NCBI GenBank assembly: GCA_934045905.1
Contig: OW203762.1
Coordinates: forward strand, 124,001-188,000
Origin: Leuctra nigra
Taxonomy: Eukaryota > Arthropoda > Insecta > Plecoptera > Leuctridae
Length of the DNA stretch: 64,000 nucleotides
Direction: 5' to 3'
Shown in pieces: positions 1 through 64,000 of the stretch. The notes beneath the pieces were generated by a model, which was given only the letters and a program-made list of their open reading frames with translations, made no database searches and was not told where the DNA came from. The position numbers and the translations under genes are program-made. The number at the start of each line of letters is the position of its first letter. The stretch's first letter is position 1.

Positions 1-583
1 AACGGCTGGACCGATTGGAACAAAGCTTTCGCTATTCTTCATGGAATATCATTTTAAGCTTATACTTAGAACCAAACAACATTTTTCTTAGTAACCAATT
101 CGTAAATGGCATATTTTTTTAAAGGAATTGGTCATTCTCATTGTTGCTCTACTATGTCTTACAAGTTGTGTAAATAAACTAAAAAAATGAGTGATATCCT
201 CATAAAAAACACTCCGTGTAAAAATTCTAGCCAAGTCTCTTCAACTATAAAAAAATAGAAGAAATGTAAAAATTCAGCACTGAAAAGTAGTGATATCAAA
301 AAATGGGCCAAGTCAAAACTTTATTTTAAAAACCAATATATACTTGGCGCATCGTTTTTTACGGCATTATAGGGTAGGTAGATTTTATGTATTACACATC
401 TGGCCTTCACTTCTAAACTATCTATATGCACGATGCGCCAAGTATATTTTGGTTTTTAAAATTACGTTTTGACTTGGCCCATTTTTTGATATCACTACTT
501 TTCAGTGCTGAATTTTTAGATTTCTTCTATATTTTTATAGTTGAAGAGACTTGGCTGGAATTTTTACACAGAGTGTTTTTTAT
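1..583. repeat. Foldback/MITE-like inverted-repeat element, copy 1 (truncated)
   Basis: Arms at about 191-354 and 431-583 are imperfect reverse complements around a ~75-bp loop. Both carry the blocks 'gtgatatc', 'cactccgtgtaaaaattc', 'agccaagtctct' and 'cttggcgcatcg' or their complements. Positions 1-190 are an outer arm that recurs at 59991-60180 in the same orientation and at about 28490-28680 in reverse complement. The right arm stops after 'gttttttatggg', where retrotransposon A begins. No coding capacity is visible; short ORFs here are chance. It is a non-autonomous DNA element of unknown superfamily. Confidence 0.8.
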
Positions 584-2068
584 GGGTCTCTTTTACGTTG
601 ATGATTTGAAGCTTTTCGCATTCAACGCAGATGGTCTGTGTTCTCAGCTCAATACTACCAATCAGTTCAGCTCAGACATTAGGATGCAGTTCGGGTTGGA
701 CAAGTGCGCTGTTATACACATAAAGAAAGGCAAATTTCAACCGGCAGAGGGAATGGAGCTGGAGAGCGGAGAGTTGATCACTGCATTAGTGAATGACCAA
801 ACAAACAAGTATTTGGGCATTAAGCAGAATTCACAGATCAACCATGCGTCACTTAAGAAGCAGTTCCAGGACGAGTATGTGAGGCGCTTGGTTAAAGTTA
901 TTAATACAGAGCTCCATGGACGTAACAAGATCCGCGCAATAAACATGTGGGCAGTGCCGGTTCTAACCAACTCGTTCGGAATTGTCAAGTGGTCCGACAA
1001 TGACCTTCATGCCCTGGATACCAAGACGAGAACAGTCATGACAAAGTTCAGGAGCCATCATCCGCGAGCTGCTGTGGAAAGAGTATACTTGCCTCGAGCT
1101 CAAGGCGGTCGTGGAGTTTTAAACATCCATTCACTGTGCACCAATCAGGTAAAGAAGTTGCGCAAGTACTTTCGGGAGTCGGAATTGGTAATCCATGGGC
1201 ATGTAGTTGCAGCTGATAAAGGTCTGTCTGCACTTAACTTACTGAGCACAACAATCAATGCGCACTGCGAGGAGGTGAATGATAGGTTGCAATCGTGGAA
1301 AGCTAAGCAGCTGCATGGTAGATATCCCACTCGTTTAGGAATGGATCACATTGATCAAGTAAGATCGTGTGCATGGCTCCAGCGTGGAGACCTCTTTTCC
1401 GAGACAAAAGGGTTTATTGTCGCCATCCAGGAACAAGTAATAGTAACGAACAACTATAGAAAGTACATATTGAAGAACTCAGTAGATGATACGTGCCGCA
1501 AATGTCGTCAAGCAAGTGAAACTATTGATCATATCATTGCTGGGTGTCCTACGCTTGCACCTACGGAATACATGTGCCGCCACAATCAGGTTGCGAAGAT
1601 CATTCACCAGAGGCTCAGCGAGAAATACGGTTTGCTTAAGCAGTTTACACCATACTACAAGTATCAGCCGCCACCTGTAGTTGAAAATGAAGGATACATC
1701 ATTTACTGGGACAAACCTGTTCTTACAGACAAAACGGTCGACTTCAATAGACCAGATATTATCATCGTTGATAAAATTCGTAAGCTCACTGTTTTCGTGG
1801 ATGTTGACATTCCATTAACGGTTAATATGCCAAGACTGAAGCGCATAAAATCCAGAAGTATCAGAATTTGGCAATTGAGGTGAAGCGAATTTGGCAACAG
1901 AAATCAATATTGGTCGTACCTATAGTTATGTCAGCAACAGGCGTTGTACCAAAGTCTCTATTAACTAACTTACTAAAAATACATATTTCGGAGAGATACA
2001 TACCAATTATGCAGAAAGCTGTTTTGTTTCAAACCTGTCATCTGACGAGAAAATTCCTGAATCAGTAA
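583..2068 (+). pseudogene. R4/Dong-like element A: 5'-truncated RT-RLE polyprotein remnant
   Basis: Coding similarity begins at the RT catalytic box (YVDD, 594-605) exactly where foldback copy 1 ends, so all upstream RT motifs are missing. The frame continues through the RT thumb region, a CCHC finger (about 1494-1590, CRKC...H...C) and the RLE core RPD...VDVDIP (about 1750-1815). A one-base indel near 1828-1833 then shifts the frame; the C-terminus resumes in another frame and ends at 2068. It is closest to element J (shared ETIDHIIAGC finger and QTCHLTRKF C-terminus). The 3'UTR at 2069-2148 also resembles J's, both having a 'ccccgccga' block. It cannot encode a working RT. Confidence 0.88.
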
Positions 2069-2147
2069 CTAAATTAAAAGGCTTGGGATGAATTTCCCCG
2101 CCGAGAGCGCCGGATCAATTCCGAGAATTCTTAAAGAATAAACATCA

Positions 2148-2148
<1 letters not shown>

Positions 2149-2183
<35 letters not shown>
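2149..2183 (+). repeat. (AAT)n microsatellite between A and B
   Basis: About 12 uninterrupted AAT units lie between the 3' tail of A and the 5' leader of B. This is the presumed target sequence of these elements. Confidence 0.95.
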
Positions 2184-2268
2184 TCTAGTGGCTGTGGGAA
2201 TTCTAGTGGCTGTGGGAATTCTAGTGGCTGTGGGAATTCTAGTGGCTGTGGAATTCTAGTGGCTGTGG
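2183..2268 (+). repeat. 18-bp minisatellite at the 5' end of element B
   Basis: Five tandem copies of ttctagtggctgtgggaa start at 2183, 2201, 2219, 2237 (17 bp, one G lost) and 2254 (partial). The tract directly joins the (AAT)n to the rest of B's 5' leader (2269-2493), so it may be the first part of the B transcript or its promoter. Confidence 0.9.
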
Positions 2269-2493
2269 TTGGCACGTTTTTTTTTAACACATCAGCTCTT
2301 CAAGATCTTCTTTGATACTGCATATTACGGAAGAGAAGATATTTGAAAGTGAGCTGGATAATACAGTAAGCATCCCTCTCTATTTTAAATCTATTTGTTT
2401 CATTGAAAACCCTCTTTTGAGAAAAATTCAAGTGAAGTGAAGTTTGATTTGGATGTGTGGAATCGGATTTTATCATACTGTAAAAAATTGTCT

Positions 2494-5400
2494 ATGGACA
2501 TGGCCACTGGGAGAAGAAACTCTGCCTCTTGTATGCTAGATATGAATCAAGGTTCCTGCAATGAAGCAATTCAAAGCAGCCCTTCATCTCATAGCCCACC
2601 ATTACCACCAACAAACACAGTTGCGGCAACCGAAGAAAATATTGCAAATATGAGAACAAGACAGAGGTGGAATCAAGAGGAATACAGGGAACTAATGTGG
2701 TGTTATTTATACACAACTGAGAAGTACTTGTCGGGAATTTCACAGAGAACTTTTCAAATATGGAGGCAACGCAATCCGTTGAATAGACCGTGTATGAATT
2801 CCAATAAATTAGCAACACAGCGCAGATACATAATGAAGACCAATAAGTTAACCCAGAGTGAACTAGAATTCATCAAGAAATCGGTTATGCAGGAAATTGC
2901 TATTGATTTTCCTGATAATGAAGCAGAGAACACAGAACAGATGCAGGCTATGCCAGAATGTCCGAGCAATCCAATTGGTGACGAGAATGAAATTACAACC
3001 CCAAATTCTTATGATATTGACCACGAAGAAAATTTATATTCTAGTAATGATGTGCATGTTGACGTTGACCTTTTAGAGAGGATAAGGTGTAAATGGGCAT
3101 TAACTGATATTGAAAACAGGCACAGGTTATCCAAAGTCAATATCAATGTTAAGACTAAGGCTATTATACAATCAGTTCAAGCGGTACTGGCTGTTATTGC
3201 TGAAGAAAATACTCTCTCATTGACGGACCTGAATAATTTGGTATATGCGTCAGCCCAAGTAGTTATTGAAATGTCAGACAAGACCAAACGAACAAGAGCA
3301 CAACCCTTTAACGGCACTAAGTATAACAGTGAACACGGTGAGCCACAATGGAAAATTAGAATAAAGAAGCAGATAAATGATTGGAGGGGAGATATATCAG
3401 TTCTTCGCGAAATTAGAATCACCAAAATGCCTTCAATTAAACTTCTATTGAAGAGAGATAAACTGTTTGTGAAACATGGGATACAGTCCAGTGATGATGC
3501 TAATCGCATTGAAGAACTACTTAAGCAGAAGGTTCAAGCAAAAGCACAAAGATTAAGGAGATACGAAAAACGTATCTTACAATTCCGTCAGAACAAACAG
3601 TTTGCTGAAGATGGGAAGAGATTCTACAGAGAACTCGGTAAGGATCAAGTAAAGGTGACGAGAATTCCCACCAAGGAAGATATGGAAGCTTTCTGGAAAG
3701 GTATTTGGGAGCAGGAAATACACCATAACGCTGATGCTGAGTGGATTAAGAGATGTCAAGACAGATTGAAAAGCGTCCCCGAAATGAATTTGTTGGATAT
3801 TTCTGAGAAGGAAGTTACAGATTCCTTTCGCAAGATTAATAACTGGAAGTCTCCAGGGTGTGATGGAATCCATAATTTCTGGATTAAAAAATTTACTTCT
3901 CTTCATGGAAAATTCGCATATTGTTACAATCAATTACTTTGTCATCCCGAGACCGCCCAGCATGGTTAACTAATGGTATAACACATTTGTTACCAAAGAA
4001 TAGTGATACCCACCTCCCAAAGAATTACAGACCTATTACTTGTTTACCTACAATATATAAAAACTTCACATCCATTGTTGCAAACAGAATTTATGATTTC
4101 CTCGAAACTAACCACCTAATGCCACTTGAACAGAAAGGTTGCAGCAAAGGCTCGTATGGTTGCAAGGACCATCTTCTCCTCAGTAAGACTATCATGGAAG
4201 ATTGCAAGAAGAAAAAAAAGAGTCTCAGAATAGCTTGGATAGACTACAAAAAAGCCTTCGATAGCGTTCCACATAGTTGGATTATACAAGTGCTGAATTT
4301 ATATCGAGTGAATCCAAGTATTGTAAATTTTTGCAGTAGTATAATGAAACAGTGGAGGACCAAAATGCATCTGAACTGCGGGACAGGAACACTAATGTCT
4401 GGAGAGGTGAACATCCGAAGAGGAATTTTCCAAGGAGATTCCCTTTCACCTTTACTGTTCTGTATGAGTCTCTTCCCACTGTCAGATGAACTCAATTCGT
4501 CCGGATCTGGATATAGTTTGAAACAGAAAGGACAAAAAGTCTCTCACTTGTGCTACATGGATGACCTAAAACTTTTCGCGAAGAATGACAACGAGTTGGA
4601 AGGATTGCTATGGACAGTAAAGCTATTCAGCGATGATATTGGAATGACATTTGGCTTAGATAAATGTGCCAAACTATCTTTTACTTCTGGACGAATGGTA
4701 CAAAAGGAGAATGTTGTTCTTGATGACAGTTCAGAAATACAGAGTTTGGAGGAAGGGATGACTTATAAATATTTAGGAGTAGAAGAAGGAGATGGAATAC
4801 ATCATGCTTTGTTAAAAGAAAAAATTACAAAAGAGTACAAGCGGAGATTACGTCTTGTTTTAAGAAGCGAACTGACAGGTAGGAACAAGATATTAGCAAT
4901 TGGGCAGTTGGCAGTTCCGGTAATGCAATACAGTTTTGGCATCGTGGATTGGCGGCTTGAAGACATGAAGCAAATTGATCGGAAAACCAGGAAGATCTTG
5001 ACAATGCATGGGATGCACCATCCTAAGGCAGACGTGGAAAGATTGTATATGCCGAGGAAATGTGGAGGAAGAGGTCTCATGCAATTGGAATCAGCATATC
5101 AAGTAGCTGTAATTGGTTTGTCCCATTATCTACAAGCAAATACTTTAGATAAATATGTATGTATGGTGAAAGAATATGAATTGAACAAACCCAAGACAAT
5201 GTCCTTAATCAAGCTGTCCGACAAGTTTCTAGAGAAAATGCAATTGATACTCCCCGAAGGAAATCCATCGTTGCCACTAGTACAGGAAGTAAAGAAGATC
5301 AGGAGGAAAGTAAAAGAAGGATTGCAGCTTGGCATAAAATCCATCTGGGAAGGAAAAATCATGCATGGCCAATATCCGAATAAAATGAAATCCCCTCAAG

Positions 5401-6104
5401 TTGATAGAGATATAACATTTGGATGGTTGACTCGATCTGATCTCAAGGGGGAAACAGAAGCTTTTATAGTTGCGGCACAAGACCAAGCACTGAGAACCAA
5501 GTATTATGACCGGCGTATTCTTAAGACAGGCACCGACGAAATGTGCAGACTATGCAAATCCTTCGCTGAGACAATAAACCATATAGCATCCGGTTGTCCT
5601 GTACTAGCGAAGCGCGAATACATTCAAAGGCATGATCGCGTGTGCACATATCTTCACTGGGATATATGTAAACATTTTGGAATTCCGGTTGAAGACAAAT
5701 GGTATATGCATAAGCCAGCTCAAGTTGTCATCCACGACCAGGTTACCATCCTTTACAATGAGCAGATCCAAACAGATAGGACAGTCCTCGCTAATAAACC
5801 AGATATTGTATTAAAAAATGGACATGAGAAGACCTGTTTAATTATTGATGTGGCAATCCCAATGGAAGATAACTTAATTGCTAAAGAAGCGGAAAAAATA
5901 TTAAAGTACAAAGACCTGGCAATTGACATCAACAGAATGTGGAAACTAAAGACGAAAATAGTGCCAGTTGTAATAGGAGCTCTTGGTACAGTGGCATTAA
6001 GTCTCCAAGAACATCTGCTTCACATTCCTGGATGTCATTGCATGCATGACCTCCAAAAGACAGTACTCTTGGGAACTGCTCATATATTGAGAAAAGTGCT
6101 GTAA
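2494..6104 (+). pseudogene. R4/Dong-like element B: near-full-length polyprotein, one frameshift
   Basis: The likely start is the first ATG at 2494. The N-terminal part has a Myb/SANT-like segment (about 2665-2880, starting RQRWNQEEY), then a charged linker. The frame is open until a stop at 3967. The RT continues in another frame that overlaps from 3921, so a single missing base near 3945-3955 breaks the ORF between RT motifs (SPGCDGIHNFW before, LPKNYRPITC after). Downstream are AFDSVPHSW, the YMDD box (4554-4565), a CCHC finger (about 5539-5630, CRLC...H...C) and the RLE (KPDIVLKN...IDVAIP, about 5797-5865), all open to 6104. The 3'UTR (6105-6286) is nearly identical to that of fragment I. 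B is a recently dead element; a sequencing or assembly error at the frameshift is the main alternative. Confidence 0.9.
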
Positions 6105-6286
6105 CACCACAGCAGAAAAAAAAAGCAACATCAAAAGAATCAGCCTCAAGGAGATGGTTGATCCTCATCTGATTTTTCAAGACCAGTGACAGGCGAATTT
6201 AGATTAGTTTATATTCATGTTTGAAAATATTCTTGTGTTACTCATTCAAATGTTAATCCTGTACTGTACACTGAGACAATAAAGTG

Positions 6287-6288
6287 AA

Positions 6289-6358
<70 letters not shown>

Positions 6359-6359
6359 T
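6287..6359 (+). repeat. (AAT)n microsatellite between B and C
   Basis: About 24 AAT units with one AAA interruption, directly after B's 3'UTR ('aataaagtg'). Confidence 0.95.
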
Positions 6360-6765
6360 AAAAGATTGATAAAAGCATTGATCATTGATCATTGATCATT
6401 GATCATTGAAGCATTGATCATTGATCCGTGATAAAAGATTGATCACGGAGGCCGTGATCAAGTGCCGGCAGCTGATGTGAAGCTCTTCACATTTTATTGG
6501 TTTTTTATATGTTTCTTAAAGTTTACTAACCCGAAATTGATATTGAGGTGAGTGGAAGTAGTTTATACATATCTTGTGATAATAATTTGGAGTTGATATT
6601 ATTATAGAAGAGGAGAATAATCAAGAGAAAATATTGGCTTTCTCATTTCGAAAGGAAATTTCACAAGGAACAGGAGATTGGTTTTGTTATTTCACGGCCA
6701 TTTGGCACTGTTTCTCGTCAACAACCAAGGTTCAATATTTAAGAAATCAAGACCAAATATCAGCA
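6360..6765 (+). promoter_or_regulatory. 5' leader of element C with 7-bp repeats and a hairpin
   Basis: After the (AAT)n come several tandem copies of attgatc (about 6376-6426). A perfect 10-bp inverted repeat follows with a 3-base loop (ttgatcacgg at 6439-6448, ccgtgatcaa at 6452-6461). The rest of the leader is AT-rich and has no long ORF. A frame open from a TTG at 6634 joins the main ORF, but the first ATG is 6766. This is the presumed 5'UTR and internal promoter; the function is inferred. Confidence 0.6.
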
Positions 6766-9700
6766 ATGCCAGCACGAACACGAACCGTTAAAACATCTAA
6801 TGGTACTCAACGTGAGGAATTAAATAATACTAGAACTAGATCTTCCATGAGTTCAAGAGAGGAATTAGGTCCCTGGATCGAGGAAACTCATACCAGCCCT
6901 ATTCCTGACCAATCTGCTTTCATATTAAATGAAACCATACAGCCAAGAAGGCAGAAATGGACAATGGAAGAGTATAAGGAGATTATGTGGTGTCATACAT
7001 ATGTTAGTCATACTACACTGACTGGTAACATGAAGATGACTTTTCAACTGTGGAGAAGAAGAAATCCTAATATACGGCCTAACATGGATTCAAACAAACT
7101 GGCTAATCAGAGGCGGTACATAATTAAGAACAACAAGTTGACAGTAGATGAACTGAAAGTGATTGAAGAACATGTGAAAATGGTTATTTCAAGAGATAAT
7201 GGTGTTCAAGATGAGGAAGTAGCTATTGAAGATCAAGATCAAGACCCTACTAATATTTCGATACCTGCATTATTATCAATGACCCCGGAGAGATTGAGAC
7301 TGAGGCCAATCCTGAATGGACAACTCCGAGTGGAGGAAACAGGAGGTATTGATGAAACAGGGGATATTGATGATCGTGATGGAGGGGAAGAAATTGAAGA
7401 TCGAGATCAAGATCTTACTCATTGTTCGTTGCCTCTACTCTCATTGGATCCGGAGGTGGTTGGTGAAGTGCAGCACTCGGACCTAGAGGACGAGATCATG
7501 GAGCGCTGGAGACAGATGAAGGCGGAGTCGACGTGGTCCAGGGGGAAACTTCCTAAGTTGAAGGTGACGAAACAAACTAAGAGAGTCCTTATTGAAGTTA
7601 ATTCTGCTCTAGGAAAGATCGCGTTAGCAAATGATCACATAAATCTGACTGACATCAACATCTTGATATATGCAGCTGCACAAACACTATTTAAAAAAAT
7701 AGGTTATGAGATCAAAGAGAACACCGGGCAAAATAGTAAAAATGATCAGAAGTGGAAGAAAAGAATCCAAACCCAAATTGACGAATGGAGGAGGGAAATA
7801 TCTCACATAACAGAAATTCTACAAAGTAAGGAGTTATCAATAAAACTACAAAAGATTAAAGTTAAACTTGGGTTTAAATACAATATTGCAAGCTCAGATG
7901 ATTTTACTCGTATCAAAGAGATACTCAAGCAGAAAATACAGGCGAAGGCCCAAAGAGTGAGAAGATATAAGAAACGAGTGTTGCAGTATCAGCAGAATAA
8001 ACAGTTTAATGAGGGAGCTAAATCATTTTACAGAAATATACTCAACAAACAAATTGATGTAAAAATCCACCCTCCGATTGAAGATATTGAGCAATTCTGG
8101 AAAGGAATTTGGGGGGATAATAAACAGCACAATCATGAAGCTCAGTGGATCAAGAATATGAAAGAAGAGAATTCAACAATACCGGAGATGGAATGGAGAG
8201 ACATTACAGCTTTAGAGGTATCAAAACAACTATACAAATCAGCCAATTGGAAAGCTCCTGGGTTAGATGGAATACAGAACTTCTGGCTAAAATCCTTTAC
8301 AACTCTTCATGGTCGGATAGCAGATGCTTATAATAGTGCAATCCGTGATCCAGAAGGTGTTCCCGAGTGGCTAACCCAGGGTAAAACCTGTCTTTTGCCA
8401 AAGAGTCATGAAACGCATCTTCCAAAAAACTACAGACCCATTACTTGTCTATCCACAATGTACAAGAACTTGACGGCCATCATATCGAGCAGAATGCATA
8501 TATTTTTTGACCAACAAAATATCATGCCGATGGAGCAGAAAGGATGTAGCTCAGGTTCTTTTGGATGTAAGGACCATCTTATGTTAAGCAAAGCTATCAT
8601 GGAGGATTGTAAGAGAAATAAAAGAAACTTGCACATGGGGTGGATAGACTACAAGAAAGCGTTTGATAGTGTTCCACATAGTTGGATTCTTCAAGCTATG
8701 GACATCTATCGATTAAACCCTAAACTGATAAGATTTTGCAAATCAATCATGACAACCTGGCGAACTAGTCTTACGCTTAGGACTCACAAGGAAGTAATCA
8801 CGTCTGAGGGTATTTCAATAAAGAGAGGAATATATCAAGGCGATTCTTTGTCACCGCTTCTTTTCTGCATGAGCCTCTTTCCTCTAACAAGCATGTTAAA
8901 CAAATCTCGATGTGGATACAAAGTGAAAAATACTGATGTAAGAGTAAATCATCTAATCTATATGGATGACATCAAAATATTCGCCGAGAAAAGGGAAGAG
9001 ATGGAAGAAATGATTGGTATTGTTAAACGTTTTAGTGATGATATATGTATGGAGTTTGGCTTGGAGAAATGTGCAACAGCTGCATTTAAGAAAGGGAAAA
9101 TAATATCATCTGAAAATATTATTGTTGATAATAACTCTTCAATCAAGATGTTGGATCCTGGAGAAGCATATAAATATCTAGGAATTGAAGAAGGGAATGG
9201 AATCCAGCATGTAGCTATGAAAGATAAGTTGGTTCAAGAATATCGGAGGAGAGTTCGTTTGATATTGCAGACTGAGCTGAATGGGAGAAATAAAATTCTT
9301 GCAATTGGAGCTCTTGCACTGCCAGTCTTACAATACAGCTTTTGCATATTGGATTGGAGTCTCAAAGAATTAAAGAATATTGACAGAAAGACCAGGAAAC
9401 TACTAACCATCCACAAGATGCAACATCCAAGAGCAGATGTTCAAAGATTGTATGTCTCAAGAAAGCAAGGTGGAAGGGGATTGTGTCAGGTGGAAGGCTC
9501 ATACAGATCGGCAATGATTGGGACTGCCGAGTACATACGACTAAAGAAAAGCGATCACTTTGTGAACATCATCAAAGTGAGTGAGGAAAACAGACCAAAA
9601 ACCTTATCGATGTTATCATTAGCAGACAAATTCAAGTCTAGCATTAACATGTTGAATGTACAAACACAAACAGACAAGGATATTCTTCACCAGGTAAGAA

Positions 9701-10512
9701 AAATTAGAGAAGTCGTCAAGTCAAAACTACAGGACCAATTATGTGATGAATGGGAGGGGAAAGCCATGCATGGTCAGTACCCAAAGAATATGAAGAAAAT
9801 ATTTATTAACAGGCCAAGTACATTCAATTGGCTTGTGAAAGGAACCCTTAAAGGCGAGACTGAATCCTTAATTGTAGCTGCACAAGACCAATCATTAAGA
9901 ACGAGAAGCTATGAGAAGAGGATTCTTAAGACTGGATCGAATGGAATGTGTAGATTATGCAAACAGCACGAAGAAACGATTGACCACATAGTGTCAGGAT
10001 GTCCAGTGCTAGCTAAGAAAGAGTACATCGAACGTCATGACAAGATAGCAGCTTCCCTTCACTGGGCAATATGTCAACATTTCAACCTCCCAAAATCAAC
10101 ACATCACTATGATCATCATCCACCTCAAGTATGTGAAAATGGAGATGTTACAATAATATGGAATGAACAAGTACGAACTGATAGGACCATCTTAGCCAAC
10201 AAACCTGACATCATTATAAAAAATATAAAAGATAGCACATGTCTAATTATTGATGTTGCTGTTCCTATGGATGGAAATGTACTGAAAAAAGAGTCGGAGA
10301 AAATATTGAAATACCGAGACCTCCAAATTGAGATAGGACGGATGTGGAAACTGTCAACCAAGGTATGTCCTATAGTAATTGGAGCGCTTGGAACTATCAC
10401 CAACCACTACCAAGATTATGCGAAAATGATCCCAGGAGAATTTTCTTGCACCGACCTCCAAAAGCACGCGTTATTGGGATCGGCCTACATCATCCGTCGA
10501 GTCATCACTTGA
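6766..10512 (+). CDS. R4/Dong-like element C: intact RT-RLE polyprotein
   Basis: An uninterrupted ORF of 1248 codons from the first ATG; the frame is open back to 6634, so a non-ATG start upstream cannot be excluded. Order of domains: Myb/SANT-like DNA-binding segment (about 6940-7170, starting RRQKWTMEEY), acidic linker, predicted helical region (about 7550-8050), then RT: KAPGLDGIQNFW (about 8250), LPKNYRPITC (about 8420), AFDSVPHSW (about 8658), GIYQGDSLSPLLF (about 8827) and YMDD (8959-8970). A C-terminal CCHC finger starts near 9949 (CRLC...H...C). The RLE core is KPD at 10201-10209 with the IDVAVP aspartate at 10252. No N-terminal C2H2 finger is visible. The RT copies element RNA at a target nick made by the RLE. 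It is the only fully intact copy here and the best candidate for a mobile element; the 3'UTR runs 10513-10636. Confidence 0.92.
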   Translation: MPARTRTVKTSNGTQREELNNTRTRSSMSSREELGPWIEETHTSPIPDQSAFILNETIQPRRQKWTMEEYKEIMWCHTYVSHTTLTGNMKMTFQLWRRRNPNIRPNMDSNKLANQRRYIIKNNKLTVDELKVIEEHVKMVISRDNGVQDEEVAIEDQDQDPTNISIPALLSMTPERLRLRPILNGQLRVEETGGIDETGDIDDRDGGEEIEDRDQDLTHCSLPLLSLDPEVVGEVQHSDLEDEIMERWRQMKAESTWSRGKLPKLKVTKQTKRVLIEVNSALGKIALANDHINLTDINILIYAAAQTLFKKIGYEIKENTGQNSKNDQKWKKRIQTQIDEWRREISHITEILQSKELSIKLQKIKVKLGFKYNIASSDDFTRIKEILKQKIQAKAQRVRRYKKRVLQYQQNKQFNEGAKSFYRNILNKQIDVKIHPPIEDIEQFWKGIWGDNKQHNHEAQWIKNMKEENSTIPEMEWRDITALEVSKQLYKSANWKAPGLDGIQNFWLKSFTTLHGRIADAYNSAIRDPEGVPEWLTQGKTCLLPKSHETHLPKNYRPITCLSTMYKNLTAIISSRMHIFFDQQNIMPMEQKGCSSGSFGCKDHLMLSKAIMEDCKRNKRNLHMGWIDYKKAFDSVPHSWILQAMDIYRLNPKLIRFCKSIMTTWRTSLTLRTHKEVITSEGISIKRGIYQGDSLSPLLFCMSLFPLTSMLNKSRCGYKVKNTDVRVNHLIYMDDIKIFAEKREEMEEMIGIVKRFSDDICMEFGLEKCATAAFKKGKIISSENIIVDNNSSIKMLDPGEAYKYLGIEEGNGIQHVAMKDKLVQEYRRRVRLILQTELNGRNKILAIGALALPVLQYSFCILDWSLKELKNIDRKTRKLLTIHKMQHPRADVQRLYVSRKQGGRGLCQVEGSYRSAMIGTAEYIRLKKSDHFVNIIKVSEENRPKTLSMLSLADKFKSSINMLNVQTQTDKDILHQVRKIREVVKSKLQDQLCDEWEGKAMHGQYPKNMKKIFINRPSTFNWLVKGTLKGETESLIVAAQDQSLRTRSYEKRILKTGSNGMCRLCKQHEETIDHIVSGCPVLAKKEYIERHDKIAASLHWAICQHFNLPKSTHHYDHHPPQVCENGDVTIIWNEQVRTDRTILANKPDIIIKNIKDSTCLIIDVAVPMDGNVLKKESEKILKYRDLQIEIGRMWKLSTKVCPIVIGALGTITNHYQDYAKMIPGEFSCTDLQKHALLGSAYIIRRVIT

Positions 10513-10636
10513 ACCACAGAATCTACAAAACCCAATGCAGCATAGAATCACGGTGTGATTCCGCTGCATGAATGGATGTTTTGCCAATATGTTATAATAG
10601 TGTATTGTACTGTATTATAATATATTGTGAATAAAG

Positions 10637-10638
10637 AC

Positions 10639-10706
<68 letters not shown>
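10637..10706 (+). repeat. (AAT)n microsatellite between C and D
   Basis: About 23 perfect AAT units following C's 3'UTR ('gaataaagac'). Confidence 0.95.
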
Positions 10707-11129
10707 GGCGTGTATCACTACACGCCTGAAAATGTCCTTGAGAATGAGGAATACCGTTTATACTGGGATAGAACTGTGCTTACCGATAGAACAATACCAT
10801 CGAATAGGCCTGATATCATCTTGGTCAATAAAGCAATGAAAAGGACATTTCTAATCGACATTGCTGTTCCCAACTCCAACAATGTTCATGAGACCGGCCA
10901 GAGAAAACTAGCTAAGTATGCTGACCTGGCTCATGAGATCAAAGAGCAATGGAAGCAGAATAGTGTTGTCATCATCCCAATTATAATTTCATCCACTGGT
11001 ATTGTACCCGTCTCTCTTACAAAGAACTTATCCACTATAGAACTCTCTCCTCTTTTAGTTTGTGACATACAGAAGTCCGTAATTTTAAGCACTTGTCGCA
11101 TTGTACGTAAATTTTTAAACATACAATAG
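10707..11129 (+). pseudogene. R4/Dong-like fragment D: RLE and C-terminus only
   Basis: A strongly 5'-truncated copy of the E/H subfamily, open in one frame from 10710 to the stop ending at 11129. It holds the RLE core (RPDIILVNK...LIDIAVP) and the conserved C-terminal block ending RKFLNIQ. It is almost identical to the matching parts of E (14600-15011) and H (20625-21036), and its 3'UTR (11130-11210) is shared with both, so insertion or duplication was recent. No RT or finger remains. Confidence 0.9.
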
Positions 11130-11210
11130 ATAAAGAGAATAGTTTGCTTTCATTTTGCCTAATAGGCCGATGAAAGTAAAAACCGCAAAGAGCGAGAAAC
11201 AATCATCGAA

Positions 11211-11272
<62 letters not shown>
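11211..11272 (+). repeat. (AAT)n microsatellite between D and E
   Basis: About 20 perfect AAT units, then a degenerate A/T-rich stretch to about 11315 before E's leader. Confidence 0.95.
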
Positions 11273-11274
<2 letters not shown>

Positions 11275-11315
11275 TAAAATAAATAAAAAAGAATATAATA
11301 AATAATAGATAATAA

Positions 11316-11509
11316 AGATCCGCAAGGGAAGGTGGTCTACCTTACGTGCGTGGCGAGCACGCGTACCCTAGCCAACCCCATGCTGGGTTAACCCCCCTAA
11401 TGGGTGTAAACTGGTTCCTGTACACAATAAGGAAGCCTCGGACGAGCGTCGTAATGATCGAGGACGACGCGGGACAGACCTGCTCGATCAAAATGTTGAC
11501 GACCCTGCT
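11316..11509 (+). promoter_or_regulatory. GC-rich structured 5' leader of element E
   Basis: The leader is far more GC-rich than its surroundings. It contains two short perfect hairpins, AAGGT/ACCTT (11329-11333 with 11339-11343) and CGTGC/GCACG (11345-11349 with 11357-11361), enclosed by GGG and CCC runs. R2-group elements are known to carry HDV-like self-cleaving ribozymes at their 5' end. This leader has comparable compactness, but I could not confirm an HDV fold by eye. Confidence 0.4.
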
Positions 11510-14500
11510 ATGGATATGGATCCAACCGCATCAACGAGCACCCAACAACCTCCAGCTCGACCAGCTAACAGTGTTTTAGTGGCAAGTCAGTCACTAACCA
11601 CCAAGGCAGGAAAAGTTAGGCAACGCATGCAGTGGACTGAGAAAATGAACACAGATCTCATGCGTTGCTATTACAAAGTAACAGAAGGAGATACGGTTTC
11701 TGTAGGTATACGACCGCTACTTTACCGTGCATTGTTGAAATATACCCTGAACTTTATCAAGTTACAGAACAAAGGTTGATGGACCAAAAACGAGTGGTAA
11801 TTAATAATAAGCGGTTGTCAAGTGAATTATTAGAGGCACTTAAAGCTGAAGTCATGCAGACTCTTCGTCCACCTGAAGGGGTGCATGATGACAGTGATGA
11901 CGAGAGTATTGGAAGATCACCTCCTCATACACCATCCCCGGCTAGGGCTGAAGCTCTTCTTTCACCTGAGCCGGATCGACTTAGGGTAGATGGAGAGGAG
12001 TTAGGAGAAGAGATAAGGGTTGAATTCTTCAGAGCCTTAACAGAGTTTGAGGGAACAGATCCGACGAAACGACCATTCATTCCTAAACAGCGTAGTTCAA
12101 AGCGACTTGCTGTTGTAACCAATCTGCTAGATACAAAGATCCTACCCCAACATCTGGAGGAACACACAGTGTTCAATGATCTACACACTGCTGTCTACGT
12201 AGCGGCTGTCACTGCGACCAGAATGAATGGTCTTGATATCCAGCAAGGCCCCAGCGTACAGAAGAAGAAAGAGTTTATTTGGCCGTGGGAGAGAAGATTA
12301 AACAGTAAGATTGCCAAGCTTCGGAGGGACATTGGACAACTAACAGCATACCAGCAAGGGCAGAGGAATAAGAAGTTGTTGAAACATGTTGAGTCTATTC
12401 GACAAAAAACCAGAATACATGCAACCCATGATTTGACAAACCAGAACCTTGCCGATGTAACTGACACTCTGAAACAGCAGCTTAGTGTAGTCGCAAAGCG
12501 GCTCAGGAGATATAAGGAGTCTAACCTCAGGAAGGAATCCAATAAGCTGTTCCAGAACAATGAGAAACAGTTTTATAGGAAGCTTCGAAATGATCAAACA
12601 ACAGCAGACAGCAAACCCCCAACACAACATCAGATTAAAGAATTTTGGGAATCAGTATGGTCTGTTCCCACTGTTCATAATATTGATGCTCCATGGATAA
12701 ATGTGGAGGAAGTGAGGATGGAAGAGCTGAGATCAATGGATGACAACCCTGTATCTATCGAGCAAGTGAAGCAGGCCATTAATGACTCGTTTAATTGGAA
12801 AGCGGCCGGGATTGATTGCATACACAACTTTTGGTATAAAAGATTCAAGTGTACTCATGCTTGCATAGCTCACCATTTTAACATGTTTATGCAAGATCCT
12901 CGAACTGTACCGCGATACCTGACGCAAGGGATCACATATCTGCTTGCTAAGGACAAAGATACGGAGAATCCCGCAAAGTATCGGCCAATCACTTGCCTTC
13001 CGACATTATACAAACTTTTAACATCTTGTATCGCTGAGAAGATCTACACACATTGTGATCAAAATGATATTATTGCTCCTGAGCAGAAGGGTTGTATCAG
13101 GAAATCTCAAGGTTGCAAGGAGCAGCTTCTGATCGATTCAGTCATCCTTGAGCAGGCAGCGCACAAGAGTAGAAACCTGCATACAGCTTTTATTGATTAT
13201 CGGAAGGCATATGATTCAGTGCCGCATTCATGGTTGGTAAAAATCTTAGAGATTTATAAGGTTGCTCCTCGCTTATTAACTTGCTCAAGCATTAGATGTC
13301 TCAGTGGTCGACTCAGTTACATCTAAGGCACAAGGATGGTACAATGGCGACTGACTTTATTAAGATACAGAAGGGTATTTTCCAGGGAGATGCCTTTAGT
13401 CCTCTATGGTTTTGTCTTGCGCTGAATCCCCTCTCCCACATGCTCAATGCGAGTCAGCACGGGTTTGCCCTGAAGAACAAGAAGCAAGTGCAGCACAAAG
13501 TGACACATTTGATGTATGTTGATGACATCAAAGTGTATGCTAGCACAGCAGTACATGTCAATTCCTTGTTGAGAACAGTGGAAATCTTTTCCAGAGACAT
13601 ATGCATGGAGTTCGGGATTGACAAGTGCAAGACCCAGACGGTACTAAAGGGCAAACACAGTACCAATGCATTTGAGTTACTAGATGGTGATCTCATTGAG
13701 CCAATGGAAAAAGGAGATACTTATAAGTACCTAGGTGTCCACCAGTCAGTCCGCACAGAGCACAAGATCATGAAACTGAAGATCCAGGAAATGTATGTCA
13801 GTCGCTTAAACGCCATCCTTAAAACAAAGTTGAGTGCTAAGAACACAGTGAAAGCTATTAACACCTATGCGATCCCTGTTCTAACGTACTCATTTGGCAT
13901 CATTAAGTGGACGAAGACTGATATTGAAGGCATTGAGAGGAAGACGAGAACTACTTTGAGTAAGTATCGCGGCCATCACCCTAAGTCAGCAGTTGAAAGA
14001 GTTACCATTCCAAGAGCTCAGGGTAGAAGGGGGCTGATTGACCTTTCACATTTACTGCACAAACAGATTATAAGCCTTCAGAAATACTTCCTCCAGAAGA
14101 AAGATATATCTTCACTCCATAGAGCGATTACCTTGTCGGACGAGGGATACACACCATTGAATCTTCATGTGGCTGTACCTCAAGAAGGGATCACTAAAAT
14201 GGAGCGAGCTGCATTGCAGATATGTGCGTGGAAGCAGAAATCCCTACATGGAAGATATCCTAACGAACTCAGTGCTGAAGTAGTTGATAGTTAATTGTCC
14301 AACTATTGGCTGACTCGGGGCGACTTATTCCTGGAGACTGAAGGTTTTATGATGGCCATACAAGATCAGGTAGTTGCCACGAGAAACTACCTCAAGTACA
14401 TTGTTAAGGATGCAAGTGTTGCTGATGACAGATGTAGGAGGTGTTTAGGCGCCTCCGAGACTATCCAACACATCACGTCAGGTTGTACGACGCTTGCATC

Positions 14501-15011
14501 CACTGAGTACTTGCATCGCCACAATTGTGTAGGCAAGATTGTACATTTAAAACTTGCCCAGCTTCACCATCTCACAGCTTTCACTGGGCCGTATTATCAC
14601 TACACGCCTGAAAATGTCCTTGAGAATGAGGAATACCGGTTATACTGGGATAGAACTGTGCTTACCGATAGAACAATACCATCGAATAGGCCTGATATCA
14701 TCTTGGTCAATAAAGCAATGAAAAGGACATTTCTAATCGACATTGCTGTTCCCAACTCCAACAATGTTCATGAGACCGGCCAGAGAAAACTAGCTAAGTA
14801 TGCTGACCTGGCTCATGAGATCAAACAGCAATGGAAGCAGAATAGTGTTGTCATCATCCCAATTATAATTTCATCCACTGGTATTGTACCCGTCTCTCTT
14901 ACAAAGTACTTATCCACTATAGAACTCTCTCCTCTTTTAGTTTGTGACATACAGAAGTCCGTAATTTTAAACACTTGTCGCATTGTACGTAAATTTTTAA
15001 ACATACAATAG
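11510..15011 (+). pseudogene. R4/Dong-like element E: full-length but multiply broken polyprotein
   Basis: Starts at ATG 11510 (MDMDPTAST...), with a Myb-like segment (QRMQWTEKMNTDLMRCYY) cut by a frameshift near 11730-11745. The frame then runs 11740 to about 13290 through the RT N-terminal motifs (KAAGIDCIHNFW, YRPITCLPTLY, AYDSVPHSW). A second indel near 13285 and a TAG just before 13296 break it again. Next come QGDAFSPLWF, YVDD (13515-13526) and the thumb, then a TAA at 14292-14294 where copy H has GAA (Glu). The finger (CRRCLGASETIQH) and RLE follow to 15011. Apart from these lesions it is nearly identical to H. The 3'UTR is 15012-15093. Confidence 0.9.
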
Positions 15012-15093
15012 ATAAAGAGAATAGTTTGCTTTAATTTTGCCTCATAGGCCGATGAAAGTAAAAAACCGCAAAGAGCGAGAAACAATCATCGAA

Positions 15094-15128
<35 letters not shown>

Positions 15129-15130
15129 TA
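15094..15130 (+). repeat. (AAT)n microsatellite between E and F
   Basis: About 10 AAT units ending in an imperfect 'aacaataag'. Confidence 0.93.
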
Positions 15131-17748
15131 AGAGCAAAATTAACAAGTTGTTGCAGAAATATGGCCTGCCTAAAAATGTACATAAAGATGATAGAAATCT
15201 AGTTTTCATTATTGATAATTTGAAACAGAAAGTAACTGCGAATGGAAAACGATTATCACGGTATAATAAAAGTTTAAAGCGCAAAGAGGATAACAACAAG
15301 TTCCAATCAAATCAAAAGAAGTTTTACGAATCACTGGAAAGTCAAATGACGGAATCATCAGGAAAACCGCCATCTGAGGAAGTGTTGGTTTATTATTGGA
15401 AGAGCATATGGTCAGTACCGATAGACCATAAATTAGATAGTGAGTGGATAAATGTGGAAAGGCTACGAAATTCTGTTAAACAGACAATGGATAAAGTCAC
15501 TGTCACAACAATTGATGTGCAGAACGCAGTACGAAGGATGAACAATTGGAAGTCACCGGGTATTGACAATATTCACACATACTGGTGGAAATATCTCAGT
15601 TCTTTGCATCCATTTATCGCTGCACTGATGTCAAAGGCGATTGATAATCCGTCCACTCTTCCTCAGTTCCTTCTTAAAGGTGTGACATATCTAAAACCTA
15701 AGTCTGATAAAACAGAAGACCCGAAGAGCTATCGTCCGATTACTTGCCTCTGTACGATGTATAAAATAATAACATCCATCATCACGGAGAAAATCTCATC
15801 CCATTTAATGACAAATAATATATGGGCAGAGGAGCAGAAAGGTTGCAGAAGATCTTCGCAAGGAAGTAAGGAACAGCTTATAATTGACACTACCATTACT
15901 GAGCATGCGAAGAAGAGGCATCGTAATATTTCATTGGCATGGATAGACTATGAAAAGGCTTACGACTCCGTGCCTCATTCTTGGTTGTTGGAGGTGTTGA
16001 AGATTTACAAGATAGATGACACATTGATAGAATTGCTTCAATTTTGCATGAGTAAGTGGACGACTACTTTACATTTAACTATGCAAGATGTTAGTATATC
16101 ATCTGAGAATATTGATATCAAAAGGGGAATATTTCAGGGAGATACTCTGAGTCCGTTATGGTTTTGTCTTGCTATTAATCCACTTAGCACATTACTCAAT
16201 CAAAATGGTTGTGGGTATAAGATCAATAAGAATATCAGTCTCTCACACTTATTATACATGGATGACATTAAGTTGTATGCTAAGAATGAGAGTGAGATGA
16301 CTTCATTGATAGAAACAACTGCAATTTTCAGTAATGATATAGGAATGAAGTTTGGCTTGAGTAAATGTGCGGTCCTACATGTAAAAAGAGGAAAAATTCA
16401 AGACAATGAGAACATGCAGCTCCATCTGGACCCTGTTGAGAGTGTTATTCCTGGCTTAGAAGAGGATTCAACATATAAATATCTTGGTATCAAGCAATCA
16501 TTTCGAAATGAAACATCTGTGGTTAAGAAAGAATTGTTAACAAAGTTTAATACCAGGCTAAAGAAAGTGTTAAATTCAGGTCTCAATGGAAAAAACAAGA
16601 TTATGGCTATAAATGGATGGTGTATTCCCATTTTATTATACACGTTTGGTGTTCTGCATTGGACTAAAACAGATATCGAAAATCTTGATCGACAGATCAG
16701 AGTAAAACTGACTCAGTACAGATGTCACCATCCGAAGTCGGCAATGGAAAGGCTGTATATTCCAAAAGGCGAAGGTGAAAGAGGGTTGATAAATCTTAAG
16801 CAGTTGCATGGAAAACAGATTTTATCATTAAGAACATATTTCTATAAGAAACAAGAAGAATCTCCACTTCATGATGCCATCGTCCAGTTAGACATTAATC
16901 TTTCACCTTTAGATTTGCATAACACAGAACGTGTAATTACACAAGTAGAGGTGAAGGATCTGATTACAACATGGAGGGAGAAATCACTACATGGAAGATT
17001 TACGAAAAATTTGGATAAGGCTGACAAATTATCTTCTATGAAGTGGTTGCAAGATGGAAGCTTGTTTAGTGAAACTGAAGGTTTTATTATTGCAATACAA
17101 GACGAAGTTATATCAACTAAAAATAACCAAAAATACATTCAGAAATTAAACATTGACAATGACTCATGCAGATTATGCCATATGATGCCGGAGACCATTC
17201 AACATCTTACTTCGGGCTGTTCGAGTATTGTCAATACACATTATCTTCACCGGCACAATCTATCTTGCAAGATATTACACCAGCATCTTGCTCAAGCTCA
17301 TGGACTCATTACATCTGAGACCAGATATTACGATTACCAACCAGCGCCTGTTCTTGAAAACGATAAAATTAAACTTTTATACGATGTTTCTGTGATAACT
17401 GATTTAACCATTCCTCATAACCGTCCAGATATTATAATTGTTTACAAAGACACAAGAATTGCCCATCTTATAGATATGACCCACCCCAATGATCACAACA
17501 TCAATCAAGCATTCACAACCAAGATGACGAAATATCAAGATCTGTCTACTGAAATTGCAGCAATGTGGAAGTTGAATCAAGTTCTCATCTTCCCCGTCGT
17601 AGTGACAGTCAATGGTCTGATTCATCAAGAACAAGCAAATTGTATGAAGAAAATGAATGTTCCTTTCAGTATAATTCACAAAATTCAAAGATCAGTATTA
17701 TTAGAGACATCTAGGATAATTCGTAAAGTGTTAAGTGTATCACAATGA
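15131..17748 (+). CDS. R4/Dong-like element F: 5'-truncated, open RT-finger-RLE frame
   Basis: Open without interruption for about 872 codons. Similarity starts in the basic linker upstream of the RT (KLLQKYGLPK), so the Myb-like segment and native start are missing. The frame happens to read back through the (AAT)n as poly-Asn into E's 3'UTR; that extension is not a real protein start. RT motifs: NNWKSPGIDNIH (about 15540), YRPITCLCTMYK, AYDSVPHSW (about 15959), GIFQGDTLSPLWF and YMDD (16255-16266). Finger CRLCHMMPETIQHLTSGC near 17167. RLE RPDIIIVYK...LIDMTHP near 17423-17485. It represents its own subfamily, nearest to E, G and H. The 3'UTR is 17749-17837. It is unlikely to be expressed from a native start. 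Confidence 0.85.
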
Positions 17749-17837
17749 TTAACTAAGAGTGCTACGTATGTAATTTCTTTACCCGTAGTATGATAAATGT
17801 TTCCATGTATGTAATTGTACAATGAGAATGAAATAAA

Positions 17838-17841
17838 TGAA

Positions 17842-17888
<47 letters not shown>

Positions 17889-17889
17889 G
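17838..17889 (+). repeat. (AAT)n microsatellite between F and G
   Basis: About 17 perfect AAT units following 'gaaataaatga'. Confidence 0.95.
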
Positions 17890-19129
17890 CCGCAAAATAA
17901 AGGACAGTGTCTTGGCAGAGTATTGCAAGCGGCTGACTGAGATCCTGAAGTCAAAGTTGAATGGCAAGAATACTTTCAAGGCCATAAATGCATACGCCAT
18001 TCCAGTGTTAACCTACACGTTTGGGACGGTAAAGTGGACGAAGACTGATTTGGTGAATGTCCAAATTAAGACAAGGACTATTTTGACTAAGTTCAGAGCA
18101 CACCACCCAAAGTCTGCTGTGGAAAGGGTGACTTTACGACGCCAGGAAGGTGGGCGAGGTTTAATAGACATAGGGAGACTCCACCAGAAGCAGATTAAGA
18201 ATTTACGTCTCTATTTTCGGAGTAAGGGAACGCCACTTCATGTAGCAGTCAAGATGGCAGACAACAACTACACACCTCTTGATCTACTTCACGATGATGA
18301 ATGTGCATTCCCTTCAGATAATACTTACGAGCAGGATCAGACTCGGGCCTGGGCAGAAAAAGCTTTACACGGTCGTCATCCAGCAGAACTCAGCCACAAT
18401 TTTGTCGATCGAGAAGCGTCGAACAAGTGGTTGACTCAGGCGGATATATTTGTAGAGACCGAGGGCTTCATGATAGCAATCCAGGACCAGGTCATTGCAA
18501 CCAAGAATTATCGCAAATTTATTTTGAAGGAAGCAAATATCACCGATACTTGCAGGAGGTGTAATAGTGCAGCTGAGACAATCCAGCATATAACTGGCGG
18601 TTGCAGTGTATTAGCGCCCACAGGTTATTTGCAGAGGCACGATCAGGTGGCCAGTATAGTGCATCACAAACTTGCAACAATGCATGAGCTAACTAATGAT
18701 GTATCTCCTTACTACAATTACCAGCCAGCCAATGTACTTGAAAGTGGCACTCATAAGCTGTACTGGAATCGCAGCATCATTACAGATCACACCATTGCTT
18801 GTTGCCGCCCAGACATCACCCTCATGGATAAGATTTCGGATGTCACCTACCTTATAGATATCACTATCCCTAATTCCTACAATCTTCAGGCTTCGTGGAA
18901 TGAGAAACTGAATAAGTACAGGCCCCTTGCGAATGAAATTAAGAACATGTGGAAGCAAAAGGAGGTGTACATCATTCCAATAGTTATATCGACGACGGCC
19001 ATCATCCCGCGGAAACTCCATGAAAGTCTATTGAAATTGCAGCTCCACCCTCTTACCTACATCCAACTCCAAAAATCAGTTGTTCTCAACACAACATCAA
19101 TAGTCCGGTCTCACCTAAATCTCCCGTAA
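17890..19129 (+). pseudogene. R4/Dong-like fragment G: post-RT region, finger and RLE
   Basis: A 5'-truncated copy, open in a single frame to the stop at 19129. It begins in the RT thumb (RKIKDSVLAEYCKRL), downstream of the YxDD box, so it has no catalytic RT. It retains the HHPKSAVERV block, the finger (CRRCNSAAETIQHITGGC, about 18553-18606) and the RLE (RPDITLMDK...LIDITIP, about 18808-18870). The 3'UTR (19130-19207) is different from all others in the cluster, which marks a separate subfamily. Confidence 0.87.
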
Positions 19130-19207
19130 TAGAATTGGTAACTACTTGTTTGCAAGAACCGTAGCTATCATTTGCCGTCTGGAAAGACGTGTTAAGCCAA
19201 AATAAAA

Positions 19208-19208
19208 A

Positions 19209-19282
<74 letters not shown>

Positions 19283-19312
19283 ATTATTATTATTATTATT
19301 ATAATATTATTA
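19208..19312. repeat. (AAT)n followed by inverted (ATT)n between G and H
   Basis: AAT units run to about 19272. The strand sense then flips to ATT/TAT units up to 19312, where element H begins. The two halves could form a long A/T hairpin. Confidence 0.93.
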
Positions 19313-21036
19313 GGCATTTGATGTCTCAGTGGTCGACTCCGTTACATCTTAGGCACAAGGATGGTACAATGGCGACTGACTTTATTAAGATACAGAAGGG
19401 TATTTACCAGGGAGATGCCTTTAGTCCTCTATGGTTTTGTCTTGCGCTGAATCCCCTCTCCCACATGCTCAATGCGAGTCAGCACGGGTTTGCCCTGAAG
19501 AACAAGAAGCAAGTGCAGCACAAAGTGACACATTTGATGTATGTTGATGACATCAAAGTGTATGCTAGCACAGCAGTACATGTCAATTCCTTGTTGAGAA
19601 CTGTGGAAATCTTTTCCAGAGACATATGCATGGGGTTCGGGCTTGACAAGTGCAGGACCCAGTCGGTACTAAAGGGCAAACATAGTACCAATGCATTTGA
19701 GTTACTAGATGGTGATCTCATTGAGCCAATGGAAGAAGGAGAGACGTATAAGTACCTAGGTGTCCACCAGTCAGTCCGCACAGAGCACAAGATCATGAAA
19801 CTGAAGATCCAGGAAATGTATGTCAGTCGCTTAAACGCCATCCTTAAAACAAAGTTGAGTGCTAAGAACACAGTGAAAGCTATTAACACCTATGCGATCC
19901 CTGTTCTAACGTACTCATTTGGCATCATTAAGTGGACGAAGACTGATATTGAAGGCATTGAGAGGAAGACGAGAACTACTTTGAGTAAGTATCGCGGCCA
20001 TCACCCTAAGTCAGCAGTTGAAAGAGTTACCATTCCAAGAGCTCAGGGTGGAAGGGGGCTGATTGACCTTTCACATTTACTGCACAAACAGATTATAAGC
20101 CTTCAGAAATACTTCCTCCAGAAGCAAGATATATCTTCACTCCATAGAGCGATTACCTTGTCGGACGAGGGATACACACCATTGAATCTTCATGTGGCTG
20201 TACCTCAAGAAGGGATCACTAAAATGGAGCGAGCTGCATTGCAGATATGTGCGTGGAAGCAGAAATCCCTACATGGAAGACATCCTAACGAACTCAGTGC
20301 TGAAGTAGTTGATAGTGAATTGTCCAACTATTGGCTGACTCGGGGCGACTTATTCCTGGAGACTGAAGGTTTTATGATGGCCATACAAGATCAGGTAGTT
20401 GCCACGAGAAACTACCTCAAGTACATCGTTAAGGATGCAAGTGTTGCTGATGATAGATGCAGGAGGTGTTTAGGCGCCTCTGAGACTATCCAACACATCA
20501 CGTCGGGTTGTACGACGCTTGCATCCACTGAGTACTTGCATCGCCACAATTGTGTAGGCAAGATTGTACATTTAAAACTTGCTCAGCTTCACCATCTCAC
20601 AGCTTTCACTGGGCCGTATTATCACTACACGCCTGAAAATGTCCTTGAGAATGAGGAATACCGGTTATACTGGGATAGAACTGTGCTTACCGATAGAACA
20701 ATACCATTGAATAGGCCTGATATCATCTTGGTCAATAAAGCAATGAAAAGGACATTTCTAATCGACATTGCTGTTCCCAACTCCAACAATGTTCATGAGA
20801 CCGGCCAGAGAAAACTAGCTAAGTATGCTGACCTGGCTCATGAGATCAAACAGCAATGGAAGCAGAATAGTGTTGTCATCATCCCTATTATAATTTCATC
20901 CACTGGTATTGTACCCGTCTCTCTTACAAAGAACTTATCCACTATAGAACTCTCTTCTTTTTTAGTTTGTGACATACAGAAGTCCGTAATTTTAAACACT
21001 TGTCGCATTGTACGTAAATTTTTAAACATACAATAG
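19313..21036 (+). CDS. R4/Dong-like element H: 5'-truncated, open RT-finger-RLE frame
   Basis: A near-identical sibling of E that begins inside the RT (MSQWSTPLHLRHKDG), just upstream of GIYQGDAFSPLWF. It is open for about 573 codons, with YVDD at 19540-19551, finger CRRCLGASETIQHITSGC near 20459, and RLE RPDIILVNK...LIDIAVP near 20715-20778. H has glutamate where E has the TAA, so it shows the unbroken ancestral state of that region. The frame reads upstream through the AAT/ATT tract as Ile/Tyr repeats, which is fortuitous. The 3'UTR (21037-21118) is shared with D and E. Confidence 0.87.
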
Positions 21037-21118
21037 ATAAAGAGAATAGTTTGCTTTCATTTTGCCTAATAGGCCGATGAAAGTAAAAAACCGCAAAGAG
21101 CGAGAAACAATCATCGAA

Positions 21119-21231
21119 AATAATAATAATAATAATAATAGTAAAACGTTACAAAGTGGACTTTACAAAATGGTCAAAAGTTACTTGCAAAATTCCTAGC
21201 AAAAGCATAGAATCTAAGAATTGAATTTATT

Positions 21232-21273
<42 letters not shown>

Positions 21274-21288
21274 TATTATTATTATTAT
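21119..21288. repeat. (AAT)n, unknown 88-bp insert, (AAT)n-(ATT)n between H and I
   Basis: AAT units at 21119-21140, then an A/T-rich sequence at 21141-21228 that I do not recognise. A second AAT tract (about 21229-21271) follows, with an inverted ATT tract (about 21271-21288) directly abutting fragment I. Confidence 0.85.
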
Positions 21289-21920
21289 TGGCACAAGACC
21301 AAGCACTGAGAACCAAGTATTATGACCGGCGTATTCTTAAGACAGGCACCGACGAAATGTGCAGACTATGCAAATCCTTCGCTGAGACAATAAACCATAT
21401 AGCATCCGGTTGTCCTGTACTAGCGAAGCGCGAATACATTCAAAGGCATGATCGCGTGTGCACATATCTTCACTGGGATATATGTAAACATTTTGGAATT
21501 CCGGTTGAAGACAAATGGTATATGCATAAGCCAGCTCAAGTTGTCATCCACGACCAGGTTACCATCCTTTACAATGAGCAGATCCAAACAGATAGGACAG
21601 TCCTCGCTAATAAACCAGATATTGTATTAAAAAATGGACATGAGAAGACCTGTTTAATTATTGATGTGGCAATCCCAATGGAAGATAACTTAATTGCTAA
21701 AGAAGCGGAAAAAATATTAAAGTACAAAGACCTGGCAATTGACATCAACAGAATGTGGAAACTAAAGACGAAAATAGTGCCAGTTGTAATAGGAGCTCTT
21801 GGTACAGTGGCATTAAGTCTCCAAGAACATCTGCTTCACATTCCTGGATGTCATTGCATGCATGACCTCCAAAAGACAGTACTCTTGGGAACTGCTCATA
21901 TATTGAGAAAAGTGCTGTAA
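21289..21920 (+). pseudogene. R4/Dong-like fragment I: finger and RLE, copy of B's 3' end
   Basis: Starts within the conserved AAQDQALRTKYY segment and is open to 21920. The finger (CRLCKSFAETINHIASGC) and RLE (KPDIVLKN...IDVAIP) match element B (5470-6104) with an identical predicted protein. The 3'UTR (21921-22100) differs from B's at only a few bases (one fewer A in an A run; 'cggctg' for 'catctg'). It has no RT. The near identity means very recent retrotransposition or local copying. Confidence 0.92.
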
Positions 21921-22099
21921 CACCACAGCAGAAAAAAAAGCAACATCAAAAGAATCAGCCTCAAGGAGATGGTTGATCCTCGGCTGATTTTTCAAGACCA
22001 GTGACAGGCGAATTTAGATTAGTTTATATTCATGTTTGAAAATATTCTTGTGTTACTCATTCAAATGTTAATCCTGTACTGTACACTGAGACAATAAAG

Positions 22100-22100
<1 letters not shown>

Positions 22101-22191
<91 letters not shown>

Positions 22192-22208
22192 TATAATAAT
22201 AATAATAA
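22101..22208 (+). repeat. (AAT)n microsatellite between I and J (longest tract)
   Basis: About 35 AAT units with one TAT interruption near 22190. Confidence 0.95.
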
Positions 22209-25200
22209 GGAAAACACCGTGGAAGAGCTCGTTCCTGGTAGTGCTTCGAGCACTGAGAGCTTGCATCTTGCACCTCAACGAGGTGCAGTTAAAGGTGCCG
22301 CTCGCAGAGGAACTGGGAGATGTGAAGGGAAGAAGCGCATAAAATGGTCTAAAGAAATGAACCTTGATGTAATGCGCAGTTTTTATTATGTGAACGAGTG
22401 TCAGGACGAGAATATTACTGGTTGGAGGAGCCGAATGGCTCGGAATTTCAGAGAGAAACATCCGGAATTAGATATGACAGAACAGAACTTAGTGGATCGG
22501 AAGAAGGTGATTGTGCAGAAGAAGTATCTTTCTGATGAGGACTTGGCACGCCTGAAGCGAGAAGTGGGTGATGAGCTTGGCTATAGGCAGCAGGGTGGTG
22601 AGAGTTCGTCGGAGGAGGAACCTGCAGAACATAATGCAGTGAATGAGATGGATCGTGCAAAATGCGAAGATCTTGAGCAACGTGTTCGGTTTGAATTCGC
22701 TGCAAATGTGTCGCTGTTTGAGGGAACATTACCCTCGTTTAGACCTGGTATACCAAGAGTCAACACAAACAGGAAAATTATGCAGGTTTTACAGATTGTG
22801 AATTCTTTAGTTTGCGAACACCTTACTCTTAACAATTCTTTTGAGGACATTCATTTGGCCGTTTATTGTGGCGCTGCTACAACGGTTAAGATTGCAGGTC
22901 TCTCTTTGATTGATCGATCCCGACGTTCGGGAATGGCGAGTAGTGCACGTAAGACGGAGCCAAGGTGGATGACTAGGTTGAAGACCAGAATTGATAAGTT
23001 ACGGAGAAGCATCGGGAAAATTACTGCTCATCTCAAGGATCCTCGTAACCCTGCATTGTGCACTTATTTAATACCTACTTTGAGACAGCTCTCTTTGCAA
23101 GGAAGTGATCCAAATTATGTGTTAGTGATGACGGATCACCTTGACACTTTGAAGCAGAGACTCAAGGCTTTGGGCGCTCGTTTTAGTAGGTACCACAAGA
23201 CTACCAAGCGAAAGAAACATAACAGTATGTTCATCCGGAATGAAAAGCAGTTTTATCGGGAGCTGGTAGGAGGGCAGGTTGTGAGACAGGAAAAGCAGCC
23301 ACTAGAGGACGAAGTAAAGGAATATTGGAGTAATTTGTGGTCTAAGCCACTGGTACATAACGAGGATGCGGCGTGGTTCGAGGAGGTTGTGGATGGTTTG
23401 GAAGGGACAATCCCGATGAATGCTATGGTGATATCTCCTGCGCAAACATTGACGGCTATCAAGAAGACCCACAACTGGAAAGCGCCAGGTTGTGACGATT
23501 TACAGAATTTCTGGTGGAAACGCTTCACATCAGTTCACATACCTCTGACCACATTCTTCAACCAAGCGCTTCAGGATCCCACTATCCTGCCAGCGTTCTT
23601 GACTTCGGGCAAAACGGTAATGTTGTACAAGTCAGGTGATCAGACTTTAGCAAGCAATTATCGACCTATAACGTGTCTGCCAACTGTTTATAAGATCCTT
23701 ACATCCATCATTGCAGATGGGGTAGATGCTCATTTGTCCACGAATAACTTAATGGCCTGGGAGCAAAAAGGGTGCATGAAGGGATCTTATGGTTGCAAGG
23801 AGCAGCTCACAATTGATGCCATTGTGACCAAGCATGCCAAGGTGCGGGGCAGAGATCTCAGCGTCGCCTATGTAGATTATCGGAAAGCCTTCGACTCTGT
23901 TCCGCATAGCTGGCTACTACGTGTCCTAGATATTTATAAGATCCATCCAGGGGTTGTGTCCTTCCTTAGAGAGGTCATGAAGACTTGGTCCACCACCATA
24001 TCACTAAACAACATGGTGATTGAGAACGTGGCCATAAAGAGAGGCATTTTCCAAGGAGATTCGTTGAGTCCCATTTGGTTTTGCATGGCCTTAAACCCGC
24101 TCTCACACTGTTTAAATAGATGGGACACCGGATACAAGCCGAAAGTTAGACAAGCTGTGCCAGGCATTACTCACCTGTTCTATGTAGATGATCTGAAGCT
24201 ATATGCCTCCAGCAGACAGAAGTTAGAGTCTCAGTTGAATGGAGTGCAAGCTTTTAGCAAGGACATCGGCATTGAATTTGGTTTAGAGAAGTGCGCTGTG
24301 ATGGAATGCAGGAAAGGCAAGTTTCACGCTTCAGAGGGGACTGAGTTGGATAGTGGTGACCTTGTTGCCTCAATGACTGATGATCAGGTGTACAAGTACT
24401 TAGGGCTAAAGCGTGGGATGGAATTAAATCACGCTAGCTTAAAGGAGGAATTCAGAGTGTTGTATCTTAATCGAATAGCCAAAATACTGAATACCGAGCT
24501 CAGTGGTCGGCACAAGATTAAGGCAATCAATACCTGGGCCACTCCAGCTCTCGCGTACTCCTTTGGAATAGTCAAATGGTCTGAGACCGACCTGCATGCA
24601 ATGGACACGGTGACGAGAGTGACCATGACTAAATTTAGGAGTCACCATCCCAAATCAGCGGTAGAGAGGATGTACATCCCCCGTTCGGATGGGGGGCGTG
24701 GTTTGGTCAACATTCACTCCATGGCAATGAAACAAGTAGCTAAATTACACGATTATATGTGTGCGTTGAGCAATCCAGTCGTAGTATGTTTGTGCTGGTT
24801 GGATGATGGGTATACGCCGCTGAGTTTGAATGTTCCAGTTGTTGAGCCTCGTGGGATGGGAGTAGCAGACTGGTTGGCGGTTTGGAAGGGTAAAGCTTTG
24901 CATGGCAAGTATCCTGCCAGTTTAGAACTAAGAGGTATCGATCGTGAGTGGTCGGTATCATGGCTTCGAAAAGGAGACCTTTTCTCAGAGACTGAAGGAT
25001 TCGTGTGTGCTATTCAAGATGCAGTAATACCAACCCGGAACTATATGAAGTACATAGCCAAGACCGTCGACGATGATATGTGTAGGTTATGTCATCAGGT
25101 CAGTGAAACCATCGACCACATAATTGCTGGATGTACGATGTTTGCTGCGAGTGAGTACCTTGGTAGACACAATCAAATGGCAAAGATTGTTCATCAAAGA

Positions 25201-25659
25201 CTTTGCCAGAACTGTGAGATCAAGCAAACATTTGTGCCATACTACAAGTACCATCCTCCCTCTGTAGCTGAGAATGACAAGTACATCATTTACTGGGACA
25301 AGCAGGTAATTACTGACAAAACCGTAGCGTACAATAAGCCAGATATAATTGTCGTTGACAAGAGAGCTAGAACCACAACTCTGATAGACATAGCAGTACC
25401 CCTCACTCGCAACGTAGCGTCAACAGAGGCGGCGAAAATCCAGAAATATCAGGACCTTGCTATGGAAATAAAAAGAGTGAGGCGGCAAAAGTCGGTTACC
25501 ATTGTGCCTCTGGTTCTGTCAGCCACCGGTGTGGTGCCATTGTCTCTGAAGAGGAACTTAGAGCGTCTGGATGTACCCACCCGATTCATAGGTTTGATGC
25601 AGAAAGCTGTTCTCCTCCAAACATGTCATTTGACTCGTAAATTCATGAATTTTAGTTAA
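22209..25659 (+). CDS. R4/Dong-like element J: nearly complete open RT-RLE polyprotein
   Basis: Open for about 1150 codons. No ATG lies at the element edge: the frame reads back into the (AAT)n as poly-Asn, and the first internal ATG is near 22360, inside the Myb-like segment (IKWSKEMNLDVMRSFYY). The extreme N-terminus is therefore probably lost to a slight 5' truncation. RT: NWKAPGCDDLQNFW (about 23473), YRPITCLPTVYK, AFDSVPHSW (about 23889), GIFQGDSLSPIWF and YVDD (24181-24192). Finger CRLCHQVSETIDHIIAGC starts at 25081. RLE KPDIIVVDK...LIDIAVP starts near 25335. The C-terminus QTCHLTRKFMN matches A. All catalytic residues look intact. The 3'UTR is 25660-25730. Confidence 0.88.
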
Positions 25660-25730
25660 GGAGGCTTCGGGGAAAAATCCCCCGCCGAAATTGCCAGACA
25701 AAGGTCTGAGAATGATAAATTCATATCACA

Positions 25731-25790
25731 ATAATAATAATAATAATAAAAATACAATATAATATAATAATAATACAATACAATAATAAG
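25731..25790 (+). repeat. Degenerate (AAT)n between J and K
   Basis: AAT units at 25731-25749 decay into AATAC/AATAT variants to about 25790, which suggests an older junction than the others. Confidence 0.85.
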
Positions 25791-28058
25791 AACACATCGA
25801 ACTGGAAGACACCTGGGTTAGATGGAATTCATAACTTCTGGTTAAAGAAATTGACTGCTTTGCATGGTAAAATCGCAGAGATTTATAATGAAATACTGGA
25901 CAATCCAGAGACAGCGCTAAAATGGCTTACTGAGGGGATTACAATCCTTGTGCCTAAATCCAAAGAGACGTCATTACCAAAGAACTATAGGCCAATAACA
26001 TGTTTGCCAACAACATATAAGTTACTCACTTCAATAATTGCAAAGAGAATGCTTAAATTCATTGAGTTACATGAAATCTTGCCATTAGAGCAAAAGGGTT
26101 GTTGTAATGGGTCGTTTGGATGTAAAGACCAACTTTTAATAAGTAAGGCTGTTGTAGAAGATAGCAAGAGAAGAAGAAAGAATTTAAGTATGGCTTGGAT
26201 AGATTATAGAAAAGCTTTTGATAGTGTCCCCCATAGTTGGTTGATAGCTGTACTAAGGCTCTATCACATTAATCCAACTGTCGTCAATTTTTGTGAGAAG
26301 ATCATGAAACAATGGAATACGACGATGGAGCTTCGAACTAAAGAGACAACTTTAAGATCAAGCCACGTCCAAATTAAAAAGGGCATCTTTCAAGGTGATT
26401 CCCTCTCGCCATTGTTGTTTTGTATGAGCCTTTTTCCATTGAGCAAAGTCTTGAATGAAAGTGGATTAGGTTATAAGATGACAAATCAAGTTATGAAAAT
26501 TGAGCACTTATTCTATATGGATGATCTAAAACTTTTTGCACGAAATGACAACGATTTAGAACAGTTGCTTCAAATAGTATTGGACTTTAGTAATGATATC
26601 CGCATGGAATTTGGTATAGACAAGTGTGCTAAAGTCACTTTCAAAGCTGGGAAATTTGTGCAAAGCAAGAACATAGTCTTAGATGATGAGATAACGATTG
26701 ATGCTTTGGAAGACAAGCCATACAAATATCTGGGTGTGGAAGAGTTGCATGGCATTCAACATGATAACATGAAAGTGAAGCTGATTAAAGAATACAAGAG
26801 GCGGGTGAGATTAATATTGAAGAGTGAACTTAATTCGAAGAACAAGATTTTGGCGATAGGAAGTTTAGCAGTACCTGTATTACAATACAGTTTTGGAGTG
26901 GTTGATTGGAGACTGGAAGAGATCCTCAATATTGATAGAAAAACTCGAAAACTTTTGACTATGTATGGCATGCATCATCCGAGAGCAGATACTGAACGAT
27001 TGTATCTACCAAGATTAGAAGGTGGAAGAGGATTGTTGAAGATTGAAAACATGTTTAAAATTGCCATAATTGGAATTAATCAATATTGTTCGAAAAAGGT
27101 GGATAGATACATTCAGATTGTTCACGAATTTGATAAGAAAAGACCAAGCACAACATCTTTAAACTTTTAGGCAGAAAAATTCAACAAAGATTTCAATGTA
27201 GTAATGGAAGTAACTCAAAGTACATTAATCGATCAAATAAGAGACATGAGAAAAAAAGTAAAGATGAAAATTAATTTGCTTAATAAAGACAAGTGGCGAT
27301 TAAAACCAATGCATGGCCAGTTTCTAAGAAAAATTGAGAACGGCGAGTACCATCAAGAAGAAACATTTCAATGGCTGAAGACGGGAAACTGCAAAGGTGA
27401 GACAGAAAGTTTAATAATTGCTGCACAAGACCAAGCGTTAAGAACGAGATATATTGAAAAAAATATATTTAAAACCGGAGGTGATGGATTATGTAGGCTA
27501 TGTAAACAGTTCAATGAGACTGTTGAGCATATTGTATCTGGTTGTCCTATTCTCGCAAAACATGAATACTTAGAGAGACACAATCAAGTATGTAGAAGAT
27601 TACATTGGGATCTATGTAAGTGTTATGACATTGAAGTTTGTGATAAATGGTATGAGCACATCCCAAATAGTGTAACTAATAACAACAAAAATAATATCAC
27701 TATTCTGTGGGATATGCAAATACAAACAGATCGCTACATACCTCACAACAAGCCTGATGTTATAGTGAAGGATAATGCCGCAAAGACATGTCTGCTAATT
27801 GAAGTGTCTATTCCATCCGATAACAACATCTTAGTTAAGGAAGCAGAGAAGAAACTCCGATATAAGGATCTTCAGATTGAAGTTCAGCGAATGTGGAATT
27901 TAAAAACATCAATTATTCCAGTCATTATTGGTGCCACTGGAACTGTGGGAATGAATTTCCAGCATCATCTGAAGAATATTCCGGGACTTCACAGTTTCGT
28001 AGAAATCCAGAAAACAGCTGTCCTGGGAACTGCTCACATTTTGAGAAGATTTTTATAA
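25791..28058 (+). pseudogene. R4/Dong-like element K: 5'-truncated, one nonsense codon
   Basis: Begins at the first RT motif (SNWKTPGLDGIHNFW) and runs in one frame to 28058, broken only by an in-frame TAG at 27168-27170 in a region between RT and finger. RT motifs: LPKNYRPITC (about 25977), AFDSVPHSW (about 26214), GIFQGDSLSPLLF, YMDD (26514-26525). The finger CRLCKQFNETVEHIVSGC starts near 27492. In the RLE the usual aspartate of IDVAIP is glutamate (LIEVSIP, near 27802), a conservative change at a predicted metal-binding position. The subfamily is closest to B and C. The 3'UTR (28059-28239) is unique within the cluster. Confidence 0.88.
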
Positions 28059-28239
28059 GTTTTTAACTTCTCTGGTCTATCCTTTTATTTTGCATTTGAT
28101 TGATTCCCTTGTGTGTCCTTTCTTATTGTTTCTTGTAAAGTATTTATAAGTTATATTATGTATTCATATTACCTTAGAAGTATTGTTTATTTCTGGTGAT
28201 ATGTGAACATGCCATGTATGAAATGTGATAATAAAAAGA

Positions 28240-28255
28240 GATAATAATAATAATA
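28240..28255 (+). repeat. Short (AAT)n after K, end of the cluster
   Basis: Five AAT units following 'gataataaaaagag'; the retrotransposon cluster ends here. Confidence 0.9.
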
Positions 28256-28261
28256 GTAAAG

Positions 28262-29535
28262 TAGCATTATGCAAAAATCAAATGTACCTAAATATATATA
28301 GTATACGTATAATGCCATTAAAAATGATGTGCCAAGTATATTTTGGTTTTTCACATTAAGTTTTGACTTGGCCCAATTTTTGATATCACTACTTTTCAGT
28401 GCTAAATTTTTAGATTACTTCTATGTTTTTTATAGTTGAGAAGACTTGGCTGGTATTTTTACACGGAGTGTTTTTTAAGGGGATATCACTCCTTTTTTAG
28501 TTTATTTACACAACTTGTAACACATATTGGAGCAACGATGACTAATTCCTTTAAAAAAAATATGCCATTTCCGAATTGGTTACTACGAAAAATTGGGTTT
28601 TCCGGTGTAAATATATGCTTAAGATGACATTCCATGAAGAATTGCGAAAGCATCGTTCCAATTGGCCCATCCGTTTTCGAGATATGGCATCACTTCCGGT
28701 TTTCAAAATGGCGGTAGAAATAACTGCCCCCTAGAAATTATTTCTATAAATGTTATGAATTATTATAAGCCTTCTGAATATATAGTTATTGTAGTAAGAG
28801 GTTATTAAAGTCAAATTCTTCATTTTTATGACGTCATTTCCGGTTTCGGTAATAGTGCATGTCTATTTCGACTATTGATATTTTATATAGATGACCGTCC
28901 GAATCGTTTGGCGCTAATATCGTCCCGATCGGTTCATCCGTTTATAAAATATGACGGCACTTCCGGTTTCAAAATAGCGGCTTCCGGTTGGTTTTATAAA
29001 AAGGCACCTCAGACGCCAAAAGTGCACATATGGTAAAAATTTCAGATCTATCGGCTCGGTCGTCTAGGCTGTGGCGGTGATAGCGGTGTTTCCTGATATC
29101 ATCTGAAGAAAAAGAAGAAGATACCTTTTAAAAAGGGGTGTAATTTCACTGTTTTCACGGCCCTCTAGCTCGCAAATGGCATTACTTGTTGTTCCCAAAT
29201 TTGGTATATGTTGGCAGGTGGGCCATAGCTCGAAATTAAGATATTTCGCTACAATGTGAGATTTCCCAATTTTTAGATCCAGTAGGCCGAAAATGCCATG
29301 TTATTGCTTACAGTAAAAGTGTTTGGTCTGCTCCTCAGTTTATTAGGCATTTACGGTATGTTGAGTGAGTGTAAGTGTACAGTACGACTTGGCTCGGTGG
29401 AGCGACCGCTCCACTAGATTCGTTCATGGTCTGCTCCTCGGTTTATTTATAGGCATTTACGGTATATGTTGAGTGACTGTGAGTGTACGGTACGACTTGG
29501 CTGAGTGGAGCGACCGCTCCACTAGATGTGACAGC
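28262..29535. repeat. Foldback element, copy 2 (half core plus outer arm)
   Basis: The right core arm (about 28318-28490) matches 431-583 and 60397-60545. An outer arm of ~1 kb follows that is the reverse complement of 59256-60180; shared blocks include 'ttccggttttcaaaatgg', 'atgacgtcatttccgg', 'gttttcacg' and 'ggccgaaaatgccatgtta'. The left core arm is absent. The terminal 29325-29530 is a two-copy ~105-bp tandem duplication, each copy ending with the near-palindrome ggagcgaccgctcc. No coding potential was recognised. Confidence 0.8.
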
Positions 29536-30240
29536 TTGATCTAGAATTCATCATGAGACAGATTGATCTAGAAGAAAAATCTGCACACTACACTAATGTA
29601 CAATCAGTCTGATCATGTACACATCCAATCGGAGATACACCTTCTTATGAAACATTTGATTCCACTAGTAAAAGAGAAACCTGAGAGCGTTTGCGTCCAT
29701 TTTATTAAATTGTATTCGGGTAATTTCCTGTTAAAGCTTTAAAAAATTGAAATATGTAGGGTACGACTCCTATTTTGTTCATATTTGGTATACCTGGAGG
29801 CAAGTCTTGAAACCTACACTTTCAGGACGCAAACGCTCTCGGACGTCAATAAGTCCCATTTACTGTAAGAGTGATCGACATTGAAACATCAAGTCAATCC
29901 ACTTATTTGATTGTCATCCAGCAATCTATCGGAAACAATTTATTAACATTTTTATTATTATTATTTATTACAGATATTATACAGTCAAAGGTCATCGTTC
30001 TTACAGTAAATTAGACTTATTGACGTCCAGAGCGTTTGCGTCCTGAAAGCGCAAGTTTCAAGACTTGGCCTCATGGTAGGAAGCCGAGAGAAACACATGT
30101 CTCTTTCAGCGTTTTTCCATATTTTGAACGGGGTCTAAGAAACGGGCCTCTCAAAAAGTCATTTCAGGTGGACCTTGGCTTTTGTAAGGCATTTGTAAAA
30201 ATAGCCGAAATATTTCAATAAATAATATCAAAAACTCTTG
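29536..30240. repeat. Unannotated DNA with a ~70-bp inverted repeat
   Basis: 29801-29870 and 29999-30069 are near-perfect reverse complements (blocks 'caagtcttgaaac', 'aggacgcaaacgctct', 'gacgtcaataagtc', 'tttactgtaag') separated by ~128 bp, typical of a small palindromic MITE. A further 'gagcgtttgcgtcc' lies near 29688. The ORF at 30036-30221 is a chance reading of this arm. I see no gene. Confidence 0.7.
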
Positions 30241-31960
30241 AGTGAAAAGTCTTAAACACTGTAATCCTTTACTATTAATGCACAGTTTCAACAATGGAGC
30301 TCTTAAATTGCGTTAAGATAGACCTCTATAGAAATCGTCATTTTAGCCCAATTTTAATCAAACCCGAACTTTTCCTGTAGATAATTTCGAGCCAAATAAA
30401 GTGCACATAATTTCAATCGAAACCGTTGAGTATTTCGAGAGATATTAAAAGAAAACCAAATTTGCATCGAAAAGCTTAATTTTTTCGAAACTTTGAAACT
30501 TCAGGAAGCTGTGAATCCATTGGCAGTGATTGAAGTTCAATTTAACTCTGTGAACCTTGATTAAATAGGGGGTTGAGAATGTTGTGTGGGGGGGGGGGGG
30601 AGGGGGGCGCAAGATAACTTTTCTGATATTGGAATTTTTTCTTGAGTGTACCTCCTTACGTCACATTGCATTTTGAAAATGATTGAGTATATTGAAAACT
30701 GACAGTACCATTTAGGAATCAAAATTGTATTGTTGTGATTTCTGCCGAGATGCGTACATTTATATAATCAGGTTGAATCTTATTATGTGGAGACCTGAAT
30801 AAAATCGCATTAAATTCTACTACTTAGTCTTGACCATGGGCTTCAAGTATACTTTGTGCTTTTTCGATCATGACCAAATAGCAGTGAGGAAAGTAAGGTC
30901 ACGTGAGAGTAGTCAGACAACGACAGAAATGCTCTTCACTCTGCTTTCATATAAACTTGATAGTGTGTCCCGTGTTTTCTTAGCATATATTTTTTAATGT
31001 TGGAAATCTTTGATTGTGCTGTAATTTTTTATGTTGCGTATTTGTTTCGTATAATTAACTCATTTTGGTATGATTTCGGATTCAGAATTTGGATTCGTTC
31101 AGATTAGTTCATGTTCATGAGGCCAATGTTAAAAAATCTATCGGCTTTGTTTGGTTTTCATGGCCTTCTTAAAATACATAGCAATTAGAAAATTTATAAA
31201 AATTACTTTTTGACGTTTCTCCACATGAGGAAGATTTCTATGTAATGTCTATTTTGAACGGTTATTATGTGTTATAGTAGATTTTTTACACATTCAAAGG
31301 GATAAGGATTAAGTTTTAGGTAAGTTTTGGTTATTTATTTACTTAGTGAAAGCAAAATATGTATTTTTAGACACGATTGGCAATGAAAGTCCACCATTTT
31401 AAATCAAAATAGTGTTAACCTTCGGCCGTTTTCAATGTAATTTAAAGATTTGGACAGATATCCTGTGTTAAAATACCTTTCTTATAAACACAAAGGAATA
31501 AGGATTAATATTTAGGTAAGTTTCTGTTATTGAGTTATTCAGGCAAAGCAGAGGACGTAATTTTAGACGTGATGGGCAATGAAGCGGCGGCCATTTTTCA
31601 ATAAATTTAGTGGGATGCGCGCGAATAAATTGAGAAGTATGACGCGCGCGCAAGCGTTCCGGAAAGACAGACAGAACTGGGTAACTATAAGTAAGATTAC
31701 TAATTAAAATGTATTAGAAGTATAAATTAACAGAAAATAGCGATTTTTTTGGATAATTGTGTAAAAATAGTAACGGGAGTAGTCACCTGGGGTCTGACAG
31801 GTCCACCAAAACTTTGAAGCCCTGCTGTTTGTCACACGATTTTTTTCAGACGTGCAACATTGTCTGTTGGTGAGTTCAGTGTCTAACTTGAAGGTACTGA
31901 GAAGAAAAAAAGCCTAGTGCAGCCATCCTTAAAGAAACAAGTAGTTCGCGAAATAGTTGT
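30241..31960. other. Non-coding A/T-rich stretch with a G-run and a diverged duplication
   Basis: No coding signal was found. A G-run with one A (30588-30607) could form a quadruplex. 31291-31400 and 31489-31600 are diverged direct repeats about 198 bp apart (shared 'ggataaggatta', 'ttaggtaagttt', 'gcaatgaa'). The last 160 bp before the minisatellite hold nothing I recognise. Confidence 0.55.
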
Positions 31961-33328
31961 ACTAGTCAGCATGCCCGCGCACTAGTCAGCATGCTCGCGC
32001 ACTAGTCAGCATGCCCGCGCACTAGTCAGCATGCCCGCGCCCTTGTCGGCATGCCCGCGCACTAGTCAGCATGCTCGCGCACTAGTCAGCATGCCCGCGC
32101 ACTAGTCAGCATGCCCGCGCCCTTGTCGGCATGCCCGCGCACTAGTCAGCATGCCCGCGCACTAGTCGGCATGCCCGCGCACTTGTCGGCATGCCCGCGC
32201 ACTAGTCGGCATGCCCGCGCACTAGTCGGCATGCCCGCGCACTAGTCGGCATGCCCGCGCCCTTGTCGGCATGCCCGCGCACTAGTCAGCATGCTCGCGC
32301 ACTAGTCAGCATGCCCGCGCACTAGTCAGCATGCTCGCGCACTAGTCAGCATGCCCGCGCACTAGTCAGCATGCCCGCGCGCTAGTCGGCATGCCCGCGC
32401 GCTAGTCGGCATGCCCGCGCACTAGTCAGCATGCCCGCGCGCTAGTCGGCATGCCCGCGCACTAGTCAGCATACTCGCGCACTAGTCAGCATGCCCGCGC
32501 ACTAGTCAGCATGCCCGCGCCTTAGTCGGCATGCCCGCGCGCCAGTCGGCATGCTCGCGCACTAGTCAGCATGCCCGCGCACTAGTCAGCATGCCCGCGC
32601 CCTAGTCGGCATGCCCGCGCACTAGTCGGCATGCCCGCGCCCTAGTCGGCATGCTCGCGCACTAGTCAGCATGCCCGCGCCCTAGTCGGCATGCCCGCGC
32701 GCTAGTCGGCATGCCCGCGCCCTAGTCGGCATGCCCGCGCGCTAGTCGGCATGCCCGCGCACTAGTCAGCATGCCCGCGCACTAGTCAGCATGCCCGCGC
32801 ACTAGTCGGCATGCCCGCGCACTAGTCGGCATGCCCGCGCCCTAGTCGGCATGCTCGCGCACTAGTCAGCATGCCCGCGCCCTAGTCGGCATGCCCGCGC
32901 ACTAGTCGGCATGCCCGCGCCCTTGTCGGCATGCCCGCGCACTAGTCAGCATGCCCGCGCCCTAGTCGGCATGCCCGCGCACTAGTCGGCATGCCCGCGC
33001 ACTAGTCGGCATGCCCGCGCACTAGTCGGCATGCTCGCGCACTAGTCAGCATGCCCGCGCGCTAGTCGGCATGCTCGCGCACTAGTCAGCATGCCCGCGC
33101 CCTAGTCGGCATGCCCGCGCACTAGTCGGCATGCCCGCGCCCTTGTCGGCATGCCCGCGCCCTAGTCAGCATGCCCGCGCCCTAGTCGGCATGCCCGCGC
33201 ACTAGTCGGCATGCCCGCGCACTAGTCGGCATGCCCGCGCACTAGTCGGCATGCCCGCGCACTAGTCGGCATGCCCGCGCCCTAGTCGGCATGCTCGCGC
33301 ACTAGTCAGCATGCCCGCGCGCTAGTCA
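31961..33328. repeat. 20-bp GC-rich minisatellite, 68 phased copies
   Basis: The consensus actagtcagcatgcccgcgc repeats 68 times with no insertion or deletion, plus a partial unit ('gctagtca') at the end. Variation is almost confined to four positions: base 1 (a/c/g), base 4 (a/t), base 8 (a/g) and base 15 (c/t). Each unit contains the palindrome gcatgc and a cgcgc tract, giving a dense CpG island in an A/T-rich setting. Confidence 0.97.
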
Positions 33329-33589
33329 CTTCCCCCTGGGGGGTTGTTCCACCAACGCACGGTGGCCAAACAAGTCAAAGTGTAATGTGCGAACTTTGGA
33401 GGTAACCTTCCGTGGCAAGGTGGGAAGGGTCTCGTACATTATTCCGAATAACTTCCATACCGTAAAAGGTTCCACTCTACAACTTTGCAAGGTTGTTAAA
33501 TATACAGTTGGGATACACATATATATTTTTTAAATAACATGGACCAATTTGAGCATCCACCCACTTTTTTATTTTTGTGCTCACAAAAT
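33329..33589. other. Unassigned sequence after the minisatellite
   Basis: Moderately GC-rich to about 33500, then A/T-rich. No repeat partner, ORF or RNA motif was recognised. Confidence 0.4.
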
Positions 33590-34299
33590 ATTTTTGAGCG
33601 AGCGAAACGAGCGACTCCATTTGACTCTGTTGACACGGACCTCTGTTTTTTTATATTTTTTGCTTCTACTTAAATTAAAGTGATACTCTCATCTTGTAGC
33701 AAGTATTTTTTTTCCAATCCGTCGAGCTCCAAACAACACATTCCTGTCCTTTGTTCTGTCATACATCCTGTCGCCTGGACCTGGGAACGGCTTGATCCGT
33801 AGCGTCACTGACGTCACTGCAGCCTACCTGCTACCTTGCAACCTCCGCGCTCGAGTTAAAAACATTCATTCTTCCTGTCAGTCTATGTTTTACAAGTATG
33901 TAGGAAGGGTGTGGGTCATTCTCAAAAAAATGCCTGTTTGCAGTCCCATGACTTTGATAATTATTTTTATAAACCCCATTAACATTCTGATATTTTTAAT
34001 GATGCTAAGTTGATCTCCTAGGTATTCCTAACAGACCTGAGCAGTTCATTTTTTAAATTTTGAAGGAATGAAAGATATAATATCAATCAAGTATTAAAAA
34101 ACCATGAAAAATGCTTGTCCCTCACCTCGGAATAAGGGTTAAAACATGCAATATTTGTATGAACTAATTTTTATTTTTAATCGCAATTGTAGTATAGGTA
34201 CCTATAAGAGAAATATCCATTTTATTGTAAAACGTAATTGAAAAAAATTTATCGGATTTATTTCCAAATTTATTTGAGTTCAAAGTCTGTCCCATGGTT

Positions 34300-35350
34300 T
34301 TGGTCAAGAGTGTTACCTCAAGAATGTTACCCAGGTTTTTTCAAAAATGTATAATCTTTAAGGCTGTGCGTGAGGAGAAATGTTCTTTCTGAATGAACCC
34401 TCGGAGAATCCAGTGATCATTTCCCGCTAATTATGCTTGGTTATTGAGTTATTCGATGGAATCTGTCTCCGACGGGCGGGTTTTTTTAAGCATTGCCAAG
34501 AGTGTTACCCAGGTAAATTAGCTTAATATGATTTTTTTTTAGGTATTATTACGTTTTCCAACAACTTAGTTGGCATATTTCATGTATAGCACCACTTTTC
34601 TTTGTAATTCATACATGGGGCCGAGATATGAATTTTAAGCCTGAGTGTCGTAGGTTAAAATAATGTCAAGAGTGTTACTTTTTAGGCCTTTTTTGGTAAC
34701 ACTTTTGACGTTTTGAAGTAAAACATCAGTTTTCGACATAATTGTTTCAGCCAAACAACATATACTTTGATACTTATTTTGGAGTAAGATTTCCATTAAT
34801 TTTTTATCGATTAAGGCAGAATAGTGTTAGTGCCGTATGATGACATTATGTCGATTATCGCCAACTCAAAGCTCTCGAAGAAAGGAAATCGGTCATATTG
34901 TCATGTATTTCCAACAATAGTTGATATATTTGAAAGAATAACTTTCATAATGTCTTCCAATTTGGAATTATTAGCCAACTTCTGTTAAGAATGTTACTCT
35001 CCGTCAAGAGTGTTACTCCATAAAATTGAAAATTATTAGCTTTCTGATTTTAATTATTATTCAATGGATTGGTAGTTATCACCATTTATATATTACTAAC
35101 AATGACTGCTATTAAAAAACAGATTATGTTTGCTCAATAATTGGTATAGTTTACACATTGGTACAGTTTATGTGTTGGGTAACACTCTGGACATATTGTT
35201 GTAAATAAATCTCACAGATATTAAAATAATTGAACTATTGTCTTGAAATAGGGATCATATAATTATATCAAGTCGTACAAAACAGTATCTTTCATTCAAT
35301 AACTCAATTGATGCATTTTATTTGCTAATTTCGACAGGTAACACTCTTGA
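34300..35350. repeat. Cluster of an 'agagtgttac' motif on both strands
   Basis: The motif (c)aagagtgttac(c) or a one-base variant occurs near 34303, 34320, 34497, 34666, 34985 and 35005 on the plus strand. Its complement (ggtaacactctt) occurs near 34696, 35178 and 35338. Spacing is irregular. The sequence between has no ORF or recognised family. Confidence 0.6.
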
Positions 35351-35636
35351 AATTTTTCAATGTCCCGCGCAAGGAAAAGTGCTGTAAAATGTACAAATAT
35401 AACCGAACTATGAAATCCTTCTAGGATATGAATCTTAACATATTTGTCAGCATATAATTAATATCATAACTCAATTTGAACAACATCCAAAATATCACAA
35501 TCCCCATACCCAAACAGGCAATCTATTTGAGAATGACCCGTGTGATAGTGAGAAATTCAACGTTGCTTGTGATTATGTTATGTTATTGATCTTTATTTTA
35601 ACTATACTATAAACTACACTATTATTATCTTACGGG

Positions 35637-35890
35637 ACAGAATATTTTAAATAGTCTACCTACTATATTATCTTCTCTCATATTGTGTCAATGTCGTGCA
35701 TATTTACGTGTGTTCTTGTCTAGTTTATTTTCAAGCAAAAACAATACCAACTTTTTAACATGAATTAATAGTTTCGTGTAGGTATACACTATTTGGACAA
35801 AATATTTTGAATCGCTTTTTATCTTCTGCCCGATTGTGCCGCGTCGTGTGTATTTACTTTTGTTTTAGTGGAGATTATTTGAGACGAAAA
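35637..35890. repeat. Diverged ~160-bp direct duplication upstream of the THAP segment
   Basis: 35637-35736 and 35797-35890 align ('aatatttt', 'ttatcttct', 'attgtg', 'gtcgtg', 'atttac', 'tttattt/gattattt'). The second copy ends exactly at the THAP start codon, so the duplicated unit may be its former 5'UTR or promoter. Confidence 0.55.
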
Positions 35891-36078
35891 TGGTTTACTG
35901 CTGTGCTTTTCAGTGTCACAATAGTACTAAAAACAATGCAAATAAACACTAATTCCACAGATTTCCTAAGAAAGACAAATTTCCTGAATTATACAAAGAG
36001 TGGCTGCAACACAAAATTAATCGAGCAGATTTTGTTCCAAGCGTACCTATACACATTTGCGCGTTGCAAATGAGTTAG
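35890..36078 (+). pseudogene. THAP-type zinc-finger domain remnant
   Basis: From ATG 35890 the frame reads MVYCCAFQCHNS..., the typical start of a THAP DNA-binding domain. After an in-frame TAA at 35950-35952 it continues FHRFPKKDKFPELYKEW..., the conserved FxRFP block and tryptophan, to a stop at 36076. C5-x3-C9 and C57 sit at proper THAP spacing (47 residues between pairs). The fourth ligand expected at residue 60 is glutamine, not histidine. THAP domains occur in P-element-type transposases and in host regulators; no catalytic part follows, so the source is open. The stop and the lost zinc ligand argue for a pseudogene. Confidence 0.75.
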
Positions 36079-36450
36079 CAGTTGCAAATGTGTTTTCATG
36101 TAAACACTTTATATTAACAGTTTTACGTATTGGGTACCTATCAGGAACAAAGTCAGTGTACCTACTTACACATTTTAAATCATGGTGTTATAAATAGATC
36201 GAAGTATGTCAGCGAAGAGCAGAGAGTTCGAGCGCGCGGCCACCTATGGTAGAGGCTGCAGCCAATCAGAGTTGCTCGGCAGTGACGTCCGAAAATCAGC
36301 GCGCCAGTTTCAAATAACGCGCAATCATGAATTAATTTTTAGTATTATCGTACCAAAAATTAAGTTGTTTGTTTATTAATAATGTCTTCCATGATGCTTA
36401 GATCACATACAAAAATCTAAATCCAAGATGAGATAATTCCTTTAAAAGAA
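36079..36450. other. Non-coding stretch with a GC-rich promoter-like patch
   Basis: About 36215-36330 is CpG-rich within A/T-rich DNA and contains a CCAAT box ('agccaatcagag') and a CRE-like 'tgacgtcc'. No gene is seen on either side in the right position. The resemblance to a promoter is suggestive only. Confidence 0.3.
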
Positions 36451-38290
36451 GTCGCACCATTTCACCGACCGATCTGAAATTTTGCATACATGTAGAGACA
36501 ACATTCTTTTGAGAGCCATTTTTTTTTTGAAATCCGTTCTTTGGTTAAAATTTAAATAATGAAAGTGGTCTTTGATAAATCTGATCAAACCCATATTTTG
36601 CATGGTCATTAAGACCAACATTGTCACTAATTTTATAAATTTTCATCCCAATTAGTTAAGAACGTATGCACTTTATGACATTATTAAATAGCTGTCAGAA
36701 ATGAAGTATCGTACGAGTGTTTTCCACTGCACCTGAATCTGATTTGCTTTTACTAGATGCTATTTTTAAGTTTCAATGAAAATCAAATACTTTTATGTTG
36801 TTTGATTGGATCATATTTCAACTCAATATGGATGTTTGTTTTCTGTGCGTTGTGTACGCAATTACGGTTCGTGAATTTGCACGTACCCGTGCTCGCTCAT
36901 CACACGCGCTACTCTGAGCGTTTACCTTGTAATCAAATTAATCATTTTAAGATCTTCATTTCTTAAAAAAAAGTCTCTATCATAACGGTAATAAATATAA
37001 AAAAATAAGTAGGCAAGGCTCCCATGACAATTACTTTTTGAGGGAAACGTTTCTCGTACCCGGTTCATAATATGAAAAAACTCTGAAAGAGCAGTTGTGT
37101 TTTTTTCGGTATCCTAACATGTTTCGATTTTTCATGGTATGGTCCTATGGTATATGGTATTGTATAAGGTATGGTGTATGGTATACATACCAAATAGGAA
37201 CAAAATCGGAGTAGTACATGAAAATACATTTGATGTTTTGGCGTGAAATAACCCATTCATATGATGTTGTTTATATTGCTAAGACCGACTCAAAAGTTAG
37301 CTCCGCTAATTATTTTACTAGGAAAACGCTATGTGTAACGCGTTGATGAGCGAGCACGGATACGCGCAACACCTCGAACCAAAATGCTGTCTATCGAAAA
37401 TGTCATTAAAAGCCAATAATTATTATAGAATTTCATCACAGACTTGTATAAAAATCTTTAAAAAATCCTAAAATATTGGTCCAAATAACCATCCAAAGTT
37501 TTAAGTTGATCGATTGAACCTTTATGATTGAACGGATCCGTGTTAATTTTCAAAAATCACAGGATCTACTTCAAAAAATATACCTGGGACCACTCATGAT
37601 TTTAGTGTGTCTACACAATATCAGATCGACAGTTGAACCATGGTTGAACGGTCATTATCAGTTTCATATGCGTTCGAAAGTTTCTGCTCTAACTACCTTG
37701 CCTTGAACTGAAGAGTCGAACACCGTGAATTTGACAGCCAACACGCCAAAAGTCCGTAAAATGTCAATAACTTTTGGATTTAAACACTGATTAGTATGAA
37801 AATTTTCTAAAATGCAGATAATGTTGGTCCCAGCCATCATGCGAAGTTATAAGTTGATCGTTCAATCGGTTCTAGTTTAAATTCAATTGTTCCATGGAAT
37901 TGTTCCATGGAATTGAACAATTCCATTGTTCCACCCCAGCCTGCCTGAGGATGAGGACAGCAAGTGCCTCGAAACGTCGCTGCGAACGGCCCTTTTCAGG
38001 GCCAGCACAAGCAACCAACAGAGCAAGAACCGCACCGGATCCACATACAAACATAGGACAGATGGTTTATTTTAACCAATGGGAGGATTTGGCTGAACAT
38101 TTGTAAGATTAGGGAAAATGTTGGTCGTAATGACTTGTCAAAATTTCAAATTGATCGGACCAACCAATCGAAAGATTTTTTTTTTAAATTTGAACCAATC
38201 AGGGAATTTCAAAAAAATAGGGTCAGCAAATCTCATATTTGGTCTGGACATGTGTGCAAAATTTCAGCTCGATCAGATAAACGGTGCGAC
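36451..38290. repeat. Nested inverted-repeat element with ~200-bp arms
   Basis: 36451-36655 and 38065-38290 are diverged reverse complements. Shared blocks include 'gtcgcacc', 'ctgaaattttgca', 'acatgt', 'attaagaccaacatt' or complements. Between them are diverged direct repeats near 37440-37520 and 37745-37865 ('aagttgatcg'), a low-complexity 'atggtat' run (37134-37190) and the motif listed next. No ORF was recognised. Confidence 0.6.
37944..37980 (+). ncRNA. Possible hammerhead-ribozyme-like motif (Penelope-type tail)
   Basis: ctgagga (37945-37951) fits the hammerhead CUGANGA core. It is followed by a short stem (gagg/cctc) and gaaac at 37971-37975 leading into 'gtcg'. Penelope-like elements carry minimal hammerheads of this layout near their ends. 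A spare base between core and stem, and no neighbouring Penelope ORF, keep this tentative. Confidence 0.3.
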
Positions 38291-38461
38291 CTGTATACGA
38301 GCAGACGACAGACAAAAAAAACAAAAAAAAAACAAACAGAGGTCCGTGCCAAATGAAGCCAAAAAGAGTCGCTCTCTTCGCTCGCTCAAAAAGGTTTAAT
38401 GCATTAATTGGCTCAAAAGATTATGTCGATAATATCTATAAAATATTGTCGCTGATGTTAT

Positions 38462-39778
38462 CATCGAGCGAAATATGAACAGTAAAATACAGGTGGACGC
38501 AATCTACACTGATTTTTCGTCTGCTTTCGACACTGTTGACCACGCTCTTTTGCTATATAAACTAAATAGATTCGGTATATGTGGAAAGCTCCACGACTTG
38601 TTTTTACCAGTTACTTAAGCAATCGGTATCAAACTGTCAGTGTGAATTCTGGTTCTTCTCTACCAGTGGAGGTTACTTCCGGTGTACCGCAGGGGTCCAT
38701 CTTGGGACCTTTACTTTTCGTATTGTTCGTCAATGATCTTCCAGACTGCATCAGACACTCCCAATCCCTTCTGTATGCTGACAACTTAAAGCTATTTCGT
38801 CCCATCTTGGAGCCGTCTGATTCCGATCTTCTTCAAAGTGATATTCTAGATGGAAACTAGATTTGAACTTTGATAAATGCACTGTTCTGACCTTTACAAA
38901 CAGGAAAAATCGTATTCTGCATGGGTATCATCTCAATGGTCGGCAGCTACATGCGTAGCTGCCGAACACATGCGTTATCTTGGGGTTACTATCTCAAGCG
39001 ACCTCACTTACAACAAACACATTGGCAATATTGTTCCGAGCGCCTTCAAGCAGCTCGGGTTCATCAAGAGCAACTGCCTTCGAGACTTGAATAAATCTAC
39101 CCTACGCAGTATGTATGTAGCAATAGTGAGACCACAAGTTGTGTACGCGACAGCTATCTGGAACCCTAAGGGCTCGCACGTGCATCATACGAACTGTGTT
39201 GAAAGTGTGCAACAAAGATTCATTAAGCTACTGTGTTTAAAATCTCATGAGCCTTACCACCGTGTAGACTATCTTGTTTGGTGTAGGAATTTTAATCTGA
39301 CGACCCTTGTTCAGAGGCGAACTGTTACTGACCTGCTATTCTTGTATAAGTATAAAGTTAATAATTACTATGACGACAGCCTTTTAGAGCTTATTAATTT
39401 TAGGATCCCAAGTAAATCACGTAACAGGGATGTTTTTATCACATGTCGTAGTCGCATAAATGTTTTTAAATTTTCTAGTATCAATAGAATGATTTCAACT
39501 TTTAACACTCTACCTCAAGATGACATTGATATACATAATTGTTCGTTATCTATTTTTAAAAATATTGTTGTAGATCTAGTCAGTTGCATGTGATTAAAAC
39601 CACTTGGTGATACGTGTTTGATGATACTTCGTAATGAATTTTGTATTTTATTTATTTTTACTTGTTTAATAGTGTGATTTTATTATTGTGTGAATTTGTT
39701 GTTTTTGTGTGTGTTTATATTGCACTTGTGGGACCCTCGGGTCCCGTTGCCAATAAATAAATTACTAATAATACTAAT
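38462..39778 (+). pseudogene. Jockey/CR1-group LINE, 5'-truncated and frameshifted
   Basis: RT motifs are read across several frames: YTDFSSAFDTVDH (about 38497-38535), YLSNRYQTVSVNSG, SGVPQGSILGPLLFVLFVNDL (about 38670-38745) and YADNLKLF (about 38775), where the second catalytic aspartate of YADD is asparagine. Frameshifts occur near 38605, 38855 and 38950. The C-terminal region is open from about 38950 to 39593 (HMRYLGVTISSDLTYNKHI, ending DLVSCM). The 3'UTR has a hairpin gggacc-ctcg-ggtccc (39730-39745) and an A/T-rich tail. The copy is dead and antisense to the A2M gene, ending four bases before its splice donor. Confidence 0.85.
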
Positions 39779-39787
39779 GTGACTTAC

Positions 39788-40118
39788 AAAGGCGGTGTAT
39801 TTGAGACCTGGCTTGAAGAACTCCGAGGTCTTGACAAGTTCCATGGCGTACTTGTGTTTGTGTAGCGTCATGTCGGCGGTGTTGTTCTGACGCCGTCCAG
39901 TCAGCGCCTCCTCAACGGCCACCTCGAAGCGGACCGAGCGCTCGAACTCGTCAGTCAGCTGCAGCTCGCGCAGGATGTCGAACTCCACCACAGCCTTGCC
40001 GTCGATAGGAACCACTTTCCGCACAGGAGTCCGGAAGATCGGCTGCAGAACTTCCGAGTAGTAGGTCGGGTAGGCGGTGACTGTCGCCTCTCCCCTCACT
40101 GCCTTGCCGTACGTGTAC
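39788..40118 (-). CDS. A2M/TEP/CD109-like gene, downstream exon (MG3 domain)
   Basis: A 331-bp exon on the minus strand. The acceptor is 'gatgcag|gtacac' (exon begins at 40118) and the donor is 'gccttt|gtaagt' (exon ends at 39788). It enters one base short of a codon (phase 2) and gives 110 full codons: YTYGKAVRGEATVTA..., then PIFRTPVRKVVPIDGKAVVEF, RSVRFEVAVEEALTGR, and FKPGLKYTAF. These are hallmarks of a macroglobulin MG3 domain running toward MG4 in the alpha-2-macroglobulin/thioester family of secreted or GPI-linked protease-trapping and immune proteins. Joining to the exon at 58221 restores ...IHA-K-YTYGK without a gap. No further exon is visible in the 39.7 kb downstream, so the next intron is very long. 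The exact subfamily (TEP, CD109 or Mcr) is not settled; Mcr- or CD109-like is my impression. Confidence 0.85.
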
Positions 40119-43100
40119 CTGCATCATATCACATTGTACATGACTTCCGAGTAGTAGGTCGGGAAGGCGGTGACTGTCGCCTCTCCTCTCACTGCCTTGT
40201 TGTACGTGTACCTGCATCATATCACATTGTACAGCACTTCCGAGTAGTAGGTCGGGTAGGCGGTGACTGTCGCCTCTCCTCTCACTGCCTTGCCGTATGT
40301 GTACCTGCATCATATCACATTGTACAGCACTTCCGAGTAGTAGGTCGGGTAGGCGGTGACTGTCGCCTCTCCTCTCACTGTGTTGCTGTACGTGTACCTG
40401 CATCATATCACATTGTACAGCACTTCCGAGTAGTAGGTCGGGTAGGCGGTGACTGTCGCCTCTCCTCTCACTGCCTTGCTGTACGTGTACCTGCATCATA
40501 TCACATTGTACAAGACTTCCGAGTAGTAGGTCGGGTAGGCGGTGACTGTCGCCTCTCCTCTCACTGCCTTGCTGTTCGTGTACCTGCATCATATCACATT
40601 GTACAGCACTTCCGAGTAGTAGGTCGGGTAGGCGGTGACTGTCGCCTCTCCTCTCACTGCCTTGCTGTTCGTGTACCTGCATCATATCACATTGTACAGG
40701 ACTTCCGAGTAGTAGGTCGGGTAGGCGGTGACTGTCGCCTCTCCTCTCACTGCCTTGCTGTACGTGTACCTGCATCATATCACATTGTACAGCACTTCCG
40801 AGTAGTAGGTCGGGTAGGCGGTGACTGTCGCCTCTCCTCTCACTGCCTTGCTGTTCGTGTACCTGCATCATATCACATTGTACAGCACTTCCGAGTAGTA
40901 GGTCGGGTAGGCGGTGACTGTCGCCTCTCCTCTCACTGCCTTGCTGTTCGTGTACCTGCATCATATCACATTGTACAGGACTTCCGAGTAGTAGGTCGGG
41001 TAGGCGGTGACTGTCGCCTCTCCTCTCACTGCCTTGCAGTACGTGTACCTGCATCATATCACATTGTACAGCACTTCCGAGTAGTAGGTCGGGTAGGCGG
41101 TGACTGTCGCCTCTCCTCTCACTGCCTTGCTGTACGTGTACCTGCATCATATCACATTGTACAGCACTTCCGAGTAGTAGGTCGGGTAGGCGGTGACTGT
41201 CGCCTCTCCTCTCACTGCCTTGCTGTACGTGTACCTGCATCATATCACATTGTACAGCACTTCCGAGTAGTAGGTCGGGTAGGCGGTGACTGTCGCCTCT
41301 CCTCTCACTGCCTTGCAGTACGTGTACCTGCATCATATCACATTGTACAGGACTTCCGAGTAGTAGGTCGGGTAGGCGGTGACTGTCGCCTCTCCTCTCA
41401 CTGCCTTGCTGTACGTGTACCTGCATCATATCACATTGTACTGGACTTCCGAGTAGTAGGTCGGGTAGGCGGTGACTGTCGCCTCTGGTCTCACTGCCTT
41501 GCTGTACGTGTACCTGCATCATATCACATTGTACTGGACTTCCGAGTAGTAGGTCGGGTAGGCGGTGACTGTCGCCTCTCCTCTCACTGCCTTGCTGTAC
41601 GTGTACCTGCATCATATCACATTGTACTGGACTTCCGAGTAGTAGGTCGGGTAGGCGGTGACTGTCGCCTCTCCTCTCACTGCCTTGCTGTACGTGTACC
41701 TGCATCATATCACATTGTACAGCACTTCCGAGTAGTAGGTCGGGTAGGCGGTGACTGTCGCCTCTCTTCTCACTGCCTTGCTGTACGTGTACCTGCATCA
41801 TATCACATTGTACAGGACTTCCGAGTAGTAGGTCGGGTAGGCGGTGACTGTCGCCTCTCCTCTCACTGCCTTGCTGTACGTGTACCTGCATCATATCACA
41901 TTGTACAGCACTTCCGAGTAGTAGGTCGGGTAGGCGGTGACTGTCGCCTCTCCTCTCACTGCCTTGCTGTACGTGTACTTGCATCATATCACATTGTACA
42001 GGACTTCCGAGTAGTAGGTCGGGTAGGCGGTGACTGTCGCCTCTCGTCTCACTGCCTTGCTGTACGTGTACCTGCATCATATCACATTGTACAGGACTTC
42101 CGAGTAGTAGGTCGGGTAGGCGGTGACTGTCGCCTCTCCTCTCACTGCCTTGCTGTTCGTGTACCTGCATCATATCACATTGTACAGGACTTCCGAGTAG
42201 TAGGTCGGGTAGGCGGTGACTGTCGCCTCTCCTCTCACTGCCTTGCCGTACGTGTACCTGCATCATATCACATTGTACAGGACTTCCGAGTAGTAGGTCG
42301 GGTAGGCGGTGACTGTCGCCTCTCCTCTCACTGCCTTGCTGTACGTGTACCTGCATCATATCACATTGTACATGACTTCCGAGTAGTAGGTCGGGTAGGC
42401 GGTGACTGTCGCCTCTCCTCTCACTGCCTTGCTGTACGTGTACCTGCATCATATCACATTGTACAGGACTTCCGAGTAGTAGGTCGGGTAGGCGGTGACT
42501 GTCGCCTCTCCTCTCACTGCCTTGCTGTACGTGTACCTGCATCATATCACATTGTACTTGACTTCCGAGTAGTAGGTCGGGTAGGCGGTGACTGTCGCCT
42601 CTCCTCTCACTGCCTTGCTGTACGTGTACCTGCATCATATCACATTGTACAGGACTTCCGAGTAGTAGGTCGGGTAGGCGGTGACTGTCGCCTCTCCTCT
42701 CACTGCCTTGCTGTACGTGTACCTGCATCATATCACATTGTACAGCACTTCCGAGTAGTAGGTCGGGTAGGCGGTGACTGTCGCCTCTCCTCTCACTGCC
42801 TTGCTGTACGTGTACCTGCATCATATCACATTGTACAGCACTTCCGAGTAGTAGGTCGGGTAGGCGGTGACTGTCGCCTCTCCTCTCACTGCCTTGCTGT
42901 ACGTGTACCTGCATCATATCACATTGTACAGCACTTCCGAGTAGTAGGTCGGGTAGGCGGTGACTGTCGCCTCTCCTCTCACTGCCTTGCCGTACGTGTA
43001 CCTGCATCATATCACATTGTACAGGACTTCCGAGTAGTAGGTCGGGTAGGCGGTGACTGTCGCCTCTCCTCTCACTGCTCTGCTGTTCGTGTACCTGCAT

Positions 43101-46100
43101 CATATCACATTGTACAGCACTTCCGAGTAGTAGGTCGGGTAGGCGGTGACTGTCGCCTCTCGTCTCACTGCCTTGCTGTACGTGTACCTGCATCATATCA
43201 CATTGTACAGCACTTCCGAGTAGTAGGTCGGGTAGGCGGTGACTGTCGCTTTTGCTCTCACTGCCTTGCTGTACGTGTACCTGCATCATATCACATTGTA
43301 CAGCACTTCCGAAGAGTAGGTCGGGTAGGCGGTGACTGTCGCCTCTCCTCTCACTGCCTTGCCATACGTGTACCTGCATCATATCACATTGTACAGGACT
43401 TCCGAGTAGTAGGTCGGGTAGGCGGTGACTGTCGCCTCTCCTCTCACTGCCTTGCCGTACGTGTACCTGCATCATATCACATTGTACAGCACTTCCGAGT
43501 AGTAGGTCGGGTAGGCGGTGACTGTCGCCTCTCCTCTCACTGCCTTGCTGTACGTGTACCTGCATCATATCACATTGTACAGCACTTCCGAGTAGTAGGT
43601 CGGGTAGGCGGTTACTGTCGCCTCTCGTCTCACTGCCTTGCTGTACGTGTTCCTGCATCATATCACATTGTACAGGACTTCCGAGTAGTAGGTCGGGTAG
43701 GCGGTTACTGTCGCCTCTCGTCTCACTGCCTTGCTGTACGTGTTCCTGCATCATATCACATTGTACAGGACTTCCGAGTAGTAGGTCGGGTAGGCGGTGA
43801 CTGTCGCCTCTCGTCTCACTGCCTTGCTGTACGTGTACCTGCATCATATCACATTGTACTGGACTTCCGAGTAGTAGGTCGGGTAGGCGGTGACTGTCGC
43901 CTCTCCTCTCACTGCCTTGCCGTACGTGTACCTGCATCATATCACATTGTACTGGACTTCCGAGTAGTAGGTCGGGTAGGCGGTGACTGTCGCCTCTCCT
44001 CTCACTGCCTTGCTGTTCGTGTACCTGCATCATATCACATTGTACATGACTTCCGAGTAGTAGGTCGGGTAGGCGGTGACTGTCGCCTCTCCTCTCACTG
44101 CCTTGCTGTACGTGTACCTGCATCATATCACATTGTACAGCACTTCCGAGTAGTAGGTCGAGTAGGCGGTGACTGTCGCCTCTCCTCTCACTGCCTTGCT
44201 GTACGTGTACCTGCATCATATCACATTGTACATGACTTCCGAGTAGTAGGTCGGGTAGGCGGTGACTGTCGCCTCTCCTCTCACTGCCTTGCTGTACGTG
44301 TACCTGCATCATATCACATTGTACAGGACTTCCGAGTAGTAGGTCGGGTAGGCGGTGACTGTCGCCTCTCCTCTCACTGCCTTGCTGTTCGTGTACCTGC
44401 ATCATATCACATTGTACAGGACTTCCGAGTAGTAGGTCGGGTAGGCGGTGACTGTCGCCTCTCCTCTCACTGCCTTGCCGTACGTGTACCTGCATCATAT
44501 CACATTGTACAGGACTTCCGAGTAGTAGGTCGGGTAGATGGTGACTGTCGCCTCTCCTCTCACTGCCTTGCTGTTCGTGTACCTGCATCATATCACATTG
44601 TACATGACTTCCGAGTAGTAGGTCGGGTAGGCGGTGACTGTCGCCTCTCCTCTTACTGCCTTGCCGTACGTGTACCTGCATCATATCACATTGTACAGGA
44701 CTTCCGAGTAGTAGGTCGGGTAGGCGGTGACTGTCGCCTCTCCTCTCACTGCCTTGCTGTACGTGTACCTGCATCATATCACATTGTACTGGACTTCCGA
44801 GTAGTAGGTCGGGTAGGCGGTGACTGTCGCCTCTCCTCTCACTGCCTTGCCGTACGTGTACCTGCATCATATCACATTGTACTGGACTTCCGAGTAGTAG
44901 GTCAGGTAGGCGGTGACTGTCGCCTCTCCTCTCACTGCCTTGCTGTTCGTGTACCTGCATCATATCACATTGTACATGACTTCCGAGTAGTAGGTCGGGT
45001 AGGCGGTGACTGTCGCCTCTCCTCTCACTGCCTTGCTGTACGTGTACCTGCATCATATCACATTGTACAGCACTTCCGAGTAGTAGGTCGAGTAGGCGGT
45101 GACTGTCGCCTCTCCTCTCACTGCCTTGCTGTACGTGTACCTGCATCATATCACATTGTACATGACTTCCGAGTAGTAGGTCGGGTAGGCGGTGACTGTC
45201 GCCTCTCCTCTCACTGCCTTGCTGTACGTGTACCTGCATCATATCACATTGTACAGGACTTCCGAGTAGTAGGTCGGGTAGGCGGTGACTGTCGCCTCTC
45301 CTCTCACTGCCTTGCTGTTCGTGTACCTGCATCATATCACATTGTACAGGACTTCCGAGTAGTAGGTCGGGTAGGCGGTGACTGTCGCCTCTCCTCTCAC
45401 TGCCTTGCCGTACGTGTACCTGCATCATATCACATTGTACAGGACTTCCGAGTAGTAGGTCGGGTAGATGGTGACTGTCGCCTCTCCTCTCACTGCCTTG
45501 CTGTTCGTGTACCTGCATCATATCACATTGTACATGACTTCCGAGTAGTAGGTCGGGTAGGCGGTGACTGTCGCCTCTCCTCTTACTGCCTTGCCGTACG
45601 TGTACCTGCATCATATCACATTGTACAGGACTTCCGAGTAGTAGGTCGGGTAGGCGGTGACTGTCGCCTCTCCTCTCACTGCCTTGCTGTACGTGTACCT
45701 GCATCATATCACATTGTACATGACTTCCGAGTAGTAGGTCGGGTAGGCGGTGACTGTCGCCTCTCCTCTCACTGCCTTTATGTACGTGTTCCTGCATCAT
45801 ATCACATTGTACAGGACTTCCGAGTAGTAGGTCGGGTAGGCGGTGACTGTCGCCTCTTCTCTCACTGCCTTGCCGTACGTGTACCTGCATCATATCACAT
45901 TGTACAGGACTTCCGAGTAGTAGGTCGGGTAGGCGGTGACTGTCGCCTCTCCTCTCACTGCCTTGCCGTACGTGTACCTGCATCATATCACATTGTACTG
46001 GACTTCCGAGTTGTAGGTCGGGTAGGCGGTGACTGTCGCCTCTCCTCTCACTGCCTTGCTGTACGTGTACCTGCATCATATCACGTTGTACAGGACTTCC

Positions 46101-49100
46101 GAGTAGTAGGTCGGGTAGGCGGTGACTGTCGCCTCTCCTCTCACTGCCTTGCTGTACGTGTACCTGCATCATATCATATTGTACAGGACTTCCGAGTAGT
46201 AGGTCGGGTAGGCGGTGACTGTCGCCTCTCCTCTCACTGCCTTGCTGTTCGTGTACCTGCATCATATCACATTGTACTGGACTTCCGAGTAGTAGGTCAG
46301 GTAGGCGGTGACTGTCGCCTCTCCTCTCACTGCCTTGCCGTACGTGTACCTGCATTATATCACATTGTACAGCACTTCCGAGTAGTAGGTCGGGTAGGCG
46401 GTGACTGTCGCCTCTCCTCTCACTGCCTTGCTATACGTGTACCTGCATCATATCACATTGTACAGCACTTCCGAGTAGTAGGTCGTGTAGGCGGTGACTG
46501 TCGCCTTTCCTCTCACTGCCTTGCTGTTCGTGTACCTGCATCATATCACATTGTACAGGACTTGCGAGTAGTAGGTCGGGTAGGCGGTGACTGTCGCCTC
46601 TCCTCTCACTGCCTTGCCATACGTGTACCTGCATCATATCACATTGTACAGCACTTCCGAGTAGTAGGTCGGGTAGGCGGTGACTGTCGCCTCTCCTCTC
46701 ACTGCCTTGCCATACGTGTACCTGCATCATATCACATTGTACAGCACTTCCGAGAAGTAGGTCGGGTAGGCGGTGACTGTCGCCTCTCCTCTCACTGCGT
46801 TGCTGTACGTGTACCTGCATCATATCACATTGTACAGGACTTCCGAGTAGTAGGTCGGGTAGGCGGTGACTGTCGCCTCTCCTCTCACTGCCTTGCTGTT
46901 CGTGTACCTGCATCATATCACATTGTACATGACTTCCGAGTAGTAGGTCGGGTAGGCGGTGACTGTCGCCTCTCCTCTCACTGCCTTGCCATACGGGTAC
47001 CTGCATCATATCACATTGTACAGCACTTCCGAGTAGTAGGTCGGGTAGGCGGTGACTGTCGCCTCTCCTCTCACTGCCTTGCCGTACGTGTACCTGCATC
47101 ATATCACATTGTACAGCACTTCCGAGTAGTAGGTCGGGTAGGCAGTGACTGTCGCCTCTCCTCTCACTGCATTGCTGTACGTGTACCTGCATCATATCAC
47201 ATTGTACAGCACTTCCGAGTAGTAGGTCGGGTAGGCGGTGACTGTCGCCTCTCCTCTCACTGCCTTGCTGTACGTGTACCTGCATCATATCACATTGTAC
47301 ATGACTTCCGAGTAGTAGGTCGGGTAGGCGGTGACTGTCGCCTCTCCTCTCACTGCCTTGCAGTACGTGTACCTGCATCATATCACATTGTACAGCACTT
47401 CCGAGTAGTAGGTCGGGTAGGCAGTGACTGTCGCTTCTCCTCTCACTGCCTTGCTGTACGTGTACCTGCATCATATCACATTGTACAGCACTTCCGAGTA
47501 GTAGGTCGGGTAGGCGGTGACTGTCGCCTCACCTCTCATTGCCTTGCTGTTCGTGTACCTGCATCATATCACATTGTACAGCACTTCCGAGTAGTAGGTC
47601 GGGTAGGCGGTGACTGTCGCCTCTCCTCTCACTGCCTTGCCATACGTGTACCTGCATCATATCACATTGTACAGCACTTCCGAGTAGTTGGTCGGGTAGG
47701 CGGTGACTGTCGCCTCTCCTCTCACTGCATTGCTGTACGTGTACCTGCATCATATCACATTGTACAGCACTTCCGAGTAGTAGGTCGGGTAGGCGGTGAC
47801 TGTCGCCTCTCCTCTCACTGCCTTGCTGTACGTGTACCTGCATCATATCACATTGTACATGACTTCCGAGTAGTAGGTCGGGTAGGCGGTGACTGTCGCC
47901 TCTCCTCTCACTGCCTTGCCATACGTGTACCTGCATCATATCACATTGTACAGCACTTCCGAGTAGTAGGTCGGGTAGGCGGTGACTGTCGCCTCTCCTC
48001 TCACTGCGTTGCTGTACGTGTACCTGCATCATATCACATTGTACAGCACTTCCGAGTAGTAGGTCGGGTAGGCGGTGACTGTCGCCTCTCCCCTCACTGC
48101 CTTGTTGTACGTGTACCTGCATCATATCACATTGTACAGGACTTCCGAGTAGTAGGTCGGGTAGGCGGTGACTGTCGCCTCTCCTCTCACTGCCTTGCCG
48201 TACGTGTACCTGCATCATATCACATTGTACATGACTTCCGAGTAGTAGGTCGGGTAGGCGGTGACTGTCGCCTCTCCTCTCACTGAATTGCTGTACGTGT
48301 ACCTGCATCATATCACATTGTACATGACTTCCGAGTAGTAGGTCGGGTAGGCGGTGACTGTCGCCTCTCCTCTCACTGCCTTGCCGTACGTGTACCTGCA
48401 TCATATCACATTGTACTGGACTTCCGAGTAGTAGGTCGGGTAGGCGGTGACTGTCGCCTCTCCTCTCACTGCCTTGCTGTTCGTGTACCTGCATCATATC
48501 ACATTGTACAGGACTTCCGAGTAGTAGGTCGGGTAGGCGGTGACTGTCGCCTCTCGTCTCACTGCCTTGCTGTACGTGTACCTGCATCATATCACATTGT
48601 ACAGGACTTCCGAGTAGTAGGTCGGGTAGGCGGTGACTGTCGCCTCTCCTCTCACTGCCTTGCTGTACGTGTACCTGCATCATATCACATTGTACAGCAC
48701 TTCCAAGTAGTAGGTCGGGTAGGCGGTGACTGTCGCTTCTCCTCTCACTGCCTTGCTGTACGTGTACCTGCATCATATCACATTGTACAGCACTTCCGAG
48801 TAGTAGGTCGGGTAGGCGGTGACTGTCGCCTCTCCTCTCATTGCCTTGCTGTACGTGTACCTGCATCATATCACATTGTACAGCACTTTCGAGTAGTAGG
48901 TCGGGTAGGCGGTGACTGTCGCCTCTCCTCTCACTGCCTTGCCGTACGTGTACCTGCATCATATCACATTGTACAGGACTACCGAGTAGTAGGTCGGGTA
49001 GGCGGTGACTGTCGCCTCTCCTCTCACTGCCTTGCTGTACGTGTACCTGCATCATATCACATTGTACAGCACTTCCGAGTAGTAGGTCGGGTAGGCGGTG

Positions 49101-52100
49101 ACTGTCGCTTTTGCTCTCACTGCCTTGCTGTACGTGTACCTGCATCATATCACATTGTACAGCACTTCCGAGTTGTAGGTCGGGTAGGCGGTGACTGTAG
49201 TCCTCTCCGCTCACTGCCTTGCTGTAGGTGTTCCTGCATCATATCACATTGTACAGCACTTCCGAGTAGTAGGTCGGGTAGGCGGTGACTGTCGCCTCTC
49301 CTCTCACTGCCTTGCTGTACGTGTACCTGCATCATATCACATTGTACAGGACTTCCGAGTAGTAGGTCGTGTAGGCGGTGACTGTCGCCTCTCCTCTCAC
49401 TGCCTTGCTGTACGTGTACCTGCATCATATCACATTGTACATGACTTCCGAGTAGTAGATCGGGTAGGCGGTGACTGTCGCCTCTCCTCTCACTGCCTTG
49501 CTGTACGTGTTCCTGCATCATATCACTTCGTACAGGACATCCGAGTAGTAGGTCGGGTAGGCGGTGACTGTCGCCTCTCCTCTCACTGCCTTGCCGTACG
49601 TGTACCTGCATCATATCACATTGTACATGACTTCCGAGTAGTAGGTCGGGTAGGCGGTGACTGTCGCCTCTCCTCTCACTGAATTGCTGTACGTGTACCT
49701 GCATCATATCACATTGTACATGACTTCCGAGTAGTAGGTCGGGTAGGCGGTGACTGTCGCCTCTCCTCTCACTGCCTTGCCGTACGTGTACCTGCATCAT
49801 ATCACATTGTACTGGACTTCCGAGTAGTAGGTCGGGTAGGCGGTGACTGTCGCCTCTCCTCTCACTGCCTTGCTGTTCGTGTACCTGCATCATATCACAT
49901 TGTACAGGACTTCCGAGTAGTAGGTCGGGTAGGCGGTGACTGTCGCCTCTCCTCTCACTGCCTTGCTGTACGTGTACCTGCATCATATCACATTGTACAT
50001 GACTTCCGAGTAGTAGGTCGGGTAGGCGGTGACTGTCGCCTCTCCTTTCACTGCCTTGCTGTACGTGTTCTTGCATCATATCACATTGTACAGGACATCC
50101 GAGTAGTAGGTCGGGTAGGCGGTGACTGTCGCCTCTCCTCTCACTGCCTTGCCGTACGTGTAACTGCATCATATCACATTGTACTGGACTTCCGAGTAGT
50201 AGGTCGGGTAGGCGGTGACTTTCGCCTCTCCTCTCACTGCCTTGCTGTTCGTGTACCTGCATCATATCACATTGTACAGGACTTCCGAGTAGTAGGTCGG
50301 GTAGGCGGTGACTGTCGCCTCTCCTCTCACTGCCTTGCTGTTCGTGTACCTGCATCATATCACATTGTACAGGACTTCCGAGTAGAAGGTCGGGTAGGCG
50401 GTGACTGTCGCCTCTCCTCTCACTGCCTTGCTGTTCGTGAACCTGCATCATATCACATTGTACAGGACTTCCGAGTAGTAGGTCGGGTAGGCGGTGACTG
50501 CCGCCTCTCCTCTCACTGCCTTGCTGTACGTGTACCTGCATCATATCACATTGTACAGCACTTCCGAGTAGTGGGTCGGGTAGGCAGTGACTGTCGCCTC
50601 TCCTCTCACTGCCTTGCCGTACGTGTACCTGCATCATATCACATTGTACTGGACTTCCGAGTAGTAGGTCGGGTAGGCGGTGACTGTCGCCTCTCCTCTC
50701 ACTGCCTTGCTGTTCGTGTACCTGCATCATATCACATTGTACAGGACTTCCGAGTAGTAGGTCGGGTAGGCGGTGACTGTCGCCTCTCCTCTCACTGCCT
50801 TGCTGTTCGTGTACCTGCATCATATCACATTGTACAGGACTTCCGAGTAGTAGGTCGGGTAGGCGGTGACTGTCGCCTCTCCTCTCACTGCCTTGCTGTT
50901 CGTGAACCTGCATCATATCACATTGTACAGGAATTCCGAGTAGTAGGTCGGGTAGGCGGTGACTGTCGCCTCTCCTCTCACTGCCTTGCAGTACGTGTAC
51001 CTGCATCATATCACATTGTACAGCACTTCCGAGTAGTAGGTCGGGTAGGCGGTGACTGTCGCCTCTCCTCTCACTGCCTTGCTGTACGTGTACCTGCATC
51101 ATATCACATTGTACAGCACTTCCGAGTAGTGGGTCGGGTAGGCGGTGACTGTCGCCTCTCCTCTCACTGCCTTGCCGTACGTGTACCTGCATCATATCAC
51201 ATTGTACATGACTTCCGAGTAGTAGGTCGGGTAGGCGGTCACTGTCGCCTCTCCTCTCACTGCCTTGCTGTACGTGTACCTGCATCATATCACATTGTAC
51301 AGGACTTCCGAGTAGTAGGTAGTGTAGGCGGTGACTGTCGCCTCTCCTCTCACTGCCTTGCAGTACGTGTACCTGCATCATATCACATTGTACAGCACTT
51401 CCGAGTAGTAGGTCGGGTAGGCAGTGACTGTCGCCTCTCCTCTCACTGCATTGCTGTACGTGTACCTGCATCATATCACATTGTACAGCACTTCCGAGTA
51501 GTAGGTCGGGTAGGCGGTGACTGTCGCCTCTCCTCTCACTGCCTTGCTGTACGTGTTCCTGCATCATATCACATTGTACAGGACTTCCGAGTAGTAGGTC
51601 GGGTAGGCGGTGACTGTCGCTTCTCCTCTCACTGCCTTGCTGTACGTGTACCTGCATCATATCACATTGTACAGCACTTCCGAGTAGTAGGTCGGGTAGG
51701 CGGTGACTGTCGCCTCTCCTCTCACTGCCTTGCTGTACGTGTACCTGCATCATATCACATTGTACAGCACTTCCGAGTAGTAGGTCGGGTAGGCGGTGAC
51801 TGTCGCCTCTCCTCTCACTGCCTTGCCGTACGTGTACCTGCATCATATCACATTGTACATGACTTCCGAGTAGTAGGTCGGGTAGGCGGTCACTGTCGCC
51901 TCTCCTCTCACTGCCTTGCTGTACGTGTACCTGCATCATATCACATTGTACAGGACTTCCGAGTAGTAGGTCGGGTAGGCGGTGACTGTCGCCTCTCCTC
52001 TCACTGCCTTGCTGTACGTGTACCTGCATCATATCACATTGTACAGCACTTCCGAGTAGTAGGTCGGGTAGGCGGTGACTGTCGCCTCTCCTCTCATTGC

Positions 52101-55100
52101 CTTGCTGTACGTGTACCTGCTTCATATCACATTGTACAGCACTTTCGAGTAGTAGGTCGGGTAGGCGGTGACTGTCGCCTCTCCTCTCACTGCCTTGCCG
52201 TACGTGTACCTGCATCATATCACATTGTACAGGACTTCCGAGTAGTAGGTCGGGTAGGCGGTGACTGTCGCCTCTCCTCTCACTGCCTTGCTGTACGTGT
52301 ACCTGCATCATATCACATTGTACAGCGCTTCCGAGTAGTAGGTCGGGTAGGCGGTGACTGTCGCCTCTCCTCTCACTGCCTTGCTGTACGTGTACCTGCA
52401 TCATATCACATTGTACAGCACTTCCGAGTTGTAGGTCGGGTAGGCGGTGACTGTCGCCTCTCCTCTCACTGCCTTGCTGTACGTGTTCCTGCATCATATC
52501 ACATTGTACAGCACTTCCGAGTAGTAGGTCGGGTAGGCGGTGACTGTCGCCTCTCCTCTCACTGCCTTGCTGTACGTGTACCTGCATCATATCACATTGT
52601 ACAGGACTTCCGAGTAGTAGGTCGTGTAGGCGGTGACTGTCGCCTCTCCTCTCACTGCCTTGCTGTACGTGTACCTGCATCATATCACATTGTACATGAC
52701 TTCCGAGTAGTAGGTCGGGTAGGCGGTGACTGTCGCCTCTCCTTTCACTGCCTTGCTGTACGTGTTCTTGCATCATATCACATTGTACAGGACATCCGAG
52801 TAGTAGGTCGGGTAGGCGGTGACTGTCGCCTCTCCTCTCACTGCCTTGCCGTACGTGTACCTGCATCATATCACATTGTACTGGACTTCCGAGTAGTAGG
52901 TCGGGTAGGCGGTGACTGTCGCCTCTCCTCTCACTGCCTTGCTGTACGTGTACCTGCATCATATCACATTGTACAGGACTTCCGAGTAGTAGGTCGGGTA
53001 GGCGGTGACTGTCGCCTCTCCTCTCACTGCCTTGCTGTACGTGTACCTGCATCATATCACATTGTACAGCACTTCCGAGTAGTAGGTCGGGTAGGCGGGG
53101 ACTGTCGCCTCTCCTCTCACTGCCTTGCTGTTCGTGTACCTGCATCATATCACATTGTACAGGACTTCCGAGTAGTAGGTCGGGTAGGCGGTGACTGTCG
53201 CCTCTCCTCTCACTGCCTTGCTGTTCGTGTACCTGCATCATATCACATTGTACAGGACTTCCGAGTAGTAGGTCGGGTAGGCGGTGACTGTCGCCTCTCC
53301 TCTCACTGCCTTGCTGTTCGTGAACCTGCATCATATCACATTGTACAGGACTTCCGAGTGGTAGGTCGGGTAGGCGGTGACTGTCGCCTCTCCTCTCACT
53401 GCCTTGCAGTACGTGTACCTGCATCATATCACATTGTACAGCACTTCCGAGTAGTAGGTCGGGTAGGCGGTGACTGCCGCCTCTCCTCTCACTGCCTTGC
53501 CGTACGTGTACCTGCATCATATCACATTGTACAGCACTTCCGAGTAGTGGGTCGGGTAGGCGGTGACTGTCGCCTCTCCTCTCACTGCCTTGCCGTACGT
53601 GTACCTGCATCATATCACATTTTACATGACTTCCGAGTAGTAGGTCGGGTAGGCGGTCACTGTCGCCTCTCCTCTCACTGCCTTGCTGTACGTGTACCTG
53701 CATCATATCACATTGTACAGGACTTCCGAGTAGTAGGTCGGGTAGGCGGTGACTGTCGCCTCTCCTCTCACTGCCTTGCAGTACGTGTACCTGCATCATA
53801 TCACATTGTACAGCACTTCCGAGTAGTAGGTCGGGTAGGCGGTGACTGTCGCCTCTCCTCTCACTGCATTGCTGTACGTGTACCTGCATCATATCAATTG
53901 TACAGCACTTCCGAGTAGTAGGTCGGGTAGGCGGTGACTGTCGCCTCTCCTCTCACTGCCTTGCTGTACGTGTTCCTGCATCATATCACATTGTACAGGA
54001 CTTCCGAGTAGTAGGTCGGGTAGGCGGTGACTGTCGCTTCTCCTCTCACTGCCTTGCTGTACGTGTACCTGCATCATATCACATTGTACAGCACTTCCGA
54101 GTAGTAGGTCAAGTAGGCGGTGACTGTCGCCTCTCCTCTCACTGCCTTGCTGTACGTGTACCTGCATCATATCACATTGTACAGCACTTCCGAGTAGTAG
54201 GTCGGGTAGGCGGTGACTGTCGCCTCTCCTCTCACTGCCTTGCCGTACGTGTACCTGCATCATATCACATTGTACATGACTTCCGAGTAGTAGGTCGGGT
54301 AGGCGGTCACTGTCGCCTCTCCTCTCACTGCCTTGCTGTACGTGTACCTGCATCATATCACATTGTACAGGACTTCCGAGTAGTAGGTCGGGTAGGCGGT
54401 GACTGTCGCCTCTCCTCTCACTGCCTTGCTGTACGTGTACCTGCATCATATCACATTGTACAGCACTTCCGAGTAGTAGGTCGGGTAGGCGGTGACTGTC
54501 GCCTCTCCTCTCATTGCCTTGCTGTACGTGTACCTGCATCATATCACATTGTACAGCACTTCCGAGTAGTAGGTCGGGTAGGCGGTGACTGTCGCCTCTC
54601 CTCTCACTGCCTTGCCGTACGTGTACCTGCATCATATCACATTGTACGTGACTTCCGAGTAGTAGGTCGGGTAGGCGGTGACTGTCGCCTCTCCTCTCAC
54701 TGCCTTGCTGTACGTGTACCTGCATCATATCACATTGTACAGCACTTCCGAGTAGTAGGTCGGGTAGGCGGTGACTGTCGCCTCTCCTCTCACTGCCTTG
54801 CTGTACGTGTACCTGCATCATATCACATTGTACAGCACTTCCGAGTAGTAGGTCGGGTAGGCGGTGACTGTCGCCTCTCCTCTCACTGCCTTGCTGTACG
54901 TGTACCTGCATCATATCACATTGTACAGGACTTCCGAGTAGTAGGTCGGGTAGGCGGTGACTGTCGCCTCTCCTCTCACTGCCTTGCCATACGTGTACCT
55001 GCATCATATCACATTGTACAGGACTTCCGAGTAGTAGGTCGGGTAGGCGGTGACTGTCGCCTCTCCTCTCACTGCCTTGCTGTTCGTGTACCTGCATCAT

Positions 55101-58100
55101 ATCACATTGTACAGCACTTCCGAGTAGTAGGTCGGGTAGGCGGTGACTGTCGCCTCTCCTCTCACTGCCTTGCCGTACGTGTACCTGCATCATATCACAT
55201 TGTACAGCACTTCCGAGTAGTAGGTCGGGTAGGCGGTGACTGTCGCCTCTCCTATCACTGCCTTGCTGTTCGTGTACCTGCATCATATCACATTGTACAG
55301 CACTTCCGAGTAGTAGGTCGGGTAGGCGGTGACTGTCGCCTCTCCTCTCACTGCCTTGCTGTACGTGTACCTGCATCATATCACATTGTACAGGACTTCC
55401 GAGTAGTAGGTCGGGTAGGCGGTGACTGTCGCCTTTCCTCTCACTGCCTTGCCGTACGTGTACCTGCATCATATCACATTGTACTGGACTTCCGAGTAGT
55501 AGGTCGGGTAGGCGGTGACTGTCGCCTCTCCTCTCACTGCCTTGCCGTACGTGTACCTGCATCATATCACATTGTACAGGACTTCCGAGTAGAAGGTCGG
55601 GTAGGCGGTGACTGTCGCCTCTCCTCTCACTGCCTTGCCGTACGTGTACCTGCATCATATCACATTGTACATGACTTCCGAGTAGTAGGTCGGGTAGGCG
55701 GTGACTGTCGCCTCTCCTCTCACTGCCTTGCCGTACGTGTACCTGCATCATATCACATTGTACAGGACTTCCGAGTAGTAGGTCGGGTAGGCGGTGACTG
55801 TCGCCTCTCCTCTCACTGCCTTGCTGTTCGTGTACCTGCATCATATCACATTGTACAGGACTTCCGTGTAGTAGGTCGGGTAGGCGGTGACTGTCGCCTC
55901 TCGTCTTACTGCCTTGCTGTACGTGTACCTGCATTATATCACATTTTACATGACTTCCGAGTTGTAGGTCGGGTAGGCGGTGACTGTCGCCTCTCATCTT
56001 ACTGCCTTGCCGTACGTGTACCTGCATCATATCACATTGTACAGCACTTCCGAGTAGTAGGTCGGGTAGGCGGTGACTGTCGCCTCTCCTCTCACTGCCT
56101 TGCTGTTCGTGTACCTGCATCATATCACATTGTACAGGACTTCCGTGTAGTAGGTCGGGTAGGCGGTGACTGTCGCCTCTCCTCTCACTGCCTTGCCGTA
56201 CGTGTACCTGCATCATATCCACATTGTACATGACTTCCGAGTAGTAGGTCGGGTAGCCGGTGACTGTCGCCTCTCATCCTACTGCCTTGCCGTACGTGTA
56301 CCTGCATCATATCACATTGTACAGCACTTCCGAGTAGTAGGTCGGGTAGGCGGTGACTGTCGCCTCTCGTCTCACTGCCTTGCTGTACGTGTTCCTGCAT
56401 CATATCACATTGTACAGCACTTCCGAGTAGTAGGTCGGGTAGGCGGTGACTGTCGCCTCTCCTCTCACTGCCTTGCTGTACGTGTACCTGCATCATATCA
56501 CATTGTACAGGACTTCCGAGTAGTAGGTCGGGTAGGCGGTGACTGTCGCCTCTCCTCTCACTGCCTTGCTGTACGTGTACCTGCATCATATCACATTGTA
56601 CAGGACTTCCGAGTAGTAGGTCGGGTAGGCGGTGACTGTCGCCTCTCGTCTCACTGCCTTGCTGTACGTGTACCTGCATCATATCACATTGTACAGCACT
56701 TCCGAGTAGTAGGTCGGGTAGGCGGTGACTGTCGCCTCTCCTCTCACTGCCTTGCTGTACGTGTACCTGCATCATATCACATTGTACAGCACTTCCGAGT
56801 AGTAGGTCGGGTAGGCGGTGACTGTCGCCTCTCCACTCACTGCCTTGCTGTACGTGTACCTGCATCATATCACATTGTACAGGACTTCCGAGTAGTAGGT
56901 CGGGTAGGCGGTGACTGTCGCCTCTCCTCTCACTGCCTTGCTGTACGTGTTCCTGCATCATATCACATTGTACAGGACATCCGAGTAGTAGGTCGGGTAG
57001 GCGGTGACTGTCGCCTCTCCTCTCACTGCCTTGCCGTACGTGTACCTGCATTATATCACATTGTACTTGACTTCCGAGTAGTAGGTCGGGTAGGCGGTGA
57101 CTGTCGCCTCTCCTCTCACTGCCTTGCTGTTCGTGTACCTGCATCATATCACATTGTACAGGACTTCCGAGTAGTAGGTCGGGTAGGCGGTGACTGTCGC
57201 CTCTCCTCTCACTGCCTTGCTGTTCGTGTACCTGCATCATATCACATTGTACAGGACTTCCGAGTAGTAGGTCGGGTAGGCGGTGACTGTCGCCTCTCCT
57301 CTCACTGCCTTGCTGTTCGTGTACCTGCATCATATCACATTGTACAGGACTTCCGAGTAGTAGGTCGGGTAGGCGGTGACTGTCGCCTCTCCTCTCACTG
57401 CCTTGCAGTACGTGTACCTGCATCATATCACATTGTACAGCACTTCCGAGTAGTAGGTCGGGTAGGCGGTGACTGTCGCCTCTCCTCTCACTGCATTGCT
57501 GTACGTGTACGTGCATCATATCACATTGTACAGCACTTCCGAGTAGTAGGTCGGGTAGGCGGTGACTGTCGCCTCTCCTCTCACTGCCTTGCTGTTCGTG
57601 TACCTGCATCATATCACATTGTACAGGACTTCCGAGTAGTAGGTCGGGTAGGCGGTGACTGTCGCCTCTCCTTTCACTGCCTTGCTGTTCGTGTACCTGC
57701 ATCATATCACATTGTACAGGACTTCCGAGTAGTAGGTCGGGTAGGCGGTGACTGTCGCCTCTCCTCTCACTGCCTTGCAGTACGTGTACCTTCTTCATAT
57801 CACATTGTACAGCACTTCCGAGTAGTAGGTCGGGTAGGCGGTGACTGTCGCCTCTCCTCTCACTGCCTTGCTGTACGTGTACCTGCATCATATCACATTG
57901 TACAGGACTTCCGAGTAGTAGGTCGGGTAGGCGGTGACTGTCGCCTCTCCTCTCACTGCCTTGCTGTTCGTGTACCTGCATCATATCACATTGTACAGGA
58001 CTTCCGAGTAGTAGGTCGGGTAGGCGGTGACTGTCGCCTCTCCTCTCACTGCCTTGCTGTACGTGTACCTGCATCATATCACATTGTACAGGACTTCCGA

Positions 58101-58186
58101 GTAGTAGGTCGGGTAGGCGGTGACTGTCGCCTCTCCTCTCACTGCATTGCTGTACGTGTACCTGCATCATATCACATTGTACAGGA
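40050..58186 (-). repeat. 93-bp tandem array, 195 copies of a duplicated splice acceptor and exon start
   Basis: Unit starts ('acttccgag' on the plus strand) run from 40050 to 58093, a distance of 194 x 93 + 1. Three 1-bp indels explain the remainder (insertions near 49200 and 56219, a deletion near 53895). On the minus strand each unit is ~24 bp of intron end ('tgatatgatgcag') followed by ~69 bp of the A2M exon start. Substitutions concentrate at a few sites (tac/ttc/cat before the 'gtacctgcat' block, and the 2-3 bases before 'acttcc'). The array fills nearly the whole intron. Long ORFs on both strands arise because 93 is divisible by 3. Confidence 0.97.
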
Positions 58187-58220
58187 CGTGGCATGGCATG
58201 TATCATGGCATTTTACTCAC

Positions 58221-58471
58221 TTGGCATGTATCGTGGCGACCACGTGTGAGTCCTTGAATGTGGCATGTTTGGGAACGGCAATGGACACTTGGAACTTGGG
58301 CAAAACGTATTCGGCGACTTGGATTGTCTTGGAGTAGATCTGGTCGAGCAGAGAGACGGTGAGGTTCCACGCCCCGAGCACAGGTTGCGCTGCCAGCTGG
58401 AACTCCCCCTCGAACACGCCGCGGGTAGCCAGGGCGCGGTTCCACGCCTTTACGCGGTTGCCAGCACCATC
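58221..58471 (-). CDS. A2M/TEP/CD109-like gene, upstream exon (MG2 end, MG3 start)
   Basis: A 251-bp exon on the minus strand between acceptor 'ttttccgcag|gatgg' and donor 'gccaa|gtgagt'. It encodes 83 codons plus two bases: DGAGNRVKAWNRALATRGVF..., LGAWNLTVSLLD, VAEYVLPKFQVSIAVP, VVATIHA. The G-x-W-x-L-T-V and EYVLPKFxV motifs are the signature of the MG2-MG3 boundary in alpha-2-macroglobulin/thioester proteins. The leftover 'aa' joins the 'g' of the exon at 40118 to make Lys, giving continuous family-like sequence. Exons for the signal peptide and MG1 must lie beyond 64000. The gene is interrupted, not truncated: both splice sites are good. Confidence 0.87.
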
Positions 58472-59255
58472 CTGCGGAAAATACGGAAATACGGAAAATC
58501 TCAACGTACCGGATTTTTGATAAAATATTACTGATTTAGTAGAAGCTACAGTCAAAGTTGGAATAAAGTTATCGAAATTTGGGGGCAGTCATGACGTCCG
58601 CCCATTCTTTGTGAACAAAATGAGCCCTCGGGGAAGTCTGTAGTGGGGGGGCTTGTGGCGTGACATTAGTAAATATTTTTATTTAAAAAAAAATAATATG
58701 GTTCAACGAAAATGTGTTAAAAGAGATACAGTTCACTTAAAATCACTTACTGAATGAGAAAAATGCCATCATTAATAACGTGATTTATAGTTTTAGTCAC
58801 GTGTATCGCTCGAATCGCATTAAATAATTTTTTCAATATTTCGGTTAAAATTCAATAACCTTCATCTGGAGGGTACAGATTGATATAAAAGCAAAGTTAT
58901 AAAGAAAAACAATTGGCTAATCTTGGTACCTCATATAACTAAAATATTGTTATTTATCATAAATAAAACAGCTTGCGACAATTCAAAACAAAAGGATTAT
59001 TTAATTAAGAACCAAGTTCAAGATGAAAATCATTAACGTAATTTTTATATAGATTTTTCAACATTCCTATTCACAAATAGTGTCGCTATGGGGGGGGGGG
59101 GGGGGAGGGGGGGCTACACCCAAAAAAACTTGCCCCCCCCCCCCGAACTTGTCGACTCCTATGCAAAATTTGCCTGGCAAAAAATAAAAGGTCACAAATA
59201 AATTGCAATAACAGTAATTATCCAGATTAAACCTAAAAAACATCAAGATATCTAG
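58472..59255. other. Intron sequence with G- and C-runs
   Basis: A/T-rich, with no ORF of interest. A G-run broken by one A (59090-59113) is followed 19 bases later by a 12-C run (59133-59144). The two could pair or form a quadruplex. The ORF called across 59067-59294 on the minus strand merely reads these runs as poly-Pro/Gly. Confidence 0.6.
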
Positions 59256-60545
59256 AGGAGCAGTCGCTCCACCCAGCCAAGTCGTACTGTACACTCACAC
59301 TCACTCAACATACCGAAAATGAATAATAAACTGCGGGGCAGACCAAACACTTTTACTGTAAGCAATAACATGGCATTTTCGGCCTACTGGATCTCAAAAT
59401 TGGGAAATCTCACTTTGTTGCGAAATAACTTAATTTCGAGCTATGACCCACCTGACAACATATACCAAATTTAGGAACAATATGTGTTGCCATTTGCGAG
59501 CTAGAGGGACGTGAAAACAGTGAAATAGCACCCCTTTTAAAAGGTATCTTCAGATGATGATTCAGATATCAGGAAACGTTGCTATTACCGCCACAGCCTA
59601 AACGGCTGAACCGATCGATATGAAAATTTTACCACATGTGCACTTTTGGCGTCTGATGATACCTTTGTTCTTATAAATTTTTGGTGCCGCCATTTTTAAA
59701 CCGGAAGTGACGTCAAATATAAAAAACGGCTAGACCGATTAGAACGAAATTAGCGCCATTCAATTAAGAAGGTCATCTATAAGGAATACCAAAAGTGGAA
59801 GAAGAAATGTTCTATAACCTAAACCGGAAATGACGTCATAAAAATGACAAATCTGACTTAAATCATCTCTTATATCAATAACTACATATTCAGAAGGCTT
59901 ATAATGTTACATAACATTTACAGACACAAATTTTAGGTGGCAGTGATGTCAACCACCATTTTGAAAACCGGAAGTGATGCCGTAACTCGAGAACGGCTGG
60001 ACCGATTGGAACGAAATTTTCGCTATACTTTGTAACATATTATATATAGCATAAACACAGTAACAAGCACAACTTTTCTTAAAATCCAAATCGCAAAATC
60101 TTATTTTTTAAGAGAATTATAATCTTTGGTGCCACTATATGTTACAAGTTGTAATAATAAAGTGAAAAAAGGAGTGATATCCCCATAAAAAAAACACTCT
60201 GTGTAAAAATTCCAGCCAAGTCTCTCCAATTAAAAAAAATAAACAAAATCTAAAAATTCAGCACTGAAAAGTTGTGATATCAAAAAATTGGCAAAGTCAA
60301 AACTTTTCAAATAATACTTGGCGCAACGTTTTTTTTAGGACATGCGTAGATGTGTACATTTCATTTCCTAACTACTTCTATACTATTTATATGCACGATG
60401 CGCCAAGTATGTTTTGAAAAGTTTTGACTTGGCCAATTTTTTGATATCACTACTTTTCAGTGCTAAATTTTAAGATTTCATCTATTTTTTTTTAATTGGA
60501 GAGACTTGGCTGGTATTTTTACACGGAGTGTTTTTTTATAGGGAT
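59256..60545. repeat. Foldback element, copy 3 (inverted relative to copy 2)
   Basis: Begins with the terminal block 'ggagcagtcgctcc' and runs as the reverse complement of 28490-29535. It then continues into a full core: left arm about 60165-60335, loop, right arm about 60397-60545, with the same motifs as copy 1. The far outer arm is missing, as in copy 1, and the minisatellite follows after ~100 bp. Short ORFs within are not genes. Confidence 0.82.
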
Positions 60546-60649
60546 ACACCTTTACTCTTAACAACACATTTTGTTTATGAATAATATAAACGTGAATATA
60601 TAGCACGTGCGACATTTCGTGCCTTCGCCATTCTACAGTTTTCCTGTCA

Positions 60650-63600
60650 ATCATGTCAATAAATGTGATTGAACTGAACTCACGGCTATGTGTAGATGTC
60701 AATAAATGTGATTGAACAGAACTCACAAATGTGATTGAACAGAACTCACGGCTATGTGTAAATGTCAATAAATGTGTATTGAACTGAACTCACGGCTATG
60801 TGTAGATGTCAATGAATGTGTATTGAACTGAACTCACGGCTATATAGATGTCAATGAATGTGTATTGAACTGAACTCACGGCTATATAGATGTCAATGAA
60901 TGTGTATTTTACTGAACTCACGGCTATGTGTATAGATGTCAATGAATGTGTATTGAACTGAACTCACGTCTATATAGATGTCAATGAATGTGTATTTAAC
61001 TGAACTCACGGCTATGTGTATAGATGTCAATGAATGTGTATTGAACTGAACTCACGTCTATATAGATGTCAATGAATGTTTTTTGAACTGAACTCACGGC
61101 TATGTAGATGTCAATGAATGTGATTGAACAAAACACACGGCTATGTAGATGTCAATGAAAGTGAATTGAACTGAACTCACGGCTATGTAGATGTCAATGA
61201 ATGTGAATGAACAGAACTCACGGCTATGTGTAGATGTCAATATATGTATAATGAACTGAACTCACGGCTATATGTTGATGTCAATGAATGTGTGTTGAAC
61301 TGAACTCACGGCTATGTAGATGTCAGTAAATGTGCATTGAACTGAACTCACGGCTATGTAGATGTCAATGAATGTAATTGAACTGAACGCACGGCTATGT
61401 AGATGTCAATGAATGTGTATTGAACTGAACTCACGGCTATGTAGATGTCAATGAATGTAATTGAACTGAACGCACGGCTATGTAGATGTCAATGAATGTG
61501 TATTGAACTGAACTCACGGCTATGAAGATGTCAATGAATGTGTATTGAACTGAACTCACGGCTATGTAGATGTCAATGAATGTGTAATTAACTGAACTCA
61601 CGGCTATATAGATGTCAATGAATGCGTATTGAACTGAACTCAAGGCTATATAGATGATAATGAATGTGTATTAAACTGAACTCACGGCTATGTAGATGTA
61701 AATGTATGTGTATTGAAATAAACTTACGCTATGTAGATGTCAATGAATGTGTATTGAACTGAACTCACGGCTATGTGAAGACGTCAATAAATGTGTATAT
61801 AACTGAACTCACGGCTATGTAGATGTCAATTAATGTGTGTTGAACTGAACTCACGGCTATGTGTAGATGTTAATGAATGTGTAATGAACTGAACTCACGG
61901 CTATGTAGATGTTAATGAATGTGTATTGAACTGAACTCACGGCTATGTAGATGTCAATGAATGTGTATTAAACTGAACTCACGGCTATGTAGATGTCAAT
62001 GAATGTGTATTGAACTAAACTCACGGCTATGTAGATGTCAATGAATGTGTATAAAACTAAACCCACGGCTATGTTGATGTCAATGAATGTGTATTGAACA
62101 GAACTCACGGCTATGTAGATGTCAATGAATGTGTATTGAACTGAACTCACGGCTATGTGTAGATGTCAATGAATGTGTATTGAACTAAACTCACGGCTAT
62201 GTAGATGTAAATGAATGTGTATTAAACTGAACTCACGGCTATATAGATGTCAATGAATGTGTATTGAACTAAACTCACGGCTATGTGTAGATGTCAATAA
62301 ATGTGTATTGAACTGAACTCACGGCTATATAGTTATCAATAAATGTGTATTGAACGGAACTCACGGCTATGTGTAGATGTCAATGAATGTGTATTAAACT
62401 GAACTCACGGCTATGTAGATGTCAATGAATGTGTATTGAACTAAACTCACGGCTAAGTAGATGTCAATGAACGTGTTTTGAACTGAACTCACGCTATGTA
62501 GATGTCAATGAATGTGTAATGAACTGAACACACGGCTATATAGTTATCAATGAATGTGTATTGAACTGAACTCACGCTATGTAGATGTCAATGAATGTGT
62601 ATTGAACGGAACTCACGGCTATGTGTAGATGTCAATGAATGTGTATTAAACTGAACTCACGGCTATGTAGATGTCAATGAATGTGTATTGAACTAAACTC
62701 ACGGCTAAGTAGATGTCAATGAACGTGTATTGAACTGAACTCACGGCTTTGTAGATATCAGTGAATGTGTATTGAACTGAACTCACGGCTATGTGTAGAT
62801 GTCAATGAATTTGTAATGAAATAAACTCACGGCTATGTAGATGTCAATGAATGTGTATTGAACTAAACTCACGGCTAAGTAGATGTCAATGAACGTGTAT
62901 TGAACTGAACTCACGGCTATGTGTAGATGCCAATGAATGTGTGTTGAACTGAACTCACGGCTATGTAGATGTCAATGAATGTGTATTTAACTGAACTCAC
63001 GGCTATGCGTAGATTTCAATGAATGTGTATTGAACTGAACTCACGGCTTTGTAGATGTCAATGAATGTGTATTGAACTGAACTCACGGCTATGTAGATGT
63101 CAATGAATTTGTATTGAACTGAACTCACGGCTATGTAGATGTCAATAAATGTGTAATGAACTGAACTCACGCTATGTAGATGTCAATGAATGTGTATTGA
63201 ACGGAACTCACGGCTATGTGTAGATGTCAATGAATGTGTATTAAACTGAACTCACGGCTATGTAGATGTCAATGAATGTGTATTGAACTAAACTCACGGC
63301 TAAGTAGATGTCAATGAACGTGTATTGAACTGAACTCACGCTATGTAGATGTCAATGAATGTGTAATGAACTGAACACACGGCTATATAGTTATCAATGA
63401 ATGTGTATTGAACTGAACTCACGCTATGTAGATGTCAATGAATGTGTATTGAACGGAACTCACGGCTATGTGTAGATGTCAATGAATGTGTATTAAACTG
63501 AACTCACGGCTATGTAGATGTCAATGAATGTGTATTGAACTAAACTCACGGCTAAGTAGATGTCAATGAACGTGTATTGAACTGAACTCACGGCTTTGTA

Positions 63601-64000
63601 GATATCAGTGAATGTGTATTGAACTGAACTCACGGCTATGTGTAGATGTCAATGAATTTGTAATGAACTAAACTCACGGCTATGTAGATGTCAATGAATG
63701 TGTATTGAACTAAACTCACGGCTAAGTAGATGTCAATGAACGTGTATTGAACTGAACTCACGGCTATGTGTAGATGCCAATGAATGTGTGTTGAACTGAA
63801 CTCACGGCTATGTAGATGTCAATGAATGTGTATTTAACTGAACTCACGGCTATGCGTAGATTTCAATGAATGTGTATTGAACTGAACTCACGGCTTTGTA
63901 GATGTCAATGAATGTGTATTGAACTGAACTCACGGCTATGTAGATGTCAATGAATGTGTATTGAACTGAACTCACGGCTATGTAGATGTCAATAAATGTG
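60650..64000. repeat. ~42-bp A/T-rich minisatellite, about 79 copies, open at window end
   Basis: Unit core: 'gatgtcaatgaatgtg', 'tattgaactgaactcacgg', 'ctatgta'. The modal length is 42 bp, with variants from 'tatgtgta' insertions and single-base losses. The array becomes regular after about 60720. Marker variants repeat 847 bp apart (62751/63598 and 63001/63848), showing a higher-order repeat. ORFs reading (IDIYIAVSSVQYTF)n on the minus strand are by-products of the 42-bp period. Confidence 0.95.

Follow-up and report, generated by a model that had tools for sequence, protein, structure and literature searches.

An 18-kb, 195-copy minisatellite over an intron-exon border of a CD109/TEP-like gene of Leuctra nigra resembles the mirages of lancelets

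Minisatellites that lie over exon-intron borders are known from lancelets under the name of mirages, in the globin genes BflGb6 and BflGb9 (PMC3087553) and further in Adh3, TnC and PGBD5 (PMC3902484). According to the accessible part of the globin report, the 3' end of an intron and the 5' part of an exon stand in tandem in BflGb6, in 3 or 6 copies of 150-160 bp, and in BflGb9 it is the 3' border of an exon that is present in tandem copies (PMC3087553). Many, though not all, of these copies keep the AG and GT signals, the repeats are described as subject to concerted evolution, and RT-PCR suggested that splicing was undisturbed (PMC3087553). In the available text of the second report, the Adh and TnC mirages are said to yield no aberrant mRNAs, and in PGBD5 a single gene has repeats of 60 and 108 bp that lie at, or extend over, both 5' and 3' splice sites (PMC3902484). 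Our literature search returned no mirage case outside lancelets and none in TEP genes, which is no proof of absence in print.

Two further systems are related in layout. The human genes UBC and VCX3A have dual-specific splice sites in tandem repeats, and AG/GT sites in human tandem repeats (the slash marks the junction here and below) can be used both ways, as stated in the part of the paper at hand (PMC10809524). In the potato RdRp gene, the portion of the source consulted describes the gain of an intron by tandem duplication across an intron-exon border (PMC4974935).

The stretch of DNA analysed here, called the window, comprises 64,000 nucleotides (C2:124001-188000 of a 536-Mb genome in 144 contigs) and is free of Ns; positions without a prefix are window positions. 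Tandem Repeats Finder reported, in this one assembly, an array at 40046-58187 with a period of 93, 195.1 copies and 96% matches, designated array D. The features around it are as follows.

39788..40118, minus strand: exon E4 (rest of MG3 and on), with donor TTT/GTAAGT at 39787, placed by the CD109 alignment
40046..58187, minus strand: array D, border-spanning, 195 copies of a 93-bp unit of 24 nt intron end with the acceptor and 69 nt exon start
58188..58220, minus strand: unique 5' part of the intron, 33 nt, with donor GTGAGT, read from the sequence
58221..58471, minus strand: exon E3 (end of MG2, start of MG3), the donor-giving exon, from sequence and Pfam
60661..64000, minus strand: the part of array C in the window; its rest, and exon E2, lie beyond, the array reaching C2:190084

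Unique sequence flanks array D at either end. Its minus strand presents 195 acceptor-like sites, the first at 58161 and the last at 40118, which are spaced by 93 nt in 191 of the 194 steps, by 94 in two and by 92 in one. The site at 40118 is the sole one that opens the real MG3 exon E4, whose first 69 nt are the final copy of the array; the exon after it encodes YTYGKAVRGEATVTAYPTYYSEVLQP... The donor of E3 at 58220 reads CAA/GTGAGT. Together, the 33 nt of unique intron and the first 26 nt of the array form an interval of 59 nt from this donor to the first acceptor, which is probably the ancestral intron. AG is present in 191 of the 195 sites, CAG in 190 and AG/GT in 180, and a donor-like GCAGTGAGA stands near the unit start in 175 of the 195 copies. 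The unit crosses an exon-intron border, and many, though not all, of the copies retain the splice signal, both as in the definition of a mirage minisatellite. By its sequence, array D would be classed as an extremely large mirage whose host gene has unusually many of them, and hence as an element of a kind already named. The anatomy put forward in the first-pass annotation, with one donor facing about 195 acceptors, only the last of which leads into the exon, and with a unit that joins the intron end to the exon start, was confirmed by Tandem Repeats Finder, by the site spacing and by the CD109 alignment.

Domain and structure matches place the host gene in the CD109/TEP/A2M family, of immune type. 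Mapping over 258 kb of the contig (C2:1-258000, window included) gave 13 exons of one minus-strand gene, from C2:31382 to 212881. A 12-exon composite, in which E6 is left out, scored above the Pfam cut-off for MG2, MG3, MG4, A2M_BRD, A2M and TED_complement; its best solved match was CD109 (5.7e-133), followed by thioester-containing protein 1 (5.9e-103), and the thioester motif GCGEQ is present. Taken alone, exon E3 reaches 28.9 bits for MG3 (cut-off 23.1) and 22.6 bits for MG2, which is below the cut-off of 32.8, and exon E4 reaches 21.2 bits for MG3, just below the cut-off of 23.1; in the composite both domains of E3 and the MG3 of E4 exceed their cut-offs. The join of E3 to the last array copy (ATIHAK/YTYGKAV) is free of gaps in the CD109 alignment. 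On C2:1-31400, a filtered ORF list, a motif search and an exon-by-exon family search, by which short exons can be overlooked, yielded neither the remainder of the thioester domain nor the C-terminal domains. On contig C4, A2M_recep matches were obtained for two exons, at 38.807 and 38.825 Mb, one of which matches TEP1 (5.3e-6), and a third exon (L034:7098), which is without a solved match, was called TEP by eye only. An A2M or TED match on C4 was absent from the search, and the N-terminal half of a TEP gene was not seen in the stretches fetched from C4:38786001-38825000. Because the C-terminal exons were not found on C2, the gene may be split or broken; these observations suggest that it is divided between C2 and C4 by the assembly, possibly by a mis-join, or that it is truly broken.

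The copies of array D are alike and at the same time diverse. The mean pairwise difference is 3.3 of 93 positions among the 191 full-length units (three of other length being left out), and 103 distinct unit types occur among 194 units. All 194 decoy acceptors read into a stop, 189 of them after 29 codons and the other five after 9 (twice), 25, 27 and 568 codons. The exonic variants of the decoys comprise 12 synonymous and 47 non-synonymous changes, with 24% synonymous expected (p = 0.65). The decoy copies are without coding selection, and their variants are codon-blind. These results disfavour the suggestion of the first-pass annotation that the array gives rise to exon-start inclusion variants, and the codon-blind variants lend support to another of its options, a neutral satellite born from coding DNA; array D is probably neutral. 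At one codon the consensus has AGC (Ser), with A in 138 of 191 units, G in 44 and T in 9, and the real exon E4 has GGC there, for the Gly of YTYGK as in CD109. Open frames run through the array because 93 is a multiple of three; a coding function of these frames was rejected, the frames being mechanical and the variants codon-blind. A masking of the decoys by RNA structure was likewise discarded, as the unit folds no better than its shuffles (z of -0.25 and -0.41; antisense -0.40). A search of the window against Rfam gave zero matches.

Five other borders of the same gene carry arrays, so that arrays straddle 6 of the 26 borders of the 13 mapped exons, at four acceptors and two donors. The first-pass annotation had treated array D as a single oddity and had missed both these arrays and the earlier naming of the kind as mirages in lancelets (PMC3087553, PMC3902484). 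The five arrays, one of which reaches into the window as listed above, are as follows.

C2:208649-212714: array A, 23-bp unit, end of exon E1 with its donor
C2:190265-190556: array B, 42-48 bp unit, start of exon E2
C2:184661-190084: array C, 42-bp unit, end of exon E2 with its donor
C2:89545-89781: array E, 23 to 27 bp unit, start of exon E5, with a related piece at 94366-96878
C2:31441-32904: array F, 89-bp unit, start of exon E12

These arrays have about 6 to 174 copies each. The unit of array C takes in the donor of exon E2 with the 15 exon nt before it (GACATCTACATAGCC/GTGAGT), in 127 fuzzy copies over the whole array, and the consensus of array F is identical to nt 1-81 of the real exon E12. 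The splice signal is kept in most copies of the long arrays (AGGT in 143 of 168 for array A, CCGT in 92 of 102 for array C, substitution-only copies) and in all copies of the short ones (6 of 6 in B, 16 of 16 in F). Among the 15 arrays of the gene body with a period of at least 10 and at least 4.5 copies, thresholds chosen after the arrays had been seen, six have a unit that covers one of the 26 borders, against 0.0725 expected at random (Poisson 1.9e-10); with the starting array D left out, the five remaining border arrays give a Poisson value of 1.6e-8. The far piece of array E was counted as a separate non-border array among the 15, and so was array G (13 bp x ~218, C2:37071-39884), which ends a few bases before the E9 acceptor, within 12 bp of the border, and was rejected as a border array because it adjoins the acceptor without containing it. 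The near and far parts of array E are separated by a stretch of ~4.6 kb (C2:89781-94366) whose ends are inverted copies (CTAGGAAAACGCTC...) and which probably derives from a transposon. Within this stretch, at C2:93473-93556, stands a further short fragment of the same repeat.

In exons of other loci that served as a control, no comparable pattern was seen. None of 20 exons of other TEP-family loci has an array (period of at least 8, at least 2.5 copies) within 60 bp, the exon edges in this control being domain-match or ORF edges, so that arrays slightly further out would be missed. Fisher's test on 6 of 26 host-gene borders against 0 of 40 control borders gives p = 0.0025, and p = 0.0046 without the three C4 exons, which possibly belong to the same gene. 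Similarly, a 4.4-kb stretch of one myosin gene contains 8 exons (8 of 93 myosin matches), all of them free of arrays within 60 bp; the closest array in that stretch ends 70 bp before an exon. With 0 of 28 control exons having a nearby array, arrays are therefore not evenly spread over the exons of this genome. Two candidates were set aside: a 30-bp array near a paralogue (L026:4946-5347) stands in an open frame unlike TEP sequence, probably that of a mobile element, and away from any TEP border, and a 31-bp two-copy repeat in L032 is not at an exon end. A search of the genome for MG2 yielded 0 of 3 candidates, probably because MG2 is split over exons. The myosin heavy chain gene (C1:19366964-19370357) has seven tandem alternative copies of one exon, and such tandem copies in myosin heavy chain are typical of arthropods.

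How could such an array have arisen? At its 5' edge the intron reads ...CCAC/GTCCTGTACAATG and at its 3' edge the exon reads ...CTCGGAA/GTTCTGCAGCC. The six bases past each edge differ at one place, being GTCCTG in the intron (starting 26 nt before the acceptor) and GTTCTG in the exon (exon nt 68-73), a likeness as would be expected of duplication between short homologies. We propose that a tandem duplication between these two hexamers copied the acceptor with the start of the MG3 exon, and that exchange between misaligned copies would then have expanded the array to about 195. Within the array, 8 consecutive units recur identically at a lag of 10 units, 4 at a lag of 26 and 3 at a lag of 15, and the repeated series look like block exchange. 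Carriers of shared rare variants lie closer together than random (median gap 28.5 versus 45.0, none of 500 shuffles falling below 31.7) and reappear at intervals that include 10, 26 and 29 units, the kind of offset at which misaligned exchange may have taken place. Units at the edges are no more diverged than those in the middle. The array would be tolerated because the entire exon is still joined directly to its exon-proximal copy. Donor 58220 would most likely be joined to the last acceptor by exon definition, since this acceptor is the only one to open a complete exon, whose donor, GTAAGT, follows after 331 nt. Intron definition or a first-come choice would favour a decoy and not the last copy, as the donor and the first acceptor frame the interval of 59 nt. 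Transcripts that used a decoy would meet a stop and may be removed by nonsense-mediated decay.

One process may have struck all six borders of the gene. The arrays would thus be largely neutral intron filler. We consider it likely that the account holds as a whole, namely that array D began as a satellite at a short homology, expanded by exchange, is tolerated and spliced at its last acceptor, and is largely neutral, as mirage-type filler of an intron. As to why borders are hit, one idea is that minisatellites arise readily in GC-rich sequence (the exons have 58.5% GC, the gene body 40.5%) and that duplications wholly within exons are lost to selection, so that the border-crossing ones remain. 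Against the part played by GC, array C (36.7%) and the far piece of array E (35.8%) are no richer than the gene body.

The stops behind every decoy also fit a splicing rheostat, in which decoys divert transcripts into stop-containing products and the length of the array sets the amount of TEP protein, and the minimal interval left by the first acceptor would make such diversion easier to envisage. The pattern of variation bears on this alternative. At the 24 sites of the intron part, 15 variant alleles occur versus 22.3 expected from exon-part rates with no site dropped (p = 0.07); for the final 12 intron nt of the unit the figures are 5 versus 11.1 (p = 0.035). Without the three most variable sites (unit 70-72), the intron part has 10 versus 18.2 (p = 0.03) or 19.3 (p = 0.016), and the acceptor core with its GT has 7 versus 12.3 (p = 0.08). 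The reduced variation close to the acceptor hints weakly, and in a test-dependent way, at constraint on the decoys and speaks against a purely neutral reading. However, the reduction, with p from 0.016 to 0.08, depends on the sites counted, chance would probably put a stop into the intronic part of the unit, and lancelet mirages are reported, in the text available, without disturbed splicing. We regard a rheostat as unlikely. An extension to the whole gene, in which the six border arrays act jointly as a length-dependent brake, seems quite unlikely to us: the right site would have to be found among 195 acceptors and among the copies at the five other borders, so that a fast-changing copy number, altered by unequal exchange, would set the protein output and vary between individuals.

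The AG/GT at most sites of array D could instead serve a stepwise removal of the intron, either as recursive or dual-specific sites or through micro-exons of 19 nt (from the acceptor to the in-unit donor GCA/GTGAGA) separated by introns of 74 nt. The frequency of AG/GT and of GCAGTGAGA is in its favour, as are the enrichment of dual-specific sites in human tandem repeats (PMC10809524) and the new spliced intron that a duplication of the same layout gave in potato (PMC4974935), both as given in the accessible portions of these papers. The sites themselves argue otherwise. Recursive and dual-specific splice sites have a strong pyrimidine tract and a good regenerated donor. Array D has the AG/GT, but only 7 of the 17 bases before CAG are pyrimidines, and the regenerated donor CAA/GTACAC and the in-unit GCA/GTGAGA each agree with the donor consensus at 5 of 9 positions in a count made by eye. 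One 19-nt exon would moreover shift the frame (three would not). Stepwise removal therefore appears very unlikely.

That the copy number is largely an artefact of assembly is highly improbable: arrays near read length are prone to a wrong copy number, and a gene possibly split over two contigs means that the assembly may have errors here, but the 103 unit types with variants ordered along the array, the unique flanks on both sides and five more arrays of the same nature speak against it.

The remainder of the window holds repeats of other kinds. Positions 1-28100 hold stacked open frames that, by eye, contain a reverse-transcriptase-like part and a C-terminal zinc-finger/endonuclease-like part. 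Several of these frames are joined at (AAT)n tracts and resemble R4/Dong-like non-LTR elements, which insert into TAA repeats. A GC-rich 20-bp minisatellite of 68 copies (31961-33327) lies in an intron, away from the mapped exons.

Array D offers a natural experiment, in which ~195 near-identical acceptors compete for one donor and the copy taken may be the first transcribed, the nearest or the one with a complete exon. Because this one gene has such arrays at donors (two) as well as at acceptors (four), the choice of splice sites can be asked about in both directions. The locus indicates that border-spanning minisatellites can far outgrow the lancelet examples described above and cluster in one gene, and such arrays may be a way for introns to lengthen or to arise anew.

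Compared with the known systems, to the extent that the consulted parts of the sources describe them, array D is closest to BflGb6, since both repeat the 3' end of an intron with the 5' part of an exon. It differs from the 3 or 6 copies of BflGb6 in its 195 copies over 18 kb and in the six affected borders of its host gene, for which lancelet PGBD5, with several borders hit in one gene, is a precedent (PMC3902484). Unaffected splicing and the length instability of Adh3 are reported traits of lancelet mirages; for array D the analysis covered the sequence of one assembly. Mirages have been reported from lancelets, and the host of array D is an arthropod. Like the human dual-specific repeats, array D has AG/GT within its repeat units; unlike the UBC repeats, which are protein-coding and variably spliced, nearly all of its decoys (189 of 194) stop after 29 codons. 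As in potato RdRp, where the parental acceptor and branch region were inherited, the 3' side of an intron and the 5' side of an exon were duplicated; there a single duplication became a new spliced intron, whereas array D has 195 copies without a known use.
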